Positions 1-64,000 of a stretch of 64,000 nt of DNA are shown here, one piece after another. The first letter of the stretch is position 1. Each line of letters opens with the position of its first letter. The notes below the pieces were generated by a model. That model saw only the letters and a program-made list of their open reading frames with translations. It did not search any database and was not told the DNA's origin. Where the stretch lies: NCBI GenBank assembly GCA_017463985.1, contig JAFUEH010000014.1, forward strand, positions 44,664-108,663. Reading direction: 5' to 3'. This stretch comes from Eubacterium sp. GTDB lineage: Bacteria; Bacillota; Clostridia; Oscillospirales; Acutalibacteraceae. A program made the position numbers and the translations under genes.

Positions 1-1
1 C

Positions 2-697
2 TCCCGCAGAAAGTGTGAAGAGCTAATTGCCGCCGGCAAGGTGCGTGTCAACGGTCACGTGGCGCAGCTCGGTGACAAGATCAATCCTTATAAGGATTTA
101 GTCACCGTCGGTAAAAAGAAGCTCAATATGAATATCAAAAAGCGAAAAATGGTTTATATCATGCTGCATAAGCCGCGCGGCTATCTGACCACTGTGTCCG
201 ATGAACGCGGCAGAAAGACCGTGATGGATCTGCTGCCTGATATTCAGGAACGCGTGTATCCGGTCGGCAGGTTAGATAAGGACAGTGAAGGCTTGCTGAT
301 TTTGACGAACGACGGTTCCTTTACGCACGCCATGACGCATCCGTCTCATGAATTTGCAAAGGTCTACCGTGTGACTGTGCGGCCGGCTGTTACCGATGAA
401 GCGCTGGATAAATTGCGTCACGGTCTCGAGCTGGACGGCAGAATGACTGCGCCGTGTGAGGTAACGGTTCTGACGCAGGAGGAAAATCGCGTGGTGCTGG
501 AGTTTATTTTACATGAGGGCAGAAACCGCCAGATCCGCCGTATGTGCGAGGCGGTCGGTTTGGAGGTTGCACGACTGAAAAGAACGGCGGTGGGCTCGCT
601 GAAGCTCGGTATGCTCGGACAGGGAAAATACCGTGAGCTTTCAGAGCAGGAGGTGAAAAAGCTGCTGCGTTCTGCCGGTCACCGTGAAAAAGCATAA
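2..697 (+). CDS. rluB: Pseudouridine synthase, RsuA/RluB family (5' partial)
   Basis: Isomerises a specific uridine in rRNA, most likely 23S rRNA, to pseudouridine. The reading frame is open to the left edge and translates as S4-domain sequence (SRRKCEELIAAGKVRVNG), so the true start lies outside the window; a GTG at 41 is internal. The S4 RNA-binding part runs to about residue 45. The catalytic domain follows, with MLHKPRG and the active-site segment GRLDKDSEGLL, whose Asp is the family nucleophile, and then the RNRQIRRMCEAVGL block. It ends 10 bp before an intrinsic terminator, so it is the last gene of its operon. The RsuA, RluB, RluE and RluF subfamilies cannot be separated with certainty here; RluB is the usual Bacillota member. 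Confidence 0.9.
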   Translation, partial: SRRKCEELIAAGKVRVNGHVAQLGDKINPYKDLVTVGKKKLNMNIKKRKMVYIMLHKPRGYLTTVSDERGRKTVMDLLPDIQERVYPVGRLDKDSEGLLILTNDGSFTHAMTHPSHEFAKVYRVTVRPAVTDEALDKLRHGLELDGRMTAPCEVTVLTQEENRVVLEFILHEGRNRQIRRMCEAVGLEVARLKRTAVGSLKLGMLGQGKYRELSEQEVKKLLRSAGHREKA

Positions 698-707
698 GAA
701 ATAGTAA

Positions 708-735
708 AGGGGAGGCGAGCCTCTCCTTTTTATTT
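708..735 (+). terminator. Intrinsic terminator after rluB
   Basis: An 8-bp stem (708-715 with 720-727, one G-U pair) closes a CGAG tetraloop and is followed by a T-rich run. It ends the rluB transcript. Confidence 0.85.
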
Positions 736-760
736 TATATAAATTATTATCGATTAATTA

Positions 761-789
761 TTGATATTGACTGCGCATCGTGTTAAAAT
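761..789 (+). promoter_or_regulatory. Sigma-A-type promoter of the carboxyltransferase operon
   Basis: TTGATA at 761-766 and TAAAAT at 784-789 are separated by 17 bp. The start codon at 841 follows after about 45 nt of leader containing the GGAGG ribosome site. Confidence 0.6.
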
Positions 790-840
790 CTAAATAGCAA
801 AGTTTAATTTGTTGCAAGAACTCTTAGCGGAGGATTCAAA

Positions 841-2124
841 ATGAGTATATCTTTAACTGCGACGGAAGCGTATAAGCGCTTACAGCTGTTGTTTGACGAC
901 GGTGTTTTTACAGAGCTCGACAGCTTGATGAGCACCTCAGTGATCTGCGGTTACGGCACTGTCAACGGCGTAGAAGCTTATGCTTTTTCCGAAAATATTA
1001 ACGACGGCAACGGCGGAATCGATGCCGCGCATTGTAAAAAAACAGAAAAGCTTTACACGTTAGCGGCAAAAACCGGTCGACCGGTTGTCGGAATCTATGA
1101 TTCTGAAGGTCTCTCACTAACAGAGCCTTATGAAGCAATGGGCGCTTACGGCGAAGTGTTGAAGGCGGCGGCTGATCTTTCAGGTGTGGTGCCGCAGCTC
1201 GCTTTGATTGCCGGTACCTGCGTCGGTACCTCGGCGTTGATGGCCGGCTTAGCGGATGTCGTTGTCTGTACCGAGTATGCCGATTACTATATCACTGCAC
1301 CATCTGCCGTTTCAGCAAAGGAAAACGCTGCTGCCGGTACGGTCGATGTGCTGGCTGACAGCATCGAAACAGCGGTGGACAGCGTGAGATCGGTTTTGAG
1401 CCTGCTGCCCGAAAATAATCTTTCACCGGTGCCTGAAACGCTCTATGATGCGCCGGTATCTGCCGATTATGGCACAGTGGCGGCCATTGCCGACGAAGGC
1501 TCTGCCGTTTTCCTGAAAGAGGCTTATGCGCCGGAAACGGTAACGACGTTAGCGACGGTCGGCGGCAAAACTGTCGGCTTGATCTCACTGGGCAGTCAGG
1601 CTGTTACACCGGCTGCTGCTTATAAAGCGGAGGCGCTGGTGCGCCTGTGCGACGCTTATCAGATACCGATCATCACCTTGGCCGATACGGTAGGCTATGA
1701 AAAGGGAAGGGAAACTGCGCTGCTCAGTGCCATGACGCGTTTGACCTCTGCGTATACTGCTGCCACAACGCCAAAGATCAGCCTGATCACGGCGCAGTCT
1801 GTCGGCGGTGCATACATCGCTTTTGCCGGTAAGAGCGCGAATGCTGATATAACGCTGGCGTGGAATACGGCGGTCGTTTCGCCTTTGACGACGGAGGCAG
1901 CGGTTGCTTTCCTTTTCGGTAAACGTCTTGCGGACGGAGAAAACCGTGCCGCGCTTGAGGAGGAATATAAGACTGAGCACGCGTGTGCAGAGCGAGCGGC
2001 GGAATGCGGACAGGTTGACGCGGTAATCGCACCGGAAGAGACGCGCGCGCAGTTAATCGCTGTGCTGGAGCTGCTGAGCAGTAAACGGGAAACGACGCTG
2101 CCGCGTAAGCACACAGTGAAATAA
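841..2124 (+). CDS. Carboxyl transferase domain protein (acyl-CoA carboxyltransferase, 12S-like)
   Basis: Belongs to the crotonase-fold carboxyltransferase family (propionyl-CoA carboxylase beta, methylmalonyl-CoA decarboxylase alpha, transcarboxylase 12S). These enzymes move a carboxyl group between biotin and an acyl-CoA. The second half carries the typical blocks: IITLADTVGYEKG near residue 275, SLITAQSVGGAYIAFAG near 315, and a C-terminal segment ending in QVDAVIAPEETRAQL. At 427 residues it is shorter than the usual 500-520, and the N-terminal half is divergent. A GGAGG site precedes the ATG. It is followed after 13 bp by a biotin carrier and then by a pyruvate/oxaloacetate-type carboxyltransferase, so all three presumably form one complex. 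The acyl-CoA substrate cannot be read from sequence; methylmalonyl/propionyl-CoA is an inference. Confidence 0.8.
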   Translation: MSISLTATEAYKRLQLLFDDGVFTELDSLMSTSVICGYGTVNGVEAYAFSENINDGNGGIDAAHCKKTEKLYTLAAKTGRPVVGIYDSEGLSLTEPYEAMGAYGEVLKAAADLSGVVPQLALIAGTCVGTSALMAGLADVVVCTEYADYYITAPSAVSAKENAAAGTVDVLADSIETAVDSVRSVLSLLPENNLSPVPETLYDAPVSADYGTVAAIADEGSAVFLKEAYAPETVTTLATVGGKTVGLISLGSQAVTPAAAYKAEALVRLCDAYQIPIITLADTVGYEKGRETALLSAMTRLTSAYTAATTPKISLITAQSVGGAYIAFAGKSANADITLAWNTAVVSPLTTEAAVAFLFGKRLADGENRAALEEEYKTEHACAERAAECGQVDAVIAPEETRAQLIAVLELLSSKRETTLPRKHTVK

Positions 2125-2137
2125 CGGAGGACATACC

Positions 2138-2497
2138 ATGAAGCAATATACGATTACAGTAAACGGTGTGGCGTATGACGTCACCGTAGAAGAAAATAAC
2201 AACAATTCCGGCGCAGCACAGCCTGCTGCTGCCGCACCGGTTGCAGCGCCGCCTGTCGCCAAAGCACCTGCTGCGGCAGCCGGCGGCGTGAAGGTAGAAG
2301 CGCCGATGCCCGGTAATGTGCTTGACATCAAGACGACGGTAGGCGCAAAGGTGACCTCCGGTCAAACGCTGCTGATTTTAGAAGCGATGAAAATGGAGAA
2401 CGAGATTGTCGCTCCTGCCGACGGTACCGTGGCTACGGTTAATGTCAATAAGGGCGATACCGTTGACGCCGGTCAGGTAATGATAACGCTGAACTGA
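2138..2497 (+). CDS. Biotin carboxyl carrier protein (1.3S/GcdC-like)
   Basis: A 119-residue biotin acceptor. Residues 1-20 form the usual short N-terminal segment, an Ala/Pro-rich flexible linker spans about 25-48, and the biotinyl domain follows from about 50. The biotinylation motif EAMKMEN puts the modified lysine at residue 85. Size and layout match the 1.3S subunit of transcarboxylase and the carrier subunits of sodium-pumping decarboxylases. It lies between the two carboxyltransferase genes and would carry carboxybiotin between their active sites. GGAGG lies just before the ATG. Confidence 0.93.
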   Translation: MKQYTITVNGVAYDVTVEENNNNSGAAQPAAAAPVAAPPVAKAPAAAAGGVKVEAPMPGNVLDIKTTVGAKVTSGQTLLILEAMKMENEIVAPADGTVATVNVNKGDTVDAGQVMITLN

Positions 2498-2507
2498 GAG
2501 GTGGAAG

Positions 2508-3905
2508 ATGGCAAGGGTTAAGATCACCGAAACGGTTTTGCGGGACGCGCATCAGTCGCTGATCGCTACGAGAATGAAAACAGAGGAATTTGCTGACATC
2601 CTGACGCAGCTTGACGCGATCGGCTTCCATTCGCTGGAATGTTGGGGCGGCGCCACCTTCGACGCGTGCCTTCGCTTTTTGGATGAAGACCCGTGGGAGC
2701 GTCTGCGCACGATCCGTAAGGCCTGTCCGAATACGAAGCTGCAAATGCTGTTCAGAGGTCAGAATATGCTCGGCTACCGTCATTACAGTGACGAGGTCGT
2801 GGATTATTTTGTGAAAAAGAGCATCGATAACGGTATTGATATTCTGCGTATTTTTGATGCGCTCAACGACGTGCGTAATTTACAGACAGCGATCATTGCC
2901 GCCAATAAGTACGGCGGTCATGTTCAGGCGGCTATTTCTTACACCACCGGTCCGGTATTTGATAACGACTATTACTGCCGCTATGCGAAGGAGCTGGAGG
3001 AGGCCGGGGCTGCGTCGATCTGTATTAAGGATATGGCGGGATTGCTGACGCCGTACGGCACCTACGATCTTGTGAAGGCCCTGAAGGAAACGGTGAGCGT
3101 TCCGATCCAGCTGCATTCCCACTACACCTCCGGCTTGGCCTCGATGGTACAGCTGAAGGGCGTTGAGGCAGGCGTTGATATCATCGATACCGCCATGTCT
3201 CCGCTCGCGCTCGGCACTTCGCATCCGGCGACGGAATCCATGGTTGCCGCTTTGCAAGGCACGGAATACGATACCGGTCTCGATCTGAAAGCGCTGACGG
3301 AGATCCGTGATTTCTTCGACAAGCTGCGCCAAAAATATTTGGCCGAAGGTTTGCTTGACCCGAAAATGCTTGGCGTTGACGCGAACACGCTGTTGTATCA
3401 GGTGCCCGGCGGTATGCTTTCTAACCTGAATTCACAGCTCAAACAGGCGCATAAGGAGGAGCTGCTCCCCGAGGTACTGGCAGAGGTACCGCGCGTCCGT
3501 AAGGATGCCGGTTATCCGCCGCTGGTAACGCCGTCATCGCAGATCGTCGGCACACAGGCCGTGTTTAATATTATTACCGGTGAGCGCTATAAAACGGTGA
3601 CGAAGGAATTTAAGGATCTGGTGGCCGGCAAGTACGGCAAAACGCCTTGCCCGATCGATCCTGCTTTCCAAAAACAGATTGTTGGCGATGAACCGGTGAT
3701 TACTTGCCGTCCTGCCGATATGCTGACTGATACGCTGGAACAGTTCCGTAGCGAGATCTTAGAATTTTGCGAGTCGGATGAGGACGTGCTGTCGTATGCC
3801 CAATTCGGCCAGGTGGCCGTTCATTTCTTTGAAAAACGCCGTGATAAGCAATACGGACTGGACAGTAAGCACGGCGACATTAAAAACAGAATTCACCCTG
3901 TCTGA
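2508..3905 (+). CDS. Pyruvate/oxaloacetate carboxyltransferase (OadA/5S-type)
   Basis: DRE-TIM barrel carboxyltransferase that exchanges CO2 between biotin and pyruvate/oxaloacetate. Visible motifs are VLRDAHQS at residues 10-17 (metal-site Asp and substrate-binding residues), the QMLFRGQN strand, CIKDMAGL near 170 with the lysine that is carboxylated in this family, and the metal ligands HSHYTSG near 203. The C-terminal PYC/OADA conserved region reaches the end. There is no fused biotinyl domain; the carrier is the separate gene directly upstream. No OadB (membrane pump) or OadG gene is nearby. With a 12S-like and a 1.3S-like partner this fits a methylmalonyl-CoA:pyruvate transcarboxylase, but an oxaloacetate decarboxylase with its membrane subunit elsewhere is possible. 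Confidence 0.85.
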   Translation: MARVKITETVLRDAHQSLIATRMKTEEFADILTQLDAIGFHSLECWGGATFDACLRFLDEDPWERLRTIRKACPNTKLQMLFRGQNMLGYRHYSDEVVDYFVKKSIDNGIDILRIFDALNDVRNLQTAIIAANKYGGHVQAAISYTTGPVFDNDYYCRYAKELEEAGAASICIKDMAGLLTPYGTYDLVKALKETVSVPIQLHSHYTSGLASMVQLKGVEAGVDIIDTAMSPLALGTSHPATESMVAALQGTEYDTGLDLKALTEIRDFFDKLRQKYLAEGLLDPKMLGVDANTLLYQVPGGMLSNLNSQLKQAHKEELLPEVLAEVPRVRKDAGYPPLVTPSSQIVGTQAVFNIITGERYKTVTKEFKDLVAGKYGKTPCPIDPAFQKQIVGDEPVITCRPADMLTDTLEQFRSEILEFCESDEDVLSYAQFGQVAVHFFEKRRDKQYGLDSKHGDIKNRIHPV

Positions 3906-3925
3906 TAAATAAGGATGTGCTTTCT

Positions 3926-5424
3926 ATGAAAAAGACGTTTTCTGTTATCCTCAGCCTTTTGGTGTTAGCTGCGGCGTTTCTGCCGTCGCTTTATGCACTG
4001 GCGATCGTTCCCGGTGAAACGGAGGAAATTCCGCTCCTGCAAGAGGGAGATTTTGATCTGCCTACCGCCTCGGAATCACACTATGCATCGCTTGCCAATA
4101 CAACGCAGACCGCGGTAGAGCAGGCGATCTATGAGGGAATGTTGAAGGCGGAAAGTCAAATATATATCGGCTCCTACGGTATTCCGACTGATGACGCCGG
4201 TGCGCTGCTGGCGAAGGTCGTGAATAATAATCCGGATCTGTTCTTTGTCTCCAGTTCCTATTCGTATAACTACTATCCGTCTACCGGCAAGGTTGCTTAT
4301 CTGTTTCCGTTTTATGCTATGACAGCCGATGAGATCGAGGCGGCGCAGGCAGTATTCAATCAGGGTGTTGCAGACGCGCTATCGTGTGTTGACAGCTCGA
4401 TGAGCGACGTGCAGAAGGCGCTGACGCTGCATGATTATATCTGCGATCTTGGGATTATCCGGTTTTGACCGGTACGGACGACAACGGTGCGACCGTCAGC
4501 CTTGATCAGGATATTTACCATTCTGCTTACGGCTTCTTTTATGACCGTCAGGTCGTTTGCGCCGGCTTTACGCTGGCGTACAGCTACCTGATGAATATGG
4601 TCGGCGTCGAGTGTACCTACGTCGGTTCCAGTACGATGGGACATGCTTGGAATAAAGCAAAAATCGACGGTCACTGGTATAATATTGACCTAACGTTTGA
4701 TAACTTCGACTATGACGGGTCGGGGTATAATACCTACGGTTCGATGAAGCATCGCCACTTTTTGAAAAGTGATGCATATTTTGGAACGGAAGCCGGCAGC
4801 TTCCATTATAACGGTACGACTTACGACGACTGTACAGCCGATGATACGGCATTTGACGAAGCGTTTTGGGACGATGTGCAGTCCCGAATCTATACCGTGA
4901 ACGGCGATTATTATTATCTTGATCCGTATTATAACGGCCGTTACAGTACCGTGACGCTGACGCGCCGCAGTGCCGACGGAACAGAGGAAGCGCTGTGCGA
5001 CAGCTTCAGCGCCACACGCCTCGGTTTTTATGCATCCTCTACGGAAATTACCGACTCCGGCAGAACCATCCATAAAACGCTGTTTGACGAGGTGCTGGCG
5101 AAGCTGAGCTATCTTGACAACCGCTTCTATCTTTGCGCCGGTAATGCGATTTATTCCGTCACCCTTGACGGCAGACGGTTCTATATCTGTCCGCTGGACG
5201 CCAACGCGTGCGGCCTCGGCGTGAACGGGGAACACAATCTTTTTTACCAGCTTTATACCGGCACCAAGACGGAAAACAGCCATATCGATGCGCTGGACAA
5301 GGTTGAATATTTCCGACAGCATATATCAACTGACGAAAGCGACAGCGATTACAATAACTATCCCGATATTAATTTGGACGGCTATGTGAATGCAAAAGAC
5401 TATACATATATCATTCAAGCGTAA
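3926..5424 (+). pseudogene. Secreted transglutaminase-like protein with dockerin-like tail, frameshifted
   Basis: Two overlapping frames encode one protein. The first (from ATG 3926, SD AAGGA 3911-3915) has a signal peptide (MKKTFSVILSLLVLAAAFLP) and runs to LTLHDYICDLG. The second continues as DYPVLTGTDDNGATV and holds the transglutaminase-like triad: Cys in VVCAGFTLAY, His in MGHAWNKAKI, Asp in YNIDLTFD. The break is at the GGG run 4451-4453; one extra G would restore a single frame, so a one-base loss in a homopolymer (mutation or sequencing error) is the simplest reading. The last residues, DINLDGYVNAKDY, resemble one calcium loop of a dockerin. If intact it would be an exported protein of about 500 residues acting at the cell surface or on a scaffold. 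Upstream stop codons leave no alternative start for the second half that would include a signal peptide. Confidence 0.75.
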
Positions 5425-5430
5425 AAACTG

Positions 5431-5459
5431 TTGACTGTTACCGTTGACAATGCTATAAT
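5431..5459 (+). promoter_or_regulatory. Sigma-A-type promoter of the epimerase gene
   Basis: TTGACT at 5431-5436 and a perfect TATAAT at 5454-5459 are 17 bp apart. Transcription would start near 5466. Confidence 0.8.
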
Positions 5460-5473
5460 AAATGTGAAATAAA

Positions 5474-5489
5474 GTGAGCGACCGCTCAC
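5474..5489 (+). promoter_or_regulatory. Palindromic operator candidate
   Basis: GTGAGCG-AC-CGCTCAC is a perfect 7-bp inverted repeat about 8 bp downstream of the predicted start of transcription and just before the ribosome site (GGAGGT, 5495-5500). Position and symmetry suit a dimeric repressor such as a TetR-family protein; no such regulator is encoded beside it. Confidence 0.5.
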
Positions 5490-5506
5490 GGTTTGGAGGT
5501 AAGTTT

Positions 5507-6526
5507 ATGAATGTTCTGATTTTCGGTGGTACCGGCCTGTTAGGTTCTGCTGCGGCGCAGATTTTTATTGACAGAGGTCATTCCGTTAAAACGATTGCGC
5601 TTCCGCCGCTTCCGGAGGGCGCTCCGATCCCGGAGGAAATGGAAATTTCTTTCGGTAACTTCCTGGAGCTGACGGACGAGGAGCTGGAGGCTGCCATGAC
5701 CGGCGTAGACGCCTTTGTTTATGCTGCCGGCGTGGATGAGCGTGTGGAATTTCCGGCACCGGTTTATGAGGCTTATAAGAAGTACAATATCGATCCGGTC
5801 GACAGATGCCTTGCGATGGCAAAGAAATGCGGCGTCAAGCGCTGTGTGGTGCTCGGCTCTTATTTTGCTTGGCTTGCTAAGGAACGTCCGGATATGAAGC
5901 TGTGCGAAAAGCATCCTTATATCCGTTCCAGGATCGACCAGGAGGAGGTTGCTTTTAAGTATGCTGACGACGATATGGGCGTAGCCGTCCTGGAGCTGCC
6001 TTATATCTTTGGTACCCAGCCGGGCAGAAAGCCTGTTTGGGTCATTCTGATCGAACAGCTGCAGCGTTTTGAAAAAATGCCTGCTACTTTCTATCCCGCC
6101 GGCGGTACAGCCATGCTGACGGTGCGCCAGGTCGGTGAAGCGATCGTTGGTGCTGCGGAGCAGGTGAAGGGCGCCAGAGCTTACGGTATCTCTTGCTATA
6201 ACCTTACTTGGAGAGAATTCCTGAAGATCGTTTACAGAGCGATGGACGGTATTCCGGACAGAAAGATCGTCGATATCCCGAAGTGGTCCTTTAAGGCCTT
6301 TGGTCTGCTGCTGCGTAAGGATTATAAGGAAAGAGGCATTGAAAGCGGCATCGATCCGGTAGGTCTTGCGGATATTATGGGCATGAATTTGTTCATTCCG
6401 ACGGACGATACCAAGGAGCTTGGCTGTACGCCTGACGATATCGAAGCGTCTATCTTTGATTCCATCGCGCTGTCTAAGGCTTCCTTTGAGGGTAAGCAAC
6501 AGCTGCTGGATATGAAGGGCGAATAA
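5507..6526 (+). CDS. NAD(P)-dependent epimerase/dehydratase family protein
   Basis: Short-chain (extended SDR-type) Rossmann protein of 339 residues. The N-terminal MNVLIFGGTGLLGSAAAQIF holds the GxxGxxG dinucleotide-binding turn. The middle part shows VDAFVYAAGVDERVEF, the strand before a catalytic region, and LELPYIFGTQPGRKPVW typical of this superfamily. The start was set at ATG 5507, with GGAGGT 7 bp upstream; an upstream GTG at 5474 lies inside the palindrome. It is transcribed alone between its own promoter and a terminator. The substrate is unknown; a nucleotide sugar is only the commonest possibility. Confidence 0.75.
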   Translation: MNVLIFGGTGLLGSAAAQIFIDRGHSVKTIALPPLPEGAPIPEEMEISFGNFLELTDEELEAAMTGVDAFVYAAGVDERVEFPAPVYEAYKKYNIDPVDRCLAMAKKCGVKRCVVLGSYFAWLAKERPDMKLCEKHPYIRSRIDQEEVAFKYADDDMGVAVLELPYIFGTQPGRKPVWVILIEQLQRFEKMPATFYPAGGTAMLTVRQVGEAIVGAAEQVKGARAYGISCYNLTWREFLKIVYRAMDGIPDRKIVDIPKWSFKAFGLLLRKDYKERGIESGIDPVGLADIMGMNLFIPTDDTKELGCTPDDIEASIFDSIALSKASFEGKQQLLDMKGE

Positions 6527-6560
6527 ATCGGTTTTTATTATAAGATGATAAGTATAAAGA

Positions 6561-6590
6561 AAAGAGCAAGCATAAGGCTTGCTCTTTTTC
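6561..6590. terminator. Bidirectional intrinsic terminator
   Basis: An 11-bp perfect stem (6561-6571 with 6577-6587) and a 5-nt loop have a T run on the plus side and a matching run (from the AAAGAAAAG side) on the minus side. It can end both the epimerase transcript and the minus-strand RNA at 6.6-6.8 kb. Confidence 0.85.
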
Positions 6591-6790
6591 ATAAATCCGC
6601 ACATCCGCCGACACTGAAGATAACCTGCCGTTATACGCAGGTGGGCTTCATCCCGTAAGCTTTGTGCTCCCAGCGTCCTGCACCGTCAAGGCGGAACAGG
6701 GAGGTCTGCATACCCACAGACGGAGCATGAATCCCGTTTCATTTATTGTTCGGGTTATTAAAGCGTCGGTTACCGTGATGCGCAGACATT
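6562..6790 (-). ncRNA. Structured non-coding RNA, candidate 6S RNA
   Basis: About 190 nt without an ORF fold into a closed structure on the minus strand. The ends pair (6773-6783 and the CCGAC next to it with 6599-6614), and internal hairpins include GTCTG/CAGAC, CTCCC/GGGAG and ACCTGC/GCAGGT. A strong terminator follows the 3' end on that strand, which is why I place the RNA there. The 3' part reads GCTTACGGGATGAAGCCCACC, which resembles the 3' half of some 6S RNAs as I remember them; this is a recollection, not a match. 6S RNA binds sigma-70-type RNA polymerase holoenzyme in stationary phase. No convincing promoter is visible upstream, so it could be processed from a DUF1292 read-through transcript. 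Confidence 0.5.
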
Positions 6791-6811
6791 AATCTACTTT
6801 GTTCTTATTGT

Positions 6812-7129
6812 TTACTGCTCCGGCTCAAAATATTCAACGTCGTATTTTTCTTCTACCATCGCCATTAATATATCAGAAACCTGTTCGTATTCCACGTCGT
6901 CCGCGATTTCTTCCAGGTACTCGTTGCCGTCCGCGTCCTCAACGACCTTCAGGATGATGACCTCAAAATCACCTTCAACGATTTCCTCAGCGTCGTCGCG
7001 GTATTCCGTAATGGCGACATAAACGGCGTCCTCCGTTTCGTAACGCTCCAGCAGTTCAAATTCTATTTCCCGTCCGTCATCGTCAGTAACGGAAATAATA
7101 TCCGGCATATAAAGCTCGTCGTTATCCAT
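6812..7129 (-). CDS. DUF1292 protein (YrzB family)
   Basis: A small acidic protein of 105 residues with the DUF1292 pattern: MPDIISVTDDDGREIEFELLERYE, then YVAITEYRDD and a C-terminal acidic stretch. The function is unknown. In many Bacillota it is encoded with ruvX and the IreB-family gene, but here it stands apart from ruvX, which is at 45.98 kb. The start was set at ATG 7129 because GGAGAAGG precedes it at good spacing and family similarity begins there; the frame extends upstream to 7234 without support. Confidence 0.85.
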   Translation of the reverse strand: MDNDELYMPDIISVTDDDGREIEFELLERYETEDAVYVAITEYRDDAEEIVEGDFEVIILKVVEDADGNEYLEEIADDVEYEQVSDILMAMVEEKYDVEYFEPEQ

Positions 7130-7271
7130 ATTCCTTCTCCTTGTAAGCTTATTGCGATAGCGCTCAACACTTCTATTATAGACTCCTTTCTCTATGAAGT
7201 CAATAATATTCTTAAGAATTAGACACTTGTGCATTATGATGAAAATATTTTAAAAAAGTGGAAAAAAGTTG

Positions 7272-7300
7272 TTGACAAATTACAAAAAGTATGCTATTAT
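7272..7300 (+). promoter_or_regulatory. Strong sigma-A-type promoter of the 7.3-kb RNA
   Basis: A consensus TTGACA (7272-7277) and TATTAT (7295-7300) are 17 bp apart. Transcription would begin near 7307, right at the first base-paired element of the downstream RNA. Confidence 0.8.
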
Positions 7301-7379
7301 CTAGTTGAACTTAGAGGTAAGCTCAAATAGAAAGAATAGAAAGAGCTGCAGTTCAAATAAACAAAGGAGGGCTAATCCA

Positions 7380-7427
7380 ATGGGCAGTGAACCAAAGAAT
7401 TTAGCCACCTGTACAGTATCTCAATAA
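7380..7427 (+). other. Mini-ORF (15 codons) inside the large RNA
   Basis: ATG at 7380 lies 9 nt after GGAGG and reads MGSEPKNLATCTVSQ before TAA. It may be translated, or the SD-ATG may be a structural or ribosome-docking motif. Two even shorter relatives occur downstream: 7699-7710 (MDS) and 7797-7811 (MDNC), both with the same upstream ATCC and a purine-rich SD. Confidence 0.35.
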
Positions 7428-7812
7428 AATAACGGTCAGCTTAATCGACAGAGGTAAAACGGAATTACCTACGGATTAAATCTTGTGTAAGAAAAAAATA
7501 GTTATTGACAGGGTTGAGGCAGTACTTACAGGTGTAGAAAAGTGAATAATAAGGATATATAAGATTATTTTCCTGTCGGTAATCAGAGCCGATATAGCTC
7601 TATAAAAAAGTATCAGTTATTATAACACCAATTATTAAGGCAAGTCCGAATTTTTAGTGAGTACTTTAGAAAATCATCAATTATTCGAGGGAAATCCAAT
7701 GGACAGTTAAAGCATATTGATGTTATATCAATGAACCAAGAAAACAAAATAAAATGAATTCAGTTTAACAATCCACAGAAAAACGGAGGATATCCGATGG
7801 ACAATTGTTAAC

Positions 7813-7846
7813 GCTCCCAATCGTAAAGAAGGTTGGGAGCTTTTTT
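7813..7846 (+). terminator. Intrinsic terminator of the large RNA
   Basis: An 8-bp stem GCTCCCAA/TTGGGAGC (7813-7820 with 7833-7840) is followed by six T residues. Confidence 0.92.
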
Positions 7847-7906
7847 ATTGTCTATTGTTAATTGTAAATATTGCATGAATATTATTAACATTGTGTTAAC
7901 AAACCC

Positions 7907-7935
7907 TTGACCTCTTCCTGACAGCTTTCTATAAT
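7907..7935 (+). promoter_or_regulatory. Promoter of the yicC-remA-gmk-rpoZ operon
   Basis: TTGACC (7907-7912) and TATAAT (7930-7935) have 17-bp spacing, 29 bp ahead of the yicC start. It shows that the operon does not depend on the upstream RNA promoter. Confidence 0.75.
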
Positions 7936-7963
7936 AATTATAATCTACGATTGGAGGAGTGTT

Positions 7964-8842
7964 ATGATTAAATCCATGACCGGCTTCGGCAGAAGCATGA
8001 AAGAGCTTGACGGCTATGTGATCACGGTAGAGATCAAGTCCGTTAATCACCGTTATTTTGAATTTTCCTCACGTGTGCCGCGCCAGTACGGCTTTTTGGA
8101 GGAACGTCTGAAATCTTATATTAACGCTCAGGTGGCGCGCGGTAAGGTAGAGTGTTATGTCGGCATCGAAGCGCTGAATACCGACGCGGCTGATGTTGTG
8201 GTGAACCATACGCTCGCCGGCGCGTATATCCGTGCGCTGCAGGAGTTGAAGGAAACGTATCACCTTCAGGACGAGCTTAGTGCGATGGCTGTCAGCCGCT
8301 TTCCGGAGGTGCTGGTCGTTCGCAAGGCTGAGGAGGACGAGGAACAGCTTTGGCTGGATGTGCGCGCTGTTTGTGATGAAGCGCTGGAAAAATTCGTTGC
8401 CATGCGTGCGCGTGAGGGCGCTAAGATGCGCGAGGATGTCTATTCCCGCGGCCAGACGATTCTGGACTGCGTTGCGTTTATTGAAGAGCGTTCACCGCAG
8501 ACGGTGAAGGAATATAACGATAAGCTGATCGAACGTGTGCATGAGCTGATCGGTGACGTGTCGCTCGACGAAGCGCGCATCATTCAGGAGGTTGCGATCT
8601 ATGCCGATAAGGTAGCGGTGGCTGAGGAGACAGTTCGCCTGCGTTCGCATATTGAACAGCTCAATGACTTTATTAATGCCGATGAGCCTGTCGGCAGAAA
8701 GATGGACTTTTTAGTACAAGAGATCAACCGCGAAACCAATACGATCGGTTCTAAGGCGAACGACGTCGCCATTGCCCGTAAGGTAGTAGCCATGAAGGCT
8801 GAGGTTGAAAAGATCCGCGAACAGATTCAGAATATCGAGTAG
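7964..8842 (+). CDS. yicC: YicC family protein (endoribonuclease-type)
   Basis: 292 residues beginning [11 protein letters not shown], the diagnostic N-terminus of YicC/YloC proteins, with the [12 protein letters not shown] segment and the C-terminal DUF1732 block ([26 protein letters not shown]). Family members in E. coli and B. subtilis have been linked to RNA cleavage and sRNA turnover. It leads an operon with remA, gmk and rpoZ, the standard Bacillota order, and is expressed from the promoter at 7907-7935. GGAGGAG precedes the ATG. Confidence 0.93.
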
Positions 8843-8850
8843 GAACCATT

Positions 8851-9093
8851 ATGAAGTTAGTGAATATCGGTTTTGGCAATCTTGTGAACGCGCAGCGTGT
8901 GATTTCCGTCGTATCGCCGGAATCTGCGCCGGTTAAGCGTATCGTACAGAAAAGTAAAGAAAAAGGAACCTTGATTGACGCGACGCACGGCAGAAAGACA
9001 ATGAGCGTGATCATTACGGATTCCGATAATGTGATTCTCAGTTATCTGGAGCCTGCGGCAGTGCAGGAACGTTTTCTGAAGGAGGCGGACTGA
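8851..9093 (+). CDS. remA: RemA-like DNA-binding regulator (DUF370)
   Basis: An 80-residue protein matching the RemA/DUF370 family: [21 protein letters not shown], then [16 protein letters not shown]. In B. subtilis RemA is an oligomeric DNA-binding activator of biofilm-matrix operons. Its position between yicC and gmk is conserved. Its stop overlaps the gmk start by one base (TGATG). Confidence 0.93.
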
Positions 9094-9689
9094 TGGCAAA
9101 TAAGGGATTATTAGTAGTTTTGTCTGCGCCGAGCGGCTGCGGCAAGGATACTGTTTTTAGAGAGCTGCAAAAGCGGCGTGAGGATATTGTTGAGTCCGTT
9201 TCTGCCACGACGCGCGCACCGCGTGAGGGCGAGGTGGACGGTGTGAATTATTTCTTCAAAACGGAGGAAGAATTCAAAAAGCTGCTGAATTCGCGTGGGC
9301 TGCTGGAATATACTGTTTATAACGGCTGCTATTACGGTACGCCTGTTGAGGGCGTCGATCGGGCAATTGCGGAGGGCAAGATCTGCTTTTTGATTATTGA
9401 GGTCGAGGGCGGTCAAAATATTATGCGCCTTCGTCCTGACTGCGTTTCTATCTTTTTGCTGCCGCCCAGCCTTGAAGTATTGGAGCAGCGCTTAAGAGGC
9501 AGAAAGACAGAAACAGAGGAATGTATTCAGCGCCGGCTGGAGGTAGCCGAATTTGAAATCGGCTATGCCGACCGGTATAAATATAACGTCGTGAACGACG
9601 ATTTACAGAAGGCTGTTGACAAGGTGAACGCAATCCTTGAAAAAGAGCTTGCGATTCATAACAGAAATATCAATCTTGAAAATGATTAA
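9093..9689 (+). CDS. gmk: Guanylate kinase
   Basis: Phosphorylates GMP to GDP with ATP. The P-loop SAPSGCGKDT is at residues 9-18, and the GMP-binding stretch SVSATTRAPREGEVDGVNYFF follows near 35-56. At 198 residues it is of normal length. The P-loop has Asp where Ser/Gly-Thr is more common (GKDT), which is acceptable in the family. Translationally coupled to remA. Confidence 0.96.
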   Translation: MANKGLLVVLSAPSGCGKDTVFRELQKRREDIVESVSATTRAPREGEVDGVNYFFKTEEEFKKLLNSRGLLEYTVYNGCYYGTPVEGVDRAIAEGKICFLIIEVEGGQNIMRLRPDCVSIFLLPPSLEVLEQRLRGRKTETEECIQRRLEVAEFEIGYADRYKYNVVNDDLQKAVDKVNAILEKELAIHNRNINLEND

Positions 9690-9705
9690 TAAGGAGATAG
9701 AAAAA

Positions 9706-9909
9706 ATGTTTAATCCGGATTTAAAGAAGATGCTTGGTAATGTGAATTCCCGTTATTCACTGGTGATCGGTACCGCAAAGCGTGCCAGAGAGATCAGGGA
9801 CGAAGCGATCGAAAATAAGGAGCAGATCGATGATAAGACTGTTTCTAAGGCGATCGAAGAAATCTGTGACGGCAAATATGTGATCGAGGAGCCGGATGAG
9901 CTTAAATAA
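9706..9909 (+). CDS. rpoZ: RNA polymerase omega subunit
   Basis: 67 residues starting MFNPDLKKMLGNVNSRYSLVIGTAKRAREI, which contains the omega signature (SRYSLV-x-x-AKRAREI). It stabilises the beta' subunit. The start was set at ATG 9706, preceded by AAGGAGAT; the open frame begins earlier, inside gmk, without support. It overlaps the priA start by 14 bp. Confidence 0.94.
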   Translation: MFNPDLKKMLGNVNSRYSLVIGTAKRAREIRDEAIENKEQIDDKTVSKAIEEICDGKYVIEEPDELK

Positions 9910-12124
9910 TTTGGTGGCAACTGTAGCGGTTGATAACACCTTTTTTAGCTTTGATACGGATTACAGTTACCTGGTGCCGGAAACGCTGCAGCCGCTCATA
10001 ACGGTCGGCAGTGCGGTCAAGGTGCCGTTTGGCAGAGGCAATACCGTTCGTGACGGTATCGTGGTTTCTCTTGATAGCGCTGCGCCTTCGCAGGAGATCA
10101 AGCCGATCAGCGCCGTCGGAGAGCAGGTGCTTACCGACGAAATGGTTAAGCTCTCGCTATGGCTCAAGGAACGCTGCTTTTGTACGACGTACGATTGTTT
10201 GCGGCAAATGCTGCCGCGCGGCTACGGCAAGCTGAAATCCAAGAGCGAGCGGATGGTCCGTCTGCTGACAGAGGACGAGGACGTGCTGTCGCGCTTAACA
10301 CCGAAGCAGCAGCTGGTCGTATCGCTTTTGCTGGATGTTGGTGCGGCCGGTGCGAATGAGATCTGCGAATTTTGCAGCGTCGGTATGACGGTACTAAAAA
10401 ATCTTGAAAAAAACGGTGTGGTTGCCTTCTTCCAAAAAGAAGTCTATCGCAACCCGTATCAGCTGAATACGTCGCCTCCGGAGCGTGATGCGATCACGCT
10501 CTCTGCGAAGCAAGAGCGCGCCTTTCAAACCCTTTCTGCGCTGCTGCCAGCCGGTGGTAATGCCTTGCTATACGGCGTGACCGGCAGCGGCAAAACGCAG
10601 GTATATCTAAAGCTGATCGATCAGGTGCTGGCGCAGGGAAAGGACGTGATCGTCCTGGTGCCGGAGATTGCGTTAACGCCGCAGGCGCTGTCTATTTTTC
10701 ATCGCCGCTATGGGAATCAGGTGGCGGTGCTGCACAGCGGTCTGTCGCTTGGTGAACGTAATGATGAATATAAGCGTGCTGCGCGCGGCGAGGCAAAAAT
10801 CGTGATCGGAACACGCTCGGCTGTGTTTGCGCCGCTGTCTGATCTTGGCCTGATCATCATGGACGAGGAGCAGGAGCATACGTATAAGAGCGAACGTACG
10901 CCGCGCTATCATGCAGCAGAGGTTGCTAAATTCAGGGCAAAGTATCACAAAGCCCTCTTTCTGATGGCTTCTGCCACGCCGAGCCTTTCTGCTTACAGTA
11001 ACGCTTTAAAAGGGAATTATACCCTCTGTGAGCTGGATGAACGCTACGGTGACGCGGTGCTGCCGGAGGTGATCGTTGTCGATATGAAGGCGGAAATGAA
11101 GCTGGGTAATCGGTCGCCTGTCAGTGCGCAGCTTCGGCAGCTTCTCAGCGAATGTATTGACGGCGGCAAGCAGGCGATCCTCCTCATCAATCGGCGCGGT
11201 TATAATACGTTCATTGCCTGCACGGAATGCGGCCATATCGTAACGTGTCCTCATTGCTCGATATCCCTCACCTATCACAGCGTACAGAACCGTTTGGTTT
11301 GCCATTACTGCGGCTATAGCCAGCCGCTGGATAATACCTGTCCGAGCTGCGGCAGTAATGCCGTGCGTTACAGCGGCTACGGAACGCAGCGTATCGAGGA
11401 CGAGCTGTCAAGGCTGTTTCCTTCGGCGCGTATCCTACGGATGGACGCCGATACCACGACGGCCAAATTTGCCCATCAGAAGCTGCTCGACGCGTTTGCT
11501 GACGGTGAATACGATATTCTTGTCGGTACGCAGATGGTAGCGAAAGGACTTGATTTTGATAATGTGACATTGGTCGGCGTTGTGAATGCGGACAATTCGT
11601 TGTATGACGAAAGCTATATGGCTTCGGAACGCTCCTTTGATCTGATCACGCAGGTGATCGGCAGGGCCGGCAGGCGTGGCGAAAAAGGCAAGGCCGTGAT
11701 CCAGACTGTCAATCCTTACAACGAGGTAATCGAGCTGGCGGCAGAACAGGATTATAAAGGCTTTTATCAAAATGAGATCGGTATGCGCAAGCTGATGATC
11801 TATCCGCCGTACTGCGACCTGTTTTCGGTTTCCTTTACCGGCGATGATGAAAATACGGTTGCGCTCTGTGCAAAGGCTTTCTTTGAGTTAATGGTCAAGC
11901 TCAATGCCGACGAATTCAGCGATGTGCGGCTGTTTGCACTGGGACCTACGCCGGCAAAAATTGCTAAGCTGAATAACCAGTATCGTTACCGCTTGGCGCT
12001 TAAAACGAAAAATAACGCCCGTTCGCGTGCTATGCTGCGCGAGCTGGTGAAATTAATGAGTAAACAAAAGGATTATAAAACTGTCAGCCTCAGCGTTGAC
12101 ATTAATCCGAACGATATATCTTAG
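9896..12124 (+). CDS. priA: Primosomal protein N' (replication restart helicase)
   Basis: A 742-residue superfamily 2 helicase that reloads the replisome at stalled forks. The N-terminal 3'-DNA-binding domain is followed by Walker A GVTGSGKTQVYL near residue 230 and the Walker B-type box DEEQEH near 324. The zinc module has eight cysteines: CTECGHIVTCPHC and CHYCGYSQPLDNTCPSC. The helicase C-terminal motif VIGRAGRRGEKG follows. The start ATG 9896 lies within the end of rpoZ. Confidence 0.96.
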   Translation: MSLNNLVATVAVDNTFFSFDTDYSYLVPETLQPLITVGSAVKVPFGRGNTVRDGIVVSLDSAAPSQEIKPISAVGEQVLTDEMVKLSLWLKERCFCTTYDCLRQMLPRGYGKLKSKSERMVRLLTEDEDVLSRLTPKQQLVVSLLLDVGAAGANEICEFCSVGMTVLKNLEKNGVVAFFQKEVYRNPYQLNTSPPERDAITLSAKQERAFQTLSALLPAGGNALLYGVTGSGKTQVYLKLIDQVLAQGKDVIVLVPEIALTPQALSIFHRRYGNQVAVLHSGLSLGERNDEYKRAARGEAKIVIGTRSAVFAPLSDLGLIIMDEEQEHTYKSERTPRYHAAEVAKFRAKYHKALFLMASATPSLSAYSNALKGNYTLCELDERYGDAVLPEVIVVDMKAEMKLGNRSPVSAQLRQLLSECIDGGKQAILLINRRGYNTFIACTECGHIVTCPHCSISLTYHSVQNRLVCHYCGYSQPLDNTCPSCGSNAVRYSGYGTQRIEDELSRLFPSARILRMDADTTTAKFAHQKLLDAFADGEYDILVGTQMVAKGLDFDNVTLVGVVNADNSLYDESYMASERSFDLITQVIGRAGRRGEKGKAVIQTVNPYNEVIELAAEQDYKGFYQNEIGMRKLMIYPPYCDLFSVSFTGDDENTVALCAKAFFELMVKLNADEFSDVRLFALGPTPAKIAKLNNQYRYRLALKTKNNARSRAMLRELVKLMSKQKDYKTVSLSVDINPNDIS

Positions 12125-12133
12125 GAGAATACT

Positions 12134-12589
12134 ATGGCACTCAGAAATGTTGTGAAGGTAGGCGATCCTGTTTTGAAGAAAAAGAGCAGGGTGGTTGAAA
12201 AATTTGATGACCGATTGGCTACGCTGATCGACGATATGTTTGAAACGATGTACGACGCGAACGGCGTCGGCCTTGCCGCCGTGCAGGTCGGTATTTTAAA
12301 GCGCGTCGTCGTGATTGATGTGGGCGACGGACCGATGGAGCTCGTCAATCCTGAAATCACCCTGCAGGAAGGTGAACAGCGCGAATCGGAGGGCTGTTTG
12401 TCTGTGCCGGGAAAGTATGGCGTTACCTGCCGTCCTGCGAAGGTGCAGGTAAAAGCGCAGGACCGTCACGGAAAATGGAAGGTGTTCACCGGCGAAGGCC
12501 TGAAGGCGCGCTGTTTCTGCCATGAACTGGATCATCTTGAGGGCATTTTATTCACCTCCAAGGTCGTCGGGGAGCTGGTGCAGGAATGA
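12134..12589 (+). CDS. def: Peptide deformylase
   Basis: Removes the formyl group from nascent peptide N-termini. It shows the three family motifs: [10 protein letters not shown] (motif 1), EGCLSVPG with the metal-binding Cys (motif 2) and CHELDHLEG with the two metal His (motif 3). It is 151 residues long with AGGAG upstream. It overlaps fmt by four bases, so formylation and deformylation enzymes are co-translated. Confidence 0.97.
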
Positions 12590-13521
12590 GAATTGTATTC
12601 ATGGGAACGCCTGATTTTGCCGTTCCTGCGCTGGAGGATCTGCTCGCTTGCGGGCATGAGGTCGTCGGCGTATTTACGCAGCCCGATAAGCCTGTCGGCA
12701 GAAAGCAGGTGCTGACTCCGCCGCCGGTGAAGGTGTTGGCCGAGCGCTTTGGCCTGCCGGTCTATCAGCCTGAACGGTTGAAAAATTCCAACGCTGCTGC
12801 GGTGATACGCTCCCTGCAGCCGGAGGTGATCGTCGTCGTTGCCTACGGTAAAATATTACCGAAGGAAATATTAGAAGCCGCCCCGTTCGGCTGCATTAAC
12901 GTGCATGCCTCGCTGCTGCCAAAATACCGCGGTGCTGCGCCAATTCAATGGGCGGTGTTGAACGGTGAAACGGAAACGGGCGTTTGTATTATGCAGATGG
13001 ACGAAGGACTTGACACAGGCGACGTCTTGATTTGTGAAAAAACCGAGATCGGTATCAATGAAACGAGCGAAGCGCTGTTTGACCGCTTAGCCGCGCTCGG
13101 CGGCAGTGCGCTGCTGCGCGCGCTCGATCAGATAGAGAAGGGAACTGCCGTAGCCACGCCGCAGCCGCAAGGTGATTTCGGTTATGCAAAAATGATTACA
13201 AAGGCAATGAGTCCGATCGACTGGAACCGCTCTGCTCAGGAGATCCATAATCAGGTGCGCGGTCTGCAGTCCTGGCCGGTTGCGCTTACAACCTTGAACG
13301 GTGTGAAGCTGAAGATCCACACAACGCGGTTAACGGAGCTTACCGGCGGACAGCCCGGCGAGGTGATCGCGTCAGATCAGCAGCTTGTAGTATCCTGCGG
13401 CGACGGTCGTTGCCTGGCGATTACCGAGCTGCAGCTTGAGAGTAAAAAACGGCTTCCGGCAGAGGTCTTTTTGCGCGGCAATCCTGTGCCGGTGGGTACT
13501 GTATTAGGAGGTACATTATGA
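12586..13521 (+). CDS. fmt: Methionyl-tRNA formyltransferase
   Basis: Formylates initiator Met-tRNA with 10-formyl-tetrahydrofolate. Opens with [16 protein letters not shown] and carries the catalytic block [25 protein letters not shown], with Asn, His and the SLLP loop, followed by the C-terminal OB-like domain. 311 residues, normal length. Overlaps def and the next gene. Confidence 0.97.
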
Positions 13522-14216
13522 TTTTCGGTTCCGGCTTGATTCCTGTTTTACTGTTCGCTATGATCTGTCAGTGGATGGTCAAGAGCAGATATAATAAATA
13601 TTCCCGTGTCATGTCGCAAACCGGGATGACCGGTGCAGACGCGGCCTGGCGCTTGTTGCAGCTTAACGGCATTACGGATGTGAAAATTAAAAGGATTTCC
13701 GGTACGCTGACGGATCATTATGATCCAACGAATAAGGAAATCTGTCTTTCGGAGGGCGTCTTTGATTCACGCAGCATTGCCGCGATCGGTATTGCTTGTC
13801 ATGAGGCCGGTCACGCCTGTCAGCACGCAGAGGGCTATGCGCCGCTGCGCTTCAGGAACGCTGTCATTCCGATCACAAGAATCGGCTCCTGGCTGGGTAT
13901 TCCGCTGTGCCTGATCGGTATCTATCTGGCTGATATATCGCGCACCGCTTCCGATCTGGGACAGACGATCGCGCTGATTGGGCTAATTCTGTATCTGTTT
14001 GTCGCCTTTTTTCAGCTCGTAACGCTGCCGGTTGAATTTAACGCCAGCCATCGCGCGCTAGCCACGATTCGTGCCAACAACTTTTTGATCGGCGCAGAAT
14101 ATGACGGCGCAAAAAAGGTGCTCACAGCGGCTGCATTGACGTATGTCGCTGCACTGCTGTCCTCGCTGCGTGTTGTGTTAATTTTATTACGGAATATGAG
14201 AAGGTTCAGCAGATGA
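13518..14216 (+). CDS. Zinc metallopeptidase, YugP family (membrane)
   Basis: A 232-residue membrane protein with the zinc motif HEAGH inside GIACHEAGHACQHAEGYAPLRFRNAVIPI, typical of the neutral zinc metallopeptidase (YugP) family. An N-terminal hydrophobic segment, two central membrane segments and a C-terminal hydrophobic segment are visible. Substrates are unknown. It overlaps fmt and rsmB by four bases, an arrangement common in Clostridia. Confidence 0.9.
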   Translation: MIFGSGLIPVLLFAMICQWMVKSRYNKYSRVMSQTGMTGADAAWRLLQLNGITDVKIKRISGTLTDHYDPTNKEICLSEGVFDSRSIAAIGIACHEAGHACQHAEGYAPLRFRNAVIPITRIGSWLGIPLCLIGIYLADISRTASDLGQTIALIGLILYLFVAFFQLVTLPVEFNASHRALATIRANNFLIGAEYDGAKKVLTAAALTYVAALLSSLRVVLILLRNMRRFSR

Positions 14217-15463
14217 TGAAATCCTCACGTTTAGCGGCTTTTGAAACTTTATATAAAATTTTTTACGACGCTGCCTATTCTAACCTGGCGTTGGATGCGG
14301 CGCTGCAGTCGATCGACAGTAAGGGTAAAGCTTTTACGACCGGCTTGGTCTATGGTGTGACGGAACGGCGGCTGACGTTAGATTATCTGCTGTCGCCGTA
14401 TCTCGACGGTAGGACGAAGCCAAAGGTGAAGGTGCTGCTGTATTTGGGCGCTTATCAGCTTTACTTTATGGATAAGGTTCCGAGCGCCGCTGCCATTAAC
14501 GAAACCGTTAAGCTGGCGGATGAGATCGGCTGCGCCTACTATAAGCGACTGATCAATGCCGTTTTGCATAAGGTGGATGCCAACCGTATTGACATTGACG
14601 CGATCGAGGATCTCAGCGTTCGTTATTCCTGTCCTCCGCATCTTATCCGGATGTGGCAAAAGATGTACGGCGAAGCGGCTGCGAAGCAGATATTGAGCGC
14701 CTCTGTCGGCCAACCGCCTGTCTTTGCGGTTCCGAATCCGCTTTATGTAGATGCCGATGAGCTGCAGTATGAGCTGCTCGAGGAAGGCATTGCGTGTGAG
14801 GTTTGCGGTCCACTGGTGAAGCTGGCCTCAGCAGCCGGTTTGACGGCTACGAAGGCGTTTGAGCGCGGCCTCTTTCATGTAGAGGACAAAAGCGCGTACG
14901 AATGTGCCGCAGTGCTTGCGGTTCAGCCGGGCGAAACGGTGCTCGATGTCTGTGCCGCTCCCGGAGGAAAAACCTTTACAGCTGCAGCGTTGATACATAA
15001 CAGCGGTACCGTCTATGCCTGCGATTTATATCCGCAGCGCGTCGGGCTGATCGAACAGGGCGCTGTGCGCCTCGGTTTGCAAAATATTAAGACGATCGCA
15101 CAGGATGCAACGGTATTTCATGACGGTCTGCCGCCGATGGACGCGGTGCTTTGCGACGTACCGTGCTCCGGCTTCGGCATTATCAGAAGAAAACCGGAGA
15201 TCAAGTATAAAGACTTAGACAGCATTAAGTCGCTGCCTGAAACGCAGCTGCAGATCCTCTCCGTTTCTGCTGCTTACCTTAAAACGAACGGCCGATTGGT
15301 TTATGCTACCTGTACGCTCAACCAACGTGAAAATGAAAAGGTCGTGTCACGCTTTTTAGCGGCGCATCCGCAATTTCGTTTATTATCGGAAAAAACGACG
15401 TTTCCGTCCGCTGAAGGAGGAGACGGGTTCTATTATGCATTGTTAACAAAGACTGATGACTGA
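14213..15463 (+). CDS. rsmB: 16S rRNA cytosine-967 C5-methyltransferase
   Basis: 416 residues. The N-terminal NusB-like RNA-binding domain (about 1-140) is followed by a Rossmann methyltransferase with the SAM motif LDVCAAPGGKTFTAA, the DVPCSGFGIIRRKPEIKYK motif and the catalytic Cys in VYATCTLNQRENE. Methylates C967 of 16S rRNA. It is translationally coupled to the neighbours on both sides. Confidence 0.95.
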   Translation: MMKSSRLAAFETLYKIFYDAAYSNLALDAALQSIDSKGKAFTTGLVYGVTERRLTLDYLLSPYLDGRTKPKVKVLLYLGAYQLYFMDKVPSAAAINETVKLADEIGCAYYKRLINAVLHKVDANRIDIDAIEDLSVRYSCPPHLIRMWQKMYGEAAAKQILSASVGQPPVFAVPNPLYVDADELQYELLEEGIACEVCGPLVKLASAAGLTATKAFERGLFHVEDKSAYECAAVLAVQPGETVLDVCAAPGGKTFTAAALIHNSGTVYACDLYPQRVGLIEQGAVRLGLQNIKTIAQDATVFHDGLPPMDAVLCDVPCSGFGIIRRKPEIKYKDLDSIKSLPETQLQILSVSAAYLKTNGRLVYATCTLNQRENEKVVSRFLAAHPQFRLLSEKTTFPSAEGGDGFYYALLTKTDD

Positions 15464-16484
15464 TATTAAATCCCTGACGCTATCACAACTGAATACGGTG
15501 CTGTCGCCGCTCGGTTTACCGCGCTTTCGGGCAAAGCAGATTTATCAGTGGCTGCACCAAAAGGGCGTCGCCTCGTTTGATGAAATGACGAACCTTTCTA
15601 AAGCCCTGCGCGAGGAGCTTTCACAAGCGTTTTATATTCCTGTCTGTACGGTGGAGGAAAAATATGTTTCTCAGCTGGACGGAACCGTAAAATACCTCTT
15701 TCGTCTGCATGACGGCGAGTATATTGAAGCGGTCGTCATGCAATATCACTACGGCTCGACGATCTGTATTTCCAGCCAGGTCGGCTGTAAAATGGGGTGC
15801 ACCTTCTGCGCTTCAACGCTTGCCGGCTTCCAGCGAAATCTTTTGCCTTCCGAAATGGAGGGACAGCTGCACGCAGCGCAGCGCGATCTCGGTATCCGCA
15901 TTTCTCATGTCGTGCTGATGGGCATCGGTGAACCGCTTGATAACTACGATAATGTTATTCAATTTTTGAAAACGCTGAATGATGAAAACGGGCTGCATCT
16001 TTCCCTGAGAGACGTGACGCTGTCCACCTGCGGCATCGTACCGCGAATCTATGATCTGATCGAGGAAAACCTGCCGATCACGCTGACGCTTTCGCTGCAC
16101 GCACCAAACGACCGTCTGCGTTCGGGGATGATGCCGGTCAATCAGCGATGGGGCGTTGAGGAGGCCATTGCCGCCTGCCGTGCGTATGCGGAAAAAACCT
16201 CTCGCCGTGTTTCGTTTGAATATACGCTGATCAGCGGCGTGAACGATACGCCGCAGTGCGCCGCTGAGCTTGCCGCTAAGCTGCGCGGATTTATCTGTCA
16301 CGTCAACCTGATCCCTGTGAACGACGTGGAGGAACGCGGCAATGTTCGTTCCTCAGACGAAGCGGTCAAAAATTTTCAATCTGCCTTGAAAAAGCAAGGC
16401 ATTAATGCTACAATAAGAAGAACACTTGGTAAAGATATCCAGGCCTCCTGCGGTCAGCTCCGCAGAAGGAAACAGCAATCATAA
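15456..16484 (+). CDS. rlmN: Dual-specificity 23S rRNA/tRNA adenine-C2 methyltransferase
   Basis: A radical-SAM enzyme that methylates A2503 of 23S rRNA and A37 of some tRNAs. The [4Fe-4S] motif CKMGCTFCAS is near residue 110, GIGEPLDNYDNV follows, and the C-terminal TIRRTLGKDIQASCGQLRR contains the second catalytic Cys. 342 residues. It overlaps rsmB by eight bases. Confidence 0.97.
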   Translation: MTDIKSLTLSQLNTVLSPLGLPRFRAKQIYQWLHQKGVASFDEMTNLSKALREELSQAFYIPVCTVEEKYVSQLDGTVKYLFRLHDGEYIEAVVMQYHYGSTICISSQVGCKMGCTFCASTLAGFQRNLLPSEMEGQLHAAQRDLGIRISHVVLMGIGEPLDNYDNVIQFLKTLNDENGLHLSLRDVTLSTCGIVPRIYDLIEENLPITLTLSLHAPNDRLRSGMMPVNQRWGVEEAIAACRAYAEKTSRRVSFEYTLISGVNDTPQCAAELAAKLRGFICHVNLIPVNDVEERGNVRSSDEAVKNFQSALKKQGINATIRRTLGKDIQASCGQLRRRKQQS

Positions 16485-16503
16485 CAAATTTCGGAGAATT
16501 CGG

Positions 16504-17232
16504 ATGAAAATTGTTGCCAAAACAGACAAAGGTAAAATCAGAGAAAATAATCAGGACGCTTATGCTGTCGGTGAACTGCCGGGCGAGGTCGCTTGGGCGG
16601 TTGTTTGCGACGGAATGGGCGGCTACGCCGGCGGTGACATCGCTTCTAAGCTGGCCGTAAAGGTGATATCAGAAAAGATCACCTCCTGTTATAATGAAAA
16701 AATGCGGGACTCCTCCATTAAAAATCTGCTTGATTCTGCCATCACCGCAGCGAATATCGAGGTCTACGATATGGCTTATGCACACGCTAAGCTGAGCGGC
16801 ATGGGAACCACGGTGGTGTGCGCTATTGTGCGTGGGGACGATGTTTATATCGCTTATGCCGGCGACAGCCGTGCGTATATTGCCACAAAGGAGGAGCTGC
16901 GCCAGATCACGACGGATCACAGCTTTGTGCAGGATCTTGTGAATAAGGGACAGCTGACGCCGGACGAGGCGGAGCATCATCCGAATAAAAATTATATCAC
17001 CAGGGCAGTCGGCATCGAAAAGCAGATCGATGTGGATTTTGTACAGGATGTTTTGCATGACGATGACGTGCTGATCTTATGTACAGACGGCCTTTCTAAC
17101 TATGTTTCCCGCGAGGATCTTGTCAAGGATCTGAGCGACGGTCAGTATTATGCTTTTGCTGATCGGCTGGTGAAGCGGGCAAACAGCAACGGCGGCGGCG
17201 ATAATATTACGGTTGTCGCCATGGCAAAGTGA
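16504..17232 (+). CDS. prpC: PPM-type Ser/Thr protein phosphatase
   Basis: A PP2C-fold phosphatase of 243 residues that reverses PASTA-kinase phosphorylation. Metal-binding and catalytic motifs are seen in order: TDKGKIRENNQDAYAVG, VCDGMGGYAGG, YAGDSRAYI, TDGLSNYV and GGDNITVV. The start ATG 16504 has CGGAG upstream; the open frame extends upstream into rlmN without support. It is directly followed by its partner kinase. Confidence 0.96.
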   Translation: MKIVAKTDKGKIRENNQDAYAVGELPGEVAWAVVCDGMGGYAGGDIASKLAVKVISEKITSCYNEKMRDSSIKNLLDSAITAANIEVYDMAYAHAKLSGMGTTVVCAIVRGDDVYIAYAGDSRAYIATKEELRQITTDHSFVQDLVNKGQLTPDEAEHHPNKNYITRAVGIEKQIDVDFVQDVLHDDDVLILCTDGLSNYVSREDLVKDLSDGQYYAFADRLVKRANSNGGGDNITVVAMAK

Positions 17233-17257
17233 ATGACTATAGGAGCGGAAAAAGCGA

Positions 17258-19288
17258 ATGGATAATTATGTAGGAAAAAGACTGGACGGCAGATATGAGG
17301 TGCAGGAGATCGTCGGCGTCGGCGGTATGTCTGTTGTCTATAAAGCTTACGATAATGTGGATGACAGGATCGTTGCCGTTAAAATTCTGAAGGAAGAGTT
17401 TGCGGCGAACGAGGAGTTTAAGCGCCGCTTTAAAAACGAATCTAAGGCGATCGCTTTGCTGTCGCATCCGAATATCGTAAAGGTTTACGACGTTAATTTC
17501 GGTGAGCGCCTCCAATATATCGTGATGGAATATATCGACGGCATCACCTTGAAGGAATATATCAATAAGCAGGGAGCAATCACCTGGAACGACGCGCTGT
17601 ATTTTATGACGCAGATCCTCGGCGCTGTGCAGCACGCACACGATAAGGGCATCGTCCACCGTGATATTAAGCCGCAGAATATTATTCTGCTGTCGAACGG
17701 AAATATCAAGGTTACGGATTTCGGTATTGCCCGTTTTTCCCGCAGCGAAACAAGAACGCTGACGGAGCAGGCGATCGGCTCTGTTCATTATATCGCGCCG
17801 GAGCAGGCAAAGGGCGAGTACACCGACGAAAAGGCGGATATCTACTCCCTCGGCGTCGTGCTGTATGAAATGCTTTCCGGTGGTGTGCCTTTTGAGGCCG
17901 ACAGCGCTGTTTCCGTCGCCTTGATGCAGCTGCAGGCGGACGCGAAGCGCCTGACCGACATCAATCCGGACATTCCGCTCGGCTTGGAGCAGATTTGTGT
18001 ACGCGCGATGCAAAAAAATCCGCTGGACCGTTATCAGACGGCTACGGAAATGCTGCTGGATATTGAGGAAATTATTCGTAACCCGGCTACGACGTTCCAC
18101 TATGCCGCTAAGGTCGATACCAACCCAACGAAGATCGTGCCGGTCGAGCATAAAAAGGCTGAGCCTGTTGCTGATGAAAACGGCGATGACAAGCAGGAGG
18201 AATATGAAGATCCTAACCGTAAAAAGAAGATCGTTACTGCGGTGATCATCGGACTGATCGTATTAATCGCTGCAGCGGTGCTGTTGGTGCTGGGCGTGAC
18301 GAACGGCTTCAATACAAAGACCTACAAGCTCGAGAACTTTGTCGGTATGAATTATGACGAGCTCAAAACAGCGAACGATAACGGCGCTTATAAGTACGAG
18401 CTGATCCCCGAGTTTGAAAAGACGGACGAAGCCCTGCCCGGTACGGTGCTGTCTCAGTCGCCGGAGGCCGGTACGAAGGTGCTTGAAGGCACGCAGGTGA
18501 CGTTAGTTGTCGCCACTTCTCAGGATGATATCAGCGTACCGAATGTCTACCAGTATACTGAGGAGCAGGCGAAAACAAAGCTCCAGCAAGCAGGACTAGT
18601 GAATTTTAAAACCGTTGCGATGTCCTCGGAGGAGATTGCGGAAGGCAAGGTGATCTATACTGATCCGAAGGCCGGCTCCGTTACCTCTGCCGATAAGGAA
18701 ATTACGCTGTATATTTCCTCCGGTCCGTCCACCACGGTGGTGCAGACGCTGACGATTCCGGATGTATACGGCCTGAAGCAGGAGGACGCCAAGCTCTTTA
18801 TGGAAAAGCTGGGCTTCACGAACGTTACCTTTGTGACGCAGGACAGCCCGATCGCTAAGGGCGTCGTGATTTCTCAGTCGCCTTCCGCTGGCGGTTCGGC
18901 ACAAGCAAGCGACGCGATCAAGCTGATCATCTCTTCCGGTACTACTACCACGACGACGGTCAAGCAGGTACAGATCGCTGTCACCGTGCATCTGCCGAAG
19001 AAGGTCGATCAGGACGGTAATTACCTGACGGATACGATGATCATCAAGATCGACGGCGATACACACACCTCTAAGATCGTTACGCTGGACGGCTCTGACG
19101 TCAGTGTTACCGTTTCCGGCGAGGGCGGAAAGTCGTTCTCCATCGGCGCTGCATTGGCCGGTACGGAAGCGGCGGAAACGAAATCGACGAACGGCGAGAC
19201 GGATGAAAGCATAAGCTTTGATTTCTCCGCCTTCTCATCAGACGAGCAGACGACGGTACCCGAGCCTGCCACCGATACTACCGAATAA
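17258..19288 (+). CDS. prkC: Membrane Ser/Thr protein kinase with PASTA domains
   Basis: A Hanks-type kinase of 676 residues that senses peptidoglycan fragments. Kinase motifs: GVGGMSVVYKAYD (P-loop), VAVKILKEE (Lys), HRDIKPQNI (catalytic loop), DFGIAR and APEQAKG. A lysine-rich segment leads into one membrane helix near residues 323-347. Three extracellular PASTA repeats begin near YKLENFVGM, SVPNVYQYT and TIPDVYGLK, and an extra beta-type domain and a Thr/Glu-rich tail follow. It forms a unit with prpC and rsgA. In spore formers this kinase can trigger germination. Confidence 0.96.
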   Translation: MDNYVGKRLDGRYEVQEIVGVGGMSVVYKAYDNVDDRIVAVKILKEEFAANEEFKRRFKNESKAIALLSHPNIVKVYDVNFGERLQYIVMEYIDGITLKEYINKQGAITWNDALYFMTQILGAVQHAHDKGIVHRDIKPQNIILLSNGNIKVTDFGIARFSRSETRTLTEQAIGSVHYIAPEQAKGEYTDEKADIYSLGVVLYEMLSGGVPFEADSAVSVALMQLQADAKRLTDINPDIPLGLEQICVRAMQKNPLDRYQTATEMLLDIEEIIRNPATTFHYAAKVDTNPTKIVPVEHKKAEPVADENGDDKQEEYEDPNRKKKIVTAVIIGLIVLIAAAVLLVLGVTNGFNTKTYKLENFVGMNYDELKTANDNGAYKYELIPEFEKTDEALPGTVLSQSPEAGTKVLEGTQVTLVVATSQDDISVPNVYQYTEEQAKTKLQQAGLVNFKTVAMSSEEIAEGKVIYTDPKAGSVTSADKEITLYISSGPSTTVVQTLTIPDVYGLKQEDAKLFMEKLGFTNVTFVTQDSPIAKGVVISQSPSAGGSAQASDAIKLIISSGTTTTTTVKQVQIAVTVHLPKKVDQDGNYLTDTMIIKIDGDTHTSKIVTLDGSDVSVTVSGEGGKSFSIGAALAGTEAAETKSTNGETDESISFDFSAFSSDEQTTVPEPATDTTE

Positions 19289-19301
19289 GCTGAACGGATT
19301 A

Positions 19302-19325
19302 TTGGGAGGGCGTCAGCCCTCCCGT
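19302..19325 (+). terminator. GGGAGGGC/GCCCTCCC hairpin between prkC and rsgA
   Basis: A perfect 8-bp GC-rich stem with a GTCA loop but without a T run. It may act as a weak terminator or an mRNA processing or stability element. One of several similar hairpins in the window. Confidence 0.5.
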
Positions 19326-19343
19326 GTTGTTATAGGAGACCTT

Positions 19344-20231
19344 ATGCCAGGAAAAATTGTCAAACAGCTTAGCAATTTCTATTATGTGGAAACCGCATCC
19401 GGCGTTTATGAATGTAAAGCGCGGGGCAGCTTCCGTCAACAAAAAATATCGCCGCTGGTTGGCGACGATGTGGAAATTACCGTGAACGACGGCGACCATG
19501 AAAATACGGTCGATGTGATCCTGCCGCGCAAAAACGCTTTGGTACGGCCGGCGCTGGCGAACCTTGATCTGCTGTTTCTAGTCAATTCAATGGTTGATCC
19601 AAAAATCAATCCCCTGATTTTGGATAAGCTGATTGCCATTGCTGAAAAAAAGGAGATTGAGCCGGTGATCGTGCTGACGAAGGTCGACCTTTGTCCCGAT
19701 TATCAGGAGGTAGCGTCGATCTATCAAAACGCTGGCTTTACCGTCATTGTCTGCGACTATCAGAACAGCGAGGAATACCGAAAGATCCTCGACCTGATGC
19801 GCGGCAAGGTTTCCGCATTTTCCGGTAACACCGGCGTCGGTAAGTCTACGCTGCTGAACCGTCTGTTTCCTGAATTGCAGCTGGCTACCGGCGAAACAAG
19901 CAAAAAGCTTGGCAGAGGACGTCATACGACGCGCCACTGCGAGCTGTTCCGCGTGGAGGGCGGCTATGTTGCGGATACGCCCGGCTTTTCGTCGCTGGAG
20001 CTGGAACGCTGTGAGAAGGTGTATAAGGAGGAGCTGCCGTATTGCTTCCGCGAGTTTTTGCCTTATCTTGACCGCTGTCGCTTTGTCAATAACTGTGCGC
20101 ACGTGAACGATAAGGGCTGCGCCGTACTGCAGGCAGTAAAGGACGGGGCGATCTCTCCGTCACGCCATAACAGCTATGTCGCGATGTATAACGAGGTAAA
20201 GGATTTGAAGGAATGGGAACGAAAGAAATAA
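19344..20231 (+). CDS. rsgA: Ribosome small subunit-dependent GTPase A
   Basis: A circularly permuted GTPase that checks late 30S assembly. The order is OB fold, then VLTKVDLC (G4), GNTGVGKSTLLNRL (G1), DTPGFSS (G3) and the C-terminal zinc knuckle with CRFVNNCAHVNDKGC. 295 residues from ATG 19344, which has AGGAG upstream; the longer frame from 19218 overlaps prkC and is not supported. It follows the prkC gene as in B. subtilis (cpgA). Confidence 0.96.
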   Translation: MPGKIVKQLSNFYYVETASGVYECKARGSFRQQKISPLVGDDVEITVNDGDHENTVDVILPRKNALVRPALANLDLLFLVNSMVDPKINPLILDKLIAIAEKKEIEPVIVLTKVDLCPDYQEVASIYQNAGFTVIVCDYQNSEEYRKILDLMRGKVSAFSGNTGVGKSTLLNRLFPELQLATGETSKKLGRGRHTTRHCELFRVEGGYVADTPGFSSLELERCEKVYKEELPYCFREFLPYLDRCRFVNNCAHVNDKGCAVLQAVKDGAISPSRHNSYVAMYNEVKDLKEWERKK

Positions 20232-20860
20232 AAAAATGCAGTATCGTTGCCGGTGCGCCGAATGACTGCGCCGCCTTTTTAAAAGAACATCTGGATCGCG
20301 GCAGTTATATTATTGCAGCCGATTCCGGCTACCTGCCGCTGCTTGCCGCTGAAATCCTCCCTGATTTGATCATTGCTGATTTTGATTCGAGTGAAAAACC
20401 GGACCTTCCGTGTGAGATCATCACCTTTCCGTCCGAAAAGGACTATACCGATACCTTCAACTGCGTCCGTTATGCCGTTGCGCACGGTGCAAAGGAAATC
20501 CTGATCTACAATGCGCTGGGCAACCGCTTTGACCATTCCTTCGGCAACGTGCTGTGCCTTTCTTACTGTCGGGCGCACGGCGTGTTCTGCCAGTTGATCG
20601 ACAGCCATAACCGGCTGACCTTGGTGGACGGTGAATATACATTTTATAAGAATTACCGTTTCTTTTCTGTTTTCCCGTTTTTAGAGCCCTGCCGCGGCGT
20701 GCGTATCACCGGTGCAAAGTACACTGCCGGATGGTATGGTGTTGACGCGCTTGATTTTCCGCGTGACGATCAGTCGGCGCTCTGCAACGAGATCACGGGC
20801 GATCGCTGTACCGTTTCGGTCGAGCAGGGTACGCTGCTGTTGGCGGAAGCGAACGACTGA
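20213..20860 (+). CDS. thiN: Thiamine pyrophosphokinase
   Basis: Transfers pyrophosphate from ATP to thiamine. Motifs: AADSGYLPLLA, PDLIIADFDSS (Asp-rich metal site), PSEKDYTDTFNCVRYA and NALGNRFDHSFGNV. 215 residues. Its start overlaps the end of rsgA by 19 bp. In B. subtilis an rpe gene lies between cpgA and thiN; here rpe is absent. Confidence 0.94.
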   Translation: MGTKEIKKCSIVAGAPNDCAAFLKEHLDRGSYIIAADSGYLPLLAAEILPDLIIADFDSSEKPDLPCEIITFPSEKDYTDTFNCVRYAVAHGAKEILIYNALGNRFDHSFGNVLCLSYCRAHGVFCQLIDSHNRLTLVDGEYTFYKNYRFFSVFPFLEPCRGVRITGAKYTAGWYGVDALDFPRDDQSALCNEITGDRCTVSVEQGTLLLAEAND

Positions 20861-20872
20861 ATAGTTTTTGTG

Positions 20873-20899
20873 CACCTTTTGGCGGCCGCCTCATAGAAT
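20873..20899 (+). promoter_or_regulatory. Sporulation (sigma-E/K-like) promoter candidate
   Basis: CATAGAAT at 20892-20899 differs at one position from the sigma-E -10 consensus CATACAAT. CACC at 20873-20876, 15 bp upstream, resembles a sigma-K -35. It lies 31 bp ahead of the small membrane-protein gene and spoVM, which is sigma-E dependent in B. subtilis. Confidence 0.4.
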
Positions 20900-20929
20900 G
20901 TATTAGTACAGCATGAATGAGGGATGACG

Positions 20930-21091
20930 ATGAAGGGCACTGTGAAAAAAAGCGTTGTGATTATTGCCTTTGGCACCGGCTGCGCGCTCGCGCTGTGTTT
21001 GCCGACCTTATGGACAACGAGGATACTGGCGCTTACGGTGATCATCCTTGGCGTCTTATGCTGTCAAAAGCCGAAAAAACCGCATTGCTGA
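20930..21091 (+). CDS. Small membrane protein (53 aa) upstream of spoVM
   Basis: ATG 20930 to TGA 21091 encodes a basic N-terminus (MKGTVKKS), two hydrophobic helices (about residues 9-25 and 30-44) and a Cys/Lys/Pro-rich tail (CCQKPKKPHC). GAGGGATGACG precedes the start. I do not recognise the family. Its place between thiN and spoVM, behind a sporulation-type promoter candidate, suggests a forespore-envelope or mother-cell membrane role, but that is inference. Confidence 0.6.
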   Translation: MKGTVKKSVVIIAFGTGCALALCLPTLWTTRILALTVIILGVLCCQKPKKPHC

Positions 21092-21105
21092 AGGGGAGAA
21101 GCTGT

Positions 21106-21195
21106 ATGAAGGTTGTGTTGCTGCAAAGTCCAAAGCTGCTGTCGCCGCTGCTGCGCGCAGTATTTAAAGTGAAAAAGGTAAACAACAATGATTAA
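21106..21195 (+). CDS. spoVM: Stage V sporulation protein M (SpoVM), 29 aa
   Basis: The peptide MKVVLLQSPKLLSPLLRAVF followed by KVKKVNNND is an amphipathic helix with Lys2 and Pro9, matching the layout of B. subtilis SpoVM (MKFYTIKLPKFLGGIVRAML), where Pro9 is essential. GGGGAG lies 8 nt ahead of ATG 21106. The position after prpC-prkC-rsgA-thiN is the same as in B. subtilis. SpoVM senses the convex outer forespore membrane and anchors SpoIVA for coat assembly. It is easily missed by gene finders. Confidence 0.82.
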   Translation: MKVVLLQSPKLLSPLLRAVFKVKKVNNND

Positions 21196-21216
21196 AGCGG
21201 TCTATGCCGCTTTTTT
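21194..21216 (+). terminator. Intrinsic terminator after spoVM
   Basis: A 7-bp stem AAAGCGG/CCGCTTT (21194-21200 with 21207-21213) continues into a T run. It overlaps the spoVM stop codon. Confidence 0.85.
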
Positions 21217-21294
21217 CTTTTCTGTTCATTTTGAAGATATATGAAACCGAAAGGCCGACGGAAGGGATCAGCGTAAAAGCGTAAATTCAACGGC

Positions 21295-21323
21295 TTGACA
21301 AGCGACGCGTTTTTTGCTATGAT
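21295..21323 (+). promoter_or_regulatory. Promoter of the valS T-box transcript
   Basis: TTGACA (21295-21300) and TATGAT (21318-21323) have 17-bp spacing. Confidence 0.8.
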
Positions 21324-21334
21324 ATTGAAAATAT

Positions 21335-21556
21335 CAAAAGGCTTTGAATAAGAGGAGTAGCATCGCGGCGTTTTCAGAGAGGCTGCGGACGGTGCAAGCA
21401 GTCAGCAAAACGGTGTGAAGGTCGCTTAGGAGCCGGAGGGGTGAAAGCAGTAGCCCGTCCCGTCTGTCTGCGTTAAGGATTGGAGTGACACAGTTTTCTG
21501 TGTAATTTGAGTGGTACCACGGAAGTATTCCGCCTCATTGTGAGGCGGATTTTTTA
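21335..21556 (+). promoter_or_regulatory. T-box riboswitch upstream of valS
   Basis: The leader contains the T-box bulge sequence GAGTGGTACCACGGAAG at about 21509-21525, which pairs with the tRNA acceptor end in the antiterminator. A terminator (CCGCCTCA/TGAGGCGG and six T) follows at 21529-21556. Stem I with AG-rich bulges spans roughly 21345-21440; GTC near 21420 could be the valine specifier codon. It measures uncharged tRNA-Val and lets transcription into valS only when valine is short. Confidence 0.92.
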
Positions 21557-21571
21557 TTAGGAGATGAAAAC

Positions 21572-24199
21572 ATGGCAAAAGAGTTAGAAAAACAGTATAA
21601 TCCTGCCGCCTTTGAGGACAAGACCTATCAGTTTTGGCTTGACGGTAAGTATTTTCATGCCGATGTCAAATCGGCGAAAAAGCCGTATACCATCGTGATT
21701 CCGCCGCCGAACATCACCGGCCAGCTTCACATGGGTCATGCGCTGGATAATACGCTGCAGGATATTCTGATCCGTTATCACCGTATGGCTGGCTACGATA
21801 CGCTGTGGCTGCCCGGTACGGACCACGCCTCGATTGCAACAGAGGCGAAGATCGTAAAAGCGATGCGCGAGGAAGGCTTAACGAAGGATGATCTCGGCCG
21901 TGACGGCTTTTTGGAGAGAGCGTGGGAATGGCGCCGTCAGTACGGCGGCCGTATCATCGAGCAGCTGAAGAAGCTTGGCTCCTCCTGTGACTGGGACAGA
22001 GAGCGCTTCACGCTCGACGAGGGTTGTAATAAGGCCGTGGTCGAGGTATTTAACCGTCTGTATGAAAAAGGGCTGATTTACCGCGGTGACCGTATTATTA
22101 ACTGGTGTCCGCATTGCCTGACCTCTATCTCTAACGAAGAGGTGGAATATGAGGATCAGGCCGGCCATTTCTGGCATCTGAAATATCCCTTTGCGGATGG
22201 CAGCGGCTATCTTGAGCTGGCAACGACCCGTCCGGAAACGATGCTTGGTGATACGGCGGTCGCGGTCAACCCGAACGACGAACGTTATCAGGACTGCGTG
22301 GGCAAAATGCTCGATCTCCCGATCGTTCACCGCCAGATCCCTGTGATCGCTGACGATTATGTCGATATTGAATTCGGTACCGGCGTGGTGAAGATCACAC
22401 CGGCGCATGACCCGAACGACTTTGAGGTAGGCCTGCGTCATAACCTTGAGGTGATCGACGTCATGACCGATGACGCACATATTAAAGAAGGCTGGGGCAA
22501 GTACAGCGGTATGGATCGCTACGAGTGCCGCAAGGCGATCGTGGAGGACCTTGAAGCTGAGGGTGCGTTGCTCGAAATCGAGGATTATTCCCATAATGTC
22601 GGCACCTGCTATCGCTGCGGTACAACAATTGAGCCGAAGGTGTCTAAGCAGTGGTTCGTGTCGATGAAGCCGCTGGCCGGTCCGGCGATCGAGGCCGTCA
22701 AGAACGACGAAACAAAGTTTGTCCCCAAGCGGTATGAAAAGACCTATTTCCACTGGCTTGAAAATATCCGCGACTGGTGTATTTCACGCCAGCTTTGGTG
22801 GGGTCACCGTATTCCGGCGTGGTATTGCGACGACTGCGGCGAAATCACCGTCAGCCGCGGTACGCCGACGAAGTGTGAGCACTGCGGCAGCGAGCATATC
22901 CATCAAGACCCCGATACGCTGGATACCTGGTTCTCCTCTGCGCTGTGGCCGTTCTCGACCATGGGTTGGCCGGACGAAACCGAGGATTTCAAAAAGTATT
23001 ATCCGACGAACACGCTGGTGACCGGCTACGATATTATCCCGTTCTGGGTCATGAGAATGATGTTCTCCGGTATTGAACAGACCGGACGCGTTCCGTTTGA
23101 TACGGTGCTGATCCACGGCTTAGTGCGCGATGCACAGGGACGGAAGATGAGCAAGTCGCTCGGTAACGGTATTGATCCGCTGGAGGTCATTGAAGAATAC
23201 GGCGCCGACGCGCTGCGCTTTACGCTGGCTACCGGCAATGCGCCGGGTAACGATATGCGTTTCTCCGATGACCGTGTGAAGGCTTCCCGTAACTTTGCGA
23301 ATAAGCTGTGGAATGCGGCGCGCTTTGTGCTGATGTATCTTGGCGAGGATTATCAGTACACCGGCTTGCCGGAGCAGCTGCTGCTGGAAGATAAATGGAT
23401 CGTTTCCAAGGCGAATTCGCTGGCGAAGGAGGTCACAGAAAATCTTGATAAATACGAGCTCGGTATCGCCGTACAAAAGCTGTATGACTTTATTTGGGAT
23501 GAATTCTGCGATTGGTACATCGAAATCGCAAAGATCCGTTTGCAGGGTGATGACGAGACCGCGAAGGACAACGTCAAGGCCGTGCTTGTATTCGTACTGA
23601 CGTATATCTTGAAGCTGCTGCATCCGTTTATGCCGTTCATTACGGAGGAAATCTATCAGGCAATCCCGCATGACAGTGAATCGATCATGATCGCTGACTG
23701 GTGCCGTTATGACGCTGCGCTTGATTTCAGCGCGGAGGAAGCGGAAATGGAGCAGATCATGAAGGCGATCAAGGCGATCCGTAACCGTCGTGCCGAAATG
23801 AACATTCCGCCCAGCAAAAAGGCGAAGGTGTATGTTGAAACAGCCATGCAGTCCACCTTTGAGGACGGCGTCGGCTTTATGAAGCGCTTGGCCTCGGCTG
23901 CTGAAGTCGCTGTTGCTGACGGCTTCGAGGAGCTTGGCAATGTGGTGACGATTATTACGGATAATGCAAAAATTTATATCCCGCTCGGTGATCTGGTTGA
24001 TTTTGAAGCAGAGAGAAAACGCCTCGCTAAGGAGCTTTCCGCCGCAGAGGAGAAGCTTGCCTTCGTCATGAAAAAGCTCTCTAATCCCGGCTTTGTCAAC
24101 AAAGCGCCTGAAAAGGTCGTGCAGCAAAACCGCGACGAAGCGGCGAAGCTGGAGGAAAAAATTGCCTCTATTAAAAAATCGATTGAGGAAATCGGATAA
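21572..24199 (+). CDS. valS: Valine-tRNA ligase
   Basis: A class I synthetase of 875 residues that charges tRNA-Val. The HIGH motif is in PPPNITGQLHMGHALD, the CP1 editing domain contains TTRPETMLGDTAVAVNP, WWGHRIPAWYC follows, and KMSKS is in GRKMSKSLGNGIDPL. A C-terminal coiled coil (LAKELSAAEEKLAFVMKKL) ends the protein, as in ValRS rather than IleRS or LeuRS. Controlled by the T-box upstream. Its stop codon overlaps the folC start (TAATG). Confidence 0.98.
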   Translation: MAKELEKQYNPAAFEDKTYQFWLDGKYFHADVKSAKKPYTIVIPPPNITGQLHMGHALDNTLQDILIRYHRMAGYDTLWLPGTDHASIATEAKIVKAMREEGLTKDDLGRDGFLERAWEWRRQYGGRIIEQLKKLGSSCDWDRERFTLDEGCNKAVVEVFNRLYEKGLIYRGDRIINWCPHCLTSISNEEVEYEDQAGHFWHLKYPFADGSGYLELATTRPETMLGDTAVAVNPNDERYQDCVGKMLDLPIVHRQIPVIADDYVDIEFGTGVVKITPAHDPNDFEVGLRHNLEVIDVMTDDAHIKEGWGKYSGMDRYECRKAIVEDLEAEGALLEIEDYSHNVGTCYRCGTTIEPKVSKQWFVSMKPLAGPAIEAVKNDETKFVPKRYEKTYFHWLENIRDWCISRQLWWGHRIPAWYCDDCGEITVSRGTPTKCEHCGSEHIHQDPDTLDTWFSSALWPFSTMGWPDETEDFKKYYPTNTLVTGYDIIPFWVMRMMFSGIEQTGRVPFDTVLIHGLVRDAQGRKMSKSLGNGIDPLEVIEEYGADALRFTLATGNAPGNDMRFSDDRVKASRNFANKLWNAARFVLMYLGEDYQYTGLPEQLLLEDKWIVSKANSLAKEVTENLDKYELGIAVQKLYDFIWDEFCDWYIEIAKIRLQGDDETAKDNVKAVLVFVLTYILKLLHPFMPFITEEIYQAIPHDSESIMIADWCRYDAALDFSAEEAEMEQIMKAIKAIRNRRAEMNIPPSKKAKVYVETAMQSTFEDGVGFMKRLASAAEVAVADGFEELGNVVTIITDNAKIYIPLGDLVDFEAERKRLAKELSAAEEKLAFVMKKLSNPGFVNKAPEKVVQQNRDEAAKLEEKIASIKKSIEEIG

Positions 24200-25257
24200 T
24201 GACGTATCAACAGGCCTTACAACTGTTACAAAAAAAGCAAAGCCTCGGCATTCAGCCGGGGCTTACGCGTATTCTCTCGCTCCTGCAGTTGATGGGTAAT
24301 CCGCAAAATCAGCTGAAAATCATCCATATTGCCGGTACAAACGGTAAGGGCACTGTCGCCGCAACGCTCGCACAGGCCATCCAAAACGCCGGTTACCGCG
24401 TCGGTCTGTTTACCTCGCCGTGGGTGATCGATTACCGTGAGCAGATCCAGTTGAACGGCGTTTTTATTCCCGAAGATCGTCTGGCGGCTTATGTGGCGCA
24501 ATACGCCGATAACGACTGTACGGAGTTTGAGTTCCTGACGGCGGTGATGTACCGTTACTTTGCTGACGAAGCGGTGGACTATGCGGTGGTAGAGTGCGGT
24601 ATGGGCGGCAAGGGAGACGCTACGAATGTCGAGCGTGAAAACCTGGCGGTGATTACTGCCATTTCACTCGATCATACTGATTTCTTTGGCTCGTCACTGC
24701 TGGATATTGCCGAAGAAAAGGCCGGTATCCTGCGCCCGAATTCGCCGTGCGTGCTCTTTCCCGATAACCGTATCAAGCCGGTTTTCAGCGGAAAATGCAG
24801 CAGCCTGATCACGCCGCGCCTCCCGAATAATCTCAGCCTCGTGAACTGTGTGCTGTCCCAGCTGCACCTGCCGCCGGTAACGTCGCTTGTGAAGCTGCCG
24901 GCACGTCAGGAAAAAATCGGAAGGATATTACTGGATGGCGGCCATAATACGGCGGCTGCCGATCATCTTGCACCGCTGCTCCATAAGGAGGTGGCGGTGA
25001 TCGGCATGATGAAGGACAAGGACGTAGAGGGCTATCTGGCGCGTGTGGCATCTCGCTGTAAGACGGTGATCGCGACGCAGCCTTCTCATCCTCGTGCGCT
25101 GGACGCAGCAACACTCGCGGATATTGCGGAGGATTATTGCGATAATGTTCTCGTCGTCGATGCGCCGGCGGATGCGGTTCGTCATCCGTCGCTGTCGCTT
25201 GTTTGCGGCTCCTTCTATTTAGCCCGTGAGGTCAGAAATATTTTGCTGAGCCGTTAA
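24199..25257 (+). CDS. folC: Folylpolyglutamate synthase/dihydrofolate synthase, short form
   Basis: Adds glutamate to (dihydro)folate. It has the Mur-ligase P-loop IAGTNGKGTVAATLAQ near residues 45-60, the VECGMGGKGDATN block and the ISLDHTDFFG motif. The C-terminal ligase domain contains ILLDGGHNTAAAD. At 352 residues it is clearly shorter than the usual 420-440; the stretch between the central and C-terminal domains appears trimmed. valS-folC is a conserved pair in Bacillota. Confidence 0.9.
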   Translation: MTYQQALQLLQKKQSLGIQPGLTRILSLLQLMGNPQNQLKIIHIAGTNGKGTVAATLAQAIQNAGYRVGLFTSPWVIDYREQIQLNGVFIPEDRLAAYVAQYADNDCTEFEFLTAVMYRYFADEAVDYAVVECGMGGKGDATNVERENLAVITAISLDHTDFFGSSLLDIAEEKAGILRPNSPCVLFPDNRIKPVFSGKCSSLITPRLPNNLSLVNCVLSQLHLPPVTSLVKLPARQEKIGRILLDGGHNTAAADHLAPLLHKEVAVIGMMKDKDVEGYLARVASRCKTVIATQPSHPRALDAATLADIAEDYCDNVLVVDAPADAVRHPSLSLVCGSFYLAREVRNILLSR

Positions 25258-25274
25258 AATTCAACAAATTCCTT

Positions 25275-25315
25275 AAAGCTGATCTGTTATGCTGTGTACA
25301 GGTCAGCTTTTAATT
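25275..25315 (+). terminator. Intrinsic terminator after folC
   Basis: A 13-bp stem (25275-25287 with 25298-25310, one G-U pair) merges into a T-rich end. Confidence 0.85.
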
Positions 25316-25334
25316 TATTAAAAAGGATGGTATT

Positions 25335-25652
25335 ATGAATGCTTCTGTTGAAACAAACGGCGCGCTGATGATCGTCTACATTTCCGGCGAAATCGATCAT
25401 CATTCTGCCAAAGCGCTGCGTGAAAAAATCGATAGCGAAATTACGTTAAAACAACCCGGCCACTTGATTTTGGACTATCAGCACGTCACCTTTATGGACT
25501 CCTCCGGTATCGGCTTAGTGCTCGGCCGGTATCGCTTAATGCAAAATTATCACGGCTCGGTAGAGGTGCGCAATGTATCGGGACAGACGAAAAAAATCAT
25601 GGAGCTGGCCGGGATCGGCTCAGTAGCGATCATCAGGGAGGTCAAACAGTGA
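25335..25652 (+). CDS. spoIIAA: Anti-sigma F factor antagonist
   Basis: A STAS-domain protein of 105 residues. The phosphorylated serine lies in VTFMDSSGIGLVLGRY, the exact SpoIIAA signature. When dephosphorylated by SpoIIE it binds SpoIIAB and frees sigma F in the forespore. First gene of the three-gene sigF operon; AAGGATGG precedes the ATG. No clear sigma-H promoter was identified in the 77 bp ahead. Confidence 0.95.
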   Translation: MNASVETNGALMIVYISGEIDHHSAKALREKIDSEITLKQPGHLILDYQHVTFMDSSGIGLVLGRYRLMQNYHGSVEVRNVSGQTKKIMELAGIGSVAIIREVKQ

Positions 25653-26086
25653 AGATACATAACGAATTTAAAATGAACCTGGAGGCGAAATCGGTGAACG
25701 AGGCTTTTTGCCGCGTGACGGTCTCTGCCTTTGTCGCACCGCTTGACCCGACGATCGAGGAAATGACGGATCTGAAAACAGCAGTCAGCGAAGCGGTGAC
25801 GAATGCGATCGTACACGGTTATCAGAACGCTTCCGGCCGTTTGTATATGGAGGGACAGCTCCTCGACGGCGGCGTTGTTAAAATTAAAATAAGGGATAAG
25901 GGCGTCGGTATTCAGAACGTCAACGAAGCGATGCGGCCGCTGTTTACCACCGGCGGAGAGGACAGAGCAGGACTTGGCTTTACAGTAATGCAGTCCTTTT
26001 GCGATCGCGTCAAGGTCACCTCTGCGCCGGGGAAAGGCACGACGGTGATATTAATAAAAAAGATCGCAGGTCGGACGAAATGGTAA
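25649..26086 (+). CDS. spoIIAB: Anti-sigma F factor (serine kinase)
   Basis: A GHKL-type kinase of 145 residues. N box: LKTAVSEAVTNAIVHGY. G1 box: IKIRDKGVGI. G2 region: GGEDRAGLGFTVMQSFCD. It holds sigma F inactive and phosphorylates SpoIIAA. The GTG start overlaps the end of spoIIAA, and the stop overlaps the sigF start. Confidence 0.96.
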   Translation: MKIHNEFKMNLEAKSVNEAFCRVTVSAFVAPLDPTIEEMTDLKTAVSEAVTNAIVHGYQNASGRLYMEGQLLDGGVVKIKIRDKGVGIQNVNEAMRPLFTTGGEDRAGLGFTVMQSFCDRVKVTSAPGKGTTVILIKKIAGRTKW

Positions 26087-26736
26087 CAGCTGACCGTGAA
26101 AAAATGATCACCGATAATATAGGACTTGTTCATGCGATCGCCAACCGCTTTCGTTCCCGCGGCGCGGATTACGACGACCTGTTTCAGGCCGGTTGCGTGG
26201 GACTGATCAAAGCGGTTGACCGATTTGATGAAAGCAGAGGCTTTATGTTTTCAACTTATGCCGTGCCGGTGATCATGGGTGAGATCCGTCGGCTGTTCCG
26301 CGACGGCGGTGCTGTCAAGGTATCGCGCGCCATGAAGGAGCAGTCGCTGCGTGTGCAGACAGTGCGTGATGAGTTTATGCGTACTGCGCTGCGTGAACCG
26401 ACTGTGACGGAGCTGTCTGAGCTGACAGGCATTGATGTGCCTGAGCTGTGCGAGATTCTGAATGTCATTACGCCGGTGCTTTCACTGAGTGTTGACAGCG
26501 ACGAGGGAGGGGAGGAGCTGGATATTCCGGTGGATAACAGCGACAGCTTCTTTGAACGTATGGCAGTCAGGGAATTGCTTTCCCGACTTTCAGCACAGGA
26601 GCAGCAGCTATTGCAGCTGCGCTATTATCAAGGCAAAACGCAGTGCGAGGTCGCCGCCGTGCTGGGTATTTCTCAGGTGCAGGTCTCGCGCCGAGAAAAA
26701 GCGATCCTCAATAAGCTCCGCTCCGGTCTTTTATAA
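26080..26736 (+). CDS. sigF: Sporulation sigma factor F
   Basis: A sigma-70-family factor of 218 residues for early forespore transcription. Region 2 is visible in IGLVHAIANRF, YDDLFQAGCVGLIKAVDRFDESRGFMFSTYAVPVIMGEIRR. Region 3 is in REPTVTELSELTGID. The region 4 helix-turn-helix is in YQGKTQCEVAAVLGISQVQVSRREKAIL. The start is ATG 26080, overlapping the spoIIAB stop; the open frame extends to 25999 inside spoIIAB and is not supported. Slightly shorter than the 250 residues common in Bacillus. Confidence 0.94.
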   Translation: MVTADREKMITDNIGLVHAIANRFRSRGADYDDLFQAGCVGLIKAVDRFDESRGFMFSTYAVPVIMGEIRRLFRDGGAVKVSRAMKEQSLRVQTVRDEFMRTALREPTVTELSELTGIDVPELCEILNVITPVLSLSVDSDEGGEELDIPVDNSDSFFERMAVRELLSRLSAQEQQLLQLRYYQGKTQCEVAAVLGISQVQVSRREKAILNKLRSGLL

Positions 26737-26739
26737 GCT

Positions 26740-27028
26740 AGTGATGTTTGCATCTTCGGCGCAAGTGATGTTGTTTGTTGTGCAAACAGTGATGTGATGT
26801 GTTTCCACTGCAGATTTTTTGCATATCATATATGTATTTCTGTTTTTTTAGTGATGTTTGCACCTTCGGCGCAAGTGATGTTGTTTGTTTTTGCAAACAG
26901 TGATGTTATGCGGCGTTGCCGCAAAGTGATGTGATGTGTTCCTCTGTCACGCGCAAAGCGCACATCACTCGCCGTAGGCGTACATCACGCACGCAGTGCG
27001 CATCACGTTCCGCACAGCGGGACACATC
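26740..27028. repeat. Array of short hairpins with GTGATG / CATCAC spacers
   Basis: A partial copy (about 26740-26802) is followed by a full copy (26850-27028). In the full copy short stems with mostly 3-6-nt loops (TTGC../GCAA, TGTTTG/CAAACA, GCGGC-GTT-GCCGC, GCGC-AAA-GCGC, CGCC-GTA-GGCG, CGCAC-GCA-GTGCG, GTTCCGC-ACA-GCGGGAC) are separated by GTGATG on the left and CATCAC on the right. The spacers can pair with each other, giving one large branched inverted repeat. It has no coding capacity and no transposase. It may be a dispersed intergenic repeat or MITE-like element; its function is unknown. Confidence 0.8.
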
Positions 27029-27038
27029 GTTCAAAAAA

Positions 27039-27072
27039 GCGCCTTTTGTCAGTAGACAAAAGACGCATTTTT
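27039..27072. terminator. Intrinsic terminator, likely the original tRNA-Trp terminator
   Basis: A 12-bp stem (27039-27050 with 27055-27066) carries T runs on both strands. On the minus strand it directly follows the 20-bp tRNA 3'-end scar at 27076-27095, the same order as tRNA then terminator. Confidence 0.7.
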
Positions 27073-27075
27073 TGA

Positions 27076-27095
27076 TGGCAGGGGCAGAAGGACTT
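27076..27095 (-). repeat. 20-bp scar of the tRNA-Trp 3' end
   Basis: Identical to the last 20 bp (including CCA) of tRNA-Trp at 37469-37488 and to the left attachment repeat. It marks an older site-specific integration or excision event outside the present element. Confidence 0.7.
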
Positions 27096-27109
27096 TCTTC
27101 TCAGCTATC

Positions 27110-27130
27110 GAAAGGTCCACTGGACCTTTC
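27110..27130. repeat. Perfect 9-bp inverted repeat
   Basis: GAAAGGTCC-ACT-GGACCTTTC lies within the 136-bp segment between the two tRNA scars. It is part of a remnant with no coding potential. Confidence 0.6.
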
Positions 27131-27199
27131 TCCCAATCGCGCCAACTGCGGCGGCGCTCTTGGAGTTCGTTTCAAGCCCTTCGCACTTCACGGAAGTGA

Positions 27200-27228
27200 A
27201 AAGAGACCGCATTAAGCGGTCTCTTTCC
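27200..27228 (-). terminator. Terminator next to the left attachment site
   Basis: An 11-bp perfect stem (27200-27210 with 27216-27226). On the minus strand it follows immediately after the CCA end of the tRNA fragment at 27232. Confidence 0.7.
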
Positions 27229-27231
27229 CCT

Positions 27232-27276
27232 TGGCAGGGGCAGAAGGACTTGAACCCTCGGCACGCGGTTTTGGAG
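27232..27276. repeat. Left attachment site (attL), 45 bp
   Basis: Identical to 37469-37513. It carries the T arm, variable region, 3' anticodon arm and CCA end of tRNA-Trp but lacks the 5' half, so it is not a functional tRNA. Confidence 0.9.
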
Positions 27277-27417
27277 CTTTGGCTGTAATATAAATCCAAT
27301 ATTAATAGCATACATTATTCATTAATATTCTTTGATAATCAATAATTAATTATTGCTAAATTGCAATTATTATTGGTGTTTATTCCAAAGCGCAAAGACC
27401 AAATAAAGTCCAAATCA
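27277..27417. other. AT-rich end of the island, no gene
   Basis: About 140 bp between attL and the DUF3846 stop codon hold AT-rich sequence with short repeats of TAATTATT type. This would be the arm-type integrase binding region; no gene is seen. Confidence 0.4.
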
Positions 27418-27828
27418 TTATTTATTTTCTGGTATGTATTTAATTGGTAATATTTTACCTTCCTCATTTCTAATGAAGATTTCAGGATAATAATATTTTG
27501 ATAAATATTTATCGACTACTTCGCTTGGAATATCAATTAACTCATAGCCGTTGTCACCACATAAAAATGCATTTCCACCTGCGATAGTTATCATATTTCC
27601 ATATTCATCATAAATCGCTCTGTTAAGTGTAGAACCGTTTATAAGCCCTTCTTCATTAACTACTGCAAAAACACCTTGCTCAATGCTTACAAGTTCTATC
27701 AACGATTTTTCACCTCTGTTGGAAACTAAATTTTGTAATGCTTTTAATCTATCACTTTTGATATCAACTTCAATTATTTTTGCGAATTTGTTAACAGGCA
27801 AATATAAAACTCTCATTTTATCTTTCAT
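27418..27828 (-). CDS. DUF3846 domain protein
   Basis: 136 residues. The pattern MRVLYLPVNKFAKIIEVD, then SIEQGVFAVVNEEGLINGSTLNRAIYDEYGNMITIAGGNAFLCG matches the DUF3846 family, common on phages, plasmids and ICEs of Bacillota. The function is unknown; some relatives are linked to anti-restriction-type islands, but nothing here proves it. GGAGG lies 9 bp before the ATG. It overlaps the integrase stop by 11 bp and is probably co-transcribed with it. Confidence 0.75.
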   Translation of the reverse strand: MKDKMRVLYLPVNKFAKIIEVDIKSDRLKALQNLVSNRGEKSLIELVSIEQGVFAVVNEEGLINGSTLNRAIYDEYGNMITIAGGNAFLCGDNGYELIDIPSEVVDKYLSKYYYPEIFIRNEEGKILPIKYIPENK

Positions 27829-29203
27829 TTTTATTTCCTCCGCTTTTTAATATTTCAGCCAATGAATCTGAAGCTATTGCGTCTGCAGTTTTTAATTCGT
27901 GAGTATATACATTTAGCGTAGTTGAAGCAACTGAATGTCCTAACCTTCCTGCGACAGTTCTTATATCTACACCTTCGCTTATGAGCAAAGTTGCATTTGT
28001 ATGTCTTAATCCGTGTAAGGTAATATCGGGCAAATTATTTCTTGCTGTGAATTTCCTAAGCCAAGAATAAGGGGTTGAAAGGTTCATAGGCAATCCATTC
28101 CATTGAGTGAATAATCTATCCGTCTCTACCCACTTATCTCCGACAGAGTTTCGCTGATTATCTTGCCATTTGTTGTAGTCCTTTAACATATGTAATAAAT
28201 CGTTAGAAATCTTTATACTTCGTCTTGAGGATTTTGTTTTAACATCATCAGTGTAAGTTCCTCGTTCGGTTGAATACTGAGATGTTCTATTTATTGAGAT
28301 TACTGCGTTTTCAAAGTCAATGTCCTTCCATTCTAAACCCATTAGTTCTCCTCTACGCATACCGCAGAAAATAAGTAAATTAAATATAAGCTTATATGGA
28401 TACGGCTCACCATTAATAAGGTCAAGCATTTTTATAGTTTCTTCTTTATTAAGATACTTAATGTCACTCCTTTGTACTTTCGGCGTATCTATCCTGCGAC
28501 ACGGATTATACATTATATATCCCCACTTTACAGCCTTTTCAAGGACAGCAGATATAAAAGCGTGATAATGCTTAATTGTTTGCGGTGATAAGGCTCTAAC
28601 CCTATCTTTTGGTTCAAATATGTCATTTAATTCTGTGTTTAAAGCATCTGCAATTTTCTTAGCTGTAGTATACGAAACAGGTGTTCCTTTTCTTGCACTC
28701 CGTAGCGTAGTATCTGATACGCCTGATACCGTGCAGAACCCTGAAATTGTAATTTTTAAATCACGTAGTAATCTATCTATGTCAATGCTCAAAAAGTATG
28801 AATTGACATTTTTAACCCCATTTTCAGAAAGGTTATTATAAAAGGTCAGTAAATGCTGTGGCTGTAAACGGTTAATCCTAATATGACCTATGCCTTGATA
28901 TACCCTTTCCTTAAAACCTTTGTACCTCATTAAAGTTTTATGCCTAAGCTGTGGTTCAGCATAATCCTTGAACCATATTTCACAGAAATCCCGAAACTTA
29001 ATATTACCGTTTGCAAGCTGACCTGATTTAACTTCTTCTTCAAACATTATTGCCTGCCTTTGCAGTTCTTTTTCAATTTGTTTTTCAGTCATATAAGGTG
29101 TAGGCTTCCAAGTCTTAGTTCTTACAATTTGCTTGTTTTCATAATCATATCCAAGGCTTACCCTAATCCTATATGAATTTCCTCTTTTTGTTATAGTAGC
29201 CAT
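27818..29203 (-). CDS. int: Tyrosine site-specific integrase with an inserted HTH domain
   Basis: 461 residues from ATG 29203 (MATITKRGNSYRIRVSLGYD, the AP2-like arm-binding start); another ATG at 29236 is possible. The core-binding region is split by a Cro/C1-type helix-turn-helix (ITISGFCTVSGVSDTTLRSARKGTPVSYTTAKKIADALN) near residues 150-190, as in a known clade of Clostridia integrases. Catalytic residues: Arg in CGMRRGELMGLEW, His-x-x-Arg in LHGLRHTNATLL, and His plus nucleophilic Tyr in GHSVASTTLNVYTHE. It lies next to attL and presumably inserts the island into tRNA-Trp. Confidence 0.95.
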   Translation of the reverse strand: MATITKRGNSYRIRVSLGYDYENKQIVRTKTWKPTPYMTEKQIEKELQRQAIMFEEEVKSGQLANGNIKFRDFCEIWFKDYAEPQLRHKTLMRYKGFKERVYQGIGHIRINRLQPQHLLTFYNNLSENGVKNVNSYFLSIDIDRLLRDLKITISGFCTVSGVSDTTLRSARKGTPVSYTTAKKIADALNTELNDIFEPKDRVRALSPQTIKHYHAFISAVLEKAVKWGYIMYNPCRRIDTPKVQRSDIKYLNKEETIKMLDLINGEPYPYKLIFNLLIFCGMRRGELMGLEWKDIDFENAVISINRTSQYSTERGTYTDDVKTKSSRRSIKISNDLLHMLKDYNKWQDNQRNSVGDKWVETDRLFTQWNGLPMNLSTPYSWLRKFTARNNLPDITLHGLRHTNATLLISEGVDIRTVAGRLGHSVASTTLNVYTHELKTADAIASDSLAEILKSGGNKNER

Positions 29204-29275
29204 ATATACAATTTTCCTTTCTTGTTTTATCTCCATAACCTCAAATACCGCCAGTATTGGCGGTATTATGGTTGA

Positions 29276-31585
29276 TTAGAAACTGACGATATCCTCGTCA
29301 AAATCTTCACAGATGTTATTTGTATTGTCTGTAGTTTTAAGCGTATCCTCTAAGTTAACGGCATAGTCCGGTAGTTCCCTATAATTTTCATTATAGATAG
29401 AAATAACTGTACCAGCTGCTGTTGCCGTCGTTCTAAAAGATATTCCTACTGTTTCTAAGTTGCTCTTAATTCCATTAAGTCGCCTTGATAATACATTAGG
29501 CTGCTTTGGAAAATCAAAGCTCTTAAAACCGCTGTATTCACAATCTTTTAGTTTAAGCAATTCTGAATATAATTCTGAAACTTTTCCTTCCCACTCGGCA
29601 CTATTAACCTTGGTATTCATAAATTTGATTATGAGGTCAGCAACAGTATCGGAGTTTAAAACTTCAATATTTTGTGAATTAATATTGTTTTTATACTCTT
29701 CTAAAAACTGATTGCCGAAATTTCCTAATGCTTCGCCTATCGCATATCCCCACCGACAAAAATCAGCCATTCGAGGCAACTTATCAAGCGAGATATTCTC
29801 GTAAATGTTCATCGCTTTGGACAACACATTAAAAATACCGCCGAGAATGAAAGGTAAATCCTTTTCAAACTCATTTTCAAGAGCCGTTAGTTCCTTTCGG
29901 TTTTCCTCTTTAATTCTTGAAAGTTCGATAAGTATAGCCCTGTCAAGTAAATCAGGTTTGGTAGCTACATTATTAATACCGTTTAACGCTATGCATTTTT
30001 GAAACTTATAAATGCAATCGTCGTTATCGGAATATAGCTTACGCTTTTGAATACCGTCGCCCGTGATTGCACGGCACAATATATCACTTATGTCATCACT
30101 AATGCTTGACACATTATCGAACGGTAAAAACCAATGCTTAGAAAGGTTTACTATCATATTGTCAAGGTTCTTGGGCATTGTTAAAGTATCAAGTTCTGAT
30201 GGGTCAATAACCCTTTTCAGTAGCTTACAAGCCGTGCTCTTTGCTGCTCCTTTTTCGCCGTAGAAAATCGGCATTGGATGCGGTATTCCTGGTACAAAGC
30301 AGGAAATCATCCAACATAGGAAAAGGATTTTATTGCTCGAAATATTAATATAATTAAGTATCCGAACAACATCGCCATCAGGATTTGGTTCAACCTGAGA
30401 TTTATGATGAGCGTGTCGTATAAAGATTGAAGGTGGATTACTATCCACACTCCAACCAGCTTTATTAATATTGACAGCTTCCCAATTTGGGTTAGTAAGG
30501 CAATAATAAAAACAATCATTGTAACAAGCTACCCTTGTAGATACCTCAACACTATCTGCATTATCGTATTTAGCGTTTGCAGATAGAACAGTAATTACCT
30601 GAGACATAATATCTTTTTTACACACTTTACGACTACTGTCATAATAAAGTTTTGTAATATATTCTTTAAACTGACCGCTATTAATATTGACAACTTCCCT
30701 ATGGTTATTTCTCAGAATTACAGCATAAGGGTTGTTAATATTATCATGAAAAAATGTAATTCCAGAAGCGAGTACAAGTCTGATAATCTGCTCAGCTTGA
30801 CTCTCTTTTTCAGTTGAAGTTGTATCTAATGATTCACTTTCGCTAGAAAAATAATTTTCAATGTCAAGCTCTGGCAACATTTTTATTTCTTCCATAGAAT
30901 GACCTTTTTCAAGCCAATCATAAACATCTTCTTTCTCTTCAAGGTCATTAAGTTTGATTACTCTGGCATAAGGAAGGTTTTGTTTGATTGTAAAGGCATA
31001 CTTGAAACCAGGTTTGTCATTATCAGGCAAGATAATTACTTCTTTGTCTTTGAAATACTTATTATAACTATCATACCATGGAGATTTTGCCCCTGTATCG
31101 AGTGTAGTAGCTGTATATCCAAGCTGAATTAACTTATTTGCACATTTTTCACCTTCTACAAAATAAATTGTATCTGCACCTATTACAGCAGGGAGATTGT
31201 AAGGAACACTATTGCAAGTTTTTCCTCGTTCTCCATTGGGAGTTTCAAACAGAAAACTTTTTTTGCCGTCCTTCTTGTAAAACTTAATTTTTCTGTAGAG
31301 TGTATTTTCAAATTCATCCTGATAATCATATGCTTCTCCTTCGTTATTTAAAATATGGTCATTTTTTCCAATATACATATCTTTCTTATCAAATGATAAA
31401 GCAGACAGTATATCTTCATATCTGCAACCAGCGTGGCAGTTAAGTAAAATTCTATTTTCGTCAACCTTAATTGAAAGGCTTGGGTTGTTGTCATCATGTG
31501 CAGGACAGCAAGCAGTATACTGTCCTTTTGATGTTTCCTTAACCTTATTTAAAAAAGAAAGAAATTCATTTATATTATTAAACAT
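29276..31585 (-). CDS. Primase-helicase replication protein of the island
   Basis: 769 residues from ATG 31585 (a GTG at 31594 is possible). The N-terminus is a CHC2-type zinc finger (CCPAHDD...LNCHAGC, residues 25-55). A TOPRIM domain follows with YFVEGEKCANKL and ILPDNDKPG near residues 145-195. The second half is an ATPase with Walker A in FYGEKGAAKSTACKLL, Walker B in HWFLPFDNVSSI and sensor-like CIALNGINNVATKPDLLDRA. This primase plus helicase layout is typical of satellites and plasmid-like islands that replicate after excision. It overlaps the excisionase-like gene, implying one operon. Confidence 0.88.
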   Translation of the reverse strand: MFNNINEFLSFLNKVKETSKGQYTACCPAHDDNNPSLSIKVDENRILLNCHAGCRYEDILSALSFDKKDMYIGKNDHILNNEGEAYDYQDEFENTLYRKIKFYKKDGKKSFLFETPNGERGKTCNSVPYNLPAVIGADTIYFVEGEKCANKLIQLGYTATTLDTGAKSPWYDSYNKYFKDKEVIILPDNDKPGFKYAFTIKQNLPYARVIKLNDLEEKEDVYDWLEKGHSMEEIKMLPELDIENYFSSESESLDTTSTEKESQAEQIIRLVLASGITFFHDNINNPYAVILRNNHREVVNINSGQFKEYITKLYYDSSRKVCKKDIMSQVITVLSANAKYDNADSVEVSTRVACYNDCFYYCLTNPNWEAVNINKAGWSVDSNPPSIFIRHAHHKSQVEPNPDGDVVRILNYINISSNKILFLCWMISCFVPGIPHPMPIFYGEKGAAKSTACKLLKRVIDPSELDTLTMPKNLDNMIVNLSKHWFLPFDNVSSISDDISDILCRAITGDGIQKRKLYSDNDDCIYKFQKCIALNGINNVATKPDLLDRAILIELSRIKEENRKELTALENEFEKDLPFILGGIFNVLSKAMNIYENISLDKLPRMADFCRWGYAIGEALGNFGNQFLEEYKNNINSQNIEVLNSDTVADLIIKFMNTKVNSAEWEGKVSELYSELLKLKDCEYSGFKSFDFPKQPNVLSRRLNGIKSNLETVGISFRTTATAAGTVISIYNENYRELPDYAVNLEDTLKTTDNTNNICEDFDEDIVSF

Positions 31586-31865
31586 TAGCAACACCCGCCT
31601 TTCTGTAATTAGAATAATCTATTTTAGTTGATATAGGTCTAATAGTGCCTGAATCATTATTAATAGAACACTCATTACAAAGGTAATTTTCCAGAATGTC
31701 CATATTAATTAGATTTTTTCTTCCTGCTTTAGATACAGGAATTTTACCTGATACTGTTAATGTTCGGATAAAGTTTTTAGAAATAGCAGTATTAGGGTCT
31801 AGAGACTTAATTTCATTGTAAGCCTCCTCAATTGTCCTCATTCGAGGAATGTTATTGTTTTGCAT
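31578..31865 (-). CDS. Excisionase-like DNA-binding protein
   Basis: 95 residues. The N-terminal RTIEEAYNEIKSLDPNTAISKNFIRTLTVSGKIPVSKAGRKNLINMDILENYL fits the winged-helix excisionase/MerR-like family found upstream of primases in Clostridia islands. The tail is not conserved as far as I can tell. It is the first gene of the leftward operon and divergent from the repressor, as expected for a recombination directionality or replication control protein. Confidence 0.75.
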   Translation of the reverse strand: MQNNNIPRMRTIEEAYNEIKSLDPNTAISKNFIRTLTVSGKIPVSKAGRKNLINMDILENYLCNECSINNDSGTIRPISTKIDYSNYRKAGVANV

Positions 31866-31895
31866 ATAATTTTACCTCTTTTAATTATCAAATTT

Positions 31896-31947
31896 CTCTT
31901 GCCTTTTACTGCTAAATGTTGTATTATAATATTATAAAAGACAAGAG
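31896..31947. promoter_or_regulatory. Inverted repeat upstream of the leftward operon
   Basis: CTCTTGCCTTTTA (31896-31908) and TAAAAGACAAGAG (31935-31947) are inverted copies with one mismatch. They flank the AT-rich segment containing TATAAT-like boxes that should serve the excisionase-primase-integrase operon. Operator candidate. Confidence 0.55.
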
Positions 31948-31969
31948 ACTTACGACTTGTTTTGCTGTT

Positions 31970-32008
31970 TAAGCACTGGTACTGCTTAAACAGCATTTTT
32001 CATTTTAT
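31970..32008 (+). terminator. Hairpin GCTGTTTAAGCA/TGCTTAAACAGC
   Basis: A 12-bp perfect stem with a 7-nt loop is followed by ATTTTTCATTTT on the plus strand. It lies in the divergent regulatory region, so it may end a short plus-strand transcript starting at the TATAAT-like boxes near 31925. Confidence 0.6.
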
Positions 32009-32154
32009 ACGCTGAATCGGCTAAAAAAGTCACCTCATTTCTGCCGCTTTTATTTGCGTGGCTTAATTATAAGCCCTCACAGTAAATTCGTAAAGCCCGA
32101 ACTTTACCGACATAATGTTATAATAATATTAACATCTTCAGAATAATTATTAAT

Positions 32155-32201
32155 TATTCTATAATAAATTTATTGACAAGTTAATTATTATAGAATATAC
32201 T
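32155..32201 (+). promoter_or_regulatory. Repressor promoter with a 13-bp palindromic operator
   Basis: TTGACA (32173-32178) and TATACT (32196-32201) are 17 bp apart. Perfect inverted 13-bp arms lie at 32155-32167 (upstream of -35) and 32185-32197 (over spacer and -10). A bound dimer would block this promoter, so autoregulation by the C1-type protein is likely. Confidence 0.7.
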
Positions 32202-32240
32202 GTATTTAAACAAATATAGTTTCTAAAATGAGGTGTTAAA

Positions 32241-32753
32241 ATGTCAATTTACAACGAACAAATTAAATTGAAAAATTTAAAAAAAGCTAGAAAAAAGAAG
32301 GGATTAACACAACAAAAACTTGCAGATTTAGCCCAAACTACTAAATCATCCATATCAGATTATGAAAAAGGTAAAGCAGCACCAAGAGCCGATACCCTTG
32401 TAAATATTGCTAAAGCACTAGATGTATCTCTTGACTGGCTCTGTGGTTTTACCGAAGAATATTCATACATTCAAAATGTTGTTAGTTCATTTATTTTGAT
32501 TCTTGATGTGTGTAAACCGTCAATTGCCATAAACAACAATATAGTTTCTCTGACCTTTGATACTGACACTAAGGATATTTCATCAAAAGAAATATTTGAT
32601 TTTATAGATAAATATAAAAGCTTGATGACATTCAGAGATAACAAAAATGTTGATGTAACTACATATGAAGGTATCAGGGATGATTTACTTAAAAGATACA
32701 AAGACCTTCCAAAATATCCTGACTATAATGTTTTAAAGGAATTTGAAGATTAG
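32241..32753 (+). CDS. C1/Cro-type repressor of the island
   Basis: 170 residues. An HTH_3 domain occupies residues 10-65 (LKKARKKKGLTQQKLADLAQTTKSSISDYEKGKAAPRADTLVNIAKALDVSLDWLCG). The C-terminal part has no visible peptidase motif, so LexA-like self-cleavage is not supported. GAGGTG precedes the ATG. Divergent to the excisionase-primase-integrase operon, it is the obvious candidate for keeping the island quiescent. Confidence 0.88.
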   Translation: MSIYNEQIKLKNLKKARKKKGLTQQKLADLAQTTKSSISDYEKGKAAPRADTLVNIAKALDVSLDWLCGFTEEYSYIQNVVSSFILILDVCKPSIAINNNIVSLTFDTDTKDISSKEIFDFIDKYKSLMTFRDNKNVDVTTYEGIRDDLLKRYKDLPKYPDYNVLKEFED

Positions 32754-32977
32754 AATTATGTATATATAATTTTGATTTTGATGATATTCATTTTTAAAAC
32801 CGCCATATGAAAAAGCCTGTTATAGTAATAAGAATGAAGATATTGGTGATATTGGTGATATTGGTGGTTTTTTAGAATTTAATTTTTAACTCTTGACTAT
32901 TATGTCGAGAGTTATTTTTTTCATAAAAAATAAACCTTCCCGAAAAAACATCAAAAAGGTTCAGCTAATTGTTAATA
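32754..32977 (+). terminator. Repressor 3' region with terminator, otherwise empty
   Basis: The stretch includes a short tandem GATATTGGT repeat (32850-32868) and a terminator with stem AACTCTTGAC/GTCGAGAGTT and a T run near 32888-32920. No gene seen. Confidence 0.6.
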
Positions 32978-33006
32978 TTGATATTTTATTTCTTATATGC
33001 TATAAT
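32978..33006 (+). promoter_or_regulatory. Promoter of the cargo gene leader
   Basis: TTGATA (32978-32983) and TATAAT (33001-33006) have 17-bp spacing; start of transcription near 33013. Confidence 0.7.
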
Positions 33007-33012
33007 GAATAT

Positions 33013-33200
33013 GCCAAATAATTTTCCTAATTGAATATTTTTTCCAAATAATAAGGGAAGTACTATTTTTATCTCTTGGTAAAAATGCAGCTTCTTTTAT
33101 TCAGGTGCTTCTTTTTATTTGGAATACTTGGGAAAATTGTTTGGCGACAATCGAAGTCTGCGTTTTATTGCGTATGGCTTCGGCTGTGCGCATTTTTTAT
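33013..33200 (+). ncRNA. Structured leader or small RNA before the cargo gene
   Basis: Three nested pairings are visible. CCAAATAATTTTCC near 33015 pairs with GGAAAATTGTTTGG near 33132. TTCCAAATAA near 33049 pairs with TTATTTGGAA near 33116. ATTTTTA/TAAAAAT forms a small hairpin near 33070. A terminator-like hairpin GCGTATGGC-TTCG-GCTGTGCGC followed by ATTTTTTATTTT lies at 33171-33205. It would give a free RNA of about 190 nt, with the cargo gene reached by read-through. It may be an attenuator or an independent sRNA; the family is unknown. Confidence 0.55.
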
Positions 33201-33226
33201 TTTAGTATATCTTTTGAGGTGAACGT

Positions 33227-36091
33227 ATGGAACAGGAAAACAAAAAGCAAAATAATGAGAAATCAAAAAAGAGCATAGTTAGTAAAGTGGTTATAATCAT
33301 CATATTACTACTCTTAATGTTTGGTATTTCGTTTTTAGTTGCCAATTATGTACATAAAAATAGTAGTATGCCTGTAAGTGCAACGGTAGAAAACGGACTT
33401 TCTGCGTACGAGCTTGCTCAAAAGTACGGCTATGACGGAACGTTGGAAGAATGGCTTGCTTCCTTGAACGGAAAATCAGCATACGATATTGCTGTTGAAA
33501 ACGGTTTTAGCGGTACAGAAAAAGAATGGCTTAATTTCGTTGAGGCAAACAGCAAGCAAACTCCTGCGACTATAAAGGACGCTAATTTTAATTCTAACGG
33601 CGATTTAATAATTACCCTTTCAGACGGAACGCAGATTGATGTTGGTAAGGTTGCAGGCTCTGACGGAAAGAACGGAGCAAACGGCAAAAATGGCACCAAC
33701 GGACAAGATGGCACCAATGGTAAAAATGGTTCCAACGGTAAGGATGGTATCAATGGTAAGGATGGTATCAACGGCAAAGACGGTGCTGATGGTAAGGACG
33801 GTCAAAACGGAGTTGACGGAATTAACGGTACTAACGGGCGTGATGGCACAAATGGTACTGACGGTGTCAACGGAACAAACGGTAGAGATGGCGTTGACGG
33901 TCAGGACGGCAGAGGTGTTTCTGCTGCAAGTGTCAATGCTGACGGTGAATTAGTGCTAACCTTCTCTGACGGTAGCTCGGTCAATCTTGATAAAGTAGTA
34001 GGCACGAACGGCATTGACGGAGTTAGTGTAACCAATTCTGAAATTAATACGAATGGCGAATTAGTGCTTACTTATTCTAATGGACAGTCGGCAAATCTCG
34101 GTATTGTTGTAGGTGCTAACGGACAAGACGGAAGAGATGGCACAGATGGTACAAACGGTCGTGATGGTGTTGATGGTCGAAATGGTGTTGACGGTCAAGA
34201 TGGTATCAGCATTACAAGTTCTGTAATCAACGCCAACGGAGAGTTGATACTCACTTACTCAGATGGCAATACTGCAAATCTCGGCGTTGTCGTTGGAGCA
34301 AACGGCAGAGACGGAAGAGATGGTACAAATGGTATAGACGGTACTAACGGCACAGATGGTGTAGGTATCTCAACTATTAATATCACAAGTGAAGGCAATC
34401 TTGAAATTACCTTAACCACAGGAACAACACTTGAACTTGGAAAAATCGTGGGTGCTGACGGACAAGATGGACGTGACGGTATTAATGGTATTGATGGTTC
34501 TAATGGCAGTGACGGCGTTGGAATTTCCAATACAAGCATTAATGAAAATGGCGAATTAGTTATTACCTATTCTGACGGAACTACTGTCAATCTTGGTGTC
34601 GTTAAAGGACAAAACGGTGCTAATGGCACTGACGGCAGCAACGGTCAAGACGGAATTGACGGACAAGACGGCATAGGCATTTTGAATTCAAGCATTGATG
34701 GAAGTGGAAATCTTGTTATTACATACACGGATAATACTTCCGTAAATCTCGGAAAGATCGTAGGTCGTGACGGTGTTGACGGTACTAACGGACGAGATGG
34801 TAGAGACGGTGATGATGGTCAAAACGGTCAAGACGGAATAGGTATCAGCGATGTAGCAATTAACGCTTCGGGCGAACTTGTTCTTACAATGTCCGATAAT
34901 CAAGTTATCAACCTTGGTAATATCAAAGGTGCAAAGGGCGATAAAGGTGAAAACGGTACAAACGGAAGCAACGGTCAAGACGGTCAAAATGGCTCTGACG
35001 GTGTTGGCATTGCTGATGTTACAATCTCTGAATTAGGTGCATTAACTGTTACTCTTACAAACGGTACAGTCCTTAATCTCGGTAATGTCAAGGGTGCTGA
35101 TGGTATCGGCATTGCAAGAAGTGAGATTAATGCAGATGGTGAGCTTGTGCTTACATACTCGGATGGTACGGTTTCAAATCTTGGTAAAATACTTGGAAAT
35201 GACGGTGCTGACGGTTTAGGTATAAAATCCGTAACCCTCTCAAGCGAAGGTGAATTGATAATTACCATGAGCGACAACTCTGTTACCAACCTTGGCTACA
35301 TCAAAGGTGAAAAAGGCGACAAAGGTGATAAGGGTGACAAGGGCGAAAAAGGCGATGACGGCAGAGGCATAGCTAATATGCAGTTAGTAAACGGTGAACT
35401 TATTGTTACTTATACTGATGGCACAACTGACAATCTCGGTAGTATAACAAGTGATGTAAATCCAGATGAATATAAGCTCGTATTTACATTTACAGGCGAT
35501 AATACTGTAAGTGTAAAGATAAACGATAACTACAAAAACAATGTTGAAAGTATTGTTATTCCATCAACCTATCAAGGAAGAACTGTGGCTAGTATAGAAG
35601 ATAATGCGTTTAAGGATTGCACATATTTAAAATCTGTTACCATACCTGACACAATTGTAACTATAGGTGAATACGCATTTAGTAATTGTAGTGAATTAAC
35701 AGGAGCGATTTTGCCGAATTCTGTAACAACACTTGGCAGCTTTGCATTTAGTGGATGTTCTAAATTGAGTAGCATAATTATTTCCAATAATATTTTGCGT
35801 CTGGAAGACAGAACTTTTAACGGTTGCGTTGCTCTTAGTTCTATTACCATACCTGCATCTGTTGAATACATACATCACTGGGCATTTAACGGTTGTTGCG
35901 ATACTCTTAATAGTATAACATTTGAAAAAACTACTGGATGGTCAAGATGTCTTTATCAAAATAGTAGCACTTGGCTATCAGTAAACTCTTCTATGATTGC
36001 AAATTCGCAGACAGCAGCAAGTTTGTTTTTTGAAGAAAATAACAATGTTCCATCAAAAAGATATGCGTACAACTGGAGAAATAATGGATAA
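33227..36091 (+). CDS. Membrane-anchored collagen-like/LRR surface protein
   Basis: 954 residues. A Lys-rich cytoplasmic N-terminus and one membrane helix (about 23-43) suggest a type II surface anchor without signal cleavage. Next come two SAYELAQKYGYDGTLEEWL-like repeats (about 60-105). Gly-X-Y tracts rich in Asn and Asp (GKDGINGKDG) alternate with about twelve modules of the form INxxGELVLTYSDGTxxNLGKVVG. The C-terminus (about 770-900) has BspA-type leucine-rich repeats such as IEDNAFKDCTYLKSVTIPD. No sortase motif is seen. Proline is nearly absent from the Gly-X-Y tracts. Probably a long stalk carrying a ligand-binding LRR head. It is the only large cargo gene of the island; GAGGTG precedes its ATG. 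Confidence 0.85.
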   Translation: MEQENKKQNNEKSKKSIVSKVVIIIILLLLMFGISFLVANYVHKNSSMPVSATVENGLSAYELAQKYGYDGTLEEWLASLNGKSAYDIAVENGFSGTEKEWLNFVEANSKQTPATIKDANFNSNGDLIITLSDGTQIDVGKVAGSDGKNGANGKNGTNGQDGTNGKNGSNGKDGINGKDGINGKDGADGKDGQNGVDGINGTNGRDGTNGTDGVNGTNGRDGVDGQDGRGVSAASVNADGELVLTFSDGSSVNLDKVVGTNGIDGVSVTNSEINTNGELVLTYSNGQSANLGIVVGANGQDGRDGTDGTNGRDGVDGRNGVDGQDGISITSSVINANGELILTYSDGNTANLGVVVGANGRDGRDGTNGIDGTNGTDGVGISTINITSEGNLEITLTTGTTLELGKIVGADGQDGRDGINGIDGSNGSDGVGISNTSINENGELVITYSDGTTVNLGVVKGQNGANGTDGSNGQDGIDGQDGIGILNSSIDGSGNLVITYTDNTSVNLGKIVGRDGVDGTNGRDGRDGDDGQNGQDGIGISDVAINASGELVLTMSDNQVINLGNIKGAKGDKGENGTNGSNGQDGQNGSDGVGIADVTISELGALTVTLTNGTVLNLGNVKGADGIGIARSEINADGELVLTYSDGTVSNLGKILGNDGADGLGIKSVTLSSEGELIITMSDNSVTNLGYIKGEKGDKGDKGDKGEKGDDGRGIANMQLVNGELIVTYTDGTTDNLGSITSDVNPDEYKLVFTFTGDNTVSVKINDNYKNNVESIVIPSTYQGRTVASIEDNAFKDCTYLKSVTIPDTIVTIGEYAFSNCSELTGAILPNSVTTLGSFAFSGCSKLSSIIISNNILRLEDRTFNGCVALSSITIPASVEYIHHWAFNGCCDTLNSITFEKTTGWSRCLYQNSSTWLSVNSSMIANSQTAASLFFEENNNVPSKRYAYNWRNNG

Positions 36092-36149
36092 AAAAACAGC
36101 CTTTTAGTAAAAGACTAAAAGGCGGAAAAGTTAAATGTTATAGTGAAAC

Positions 36150-36347
36150 TTAAAAGGTTCTCTCGATTGCGTAAGTTGAGTTACCTATAAAGACCTCAAC
36201 ACCACCGTCGCCGAGTTCAACAACATCAATATCATAATCTTCAAGTTCGTGTACTGATTTAAGAAATGCTTTGAGAACATCGGCACCACACTCAAACGGC
36301 TGGTTTCTCTCTGCGATTTCTTCGGCTGATAAAATTCTTCTTACCAT
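36150..36347 (-). CDS. Small protein of unknown function (65 aa)
   Basis: Encodes MVRRILSAEEIAERNQPFEC and then a region with DVVELGDGGVEVFIGNSTYAIERTF. AAAGGAGA precedes the ATG at 36347, so translation is credible. No family recognised. It is convergent with the cargo gene; a short gap separates the two stop codons. Confidence 0.65.
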   Translation of the reverse strand: MVRRILSAEEIAERNQPFECGADVLKAFLKSVHELEDYDIDVVELGDGGVEVFIGNSTYAIERTF

Positions 36348-36745
36348 AGTCGGTCTCCTTTCTTTAATTTTTGAAAAGAGATAATCACATTTCGGTTAAA
36401 TGGCTTATGTTCAATATATCACGCAGACGGTTTCAGAGTGATACAGGGAAGCATAAGAAATTATTTCTTTCTTCAAAAATATATAAGGTTTTGACGGTAA
36501 ACTGAATAAGAGGTAGAGCAACCCTTCAAAAGCTGAAACAAGGTTTTGAGGGGTTGTTTTTATGTTGAGAAAAATTTTTCAAAAAAATATTAAAAATAAC
36601 ATCTGTTTTAGTTTATACCAGAGTCAAGGCAGAGAACGGAGGAAACACCCTGTTTAAGCGGTAAAACCTATAAAAGAAACAGTTGAATTCTTTTCCTTTA
36701 TAACATATAATACGCTACATCATAATACCAAAGGGGGAAGCAGTA
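36348..36745 (+). other. Intergenic region with terminator, no clear gene
   Basis: A 13-bp stem CAACCCTTCAAAA/TTTTGAGGGGTTG with a 12-nt loop and a T run (about 36519-36561) forms a plus-strand terminator. A 31-codon frame from ATG 36562 lacks a ribosome site. The rest is AT-rich and may contain the recombinase promoter and its crossover site. Confidence 0.5.
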
Positions 36746-37333
36746 ATGATTTACGGCTATGCAAGATGTTCAACTAACGAGGACTTACAGGATATAAAAA
36801 GGCAAGTCAGAGAGTTAATTCAAATGGGTGTTCCTGAAGAGAATATCTACAAGGAATATCAAAGCGGAACAAAGGTTGACCGTGTTGAACTTGACAGGCT
36901 GACCCGAGCCGTAGGCGAGGGGGATAGTATTATCACAACCGAAGTCAGCAGAATTACACGCAGTACAAAGCAGTTATGTGAGATAGTTGAATTTGCAAAG
37001 GAAAATCACATTAAACTTGTATTTGGTAATTTTGTTGTTGATTGCAGTAAAGAGCTTGACCCTATGACAGAGGGTATGCTTAAAATGATGGGTGTATTCA
37101 GCGAGCTTGAAAGGAATATGACAAGTCAGCGAGTAAAAAGCGGTATGCAGAACGCAAGAGCAAAGGGCAAGCAGATAGGCAGACCAAATACAACCGTTGA
37201 GGATATACCTCAAATCTTTTACAGACACTATCCTAAATACAAAAGCGGAGAAATTAACAAGGCTGAATTTTCAAGGCTTTGCGACCTCTCCTATCCTACA
37301 ATATTCAAATATATTAAAATCGTTGAGAATTAA
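36746..37333 (+). CDS. Serine recombinase, resolvase/invertase family
   Basis: 195 residues. The catalytic serine is Ser9 in YGYARCSTNEDLQDIKRQ. Further resolvase motifs are EYQSGTKVDRVELDRL, TEVSRITRSTKQL and the GVFSELERNMTSQRVKSGMQNARAKGKQIGRP hinge, followed by a short HTH region. It is a small resolvase-type enzyme, not a large integrase. Within an island already served by a tyrosine integrase it may resolve multimers after replication or invert a segment. GGGGGAAG precedes the ATG. Confidence 0.9.
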   Translation: MIYGYARCSTNEDLQDIKRQVRELIQMGVPEENIYKEYQSGTKVDRVELDRLTRAVGEGDSIITTEVSRITRSTKQLCEIVEFAKENHIKLVFGNFVVDCSKELDPMTEGMLKMMGVFSELERNMTSQRVKSGMQNARAKGKQIGRPNTTVEDIPQIFYRHYPKYKSGEINKAEFSRLCDLSYPTIFKYIKIVEN

Positions 37334-37424
37334 TTTTATAATTTAACTTTTATATTTATCTGTTTAGAACAATGGTATAAAGACCAAATAAAGACCAAGT
37401 TGATAATATTACAAAATAATAATA

Positions 37425-37465
37425 AAAAGAAAAAACCTGTAAACTTGCTTGTTTACAGGTTTTCC
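37425..37465. terminator. Bidirectional terminator at the right end of the island
   Basis: A 13-bp perfect stem (37432-37444 with 37451-37463). On the minus strand it follows the tRNA CCA end by a few bases and ends in a T run, so it replaces the tRNA terminator displaced by integration. On the plus strand it can end the recombinase transcript. Confidence 0.85.
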
Positions 37466-37468
37466 TTG

Positions 37469-37513
37469 TGGCAGGGGCAGAAGGACTTGAACCCTCGGCA
37501 CGCGGTTTTGGAG
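37469..37513. repeat. Right attachment site (attR), 45 bp
   Basis: Identical to 27232-27276. It forms the 3' part of the intact tRNA-Trp gene. Confidence 0.9.
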
Positions 37514-37544
37514 ACCGCTGCTCTACCAACTGAGCTATACCCCT
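37469..37544 (-). tRNA. trnW: tRNA-Trp (anticodon CCA)
   Basis: A 76-nt cloverleaf on the minus strand with encoded CCA. The acceptor stem AGGGGTA/TGCCCCT, D arm with AGCTCAGTTGGTAGAGC, anticodon loop CTCCAAA and T arm GAGGGTTCAAGTCCTTC are all intact. The anticodon CCA reads UGG. The 3' half comes from the island's attachment site. Confidence 0.97.
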
Positions 37545-37569
37545 AAATATTCTGTTTCGCAACGGATAT

Positions 37570-37598
37570 ACTATAACAGATTTTTGACGGAAATGCAA
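37570..37598 (-). promoter_or_regulatory. tRNA-Trp promoter
   Basis: On the minus strand TTGCAT (37598-37593) and TATAGT (37575-37570) are 17 bp apart, giving a start about 18 nt before the mature tRNA. Confidence 0.75.
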
Positions 37599-37678
37599 GT
37601 GTTTTTTTCGATTTTGTCTTTTCCGTCCTTTTTTCTGTTCTGTTTTTTGGCGCAATTTTGGTGACTGTGAAATCGAGG

Positions 37679-37708
37679 TTGACATTTTTGCCCTAGATAT
37701 TGTATAAT
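37679..37708 (+). promoter_or_regulatory. Promoter of the topoisomerase operon
   Basis: TTGACA (37679-37684) and TATAAT (37703-37708) with 18-bp spacing, divergent from the tRNA promoter. Confidence 0.75.
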
Positions 37709-37745
37709 GCACTATGTATGTATACATCTTGTTGGAGGTGTCAAC

Positions 37746-39728
37746 TTGGCAAAAAAAGCTTATGATAATGAGAGCATCAAGTCCTTAAAGGGCGCTGATC
37801 AAGTGCGGCTGCGTCCGGCTGTCATCTTTGGCTCGGACGGTATCGAGGGCTGTGAACATTCTATTTTTGAGATCATGTCTAACTCGATCGACGAGGCGCG
37901 AGAGGGCAGGGGTAATAAGATTATCGTTACCCGTTTCCTTGACGGTTCGGTAGAGATCCAGGACTTTGGCGCCGGTATTCCGGTGGAATATAACGAGCGT
38001 GAAAAGGAATATAACTGGAAGCTGCTGTTCTGTACGCTGTATGCCGGCGGTAAATACGACAATAACAGCGGTGCGAATTACTCCTTTTCGCTCGGATTAA
38101 ACGGTCTCGGCCTTTGTGCTACGCAGTTCGCAAGCGAATATATGGACGCGGAGATCAAGCGCGACGGCTTTCGTTATAACCTGCATTTTGAAAAAGGTAA
38201 AAACAAGGGCGGGCTGAAAAAAGAGCCTTACGGAAAGCGCGGCGATACCGGCACGAAAATCCGCTGGAAGCCTGATCTTTCCGTCTTTACCGACATCAAT
38301 GTGCCGGTGGAATTCTATCAGGAAACGATCAAACGCCAGGCGATCGTGAACGGCGGCATCTCGTTTGTTTTTAAGAATCAGCTGACGGCTTCTCAGTTTG
38401 AAACGACGGAATACCGCTACGAAAACGGTATTCAGGATTATGTAAAGGAGCTGGCCGGTGAGGACGCTTTTACAACGCCGCAGTATTGGGAATGCGAACG
38501 CGTCGGGCGCGACCGTGCCGATCTGAACGATTATAAGCTGAAGATCACCGCCTGTCTTGCCTTTTCTAATAAAACGCAGCGCAAGGAATATTATCATAAT
38601 TCCTCTTTTTTGGAGCACGGCGGCTCGCCGGAAAAGGCGTTTCGCTCTGCGTTCGTGAACCAGATCAATGCGTATCTGAAGGCGAATAATAAGCTGAATA
38701 AAACTGATACGGCCATCAACGCACAGGATATCGAGGAATGTGTGATTTTTGTGGTGTCCAGTTTTTCCACGCAGACGTCGTATGAAAACCAGACGAAAAA
38801 GGCGATCACGAATAAATTCATTCAGGACGCGATGACAGAATTTTTCCGTCAGCAGCTGGAGATTTATTTTATTGAAAACAAGCTGGATGCGGATAAGATC
38901 ACCGAGCAGCTGCTGATCAATATGCGCTCCCGTATCAAGGCGGAAAAAACGCGCAAAAATTTAAAAACCACTCTCCAGGCGAAGGTGGATATGACGAACC
39001 GTATCCAAAAGTTCGTTGACTGCCGCTCGAAGGATGTGAACGAACGCGAGATCTTTATTGTGGAGGGCGATTCTGCACTGGGCGCCTGTAAGCAGGCGAG
39101 AGACGCGAACTTTCAGGCGTTGATGCCGGTGCGCGGTAAGATCCTGAACTGCCTGAAATCGGACTATGACAAGATCTTTAAAAGCGATATTATCACGGAT
39201 CTGATCAAAGTGCTCGGCTGCGGCGTGGAGGTCAAAAGCAAAGCAGCGAAGGACGTCTCTATGTTCGACATGGACAACCTGCGCTGGAGTAAGATTATGA
39301 TCTGTACCGATGCTGATGTGGACGGCTTCCAGATCCGCACGCTGATATTGACCATGATCTACCGATTAATGCCGAAGCTCATCGAAGCCGGCAAGGTCTA
39401 TATCGCGGAGTCACCACTCTATGAGGTCACCTGTAAGGACCAGACCTATTTCGCCTATAACGAGGTGGAAATGGACGCGATCAAAGCCGAGCTGGACGGT
39501 AAAAAGTATACGGTTCAGCGCTCTAAGGGTCTTGGTGAGAACGAGGCGGATATGATGAACCTGACGACGATGAATCCGGCAACGCGCCGTCTGATCAAGG
39601 TTAAGCCGAGCGACGCGCAGGCCACGAGCGAAATGTTTGACCTCCTGCTGGGCGATAACCTCGACGGTCGTAAGGAATATATCGCAGATTACGGACATCT
39701 GTATATTGATGCCGCGGACGTTTCGTAA
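37746..39728 (+). CDS. parE: Type II topoisomerase ATPase subunit (topoisomerase IV B/ParE-type)
   Basis: 660 residues from TTG 37746 with GGAGGT upstream; the frame to the left contains the promoter. The GHKL ATPase shows SIFEIMSNSIDEAREG (Asn and Glu), IQDFGAGIP and GLNGLGLCATQF. The TOPRIM part shows FIVEGDSALGACKQA and CTDADVDGFQIRTL. The C-terminus ends with a GLGENEAD-type block. It supplies ATP-driven strand passage with the following gene. A complete GyrB would be similar in size; no gyrA is near, so ParE is preferred on the basis of the partner. Confidence 0.85.
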   Translation: MAKKAYDNESIKSLKGADQVRLRPAVIFGSDGIEGCEHSIFEIMSNSIDEAREGRGNKIIVTRFLDGSVEIQDFGAGIPVEYNEREKEYNWKLLFCTLYAGGKYDNNSGANYSFSLGLNGLGLCATQFASEYMDAEIKRDGFRYNLHFEKGKNKGGLKKEPYGKRGDTGTKIRWKPDLSVFTDINVPVEFYQETIKRQAIVNGGISFVFKNQLTASQFETTEYRYENGIQDYVKELAGEDAFTTPQYWECERVGRDRADLNDYKLKITACLAFSNKTQRKEYYHNSSFLEHGGSPEKAFRSAFVNQINAYLKANNKLNKTDTAINAQDIEECVIFVVSSFSTQTSYENQTKKAITNKFIQDAMTEFFRQQLEIYFIENKLDADKITEQLLINMRSRIKAEKTRKNLKTTLQAKVDMTNRIQKFVDCRSKDVNEREIFIVEGDSALGACKQARDANFQALMPVRGKILNCLKSDYDKIFKSDIITDLIKVLGCGVEVKSKAAKDVSMFDMDNLRWSKIMICTDADVDGFQIRTLILTMIYRLMPKLIEAGKVYIAESPLYEVTCKDQTYFAYNEVEMDAIKAELDGKKYTVQRSKGLGENEADMMNLTTMNPATRRLIKVKPSDAQATSEMFDLLLGDNLDGRKEYIADYGHLYIDAADVS

Positions 39729-39742
39729 GGGAGGAAGGTATT

Positions 39743-41986
39743 ATGGCAAGAAAAAAACGCAATACTCCCGAGACGGTCAGCACGAACGCGCTGGCCGATA
39801 ACGTCCATATTCAGGGCGCCGGCTCGGTAAAGGACGAACACATTGTCGATACACTGACGTCCAACTATATGCCTTATGCGATGAGCGTTATCCTTTCGCG
39901 TGCAATTCCGGAGATCGACGGCTTTAAGCCCTCTCACCGTAAGCTGCTCTATACCATGTATAACATGGGCCTGCTGCAGGGCGGAACGATTAAGAGCGCG
40001 AATATCGTCGGCAGAACGATGCAGCTCAACCCTCACGGCGACGCTTCTATTTACGAGACGATGATCCGTCTGTCACGCGGCAACGAGAGCCTCCTGTATC
40101 CGTATGTGGAATCCAAGGGTAACTTCGGTAAAGCCTATTCCAAGAACATGATGTACGCCGCGTCGCGTTATACGGAAGCGAAGCTGGCGCCGATTGCGAA
40201 GGAGCTTTTTGAGGATATTAATAAAAACACGGTTGACTTTGTAAACAATTATGACAATACGATGAAGGAGCCGACGCTGCTGCCGGTGACGTTTCCGTCT
40301 GTTTTGGCGAATGTCACGACCGGTATCGCTGTCGGTATGGCTTCCTCCATTGCTTCGTTTAACCTGCGTGAGCTGTGTGAGACAACTGTCGCACTGATCA
40401 AAAACCCGGAGCATGCTATTAGCGAAACCCTGCTTGCGCCCGATTTTGTCGGCGGCGGTTACATCATTTATGACCGCGAGGAGCTGGAAAAGATCTATGC
40501 TACCGGCAGAGGCTCTGTCCGCGTTCGGGCAAAGTATGCCTACGATAAGGCTTATAACTGTATCGATATCACGGAAATTCCGCCTACGACCACGTCAGAG
40601 GCAATCATCGATAAGATTGTGGAGCTGGTGAAGGGCAATAAGGTCAAGGAGCTGTCCGATCTTCGTGATGAAACCGACTTGAAGGGCTTGCGTATCACAC
40701 TGGATCTGAAGCGCGGCACCGATCCGGATAAGCTGATGACGAAGCTGTATAAGCTGACACCGCTCGAGGATACCTTCTCCTGTAACTTCAACGTGCTGGT
40801 AAAGGGCTATCCGAAGGTGCTCGGCGTCGGTGATATCCTCAAGGAGTGGATCGATTTTCGCTTAGAATGCGTCAGGAGGAGAACGCAGTTCACGCTCGAT
40901 AAAAAGGCGGAGCGGCTGCATCTGCTGCGCGGCTTGGAAAAGATCTTGCTGGATATTGATAAGGCGATCAAAATCATCCGCGAGACGGAATCGGAGGCGG
41001 AGGTCGTCCCGAATTTAATGATCGGCTTCGGTATCGATAAGGTACAGGCGGAGTACGTGGCGGAGATCAAGCTGCGCCACCTGAACCGTGAATATATCCT
41101 TAAGCGCACCAAGGATATTGAGGAGCTGGAGAAGGAGATCGCAGAGCTGGAGGCGATCCTTGGCAGTAAGAATAAGCTCAAGCGTATTATCATTAAGGAG
41201 CTGGAGGCTGTTGCTGATAAGTACGCCGGCGAACGCCGCAGCCAGATCCTTTATGAAGTCGAGGAGTTTGACGCAACGCAGGCGGTCGAGGTTCCTGACT
41301 ATCCCGTTACGCTGTTCATTACGAAGGAGGGCTATCTCAATAAGATCAGAACGGCCAACCTGCGCATGAGCGGCGAGCAGAAGGTGAAGGAGGGCGACGC
41401 GGTAGCGCGCACCTTTGAATGCTCCAACCGCGACGAGCTGCTTGTCTTTACCGATAAAGCGCAGGTCTATAAAGCGAAGGTAGACGATTTTGCCGACTCA
41501 AAAGCCTCTGTGCTCGGTACCTTTGTTGCCGGTAAGCTGGAGATGGAGCCGGACGAGAAAATTGTCTTTATCTGTGTTCTTCGCGAATATAAGGGCTTTA
41601 TGATCTTTGCCTTTGAGAACGGCAAGGTCGCTAAGGTAGATATTACGGCGTATCAGACAAAGACGAACCGTAAGAAGCTGCTTAAAGCCTATTCTACGAA
41701 AGCGCCGCTTGCTGCGATGGAATACCTAGAGGAAGACACAGAGCTGGTACTGTCCTCCACCAGCGGCCGGATGCTGCTGTTTAATACGGCTTCTATCACT
41801 GCGAAAACGACGAAGGATACGATCGGTGTTGCCGTCATGACGCAAAAGAAGAACGCCCGCGTGGATGCCATACACTTTTATCAGGAGGGCGAGTTTGAAA
41901 AGCCTTGGCGCTTCCGCACGAAAAACCTGCCGGCTGCCGGCGCGCTGCCGGGACCGGCTGATAATACCGCGCAGCTTACTTTTTAA
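39743..41986 (+). CDS. parC: Type II topoisomerase cleavage subunit (topoisomerase IV A/ParC-type)
   Basis: 747 residues. The breakage-reunion domain begins YMPYAMSVILSRAIPEIDGFKPSHRKLLYTMY; the nucleophilic Tyr lies in MMYAASRYTEAKLA. A coiled coil with KRTKDIEELEKEIAELEAIL follows. The C-terminal beta-pinwheel lacks a canonical GyrA box (QRRGGKG), which argues for decatenating topoisomerase IV rather than gyrase. GGGAGGAAGG precedes the ATG, 14 bp after parE. Confidence 0.86.
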   Translation: MARKKRNTPETVSTNALADNVHIQGAGSVKDEHIVDTLTSNYMPYAMSVILSRAIPEIDGFKPSHRKLLYTMYNMGLLQGGTIKSANIVGRTMQLNPHGDASIYETMIRLSRGNESLLYPYVESKGNFGKAYSKNMMYAASRYTEAKLAPIAKELFEDINKNTVDFVNNYDNTMKEPTLLPVTFPSVLANVTTGIAVGMASSIASFNLRELCETTVALIKNPEHAISETLLAPDFVGGGYIIYDREELEKIYATGRGSVRVRAKYAYDKAYNCIDITEIPPTTTSEAIIDKIVELVKGNKVKELSDLRDETDLKGLRITLDLKRGTDPDKLMTKLYKLTPLEDTFSCNFNVLVKGYPKVLGVGDILKEWIDFRLECVRRRTQFTLDKKAERLHLLRGLEKILLDIDKAIKIIRETESEAEVVPNLMIGFGIDKVQAEYVAEIKLRHLNREYILKRTKDIEELEKEIAELEAILGSKNKLKRIIIKELEAVADKYAGERRSQILYEVEEFDATQAVEVPDYPVTLFITKEGYLNKIRTANLRMSGEQKVKEGDAVARTFECSNRDELLVFTDKAQVYKAKVDDFADSKASVLGTFVAGKLEMEPDEKIVFICVLREYKGFMIFAFENGKVAKVDITAYQTKTNRKKLLKAYSTKAPLAAMEYLEEDTELVLSSTSGRMLLFNTASITAKTTKDTIGVAVMTQKKNARVDAIHFYQEGEFEKPWRFRTKNLPAAGALPGPADNTAQLTF

Positions 41987-42011
41987 TTATTTAATAAATT
42001 GAAAAAAAGGC

Positions 42012-42040
42012 TTGCATTATGGGTTTTCTTGTGTTATAAT
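42012..42040 (+). promoter_or_regulatory. secG promoter
   Basis: TTGCAT (42012-42017) and TATAAT (42035-42040), 17 bp apart, 35 bp before the start. Confidence 0.8.
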
Positions 42041-42074
42041 GCGTTAGTGCTAAAATTCTATGGAGGTTTACAAT

Positions 42075-42326
42075 ATGCTCTGGTATCATTATGTATTCGG
42101 ATCAATTTTAATTGTTGCGTCAATTATTATAACTATCGTTGTGCTGATGCAGGAGGGTCGTAACCAGAACCTTTCCGGCGTTATCGGCGGACCGTCCGAT
42201 AACTACGGCGGCAAGGCGAAGGGCAGAACCGTTGACAGCAAGCTTGAAAAATTAACGAAATGGTTGATCGCCGTTTTCTTTGTGATCGTTCTTGCTGCAT
42301 TTCTTGTTTTCTTGTTTGTTGTATAA
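42075..42326 (+). CDS. secG: Preprotein translocase subunit SecG
   Basis: 83 residues from ATG 42075 (GGAGGT at 42062-42067). Two hydrophobic segments (about 5-25 and 60-80) flank VVLMQEGRNQNLSGVIGG, the conserved SecG loop. It helps SecYEA translocate proteins. Transcribed alone between its promoter and a terminator. Confidence 0.92.
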   Translation: MLWYHYVFGSILIVASIIITIVVLMQEGRNQNLSGVIGGPSDNYGGKAKGRTVDSKLEKLTKWLIAVFFVIVLAAFLVFLFVV

Positions 42327-42339
42327 CAATAGTGTGATA

Positions 42340-42367
42340 TGACCTTGCGTTATGCAGGGTCATTTTT
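42340..42367 (+). terminator. Intrinsic terminator after secG
   Basis: A 9-bp stem TGACCTTGC/GCAGGGTCA with one G-U pair and a GTTAT loop, followed by a T run. Confidence 0.8.
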
Positions 42368-42392
42368 CATTTACTGTTAGGGGAGAGTAGCA

Positions 42393-43310
42393 TTGCACTA
42401 TATTATTTTTGACCTCGAGTGGAATAATGCCTATAATTATTCCTCTCGCAAGTTTATGAATGAAATTATCGAAATCGGTGCCGTTAAGCTGGATGAGTCC
42501 CTCGAGATCGTCGATACCTTTAAAACGCTGGTGATTCCGCAGTATACCAAAAAGCTGTCCTCACGCTGTAAGCGTATCACCAAGATCACCAACGAGGAGA
42601 TCAAGGAGAACGGTATCGGCTTCCACGAGGCGTTCCGCGACTTTGCGCGCTGGAGCGGCAGCAGCGATAACGTGTTTATGTCTTGGAGTAATTCAGACCT
42701 GTACGTGCTGGCCAATAATTTTATTGAAAATACCGGCAGCCCTGCCATCAAATTTATCCGCTATTACTGCGACGCGCAAAAATACTGTATGTCTTTTATT
42801 CACCGTGAACCGGGCGAAGCCAATAATCAAATCAGCCTGGCGCACTGCGCGGAGATGTTTGATATTGAGGTGGATACCGAGGCGCTGCATCGCGCGCTGG
42901 CGGACTGTTATGTGACGGCGGAATGTTTGCGTAAGGTCTACGACCGTGAAAAGCTGGAGCGCTATATTAAGCCCTGCGACAAACACTTTTTTGAACGCCT
43001 GTTTTTCAAGCCGTTCTATATCACGCAGCCACTGTACGGCCGCTTTGACGTCTACGACGTACCGGTAAAATGTCCGCGCTGCGGCGCTGAGATGCCGACG
43101 CCGAAAACCTACGAGGTGCAGAATAAGTCCTTTAAGGGCGCCACGACCTGTCCGGAATGCACGAAGTCCTACTGGATGTTTATCCGTGCCAAAAAGCTGT
43201 ATGACGATATTGCCGTAAAGACGACGTATGTCGAAATGAACAGTAAAAAAGCGCGGCGTATGCGGCGCAACGACGGAAAATTGCCGAAATCCGGCCAGCG
43301 GAAAAGCTAA
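42393..43310 (+). CDS. DEDDh exonuclease with C-terminal zinc ribbon
   Basis: 305 residues from a TTG start with GGGGAGAG upstream. The 3'-5' exonuclease motifs are complete: Exo I FDLEWN, Exo II SWSNSDLYVL and Exo III HRALADCYVTAEC. The C-terminal part has two CxxC pairs (CPRCG and CPEC) forming a zinc ribbon. Similar to the DNA polymerase III epsilon/RNase T group and to KapD-like proteins. RNA or DNA substrate cannot be told from sequence. Confidence 0.85.
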   Translation: MHYIIFDLEWNNAYNYSSRKFMNEIIEIGAVKLDESLEIVDTFKTLVIPQYTKKLSSRCKRITKITNEEIKENGIGFHEAFRDFARWSGSSDNVFMSWSNSDLYVLANNFIENTGSPAIKFIRYYCDAQKYCMSFIHREPGEANNQISLAHCAEMFDIEVDTEALHRALADCYVTAECLRKVYDREKLERYIKPCDKHFFERLFFKPFYITQPLYGRFDVYDVPVKCPRCGAEMPTPKTYEVQNKSFKGATTCPECTKSYWMFIRAKKLYDDIAVKTTYVEMNSKKARRMRRNDGKLPKSGQRKS

Positions 43311-43413
43311 ATTGTAAATATTTTGTAATTTTTCTTTATTTTTTAGAAAATATATTATATAATATTGAAAATTGTTTGAACTATCGGATGACTGATAGCA
43401 AAGGAGTTTTAAA

Positions 43414-45873
43414 ATGGCTTCTAAAGATTATGATGATCTGCTCGAATCGTTCATGAACAATTCTCAAAAGGTTTATAATGACGATAAGGACGATCATGAA
43501 AAAAACGGCGGCAGGCTTCCCAGCTCTTATAACGTCTCCTCTAACGGCGACCGTCAAAAGCGTGACGTAAAGTCGAAGAACGGCGACGCCCGTCATGCCA
43601 AGGGCGGTAAAAAGAAAAGCAAAAAAGCCCCCCGTCCCGTAAAAGAAAAGCCCTTTGTGCTGCGGTTGATCGGCGGCTTCTTCCGCCTTGTGCTGGCGCT
43701 GCTGATGATCGGCGGCGTGGTCAGCCTTGTATGCGCGAGTGTGATCGTGATCTACGGCTATACCTTTGTGCAAGGCGATAAGGTGTTTGATCTGGATAAG
43801 GAAAAGTATTCGCAAAACCAGACCTCCTTTATTTATGCTTACGATAATAACGACGACCTGGTGGAGATCACCCGTCTGCACGGCGAGGAAAACCGTATTT
43901 GGCTGAACCTTGACGAAATGAACGTGAACCTGCAGTACGCCTTTATTTCCTGCGAGGATAAGCGTTTTGAGGAGCATCACGGCGTTGACTGGCAGCGCGT
44001 CGGCGGCGTTATCGTCCGTCCGCAGAACGTCGGTCAGGGCGGTTCTACGATCACCCAGCAGCTCATTAAAAACCTGACGGATGAGAACGACGTTACTTTT
44101 GTGCGTAAGTTTAATGAGATTCTCTCCGCCTTAAACCTTGAAAAGCATTATACGAAGGATCAGATCATCGAGGCGTACCTCAATACGATCTATCTGTCTC
44201 ACGGCTGCTACGGCGTTAAGACGGCGGCGGAAACCTACTTTGGCAAGGAAGCGAAGGACCTGAACATTGCCGAATGTGCGTGCCTTGCGGCCATCACGAA
44301 GGCGCCGACGCGGTACGATCCGCTCCTGAACCCCGATCAAATCAATCCGGCGAACGGCAAATCGCGCCGTAACTGGATCATTGACGAGATGTATCTCAAC
44401 GGCTTTATCACCGAGCAGGAGTGTGAGGAAGCGAAAAATTACGAAATGGTCTATACCAATTCCGAAAATTATCAGGGCTCGCAGATCGAAAGCGATGTCA
44501 TCACGACGGAGGAGGCGACCATCAATTCGTACTATACCGACTATGTGATCGACGAGGTCATCGCGGATCTGCAAAAAATGGGCTATAGCGCGAAGAAATC
44601 CAAGGATATGATCTACGGCGGTGGCCTGAAGATCTATACGGCGATCGACTTTGAAATTCAAGAAGCGATCGAGGACATCTACGAAAATTACGTTAAAATG
44701 CCCGACGAGACCGTGCAGGGCGCTTGTGTGATCATGGACTATCACGGCCGCATCTTAGGCATTGTCGGCGGCACGGGCGAAAAGACCGGTAACCGCGTCT
44801 TTAACCGCGCATGGCAGGCGAAGCGTCAGCCAGGTTCTACGATCAAGCCCGTCGCGGTGTATGCGCCGGCGCTGGAGAAATCGCTGAACGATAAAAATAC
44901 AGAGATCTACTGGTCTACGCCGGTACAGGATTCACCGCTGATGGAGGTGGACGGCAAGAAGTGGCCGACGAACTACGACGGCGGCTATTCCGGCAATCCT
45001 GTCACGATCCAAAAGGCGATCGCGGAGTCTATGAATACCGTTTCTGCCCGTGTGGTGGATATGATCGGTCCGTCCTACAGCTATGATTTCATGATCAACC
45101 GTTTCCATATCACGACGCTTGATGTCTTTGACGAGGACTATGCGCCGATGGCGACCGGCTCACTAACGAACGGTGTGTCTGTGCTGGAAATGACGGCGGC
45201 TTATCAAGCCTTCGGCAACGGCGGTTATTATTATGAGCCTTATGCGTATTATAAAATTGAGGATTCGCAGGGCAATGTCCTGATCGAAAAAGCGCCGGAG
45301 AATACGCGCGAGGTCGCGCTGTCACCGAATACGGCCGGCGTGATGAATAAGCTGCTGCAAACGGTCAGCACAGAGGGTACCGGTACCTCCTTCCGTATCA
45401 GCGGTGTAGAAAATTTTGCTAAAACCGGTACAACGACCGATAATAAAGACAGATGGGTTATTGCCGGTACGCCGGAATATCTTTGCGGCGTCTGGTACGG
45501 CTACGACCAGCCGAAGAAGATCCGCTATTCACTGTCGAATAACCCGGCCGGCGTGATCTGGAAAGAGGTCATGCAAAACGTCTACGAGGTCAAGCCAAAG
45601 GATATTGAAAAGTTTGACCTGCCGGAGGGTGTCGTACAGCGCGAGTATAGTCCGAGTAACGGTAAGCTCTGTCGCGGCAGCGGTCGGTATGGCTGGTTCG
45701 ATGAAAACAACCTGCCTGGCTGGACGACCTATACGCCGCCTACCCAAGCGACCACGGCGGCTGAAAGCGAGGCTGCCGAGGGTGAACAGCCTGCGGCGGA
45801 GGCTACGACGGCGGCTGCTGCAGAACCGGCAGAGCCTGCAGCGGAACCTGCCGGTGACGATCCGGGCGAATAA
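43414..45873 (+). CDS. Class A penicillin-binding protein (glycosyltransferase-transpeptidase)
   Basis: 819 residues. A basic cytoplasmic tail of about 80 residues precedes one membrane helix (LVLALLMIGGVVSLVCASVIVIYG). The GT51 domain follows with EDKRFEEHHGVD (catalytic Glu) and GQGGSTITQQLIKNL. The transpeptidase has SxxK in QPGSTIKPVAV, SxN in AESMNTVSAR and KTG in FAKTGTTTD. The tail is rich in Ala, Glu, Pro and Thr. It builds and cross-links peptidoglycan (PBP1A-like). Ribosome site AAAGGAG. Confidence 0.95.
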   Translation: MASKDYDDLLESFMNNSQKVYNDDKDDHEKNGGRLPSSYNVSSNGDRQKRDVKSKNGDARHAKGGKKKSKKAPRPVKEKPFVLRLIGGFFRLVLALLMIGGVVSLVCASVIVIYGYTFVQGDKVFDLDKEKYSQNQTSFIYAYDNNDDLVEITRLHGEENRIWLNLDEMNVNLQYAFISCEDKRFEEHHGVDWQRVGGVIVRPQNVGQGGSTITQQLIKNLTDENDVTFVRKFNEILSALNLEKHYTKDQIIEAYLNTIYLSHGCYGVKTAAETYFGKEAKDLNIAECACLAAITKAPTRYDPLLNPDQINPANGKSRRNWIIDEMYLNGFITEQECEEAKNYEMVYTNSENYQGSQIESDVITTEEATINSYYTDYVIDEVIADLQKMGYSAKKSKDMIYGGGLKIYTAIDFEIQEAIEDIYENYVKMPDETVQGACVIMDYHGRILGIVGGTGEKTGNRVFNRAWQAKRQPGSTIKPVAVYAPALEKSLNDKNTEIYWSTPVQDSPLMEVDGKKWPTNYDGGYSGNPVTIQKAIAESMNTVSARVVDMIGPSYSYDFMINRFHITTLDVFDEDYAPMATGSLTNGVSVLEMTAAYQAFGNGGYYYEPYAYYKIEDSQGNVLIEKAPENTREVALSPNTAGVMNKLLQTVSTEGTGTSFRISGVENFAKTGTTTDNKDRWVIAGTPEYLCGVWYGYDQPKKIRYSLSNNPAGVIWKEVMQNVYEVKPKDIEKFDLPEGVVQREYSPSNGKLCRGSGRYGWFDENNLPGWTTYTPPTQATTAAESEAAEGEQPAAEATTAAAAEPAEPAAEPAGDDPGE

Positions 45874-45895
45874 GCAGCATACCAGTAATTTCAGT

Positions 45896-45948
45896 AGGAG
45901 GGCTTTGCCCGGCATCTTCGGATGTTGAGCGTTGCCCTCCTGTTTGCC
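45896..45948 (+). terminator. Long hairpin after the penicillin-binding protein gene
   Basis: AGGAGGGC/GCCCTCCT arms enclose a second hairpin (CGGCATC-TTCG-GATGTTG). Only three T residues follow, so termination strength is uncertain. Confidence 0.5.
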
Positions 45949-45980
45949 ATCATGATGAGAACAGGAAAGGGGAGGAAAGC

Positions 45981-46397
45981 ATGAAGATCATGGCGATCGA
46001 TTACGGCGATGTCAGGACAGGCGTGGCTTTTTGCGACGTCCGCGAGGTGCTTGCCTCTCCGTATACCGTCATAAAAGAAAGCTATCAGCCGAAGCTGGTG
46101 CAGTCGCTGGAGCAGATCATTGAAAAAGAAAAGCCGGAAATGCTGGTGATCGGTCTGCCGCGGAATATGGACGGGTCTTACGGCTATCGGTGCGAGGAAT
46201 GTCGGTCGCTCGGTGAAGCCCTCTCCGCCGTTGTATCGCTCCCGATCGAGTACCAGGACGAGCGGCTGACGACCGTACTGGCGCACCGGACGCTGAGCGA
46301 TAATAACGTCCGCGGCAAAAACCGAAAGGCGGTCGTCGACGCCGTCTCTGCAGTGATGATTCTCGAAAGCTTTTTGGATAAAAGAAAGCATAACTGA
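45981..46397 (+). CDS. ruvX: Holliday junction resolvase-like protein RuvX (YqgF)
   Basis: 138 residues with an RNase H fold. Catalytic-type motifs: MKIMAIDYGDVRTGVA (first Asp), EMLVIGLPRNMDGSYG and YQDERLTTVLA, and the C-terminal VVDAVSAVMILESFLD. Members act in 16S rRNA 3'-end processing and perhaps recombination. GGGAGGAAAGC precedes the ATG. Confidence 0.93.
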   Translation: MKIMAIDYGDVRTGVAFCDVREVLASPYTVIKESYQPKLVQSLEQIIEKEKPEMLVIGLPRNMDGSYGYRCEECRSLGEALSAVVSLPIEYQDERLTTVLAHRTLSDNNVRGKNRKAVVDAVSAVMILESFLDKRKHN

Positions 46398-46403
46398 CGG
46401 CAG

Positions 46404-46940
46404 GTGACCGTACCATTATATATGGTATTTTCACTGGGTTCCTGTCAGATCAAAATTGAATTTTCATTTATGTTAATGCTGTCGTTCGCCTTGGCGATCG
46501 GCACGCCGCAGCTGTTGTGGGTACTGCTCTTTGCTTCGCTGCATGAGCTGGGACACCTGCTAGTGTTGTGCCTTTTCGGCGGCAAACCGGCGCGCCTGAC
46601 CGTAGCTTTTTACGGCGTAGGACTGTGTACCGCGTCGCGGCTGAACCGATGGCAGGAGCTGCTGTTCCTGCTGGCCGGTATCGGGGTGAACGCACTGTTT
46701 TTCTCCTTGCGCATACATCCCGAGGTCAACGGCCCGTTGCTGCTGATCAACGCATTGCCGATTGTTCCGCTGGATATGGGACGCGCCGTGTCCCTTTTTT
46801 TACCGTACAGGCTCTGTCGTGCTGTTGCCGTCGCTTTTTTTATCTTACTGGTAGCGGCGGCGGTGTGGCTGCGTAACCTGTCGTTGGCGGCGATCGCAGG
46901 CTATATTCTTGTATTTAGCTTAAAAGAAGAATTGACATAA
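46404..46940 (+). CDS. Site-2 protease family membrane metalloprotease (M50)
   Basis: 178 residues with several membrane segments. The zinc motif is HELGH in LLFASLHELGHLLVLC, and the second motif is NALPIVPLDMGRAVSL (NPxPxxPLDGG-like), both in membrane helices, as in SpoIVFB-type intramembrane proteases. In a sporulating cell it could cleave a pro-sigma factor or a membrane signal protein, but a SpoIVFA partner is not seen beside it. The start is uncertain: GTG 46404 or ATG 46422, with no strong ribosome site at either. Confidence 0.82.
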   Translation: MTVPLYMVFSLGSCQIKIEFSFMLMLSFALAIGTPQLLWVLLFASLHELGHLLVLCLFGGKPARLTVAFYGVGLCTASRLNRWQELLFLLAGIGVNALFFSLRIHPEVNGPLLLINALPIVPLDMGRAVSLFLPYRLCRAVAVAFFILLVAAAVWLRNLSLAAIAGYILVFSLKEELT

Positions 46941-46983
46941 ATAAGAATTGACATAAGGCTGTCCGCAAGGGCAAGGTGTATTT

Positions 46984-48828
46984 ATGATTAAAAAAGAGGT
47001 TGAAAAAATTCTGCAATATGTCCAGAAGCCGGCGCGCTACGTCGGCGGCGAGCTGAATTCCGTCGTCAAAAACGCGGACGAGGTTGCGCTGCGCTATGCC
47101 TTCTGCTTTCCTGATACTTATGAGATCGGCATGAGCCACCTCGGTATGAAGATCCTTTACGGCTTAGTCAATGCGCGTGAGGACGCATGGTGCGAGCGTG
47201 TGTTCGCGCCCGATGTGGATATGGAGGAGCAGATGCGCCGCCACGGCGTTCCGCTGTTTGCGCTGGAATCCGGCGATTATATCCGTGATTTCGATATGAT
47301 CGGCTTTACGCTGCAGTATGAGCTTTGCTATACGAATGTGCTGAATATGCTCGATTTGGCCGGTGCGCCGCTCTTTTCTAAGGACAGAACGGACTTGGCG
47401 CCGCTGGTCGTTGCCGGCGGTCCGTGCGCGTGTAATATCGAGCCGATGGCGGACTTCTTTGACCTCGTGTTTTTGGGCGACGGCGAGGAGAGCACAAACG
47501 CCGTGCTGGATCTGCTGAAGGAATGTAAGCAGGCAGGCTGCAGCAAGCATGAATTTCTGCTGCGTGCAAAGGACATCACGGGCGTCTACGTACCATCGTT
47601 TTATGACGCTACGTATAACGAAGACGGCACGGTGCGTGCGGTGACTCCGCGCTACGGTGCGCCGGATAAGGTAAAAAAAGCCGTTGTCAGCGACCTGAAC
47701 ACTGTTTATTATCCTGATAAGTTTGTCGTGCCGTTTATTCAGATCGTGCACGACCGCGCGGTAGAGGAGATCTTCCGCGGCTGTATCCGCGGCTGCCGTT
47801 TTTGTCAGGCAGGCTTTATTTACCGCCCGATCCGTGAAAAGAGTGTGGAGACGATCAACCGCCAGTCACAGGCGCTGATCCGTTCCACCGGCTATGACGA
47901 GCTGTCGCTCTGCTCGCTTTCTACCTCTGACCACAGCGACGTAAATAAGATGCTCAATTCGCTGATCGACTGGACGGTGGCGGACAAGATCAACCTGTCG
48001 CTGCCCTCGCTGCGTGTTGATAACTTTTCCGATGAGCTGGTGGACAAGCTGAATAAGGTGCGTAAAAGCGGCCTGACGTTTGCGCCGGAGGCCGGTACGC
48101 AGCGTATGCGCGACGTTATCAATAAAAACGTGACGGAGGAGGAGGTACTGACCACCTGTACGAAGGCGTTTGATAACGGCTGGACCTCTGTCAAGCTGTA
48201 CTTCATGATGGGACTGCCGACGGAAACGATGGAGGACATCGAGGGCATTGCCGACCTTGCCATGAATGTGGTACACGCTTTTTACCGTAATCCAAACCGC
48301 CAAAAGGGCACCGGCGTGCAGGTTTCTGTGTCCTGCTCGTCTTTCATCCCCAAGCCGTTCACGCCGTTCCAGTGGGAGCCGGAGGACACGATGGAATCCC
48401 TGCAGGCCAAGCAGGAGCATCTGTTAGCCTCCATCCCGAGCAAGAAGATACGCGTCTCTTATCATCAGACGCCGACCTCGCTGCTTGAGGGCGTGTTTGC
48501 CCGCGGCGACAGACGGCTCAGTCAGGTCATTTATACTGCCTTTAAAAACGGCTGTAAATTCGATTCCTGGGACGATAAATTCCAGTTCGATGTCTGGACG
48601 GCTGCTTTTGAAGAGCACGGACTCGATCCGTATTTTTATACGCAGCGCCGCCGCCCGTTTGAGGAAGTGCTGCCGTGGGATCATCTTGATTACGGCGTGA
48701 GCCGCCGCTTTTTGGAGCATGAAAACCGCAAGGCGCACCAAAACGAGGTCACACCGCACTGTCGTATTCACTGTGCCGGCTGCGGCGCCAATAAGCTGAA
48801 CGGAGGGCACTGCGATGCGCGAAATTAG
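46984..48828 (+). CDS. Radical SAM protein, TIGR03960 family (B12-binding-like domain)
   Basis: 614 residues. The N-terminal part (to about 250) has the cobalamin-binding-like fold with YAFCFPDTYEIGMSHLGMKILYGLVN and VVAGGPCACNIEP. The radical-SAM cluster motif is CIRGCRFCQAGF. The C-terminal region ends with HCRIHCAGCGANK. The role is unknown; in many Bacillota it is paired with the DUF2344 protein that follows. They overlap by 14 bp, and rng-rplU, which usually come next, are absent here. Confidence 0.93.
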   Translation: MIKKEVEKILQYVQKPARYVGGELNSVVKNADEVALRYAFCFPDTYEIGMSHLGMKILYGLVNAREDAWCERVFAPDVDMEEQMRRHGVPLFALESGDYIRDFDMIGFTLQYELCYTNVLNMLDLAGAPLFSKDRTDLAPLVVAGGPCACNIEPMADFFDLVFLGDGEESTNAVLDLLKECKQAGCSKHEFLLRAKDITGVYVPSFYDATYNEDGTVRAVTPRYGAPDKVKKAVVSDLNTVYYPDKFVVPFIQIVHDRAVEEIFRGCIRGCRFCQAGFIYRPIREKSVETINRQSQALIRSTGYDELSLCSLSTSDHSDVNKMLNSLIDWTVADKINLSLPSLRVDNFSDELVDKLNKVRKSGLTFAPEAGTQRMRDVINKNVTEEEVLTTCTKAFDNGWTSVKLYFMMGLPTETMEDIEGIADLAMNVVHAFYRNPNRQKGTGVQVSVSCSSFIPKPFTPFQWEPEDTMESLQAKQEHLLASIPSKKIRVSYHQTPTSLLEGVFARGDRRLSQVIYTAFKNGCKFDSWDDKFQFDVWTAAFEEHGLDPYFYTQRRRPFEEVLPWDHLDYGVSRRFLEHENRKAHQNEVTPHCRIHCAGCGANKLNGGHCDARN

Positions 48829-49480
48829 ACTCCGCTTTTCCAAGACCGGACAGGCGAAATATATTTCTCATCTTGACATAAACCGCGCCTTTTCCCGTGT
48901 CTTTTCCCGCTCGCAGATAAGCCTGCATTATACCGAGGGCTTTAATCCGCACCCGTATATGAGCTTTTCGCTGCCGCTTTCGCTCGGCGTGGAGAGTCTG
49001 TGCGAAAATGTGGACATTCGTGTGGAAAATGACCTGAGCAACGAGGAGATCCGTCAGCGGATGAATGACTCGCTGCCGAGCGGCATCCGTATTTTAGAGG
49101 TCTACGAGGATTTCATGGATGCCGGTGAGATCATGTACAGCGACTATGTGTATAAGCTGGAATTTGCGGATAATAAGGAGGCACTGACGCGGCTGAAGAA
49201 CGTACTTGACAGCGATGAGATCCTCGCCTTAAAAAAAGCGAAAAAAGGAAAGCGCCGTATCATGAAGGAGACGAATATCAAGGACTTTATCGTCAGCTAC
49301 GCGCTTTCCGTCAGAGGGGAACAGGTCGTCCTGAATTGCCGTTTGCTGGCCGGACAGGATAAAAACCTCAATCCGTCGCTGCTGTTCGACACCCTGATCC
49401 GTCTTATCGAGCTGGATTATGAATGGAAAGAAATTGCACGGATACGTCTTTTAACGTCAGATTTAAAGGATTATCGGTAA
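48815..49480 (+). CDS. DUF2344/TIGR03936 radical-SAM-associated protein
   Basis: 221 residues starting MREIRLRFSKTGQAKYISHLDINRAFSRVF, then HYTEGFNPHPYMSFSLPLSLGVES, the family signature. It functions with the preceding radical-SAM protein, possibly on an RNA substrate; the exact reaction is not known to me. Start within the end of the upstream gene with GGAGGG nearby. Confidence 0.92.
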   Translation: MREIRLRFSKTGQAKYISHLDINRAFSRVFSRSQISLHYTEGFNPHPYMSFSLPLSLGVESLCENVDIRVENDLSNEEIRQRMNDSLPSGIRILEVYEDFMDAGEIMYSDYVYKLEFADNKEALTRLKNVLDSDEILALKKAKKGKRRIMKETNIKDFIVSYALSVRGEQVVLNCRLLAGQDKNLNPSLLFDTLIRLIELDYEWKEIARIRLLTSDLKDYR

Positions 49481-49494
49481 ATTTAAAAAAATAC

Positions 49495-49523
49495 TTGCAT
49501 TTTTATCAGCATTGTGCTATTAT
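49495..49523 (+). promoter_or_regulatory. rplS promoter with a 14-bp direct repeat
   Basis: TTGCAT (49495-49500) and TATTAT (49518-49523), 17-bp spacing. TATCAGCATTGTGC occurs twice, at 49504-49517 and 49525-49538, exactly 21 bp apart, on either side of the -10 box. Confidence 0.75.
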
Positions 49524-49529
49524 ATATCA

Positions 49530-49646
49530 GCATTGTGCCGTTGCAGTTCCCGGCAACGCGTAAAATGTTCGCGCCATGCATTTTAGAAGATGGTCCACTG
49601 TCAGCCTCTGATACGAACATCTCATAAACAATAAGGAGGAAATATA
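49530..49646 (+). promoter_or_regulatory. Structured 5' leader of rplS (L19-leader candidate)
   Basis: The leader folds into CGTTGC/GCAACG (near 49538-49558) and TAAAATG/CATTTTA (near 49561-49586) hairpins before the AAGGAGG ribosome site. Autogenous L19 leaders are known in Bacillota; the match to that family is not proven. Confidence 0.5.
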
Positions 49647-49991
49647 ATGGACGCATTAAAGATCATTGAGCAGGGCTCAATCAAAGCAGAAACCCCTCAG
49701 TTCAACATCGGTGATACCGTCAGAGTATCCGTTAACATCCGTGAGGGTCAGAGAGAAAGAATCCAGATGTTTGAAGGCACCGTAATCGGTAAGAAGGGCT
49801 CCGGCGTGTCCGAGACCTTTACCGTTCGCCGCGTATCTTACGGCGTTGGTATCGAGCGTGTATTCCCGCTGCATTCTCCTAACGTTGTGGACGTTAAGGT
49901 CGTTCGCAAAGGTAAGGTAAGAAGAGCAAAGCTGTACTATCTGCGTGACAGAGTCGGTAAGGCAGCCAAGGTTAAGGAAGCTCTTAAGTAA
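49647..49991 (+). CDS. rplS: 50S ribosomal protein L19
   Basis: 114 residues with the L19 pattern: [62 protein letters not shown] and the [21 protein letters not shown] end. It sits at the 30S-50S interface. Monocistronic between its own promoter and terminator. Codon use looks more optimised than in the neighbours. Confidence 0.98.
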
Positions 49992-50009
49992 TTCATCCGT
50001 AAAAATAAT

Positions 50010-50040
50010 GCGCTCTCCTTTGACAAGGGGAGCGTTTTAT
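50010..50040 (+). terminator. Intrinsic terminator after rplS
   Basis: A 10-bp stem CGCTCTCCTT/AAGGGGAGCG (50011-50020 with 50025-50034) followed by TTTTATT. Confidence 0.9.
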
Positions 50041-50077
50041 TATATAATACTACTATCAAATTTCAGGTGGTACTGCT

Positions 50078-50941
50078 ATGCCCGACTATGTAAAACAGAA
50101 TGTCCAGTGGTTTCCCGGACACATGGCAAAAACGCGGCGGCTGATCAAGGAATCGCTCTCCTTAGTGGACGGCGTGGTAGAGCTGGTTGACGCGCGTATT
50201 CCTGCTGCGTCCCGTAATCCGGAGCTGGACAGTATTATTAACAGAAAGCCGCGGATCATCTTACTCAATAAATGCGACGTGGCAAATAAGACGGCGACGG
50301 CGCTTTGGCTCCGTTATTTCCAAAGCCAAGGCTATACGGCGCTGGCAGTCGATTGCCGCACCGGTAAGGGATTGAATCGCTTTGAGGAGGCTGTTAAAAC
50401 AGCGCTGTCCGACGTGGTGGAACGCAATGCCGCGAAGGGACTGCAAAATAAGCCGCTGCGCCTGATGGTTGTCGGTATCCCGAATACCGGCAAATCCTCG
50501 TTCATTAACCGTATGGGTAAGAATGCGAAGGCTAAGGTGGCCGATCAGGCAGGCGTGACGCGCCAAAATCAGTGGTTTGTCGTCGGTAACGGCATCGAGC
50601 TGCTCGACACGCCCGGCGTGCTTTGGCCTAAGTTTGACGATCCGGAGGTAGGCGATAAGCTCGCCTTTATCGGTTCTGTGAAGGATGAGGTGACCGACCG
50701 TGAGACGCTGGCCTGCCGCTTGCTCGAAACACTGGCGAAAACGAAGCCGGACATGATCGCCGAGCGCTATAAGATTGCGGTGGAAGGCTCGGAACAGGGC
50801 TGGGAGCTGCTCGAGGCGATCGGCAAAAAGCGCGGCTTTTTGATCAAGGGCGGCGAAATCGATTATGAACGCGCGGCGGTGATCGTCGCTGACGAATTCC
50901 GTGCCGGCAAGCTCGGGCGGATTACTTTGGAGTTACCGTGA
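50078..50941 (+). CDS. rbgA: Ribosome biogenesis GTPase (RbgA/YlqF)
   Basis: 287 residues, circularly permuted GTPase. The N-terminal QWFPGHMAKTRR is diagnostic. Motifs appear in the order LLNKCDVA (G4), then GIPNTGKSSFINR (G1) and LDTPGVLWP (G3). It completes 50S assembly in Bacillota. It opens an operon with rnhB and yraN, the conserved ylqF-rnhB order. Confidence 0.96.
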   Translation: MPDYVKQNVQWFPGHMAKTRRLIKESLSLVDGVVELVDARIPAASRNPELDSIINRKPRIILLNKCDVANKTATALWLRYFQSQGYTALAVDCRTGKGLNRFEEAVKTALSDVVERNAAKGLQNKPLRLMVVGIPNTGKSSFINRMGKNAKAKVADQAGVTRQNQWFVVGNGIELLDTPGVLWPKFDDPEVGDKLAFIGSVKDEVTDRETLACRLLETLAKTKPDMIAERYKIAVEGSEQGWELLEAIGKKRGFLIKGGEIDYERAAVIVADEFRAGKLGRITLELP

Positions 50942-51567
50942 TGAAAAAAGAAACTGAACCGATTAACTGGCTAGCCTTTGAGGTTGCCGCCAAGGAGAAG
51001 GGCTATCGGCTGATCTGCGGTGTGGACGAAGCCGGCAGAGGACCGCTTGCCGGTCCGGTGTTTGCCGCCGCTGTCATTTTGCCGGAGGGTCACGTGATCG
51101 AGGGCGTGAACGACTCCAAAAAGCTCAGCGAAAAACGCCGTGAAGCGCTGTTTGATAAAATTATTGACGAGGCGCTGGACTTTTCAATTGCCTCTGCCAG
51201 CGAGACGGAGATCGACGAACTGAATATCCTGCAGGCGACGTATTTGGCGATGTGCCGCGCGGTGGACGGGCTGTCGGTGAAGCCGGATTATGCCCTGATC
51301 GACGGTAACCGGATGCCGCCGCTGTCGGTCGACGGCGAGACGGTGGTGAAGGGCGACGCACGGTCGGCTTCGATTGCCGCTGCTTCGATCTTAGCCAAGG
51401 TGTCGCGTGACCGCTATATGCTCGAAATGGCGCAGCTTTATCCGCAATATCAGTTTGAAAAGCATAAGGGCTACGGCACGAAGCTGCATTATGAAATGCT
51501 CGACGCCTACGGCCCGTGTCCGCTGCACCGTCAGACTTTTTTAAGAACATGGTATGAAAAACGATGA
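50941..51567 (+). CDS. rnhB: Ribonuclease HII
   Basis: 208 residues. Catalytic motif GVDEAGRGPLAGPVFAAAVIL (Asp-Glu pair near residues 27-28), later KGDARSASIAAASILAKVSRD and HKGYGTKLHYE. It removes RNA from RNA-DNA hybrids and single ribonucleotides. ATG 50941 overlaps the rbgA stop, and its end overlaps the yraN start. Confidence 0.97.
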   Translation: MKKETEPINWLAFEVAAKEKGYRLICGVDEAGRGPLAGPVFAAAVILPEGHVIEGVNDSKKLSEKRREALFDKIIDEALDFSIASASETEIDELNILQATYLAMCRAVDGLSVKPDYALIDGNRMPPLSVDGETVVKGDARSASIAAASILAKVSRDRYMLEMAQLYPQYQFEKHKGYGTKLHYEMLDAYGPCPLHRQTFLRTWYEKR

Positions 51568-51920
51568 ATTATCAAGGCGCAATGGCGGAGCGTGCCGCCG
51601 CAAGATACCTGCAAAAGAGGTTTTACCGACTGTTCAAAGTGAATTTTATGACCTATTACGGCGAGCTGGACCTGGTGATGAGGAGGGGCAGAACGCTCGT
51701 CTTTGTTGAGGTCAAGGCGCGGCAGGTCGGTGATGAGCGGCTGCCGCGGGAGGCGGTCGATCTGCGCAAGCAGAACAATATCATTCAGGCTTCGCGCCTC
51801 CTGATGAAGGCCTATCACCTCGAGCACCTGCAGCCGCGTTACGATGTTTGCGAGGTGTACATAGAAAATTATGAAGTAAAATCGATAAAGCATCTTGCAA
51901 ATGCCTTTCAATTAGATTAA
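51564..51920 (+). CDS. yraN: YraN family (UPF0102) nuclease-fold protein
   Basis: 118 residues with the restriction-endonuclease-like core: GAMAERAAARYLQKRFYRL, then YYGELDLVMRRGRTLVFVEVKAR (Glu-Asp-Glu-Lys catalytic-type set). The function is not established. Its conserved position after rnhB supports the call. Confidence 0.92.
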   Translation: MNYQGAMAERAAARYLQKRFYRLFKVNFMTYYGELDLVMRRGRTLVFVEVKARQVGDERLPREAVDLRKQNNIIQASRLLMKAYHLEHLQPRYDVCEVYIENYEVKSIKHLANAFQLD

Positions 51921-52019
51921 AATAGTTATCCGATAGATAGATTAGCGCGGCTTTGTACTGAGAAGTCATTACAATCCGTCCAATCTGTAATAATACAGCA
52001 ACCCTATAGGAGAATACTT

Positions 52020-53513
52020 ATGCTTTACACATCCACAAGAAATAATCAGATCCGCGTCACGGCGTCGCGAGCGATCGCACAGGGTATCAGCGAGGAGGGC
52101 GGCCTCTTCGTACCGTGCGAGGTCCCGTCATTTTCCCTTGAAAAAATTGCGTCGATGGTCGCCATGCCCTATACGGAACGGGCAAAGACCGTGCTGCGCG
52201 CCTATCTGACCGACTTTACCGAGGAGGAGCTGACGGCGTGCGTAGAAGGCGCTTACGGCCATCAGAAGTTCACCTCAGAAAAAATTGCCCCGACCGTGAA
52301 CGTAGAGGGCAATGAAAATATCTTAGAGCTGTGGCACGGACCGACGTGCGCCTTTAAGGATATGGCGCTCCAGCTCCTGCCGCACCTGATGACCGTTTCT
52401 GCGCGGAAAAATGCGGACGGCAAAACGATCGTCATTTTAGTCGCCACCTCCGGCGATACCGGCAAGGCGGCGCTTGAGGGCTTTAAGGACGTTGATAAGA
52501 CGAAGATACTGGTGTTTTATCCGGTGGACGGCGTGTCTCCGATGCAAAAGCTCCAGATGACGACACAGGAGGGCGAAAACGTCGCTGTCTGTGCGATCAA
52601 GGGTAATTTTGACGATGCGCAGAGCGCGGTGAAGGCGATCTTTACCGACGCTGCCATCAAGGAGCGGCTGGCAGAAAAAAATATGCTGTTTTCCTCCGCC
52701 AACTCTATTAACTGGGGGCGTCTCGTACCGCAGATCGTTTACTATTTTTCGGCGTATTGCGACCTGCTGGAGCAGGGAAGCATCACTCTCGGTGATCCGA
52801 TCAATGTCGTCGTACCGACCGGTAACTTCGGCAATATCCTGGCTTGCTATTACGCTAAGCGGATGGGTCTGCCGGTCAAGACGATGGTCTGCGCTTCCAA
52901 CGCCAATAATATCCTGACGGATTTCCTGACGACCGGTGATTACGATAAAAACAGAGCCTTCTATACCACAACCTCTCCATCGATGGACATCCTGATCTCC
53001 TCTAATCTGGAGCGTCTGCTGTATCATTGCGGCGGCGAGGACAGCGCGATGATCGACGAGCTCATGCAGTCGCTGTCTCAGGACGGCCGCTATACTGTCA
53101 GCGAGAAGCTGCTGTCAGCCATTCAAAAGGATTTTGCCGCAGGCTGCTGCAGCGAGGAGGATGTGTTTGCCACGATCCGTCAGCAGTTTAAGGACGACCG
53201 TTACCTGATCGATACGCATACTGCTGTCGCTGTCAAGACGTATTTTGACTATGTAAAGCGCACCGGCGACGACCTGCCGACGGTGATCGATGCGACTGCC
53301 AGCCCGTATAAGTTTTCTAAGAGCGTTTTGTCTGCCCTCGGGGAGGACGTGACAGCCCTTTCCGAATTTGATATGGTGGACGCGCTCAGCCGTGCGACCG
53401 ACACGGAGCCGCCGGCACCGCTGAAGGCGCTGCAGGATAAGGCGGTACGCCACCGCGAGGTCTGTGACCGCGAGAGCATGAGCGAAATGGTGTTCCGCTT
53501 GCTGAACATATAA
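52020..53513 (+). CDS. thrC: Threonine synthase
   Basis: A PLP enzyme of 497 residues that makes threonine from phosphohomoserine. The N-terminal EEGGLFVP, the PLP lysine in HGPTCAFKDMALQLLP, LVATSGDTGKAALEGF and FGNILACYYAKRMGLPV for phosphate binding are present. This is the long (class I-type) form found in Clostridia. AGGAG lies before the ATG; it is a single-gene unit followed by a hairpin. Confidence 0.96.
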   Translation: MLYTSTRNNQIRVTASRAIAQGISEEGGLFVPCEVPSFSLEKIASMVAMPYTERAKTVLRAYLTDFTEEELTACVEGAYGHQKFTSEKIAPTVNVEGNENILELWHGPTCAFKDMALQLLPHLMTVSARKNADGKTIVILVATSGDTGKAALEGFKDVDKTKILVFYPVDGVSPMQKLQMTTQEGENVAVCAIKGNFDDAQSAVKAIFTDAAIKERLAEKNMLFSSANSINWGRLVPQIVYYFSAYCDLLEQGSITLGDPINVVVPTGNFGNILACYYAKRMGLPVKTMVCASNANNILTDFLTTGDYDKNRAFYTTTSPSMDILISSNLERLLYHCGGEDSAMIDELMQSLSQDGRYTVSEKLLSAIQKDFAAGCCSEEDVFATIRQQFKDDRYLIDTHTAVAVKTYFDYVKRTGDDLPTVIDATASPYKFSKSVLSALGEDVTALSEFDMVDALSRATDTEPPAPLKALQDKAVRHREVCDRESMSEMVFRLLNI

Positions 53514-53518
53514 CGATA

Positions 53519-53546
53519 GAGGAGGGCAAAACGCCCTCCTGTTTTC
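53519..53546 (+). terminator. Hairpin terminator after thrC
   Basis: GAGGAGGGC/GCCCTCCTG arms with an AAAAC loop, followed by TTTTCTG. Confidence 0.75.
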
Positions 53547-53581
53547 TGTCAGCTTCTGTTATGCCCTTTTGCTAAAGTCGG

Positions 53582-53758
53582 CTACTCACCAAGACAGGCG
53601 TCACAACACTCAAAGGTTTCGCACTTCGTTTCGCTTTCGTGCATCGCCTGCGGATTGCCGACCTTGATATGACCGGCGTTACAGTTGCCGTTACTGTCCT
53701 GATAAACACAGTTTTTGACTTCACAGGTAATACCCTTGATCTCATGATTCCTTTCCAT
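53582..53758 (-). CDS. DUF1540 cysteine-rich small protein
   Basis: 58 residues from ATG 53758 (GGGAG upstream). The pattern CEVKNCVYQDSNGNCNAGHIKVGNPQA followed by CETFECCDAC matches DUF1540, a small cysteine-rich, probably metal-binding protein common in spore-forming Clostridia. The function is unknown. Divergent from the following phosphoesterase gene; upstream codons in this frame overlap that gene's start region and are not used. Confidence 0.85.
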   Translation of the reverse strand: MERNHEIKGITCEVKNCVYQDSNGNCNAGHIKVGNPQAMHESETKCETFECCDACLGE

Positions 53759-53808
53759 CTCTTTCACTCCCTTCATGATTATTTTTCCCAAGAAAGCAGG
53801 CGATAAAA

Positions 53809-54489
53809 ATGTCAATTTTTGCCATTGCAGATACCCATCTTTCCTTCGGCACAGATAAGCCAATGGACTCTTTTCCCGGCTGGGCGGATTATGTGAACCG
53901 GATCGAGCGCAACTGGCGCAAGCTGGTCACGGAGCAGGATACCGTTGTGATCGCCGGTGACATCAGCTGGGCGATGAATTTTACGGAGCTGCTGCCGGAT
54001 ATGCAGTTTTTGCACCGACTGCCCGGACAAAAAATCATCTTAAAGGGTAATCACGATTACTGGTGGAACACAGCGAGTAAAATGAACCGCTTCCTTTCGG
54101 ATAACGGGCTGGATACGATCCGTATCCTTCACAATAACGCCTATACGGTGGAGGGCGTGTCCGTCTGCGGCAGCCGCGGCTGGCTGTTCGACAGCGAGGA
54201 AGCGAACGACGAAAAGGTGCTCAACCGCGAGGTCGGACGGCTGCGCTTTTCGCTGGCGGCGGCGGAATGTGAGGAAAAGCTCGTCTTTTTACATTATCCG
54301 CCCGTGACGACCGATACACAGTGCGGCGAGATCCTTTCTGTGCTCAAGGAATTCGGGATCACGCGCTGCTACTACGGCCATCTTCACGGTGCCGCGGCGG
54401 CGCTGGCGATCGACGACACGGTGGAGGGAATTCGCTTTCAGCTGATCTCCTGCGACAGGCTCCGTTTTATGCCCTTATTAATAAAATAA
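53809..54489 (+). CDS. Calcineurin-like metallophosphoesterase
   Basis: 226 residues. All five metal-binding motifs are present: IADTHLSFG (DxH), VVIAGDISWA (GD), LKGNHDYWW (GNHD), FLHYPP (His) and YYGHLHG (GHxH). The substrate is unknown. GCAGGCG precedes the ATG; transcribed away from the DUF1540 gene. Confidence 0.9.
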   Translation: MSIFAIADTHLSFGTDKPMDSFPGWADYVNRIERNWRKLVTEQDTVVIAGDISWAMNFTELLPDMQFLHRLPGQKIILKGNHDYWWNTASKMNRFLSDNGLDTIRILHNNAYTVEGVSVCGSRGWLFDSEEANDEKVLNREVGRLRFSLAAAECEEKLVFLHYPPVTTDTQCGEILSVLKEFGITRCYYGHLHGAAAALAIDDTVEGIRFQLISCDRLRFMPLLIK

Positions 54490-54496
54490 AAAAGTG

Positions 54497-54525
54497 TTGT
54501 ATTTTAAATTAAAGTATGTTATAAT
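54497..54525 (+). promoter_or_regulatory. tig promoter
   Basis: TTGTAT (54497-54502) and TATAAT (54520-54525), 17-bp spacing. Confidence 0.8.
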
Positions 54526-54564
54526 GCAACAATGAATTTATAAATAATGAAGGAGGTCATTTTC

Positions 54565-55848
54565 ATGGCACTGAAATCTTGTAATAAAGTTGATACGAAT
54601 ACGTATGAGCTGGAGGTCACCGTTGCGGCCGATGTGTTTGCGGAGGCGACAAAGCAGGCTTATCTGAAACAAAGAAAATCGATCCAGATCCCGGGCTTCC
54701 GTAAGGGTAAGGCTTCACAGGGCATGATCGAGAAGGTTTACGGCGAAGGCGTATTTTATGAGGACGCGCTCGAGATCGTCTTTCCGGAGGCCGTACAGGC
54801 TGCAGTGGACGAGGCAGAGCTGCATATCGTAGACCAGCCGTTCGACCTCGACGTTCCGGTGATGAGCAAGAGCGAGGGCGTTGAGATGAAGATGAAGGTC
54901 ACCACTTATCCGGAGGTCACCCTCGGTGAATACAAAGGCCTTGAGGCGGAATACGGCTCAGAGGAAGCAACCGACGAGGACATCGACGGTGAGATCAAGG
55001 CGCTGCAGGAGCGTAACTCCCGCCTGATCACCGTAGAGGATGCGGCGGCTGAGATGGGCGACACGGCAGAGATCGATTTCGAAGGCTTCGTGGACGGCGA
55101 GGCGTTCGAGGGCGGCAAGGGCGAAAACTTCCCGCTCGAGCTTGGCTCCGGTCAGTTTATTCCGGGCTTTGAGGAGCAGGTTGCCGGTCATCAAACCGGT
55201 GATGAGTTCGACGTGAACGTTACCTTCCCGGAGGAATATACCGAGGAGCTTGCCGGCAAGGACGCTGTCTTTAAGTGCAAGGTCAATGAGATCAAGCGCA
55301 AGGAGCTGCCGGAGGTTGACGATGATTTCGTAAAGGACGTTGACGACGAGGCAGAGACCGTGGAGCAGCTCAGAGAAAAGCTCGGCAAGCAGATCACAGA
55401 GCGCAAGGCAGAAGCCGCTAAGAGAGACTTTGAAAACACGCTGATCGAGCAGGTGATCGATAATATGGAGGCGGAAATTCCGCAGTGCATGATCGATCAG
55501 AAGGCGGACGATCTCGTACAGGATTACGCTTACAGACTGCAGATGCAGGGACTGGATCTGAACACCTATCTTCAGTATCTTGGCCAGACGATGGATCAGT
55601 TCAAGGCGCAGTTTGCCGACAGCGCTGCCAAGCAGGTCAAGATCAGCCTGGCGCTTGAAGCCATTGTGAAGGCAGAGGGTATCGAGGCTACGGACGAGGA
55701 CGTTGACGCTGAGATCGAAAAGCTCGCCGCCCAGTACGATATGGCAGCTGACCAGATCAGAGCGGCTGTACCGACTGACCAGATCAAGACCGACATCGTA
55801 AACAACAAAGCAGTGGATCTGATCGTAGAATCTGCTGTCAGAAAGTAA
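54565..55848 (+). CDS. tig: Trigger factor (ribosome-bound chaperone)
   Basis: 427 residues from ATG 54565 (AAGGAGGT upstream). The ribosome-binding motif is in IQIPGFRKGKASQGMIEKVYG. The FKBP-type PPIase domain spans about 150-240 (GDTAEIDFEGFVDGEAFEGG), and the C-terminal chaperone arms follow. It is encoded ahead of clpP-clpX-lon, the classic order. Confidence 0.97.
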   Translation: MALKSCNKVDTNTYELEVTVAADVFAEATKQAYLKQRKSIQIPGFRKGKASQGMIEKVYGEGVFYEDALEIVFPEAVQAAVDEAELHIVDQPFDLDVPVMSKSEGVEMKMKVTTYPEVTLGEYKGLEAEYGSEEATDEDIDGEIKALQERNSRLITVEDAAAEMGDTAEIDFEGFVDGEAFEGGKGENFPLELGSGQFIPGFEEQVAGHQTGDEFDVNVTFPEEYTEELAGKDAVFKCKVNEIKRKELPEVDDDFVKDVDDEAETVEQLREKLGKQITERKAEAAKRDFENTLIEQVIDNMEAEIPQCMIDQKADDLVQDYAYRLQMQGLDLNTYLQYLGQTMDQFKAQFADSAAKQVKISLALEAIVKAEGIEATDEDVDAEIEKLAAQYDMAADQIRAAVPTDQIKTDIVNNKAVDLIVESAVRK

Positions 55849-55854
55849 GATTTC

Positions 55855-55879
55855 CCGGGAGGGCTGAGGCCCTCCCATC
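55855..55879 (+). terminator. GGGAGGGC hairpin between tig and clpP
   Basis: GGGAGGGC-TGAG-GCCCTCCC with no T run, so it may attenuate or stabilise rather than fully terminate. Confidence 0.5.
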
Positions 55880-55935
55880 AATCAAGTATAAAAGTTACAA
55901 AACAGTTAAAAATATGACGAAAGGATTTTGATTTT

Positions 55936-56529
55936 ATGGCATCATTAGTACCTTATGTAATCGAGCAGTCCAGCGCCGGCGAGCGCAGTGTGGATATTTT
56001 TTCGCGTCTGCTGACAGACAGAATTATCGTGCTTTCCGACACGGTGGACGACAATATTGCCTCCTTGGTCGTGGCGCAGCTCCTTTACCTCGAGAGCCAG
56101 GACAGCGACAAGGATATTTCGCTGTATATCAACTCTCCCGGCGGCAGCGTGACGGCCGGTATGGCGATCTATGACACGATGAATTATATTAAGTGCGACG
56201 TTTCGACGATCTGCGTCGGCATGGCTGCCAGCATGGGCGCGTTCCTGCTGTCCAGCGGCGCGAAGGGCAAGCGTATCGCCCTGCCGAACAGTGAGATCCT
56301 GATCCATCAGCCGCTCATCGGCGGCAGCGGTATCACCGGTCAGGCGACGGACGTAGAGATCGCGGCCAAGAACCTCGTTAAGACGAAGGAAAAGCTGAAC
56401 CGTATCCTGGCGGCGAACTGCGGTAAGGATTATGAAACGCTGGTTAGAGACACTGACCGTGACAACTGGATGAGCGCGCAGGAAGCGCTGGAATACGGCC
56501 TTGTCGACAAGGTGATCGAAAAGAGATAA
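55936..56529 (+). CDS. clpP: ATP-dependent Clp protease proteolytic subunit
   Basis: A 197-residue serine protease. Catalytic Ser in [14 protein letters not shown], His in [12 protein letters not shown] and Asp in [12 protein letters not shown]. Tetradecameric partner of ClpX, encoded directly downstream. AAAGGA precedes the ATG. Confidence 0.98.
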
Positions 56530-56553
56530 ACAAGTCATTTTAAGGAGTTTTGA

Positions 56554-57840
56554 ATGGCACAAGATGAATATAATTTTCCGGCACGCTGTTCCTTTTGCGG
56601 CAAGCCGCAGGATCAGGTGCACAAGCTGATCGAAGGTCCGCGCGACGCTTATATCTGTGACGAATGTGTAGCGCTGTGCAACGACCTGCTTTCCGTCGGC
56701 GCTGCCAATATCTTTGAATACGAGGAAGCCGAATTAAATATGCTCCTCCCGAAGCCGATGGAAATCAAAGAGAAGCTCGACGAATACGTGATCGGTCAGG
56801 AGGACGCCAAAAAGATGCTCTCCGTCGCCGTTTACAATCACTATAAGCGGATCTATTATCACGGCAAGGACGGGGTAGAGCTGCAGAAAAGCAATATCCT
56901 GCTGCTCGGTCCGACCGGCGTCGGCAAGACGATGCTCTGCCAGACCCTGGCGAAGATCCTGAACGTGCCGTTTGCCATCACGGACGCAACGACCCTGACG
57001 GAGGCCGGCTATGTCGGTGAGGACGTGGAGAACATCCTGCTGCGCCTGATTCAGGCGGCGGACTACGATACGGAAAAGGCCGAACACGGCATTATCTATA
57101 TCGACGAGATCGATAAGATCTCCCGTAAGAGCGAAAACCGCTCCATCACGCGTGACGTCAGCGGCGAGGGCGTACAGCAGGCATTGCTGAAGATCCTGGA
57201 GGGTACGGTAGCGAACGTGCCGCCCGGCGGCGGACGGAAGCATCCGCAGACCGGCTTTATCCAAATCGACACATCGAATATCCTGTTCATCTGCGGCGGT
57301 GCTTTTGCCGGTATCGATCAGATCATCGGCCAGCGCATCGGCAAGGGCTCGCTTGGCTTTGCCTCCGTGACGGAGCAGGACAAGCTGAACGAGAAGGAGC
57401 TGCTCAAGAACGCAGACCAGCACGATTTGGTCAAGTACGGTCTGATTCCGGAGCTGGTCGGCAGAATTCCGGTGATCGCCGTGCTGGAGGAGCTGGATAA
57501 GGACGCGCTGATCAGGATCATGACCGAGCCGAAGAACGCCATCGTCCGGCAGTATAAGAAGCTGTTCGAGCTGGACGGCGTGACGCTGGAATTCGATCCG
57601 GAGGCGCTGGAGGCGATCGCGGATATTACGTTGGAACGCGGCACCGGCGCCAGAGGCCTGCGTACCGTGTTTGAGGACGTGCTCGGCGACCTGATGTTCC
57701 GCATCCCGTCCGACGCGTCGGTGGAACGCATCGTGATCACAGAGGACGCTGTAAAGAACGGCGCACAGCCGCTGCTGCGTACCGGAAAGCGGAGCAAGCC
57801 GGTCCTGCTGAGGGCCAGCGACGTGCTCAAAGCAAAGTAA
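56554..57840 (+). CDS. clpX: Clp protease ATP-binding subunit ClpX
   Basis: 428 residues. The N-terminal zinc domain has four Cys ([10 protein letters not shown] and CDECVALC). The AAA+ part has Walker [14 protein letters not shown], Walker [11 protein letters not shown], the pore loop [11 protein letters not shown] and the ClpP-contact IGF-like loop region. It unfolds substrates for ClpP. TAAGGAG precedes the ATG. Confidence 0.98.
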
Positions 57841-57863
57841 ATCGGCACGATACAGTGCCTGAA

Positions 57864-57899
57864 ACCCGCGTGAACCGACGGTTTGCTCGGGTTTTTTCA
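57864..57899 (+). terminator. Intrinsic terminator after clpX
   Basis: AAACCCG/CGGGTTT arms around a 19-nt loop, with six T residues. Confidence 0.8.
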
Positions 57900-57920
57900 T
57901 AACGTCGTGTGAATTTGTTA

Positions 57921-57949
57921 TTGCATATTATGTTTATTTATTATATAAT
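57921..57949 (+). promoter_or_regulatory. lon promoter
   Basis: TTGCAT (57921-57926) and TATAAT (57944-57949), 17-bp spacing. No CIRCE or CtsR-type operator was recognised nearby. Confidence 0.75.
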
Positions 57950-58005
57950 ATCCATAATTATTCATTCGATAATCATCATATTGATTCATAAAGGAAGCTA
58001 CATAG

Positions 58006-60450
58006 ATGAAGGATATCCATTTTACCTTAGAGGAGCTGACCGGCTTTGCAGATCTGCCGATCGTACCGCTGCGCGGTATGGTCATGTTCCCGAAGCTGCT
58101 GCTCCATTTTGACGTTGGGCGCAAAAAGAGTATTGCCGCCCTCAAAACTGCGATGGAAAACGACCAGCGCGTGATGATCGTCGCCCAGCGTGACGCCACG
58201 GTGTCAGAGCCGACGCGCGAGGATCTGTACGATACCGGCGTGGTCTGCGTTGTCAGAGAGATGCGCCGTATTCCGTCCACGACGAATTACCGCGTGGTGG
58301 TGCTCGGTCTTTGCCGCGCAGAGCTGTTCACCGTCAGCCAAGAAAAGCCGTATATGGCCGCTGTGGTCAATATGCTGGAGCCGACGGTAGCAGAGCCTAC
58401 GGCGGAGGATAAGGCGCTTATGCGCACGCTGCGCAAGGAATTTGAGGCGTACTGTGCGATGGCGCCGAAGGTCTCGAACGAACTGCTGGCGTCGCTCAGC
58501 TCGGTGGACGACATGGGCGACCTGACGGATTCTGTCTGCGGCAATGCGTTCTTTGATTACCGCGATAAGCAGCTCGTTTTAGAAGAATATGACCCCAAGC
58601 AGCGGCTCAACCTCCTTGTGCGGATGCTGCATAAGGAGCTGGTTGCGCTCCAGATGGAGGAAGAAATTCAGGAGCAGCTCAAGCGTGAGGTCGACAAAAG
58701 CCAAAAGGAATACTACCTGCGTGAGGAAATGCGCATTATCGCTGATGAGCTGGGCGAAGCAGAAGACCCGATCAGCGAGGCGATTGAATATAAAGAAAAG
58801 ATATGTTCCTTACCGTTCAGCGACGACACACAGCAAAAGCTGCTGAAGGAAGTCGATAAGCTGATGAAAATGCCGCCCGGCTCGCACGAAGGCACGGTGG
58901 TAAGAACGTATCTTGATAAATGCCTGGAGCTGCCGCTCGGTAAGGCGACGCGCGATGCCGTCAAGCTCGACCGTGCGCAGCGGATACTCGACCGTGACCA
59001 TTACGGACTTGAGAAGGTCAAGACCCGTATCGTGGAATCCTTGGCGGTCCTGCGGCGTAACCCGACCTATTCCGGTCAGATCCTTTGCCTCTACGGCCCT
59101 CCGGGCGTCGGCAAGACGAGTATCGTCAAGTCCTTAGCCGCTGCGATGAACCGAAAATATGTGCGCGTGGCGCTCGGCGGCGTGCATGACGAGGCGGAGA
59201 TCCGCGGCCATCGCCGTACCTATATCGGCGCCATGCCCGGCCGTATCATCGACGCGGTGATCAAGAGCGGCGTCATGAACCCGATCATCCTGCTTGACGA
59301 AGTCGACAAGCTCGGCGGCGATTATAAGGGCGATCCGGCTTCGGCACTGCTTGAAGCGCTCGATCCTGAGCAGAACAATTCCTTTACGGACCATTATATC
59401 GACTTTCCGGTCGATCTCAGCCGTGTGCTGTTTATCACGACGGCGAACGAGCTGACGACGATCCCGAAGCCGCTCTACGACCGTATGGAGGTCATTGAGC
59501 TGAATTCCTATACGGTGGAGGAAAAGTTCCAAATCGCGAAAAAGCACCTCCTGAAAAAGGCGCTGAAAAAACATTCCCTGACCGCACGGGAGTTCAAAAT
59601 CACCGACGGCGCGCTCTATGCCGTGATCGAGGAATATACGCGTGAGGCCGGCGTCCGCGGACTGGAAAAACAGCTCTCTGTGCTGTGCCGCAAGGCGGCG
59701 ATGGCGCTCGAGGAGGGCGCAACCGTCTTTCGCGTGAATGAAAAGAATTTAGCCGATTACCTCGGCGTGAAAAAATATACAAAGGATTTCGCCTCGCAGG
59801 AGAATCAGGTCGGTACGGTCAACGGCCTCGCGTGGACGTCCGTCGGCGGTACGATGCTGCCGATCGAGGTGACGGCGCTCGAGGGTACCGGCAAGATCGA
59901 GCTGACCGGCTCGCTGGGCGATGTGATGAAGGAGAGCGCCAAAACAGCAGTCAGCTTCGTGCGCTCCAAGGCCCGTGACTACGGTATTGAGCCGCATTTT
60001 TACCGCAAGCGTGATATCCATATTCATGCGCCGGAGGCGGCGATCCCGAAGGACGGTCCGTCTGCCGGTTTGGCGATCACGACGGCGCTCGTCAGTGAGC
60101 TGACCGGTATTGCGATCAAATCCACCGTCGCGATGACCGGCGAGATTTCGCTCAAGGGCAAGGCGCTGCCGATCGGCGGCTTAAAGGAAAAGTCCATGGC
60201 GGCGTATAAGGCCGGCTGTTACACGGTGATCATCCCGAAGGATAATGAAAAAGACCTGGCTGAAATCAGCGAGGAGGTGAGGGGAGCGGTGCGCTTTGTG
60301 GCGGTCAGCAGCTTTGACGAGCTGTTGCCGGTCGCGCTCGAGTCGCTGCCCCAGCCGAAAGAGGAGAAGGATACACCGTCTGACGACCGTGAGGCGCTGT
60401 ATTATCCGGAGGTCGTGACGGCGCAGCCCGTTGCGTCAACGACCGCGTAA
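58006..60450 (+). CDS. lon: ATP-dependent protease La (Lon)
   Basis: 814 residues. LON substrate domain (PIVPLRGMVMFPKLLLHFDVG), AAA+ Walker A LYGPPGVGKTSIVKS with MNPIILLDEVDKLG as Walker B, and the protease domain with catalytic Ser in PKDGPSAGLAI and Lys in GGLKEKSMAAYKAG. The C-terminal 40 residues are an acidic, low-complexity extension. AAGGAAG lies before the ATG. Confidence 0.98.
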   Translation: MKDIHFTLEELTGFADLPIVPLRGMVMFPKLLLHFDVGRKKSIAALKTAMENDQRVMIVAQRDATVSEPTREDLYDTGVVCVVREMRRIPSTTNYRVVVLGLCRAELFTVSQEKPYMAAVVNMLEPTVAEPTAEDKALMRTLRKEFEAYCAMAPKVSNELLASLSSVDDMGDLTDSVCGNAFFDYRDKQLVLEEYDPKQRLNLLVRMLHKELVALQMEEEIQEQLKREVDKSQKEYYLREEMRIIADELGEAEDPISEAIEYKEKICSLPFSDDTQQKLLKEVDKLMKMPPGSHEGTVVRTYLDKCLELPLGKATRDAVKLDRAQRILDRDHYGLEKVKTRIVESLAVLRRNPTYSGQILCLYGPPGVGKTSIVKSLAAAMNRKYVRVALGGVHDEAEIRGHRRTYIGAMPGRIIDAVIKSGVMNPIILLDEVDKLGGDYKGDPASALLEALDPEQNNSFTDHYIDFPVDLSRVLFITTANELTTIPKPLYDRMEVIELNSYTVEEKFQIAKKHLLKKALKKHSLTAREFKITDGALYAVIEEYTREAGVRGLEKQLSVLCRKAAMALEEGATVFRVNEKNLADYLGVKKYTKDFASQENQVGTVNGLAWTSVGGTMLPIEVTALEGTGKIELTGSLGDVMKESAKTAVSFVRSKARDYGIEPHFYRKRDIHIHAPEAAIPKDGPSAGLAITTALVSELTGIAIKSTVAMTGEISLKGKALPIGGLKEKSMAAYKAGCYTVIIPKDNEKDLAEISEEVRGAVRFVAVSSFDELLPVALESLPQPKEEKDTPSDDREALYYPEVVTAQPVASTTA

Positions 60451-60459
60451 GGCTATATT

Positions 60460-61047
60460 ATGAATTATCAGCAAGCACAATTTGAGCAGGCGTTCGGCAT
60501 TTCGGCACAGCTGCCGCCTTCCGAACTGCCGGAGATCGCCTTTGCCGGCCGCTCTAACGTCGGCAAAAGCTCGCTGCTCAACCGATTATTTAACCGAAAA
60601 CAGCTGGCGCGCGTCAGCTCCGTCCCCGGCAAGACGGTGACGATCAATTTTTACCGCCTCGACGGCTGCCGCTTTGTCGACCTGCCGGGCTACGGCTATG
60701 CAAAGATCAGCAAGCAGGAAAAGGAGCGCTTTGCGGAGCTGATGGAGGGCTATTTTAACAGCGACCGTCAGCTGAAGCTCGTTGTCCAGCTCGTCGATCT
60801 GCGCCATAAACCGTCGGCGGACGATTACGCCATGATCGCATTCTTGAAGGACCGTAACATTCCTTTCATCGTGGTGCAGACAAAGCGCGATAAGCTGAAG
60901 GTAAAAGAATATCAAAAACGTATTTCCGAATCGGCGCAGGAGCTATCTGCGGCCGGCGATGTGACGGTGATTCCGTTTTCAGCGCTGACAGGCGAGGGTG
61001 CCGATCAAATTAAGCAGTGCATTGAGGAGGCATTGACAAATGTTTAA
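60460..61047 (+). CDS. engB: Ribosome biogenesis GTPase EngB (YsxC)
   Basis: 195 residues. GTPase motifs: FAGRSNVGKSSLLNRL (G1), VDLPGYGYAK (G3), VQTKRDKL (G4) and PFSALTGEG (G5). Essential for 50S assembly. It follows lon as in B. subtilis (lonA-ysxC) and overlaps lysA by eight bases. Confidence 0.97.
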   Translation: MNYQQAQFEQAFGISAQLPPSELPEIAFAGRSNVGKSSLLNRLFNRKQLARVSSVPGKTVTINFYRLDGCRFVDLPGYGYAKISKQEKERFAELMEGYFNSDRQLKLVVQLVDLRHKPSADDYAMIAFLKDRNIPFIVVQTKRDKLKVKEYQKRISESAQELSAAGDVTVIPFSALTGEGADQIKQCIEEALTNV

Positions 61048-62338
61048 CGAGGACAGATACTTAGAAAAAATTCCGTTTGTGACCGAGGAAAAGGCGCGTG
61101 AGATCGCGGCAAAATATCCCACGCCGTTTTACCTCTATGATGAAAAGGGGATCATCGACAACGTTGAGTCCCTGAAAAAGGCGTTTGCCTGGAATAAGGG
61201 GTATAAGGAGTATTTCGCCGTGAAGGCGACGCCAAACCCGTTTTTGGTGAAGCTGCTGCACCAGCACGGCTGCGGCTGTGACTGCTCGTCTAAGACAGAG
61301 CTGATGATCGCCAAAACGCTCGGTATCCGCGGCGATGAGATCATGTTTTCCAGTAACGATACACCCGTGGAGGAATTCACCTACTGCAACGGCCTCGGCG
61401 GTATCATCAACCTGGACGATATTACCCAGATCGCGAAGGTGGAGCAGGCCTGCGGCGGCAAGCTGCCGCGCAAAATGTCCTGCCGGTATAACCCGGGCGG
61501 CGTGTTTAATATTTCTAACGATATTATGGATACGCCGGCGGACGCCAAGTACGGCATGACGACGGAGCAGATCTTTGAGGCATACCGTATTTTAAAGGAA
61601 AAGGGCGTTGAGGAGTTCGGTATTCACGCCTTCCTGGCCTCGAATACCGTCACGAACGACTATTATCCAAAGCTCGCCAAGATCCTGTTTAAGCTGATTT
61701 TAAAGGTGCGTGAGCGTACCGGCGTAAAGATCTCGTTTGTGAACCTGTCCGGCGGTATCGGCATCCCGTATTATCCTTACCAAGACCCGAACGATATTTT
61801 TGCGATCGGGGAGGGCGTACAGAAGGCTTACGACCATTACCTGACGGAAAACGGGATGGGCGACGTTGCGATCTGCACGGAGCTCGGCCGCTATATGCTC
61901 GGTCCTTACGGCGCGCTCGTGACGACGGCGATCAATGAAAAGCATACGCATAAGGAGTATATCGGCGTGGATGCCTGCGCCGTGAACCTGATGCGTCCGG
62001 CCATGTACGGCGCGTATCACCATATTTCTGTCCTCGGCAAGGAGGATGAGCTGGCGGTGCATAAGTACGACGTCACCGGCTCGCTGTGCGAAAATAACGA
62101 TAAGTTCGCGATCGACCGCGTCCTTCCGAAGATCGATATGGGCGACCTGCTGTTTATCCACGACGCCGGCGCGCACGGCTTTTCGATGGGTTATAATTAT
62201 AACGGCAAGCTCAAGAGCGCGGAGATCCTCTTAAAGGAGGACGGTAGCTACCAGCTGATCCGCCGTGCAGAAACCCCGAAGGATTATTTCGCCACCTTCG
62301 ACTGCTTCGATTTCTACGACGAGCTGATCAAAGAATAA
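61040..62338 (+). CDS. lysA: Diaminopimelate decarboxylase-like enzyme
   Basis: 432 residues, fold-type III PLP enzyme. The PLP lysine is in YFAVKATPNPFLVKLL. The Gly-rich phosphate site is in VNLSGGIGIPYYP, and the C-terminal Cys/Asp region is in VTGSLCENNDKFA, followed by FIHDAGAHGFSMGYNYNGKLK, the tyrosine-containing end of the family. It makes lysine from meso-DAP; an ornithine/arginine decarboxylase role cannot be excluded without alignment. Confidence 0.88.
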   Translation: MFNEDRYLEKIPFVTEEKAREIAAKYPTPFYLYDEKGIIDNVESLKKAFAWNKGYKEYFAVKATPNPFLVKLLHQHGCGCDCSSKTELMIAKTLGIRGDEIMFSSNDTPVEEFTYCNGLGGIINLDDITQIAKVEQACGGKLPRKMSCRYNPGGVFNISNDIMDTPADAKYGMTTEQIFEAYRILKEKGVEEFGIHAFLASNTVTNDYYPKLAKILFKLILKVRERTGVKISFVNLSGGIGIPYYPYQDPNDIFAIGEGVQKAYDHYLTENGMGDVAICTELGRYMLGPYGALVTTAINEKHTHKEYIGVDACAVNLMRPAMYGAYHHISVLGKEDELAVHKYDVTGSLCENNDKFAIDRVLPKIDMGDLLFIHDAGAHGFSMGYNYNGKLKSAEILLKEDGSYQLIRRAETPKDYFATFDCFDFYDELIKE

Positions 62339-62364
62339 TATCCCATTAAAAAAGGTTTAACAGC

Positions 62365-62475
62365 AAAAAGCCTCCCTTGTGTAAAGGGAGGCTTTTTCTT
62401 TGCCTATTCTCAGGATGCTCTTATTAGTTAATCTATATAAAAAATCTCCCTTATGAAAAGGGAGATTTTTCTTAT
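62365..62475. terminator. Tandem terminators between convergent genes
   Basis: The first hairpin (AAAAGCCTCCCTT/AAGGGAGGCTTTT, about 62369-62397) ends lysA. A second (AAATCTCCCTT/AAGGGAGATTT, about 62442-62471), with a further half-repeat just after it, reads as a terminator on both strands and can end the minus-strand gene. Confidence 0.8.
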
Positions 62476-62544
62476 GAAAAAGGGAGATTTTTTTACGACG
62501 TGCTCCCTTTCCGGACCTTTCTTAATTATGTTTTGCCTTATGCA

Positions 62545-63573
62545 TCACGGCTCATCAAACTCACCGTTCGTGTATCGGGTGATTTCAAAGGTAATGTTGA
62601 TGATCTTCTGTGCGTCGTGATCGAACTCGCCCTGGATGCTATAGCTTTCGTCAGGATCGTCATAATTATTGGTGGTATTGCAGGAATAGTACCGATCGTA
62701 ATCCTGCTCATAATGACCGAGGCCGACCTGCTTTGCGCTGTCGATCAAGTCCGCCATGCAGTAGTCCTTCGTAACGCCGAGCGGTAATACTAAGTCCTCG
62801 ATGTTGGAGGCGGGTATATCCATATCCTGCAGCGTACTGTAACCGGTGAAGTTGATCGTGAAAGACAGGAGCTTACACTCGCTGAGCGGACGGGTCTCCG
62901 TCTTGCTGAAGTTCACGAAGCGCGGCCCGTAAATGATCGAATCGCCCTTGATCAGGTTGCCGCACGGCACGTAGGTGTAGCTATCTACATCCATGGTCGG
63001 GTCATCAAAGCTGTCCTCCGGATCTAAGTACCAGCCGTCGTCAAGGAAATCCTGCAGCGTCGCTTCACCGATCACGTACTTTTTACCGAACGCGATGAGG
63101 TAATAATCGTCGCCCGTTAAGATCGAGCCGGTGCCGTCCTCGCTCACCGGTTCCACAATGCGGTCGCTGGCAATAACGCCGTTCTTACCGCCGGAGGTGG
63201 CGGCGGTGGTGGCGGCGGTCGTCGCGCTGCCGGAAGCGTAAGAGGACGTGGTGGCCGTATCGTTATCATAGTCATATCCGGTATCCGTATCGTCCTTGCC
63301 GCCGGCGCTGATAATGATGATCAGGAGCAGTAAGACTGCCACCGCTGCGGCGATAATAATGATGATCTTCTTCTTGGATTTTTTCGGCTGGTAAGCCGGT
63401 GTCGGCGGAAACTTCGGACTGATCTGCTGCACCTGCTGGAACGGATTAGCAGCCGGTGTGGCCGGTGTAACCGGTGCGCTGCTCGCGTTCGGCGCGCCAA
63501 GGGTGCTCCCACAGTAAGGACACACCTTAAATTCATCACTGACCTCTTTGCCGCATTTTGGACAAAAACTCAT
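62545..63573 (-). CDS. Zinc-ribbon membrane protein of unknown function
   Basis: 342 residues from ATG 63573 (GGAGTG upstream). The N-terminus is a CxxC zinc ribbon (MSFCPKCGKEV...CPYCGSTLG). A Pro-rich linker, one membrane helix (KKIIIIIAAAVAVLLLLIIIIS) and a Thr/Ser/Ala-rich external linker follow. The remaining 200 residues form an extracellular domain I do not recognise (for example TLQDFLDDGWYLDPEDSFDDP). Such proteins are frequent in Clostridia. Orientation is convergent to lysA. Confidence 0.75.
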   Translation of the reverse strand: MSFCPKCGKEVSDEFKVCPYCGSTLGAPNASSAPVTPATPAANPFQQVQQISPKFPPTPAYQPKKSKKKIIIIIAAAVAVLLLLIIIISAGGKDDTDTGYDYDNDTATTSSYASGSATTAATTAATSGGKNGVIASDRIVEPVSEDGTGSILTGDDYYLIAFGKKYVIGEATLQDFLDDGWYLDPEDSFDDPTMDVDSYTYVPCGNLIKGDSIIYGPRFVNFSKTETRPLSECKLLSFTINFTGYSTLQDMDIPASNIEDLVLPLGVTKDYCMADLIDSAKQVGLGHYEQDYDRYYSCNTTNNYDDPDESYSIQGEFDHDAQKIINITFEITRYTNGEFDEP

Positions 63574-63866
63574 AATTTTCACTCCTTATTGATTGATACC
63601 TCCAGTATAGCGTAATCTGTTTTAAAATACTATTCGCCGGGAGCATAATTTTTTGATGATTTTCGCGGTTTTTCGACCGGAACTGACAGGCTTCGCGGTC
63701 GGGGGAATTATTCACATTTCATGCATATTTTAGCCAAAAAATATTTTTTTTGCGATTTCACCGTCCAATTATGCTGTTTTGACTGCATAAAAACCGCGAT
63801 TTTTCCCTTTTTAATGGAAGGAGGTTTTTTCTCCTTCACAATTTTAAAGGAGCGATTTATTATTGC
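63574..63866 (+). other. Intergenic region with SD-like hairpin, no gene
   Basis: About 290 bp hold AT-rich tracts and a hairpin GAAGGAG/CTCCTTC (63817-63823 with 63831-63837) just upstream of the last gene. No promoter of good quality was found. Confidence 0.4.
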
Positions 63867-64000
63867 ATGACAGACGAAGCAATTCAAGTGATTTTAAAGG
63901 AGCTGCACGCGGAGCGGAATTTGCTGCCAAAGCATAACGAGCTGCGCAACGCCAAGGTGTTTTACCTCGCGTTCCGCGATGAGCTGGTTTACGTGCCGGA
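63867..64000 (+). CDS. Unidentified gene, 3' truncated by the window edge
   Basis: ATG 63867 begins a frame open to the end (MTDEAIQVILKELHAERNLL and on). AAAGGAG lies 14 bp upstream, somewhat far. The visible 44 residues are charged and helical. The family cannot be recognised from this fragment. Confidence 0.55.
   Translation, partial: MTDEAIQVILKELHAERNLLPKHNELRNAKVFYLAFRDELVYVP

Follow-up and report, generated by a model that had tools for sequence, protein, structure and literature searches.

The window analysed here (the whole 64,000-nucleotide stretch of Eubacterium sp. DNA) carries a compact transcription unit at positions 7272-7846. Its promoter lies at 7272-7300 on the plus strand (TTGACA-17-TATTAT, with 11 of the 12 consensus bases and a TG before the -10 element). 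The RNA itself spans 7307-7846, with the 5′ end inferred from the position of the -10, and it closes with an intrinsic terminator at 7813-7846, composed of a stem (7813-7840) followed by T's. The first-pass annotation had described a promoter-to-terminator unit with a strong promoter, an intrinsic terminator and no gene-sized ORF, and our analysis bears this out. Its further description of the product as non-coding stands insofar as the RNA is structured, but not in the plain sense of the word, since the RNA contains a short SD-led reading frame (ORF1, 7380-7427) and two minigenes (7699-7710 and 7797-7811). The predicted fold is more stable than expected from dinucleotide shuffles (z = -2.76), with 1 of 100 shuffles folding equally well. 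Within its own genome the RNA occurs once; a second match covers the promoter region alone. Positions 7252-7303 share 77% identity over 52 bases with the sequence preceding a 16S rRNA gene in this genome and, because this second match runs into the start of the 16S gene, the promoter can be said to resemble a ribosomal RNA promoter. By script, a promoter of the same shape was found in 29 of 30 loci of the genus.

Upstream of the RNA and divergent from it lies a DUF1292 gene (6812-7126, minus strand; the family name is that of the first-pass annotation), whose start near 7126 was taken from the 105-residue query that we used, the mechanical ORF extending over 6812-7234. This neighbor is a constant feature: the gene stands next to the RNA, in divergent orientation, in 59 of 62 loci, and in the remaining three the contig ends within 242 bases. 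The RNA had been placed between DUF1292 and yicC, and only the first half of that setting is conserved, as yicC adjoins the RNA in 1 of 62 loci (the window alone, within the DNA examined). With no fixed gene downstream and a terminator preceding yicC, we rejected the idea of a cis-acting leader or attenuator. Beyond DUF1292, the window also holds a 6S RNA-like match (6590-6791, minus strand; 44.7 bits, E = 5e-8), which falls just below the gathering score of 46.4; among related loci, 6S RNA scored above the gathering threshold in 8 of 10 and 7 of 20 of those scanned, with one locus (L082) belonging to both sets.

The RNA is well conserved within its genus. Homologues were recovered by BLASTN, a check suggested in the first-pass annotation, in 48 of 80 genus genomes, and a covariance model of the core (R1; 205 positions, derived from an alignment of 29 relatives, of which 25 were used and near-duplicates omitted) found it in 60 of 80, once per genome, including 44 of the 51 genomes with completeness of 90% or more and contamination of 5% or less. 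Further afield, R1 detected it in at least 9 of 398 genomes of a family sample (seven from the home genus and two from genera with one genome each) and in at least 4 of 394 genomes of an order sample, all from the home genus; these counts are lower bounds, as six candidates per genome were scored. A core pattern also matched six metagenome contigs, assigned to Eubacterium sp., Oscillospiraceae, Ruminococcaceae and Clostridiales; goat reticulum and sheep ileum appear in the titles of two of these contigs. Some of the bearers of the RNA are gut bacteria. We found no link to phages: the core pattern matched three IMG/VR contigs, none of which was confirmed by the model (0/3), and the RNA sits, as the first-pass annotation had also noted, at a chromosomal locus off any phage.

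Size, structure and setting had suggested kinship with the large RNAs ROOL, OLE and GOLLD. However, when the proposed search of Rfam covariance models, which extended to raiA, was carried out over the window with all 4,227 families at their gathering thresholds, nothing matched the RNA, and a search of 7140-7960 at E values of up to 10 gave no credible match, the best (E = 0.19) being a PyrG leader lying on the terminator. Nor is the RNA a tmRNA or a stand-in for one, as a tmRNA scores above its cutoff elsewhere in the genome (RF00023, 141.5 bits) and none is found here; identity with 6S RNA (RF00013) was likewise rejected, the 6S-like match adjoining the RNA and not coinciding with it. We therefore give almost no credence to the idea that the RNA is a divergent form of ROOL, OLE, GOLLD, raiA or any other known family. 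What had been offered as the fallback, a new class, describes the findings better: the RNA matches no Rfam class, is conserved and shows compensatory changes. In the available portion of PMC12286853, ROOL, OLE and GOLLD are likewise large, conserved, structured bacterial RNAs; unlike them, the present RNA matches none of the models, has translation signals and keeps a fixed chromosomal locus beside DUF1292.

The 5′ end of the RNA folds into a stem (GAAC...GUUC, 7307-7354; from the alignment and the minimum free energy fold), the inner part of which is variable or absent in relatives. The core domain follows at 7404-7606 (188.8 bits with R1), and here the covariation analysis called for by the first-pass annotation did reveal homologues with compensatory changes. 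Standard pairs make up 85.4% of the cells in a MAFFT alignment, compared with 70.4% after shuffling and at most 40.2% with slid partners, and 29 of the 38 core pairs change on both sides. One helix (helix 3, UAAC/GUUA) is one column off register in R1 and has 36% of its cells paired, as against 82 to 97% in the six others; it thus counts against the pairing totals. Two pairings proposed from the sequence of the window were confirmed. The first, 7406-7413 with 7527-7534, is a covarying helix (P2a, 7406-7412 with 7528-7534; six of seven pairs change on both sides and 96.6% of cells are paired) which closes the core. The second, 7507-7512 with 7572-7577, is a covarying pseudoknot that crosses the core-closing helix, its 3′ strand lying in the loop of a covarying hairpin; it reads GACAGG/CCUGUC in the window and GCAGG/CCUGC, GCAUG/CAUGC or GUCGG/CCGAC in relatives. 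When the 5′ strand of each of 60 of the 62 sequences was scored with its own 3′ strand or with that of another species, the own partner scored higher for the closing helix (16.4 versus 11.5), for the pseudoknot (16.7 versus 14.4) and for a further helix that involves the ORF1 stop region (11.4 versus 9.4).

ORF1 leads into this core. In the window it comprises an SD and 15 codons (MGSEPKNLATCTVSQ*, 7380-7427), and the second half of it supplies the 5′ strand of the core helix; across relatives it is SD led, 10 to 17 codons long, and ends as one strand of that helix. A script found ORF1 in 59 of 62 genomes (15 codons in 37 and 16 in 13), a count that includes one wrong pick (G048), and inspection by eye shows it clearly in G074, G075 and G078 too, where the SD is weaker. 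For 51 of the 59, again by script, the stop codon lies 0 to 5 nucleotides 5′ of UAACG or a close variant. The reading frame is kept, and its peptide is not: among close pairs of 36 distinct sequences, we counted 55 synonymous and 126 other single-codon changes, in a test confined to the 44 of 62 genomes whose ORF1 contains EP or KP (the other 18 being omitted), a choice that makes the proline seem invariant. These counts do not support a conserved small protein, and the conserved coding frame with synonymous bias that the first-pass annotation had named as a counterargument is not what ORF1 presents.

The placement of the ORF1 stop raises the possibility of a translation-coupled switch, in which translation of ORF1 keeps the pseudoknotted domain open and low initiation allows it to fold and act on another target, the tail serving as a ribosome collector. 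Candidate targets would be RNA polymerase, 6S RNA and DUF1292, and the covariation of the stop region with its partner strand, together with the presence of 6S RNA beyond DUF1292 in several loci, is in keeping with this. In contrast, R1 gives weak matches at most in 66 loci of other genera and in two loci of a second family (see below), so that such a switch would have to be lineage specific. We consider this reading unlikely.

Downstream of the core, the tail of the RNA consists of repeated cassettes of the form RRGG-N-WCCR-AUG-(1-2 codons)-stop, of which one to four copies follow the core in the home genus. The window has two with an AUG, ending after two and three codons, respectively: GAGGGAAAUCCA-AUG-GAC-AGU-UAA at 7687-7710 (minigene ORF, 7699-7710) and GGAGGAUAUCCG-AUG-GAC-AAU-UGU-UAA at 7785-7811 (minigene ORF, 7797-7811). 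An AUG-less copy (AAGGCAAGUCCG-AAU-UUU-UAG, 7637-7657) lies some 50 nucleotides 5′ of the first of these. We collected 131 cassettes from 62 genomes. The stop follows one codon after the AUG in 93, two codons in 27 and comes later in 11, so that 120 of 131 end after one or two codons, whereas a first-order random model expects 16% and other ATGs in the same tails do so in 33 of 129 cases. At codon 3 the count is UAA 65, UAG 20, UGA 8 and UGG 0. Among 125 distinct cassettes (found with the CC required and the R not), a stop comes after one or two codons in 110 in frame, compared with 43 and 13 in the other two frames; the 43 in frame +1 exceed chance because of AU-rich, UAA-type endings. In this set, 42 cassettes have no stop at codon 3, and 27 of them have it at codon 4. 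Interchangeable stop codons at two registers point to selection acting on start and stop codons and not on one fixed sequence. These elements thus have what defines a minigene, a conserved SD, AUG, one or two codons and stop, the second copy of the window having three codons after its AUG. The RNA is easily classed as non-coding, yet its starts and stops are among its best-kept features.

The context of the AUG is also distinctive. When the AUG was not required in the search, it nevertheless followed 130 of 138 motifs, while among 173 ordinary SD-led genes a single one has CCR ahead of its AUG. The distance from one copy to the next (n = 69) is 45 to 69 bases in 50 cases and 98 to 117 in 15; a single recognized cassette was found in 14 of 62 genomes. 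Occlusion of the SD by an upstream hairpin was considered and rejected as weak (mean pairing, 0.61 versus 0.56).

The 3′ end of 16S rRNA in the home genus, taken from three genomes, is GGCUGGAUCACCUCCUUUCU. The cassette of other genera, AGGUGAGUCCR, is predicted to pair with it as AGGUGA plus UCCR around one bulged G, and the R is accommodated since U can pair with either purine. The home genus has a small loop between the two pairing parts, and its predicted pairing is only moderately strong. Computed duplex energies were -11.8 kcal/mol for 108 distinct cassettes and -9.2 with shuffled spacers; ordinary SD genes (n = 165) gave -10.0, and the sites examined in other genera (n = 37), some of which may not be cassettes, gave -13.7. 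Of the 108, 95% pair more strongly than their own shuffled mean, a comparison that is partly circular, since the CC was part of the search.

DUF1292 was detected in 117 of 136 family genomes, and we inspected 66 of the 113 DUF1292 loci outside the four core-bearing genomes, mostly the best scoring. An ATG in cassette context, followed by a stop after 1 to 24 codons, was found on the RNA strand in 24 of 66 loci and on the other strand in 5; one of the 24 (L194) was dropped by eye, leaving 23 of 66 that carry cassettes and/or ORF1. Of 63 such ATGs, 34 (in 14 loci) stop after one to four codons, compared with 0 of 13 on the opposite strand, though the two strands differ in coding content also. 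R1 left weak traces at most in these loci, the best being in L142 (E = 0.0045) and L139 (E = 0.025), both in the right place and on the right strand; it matched nothing over L163-L202, and a weak match in L208 lies outside the array. Two loci (L138 and L166) have many cassette copies, and four (L145, L148, L153 and L156) show, by eye, little beyond ORF1 and cassettes. In L166 (genome G211), nine cassettes run along the RNA strand from 633 to 1161, to the end of the stretch, six with an AUG (MK*, MYK* and one cut off) and three without (CCAACAAUYACUUAA). In a second family (f26), two genomes carry an array beside DUF1292 (tblastn E = 2.5e-12 and 1.8e-11), with an ORF1 of 17 codons and minigenes that read, by eye, MY*, MR* and MT*. 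A search of the class with an array pattern matched 5 of 391 genomes and a reversed control pattern 2, which means that a match by itself lacks specificity. Three genomes (G144, G500 and G560) have their match at the DUF1292 locus, and those of G1136 and G1186 were rejected as not cassette-like by eye. As the array is seen where R1 finds weak traces at most, it has a wider distribution than the core fold captured by R1.

AUG-less copies recur outside the home genus (L138, L145, L148, L153, L156, L166 and L183), and in the two f26 genomes, G500 and G560, they are conserved from one to the other. GUGAGUCCR without an AUG was seen in L148, L153, L183, L208 and L209, several of these copies keeping a stop in the would-be AUG frame. 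Conserved copies of this kind are what one would expect if GUGAGUCCR were a protein-binding site and the stops after AUG merely forbade longer peptides. This is difficult to reconcile with the AUG kept in 130 of 138 home-genus motifs, with three stop types at two registers, with the GUG in one copy of L142 or with the complementarity to 16S rRNA, and we regard it as improbable.

The cassette may be a module that is used elsewhere too. Over the 80 genus genomes, the cassette pattern gave 48 matches and its reverse 4; six of the 48 lie outside the RNA, each in a different genome, and represent three kinds of locus (L125, L126 and L128; L127 and L131; L129), a modest excess over a background of about four. 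The genes behind them are, by eye, secreted, membrane or lipoprotein-like, and in L125, L126 and L128 the start-stop arrangement persists through a change of stop codon from UGA to UAA. A match in G051 (L132), inside a coding repeat, was rejected as chance. Single cassettes preceding other genes would suit a role in self-protection, by which ribosomes on ORF1 and the minigenes shield the AU-rich RNA from nucleases in cis; leader minigenes have been proposed to stabilize mRNA in cis, according to the accessible part of PMC8708949. The working part would then be the structured domain or another part of the RNA. Against this, L145, L148, L153 and L156 seem to offer no large domain to protect, and conserved AUG-less copies would not hold a 70S ribosome. 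To our minds, both the shielding and a working part elsewhere in the RNA are possible, if doubtful.

A further alternative is that the minigenes are toxic and drain tRNA through peptidyl-tRNA drop-off, as lambda bar does. The portion of PMC8708949 available describes ORFs of two codons that combine a strong SD with a UAA stop as the more toxic form. However, one chromosomal copy is kept in 60 of 80 genus genomes under an rRNA-like promoter, where a strongly toxic RNA would hardly be expected to persist; we consider this explanation very improbable indeed.

We favor instead the view that this chromosomal RNA represents a new class and serves to engage ribosomes, a reading drawn from sequence comparison to which we assign a probability of about 0.5, the docking, sponge or sensor part being inferred. 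Since the landing sites end after one or two codons, the RNA probably holds or senses ribosomes and does not make protein. The predicted 16S pairing suggests how: 30S subunits would dock on the cassettes, pairing through the 16S 3′ end on both sides of the bulge or small loop, and a docked subunit would initiate, terminate at once and then stay or reinitiate. One RNA could in this way hold several ribosomes without a protein product. Conserved AUG-less cassettes imply that initiation would not be needed at every copy, and the one recognized cassette in 14 of 62 genomes is weak for a sponge. Given the rRNA-like promoter, the amount of RNA would track ribosome production, and it would then titrate or sense free 30S subunits or ribosomes. 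Translation of ORF1 would open the core fold, such that the domain forms solely when initiation is low. Taken in full, a growth-linked, trans-acting RNA whose start-stop sites capture 30S subunits or idling ribosomes and whose ORF1-gated pseudoknot lets it both titrate and read ribosome load is a tentative proposal, and we hold it with less confidence than the broader statement. The titration or sensing step and the ORF1-gated folding are its least certain parts.

Sponge RNAs of the CsrB type carry several copies of one motif per RNA, as here, with the difference that the putative ligand of the present RNA is the 16S 3′ end or the ribosome and not a protein. Two-codon minigenes (lambda bar and those in the LEE1 and axe-txe leaders) likewise have, as far as the available text describes them, an SD, an AUG, one or a few sense codons and a stop, and yield no useful peptide. 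In the accessible part of PMC8708949, known minigenes are single or paired, lie in mRNA leaders and act in cis on a gene, whereas those described here are arrayed in a separate RNA gene that ends in a terminator; the lambda bar minigene has been studied for its toxicity, to judge from titles cited in PMC8012679. Staphylococcus aureus has extended SD sites in which pairing with 16S rRNA is likewise prolonged towards the start codon, and these serve ordinary genes, in the excerpted text of PMC13009471. In our cassettes, the predicted pairing instead jumps a bulge or small loop to the UCCR before the AUG, and the ORF ends at once. Ribosome-associated noncoding RNAs (PMC8938821, seen in extract) are also proposed to act on the ribosome; the present RNA differs from those in the extract in being an array of initiation sites in its own gene. 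There are precedents for minigenes, for extended SD sites and for sponge RNAs taken singly; what would be new, as far as sequences can indicate, is the class of RNA with its putative function. Among the literature matches listed, which cover few of the subscription journals, we found no description of an RNA gene with an array of start-stop minigenes.

Regulators of translation are usually pictured as protein factors or as elements that act on mRNAs. If this conserved, single-copy RNA gene is indeed organized around an array of sites where ribosomes dock, it would be a regulator of another kind, and one deletion would make it possible to test how bacteria buffer or sense free ribosomes.

Some smaller observations may be added. 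C is the final base of the second codon in 121 of the 131 home-genus minigenes (mostly UAC, GGC, UUC, CAC and GAC), though the region is AT rich, and the second codons of other genera include AAA, AGA, GCA and AUA. Elsewhere in the window we noted a T-box leader (21335-21540, 136.6 bits) and a tRNA gene (37472-37544, minus strand).
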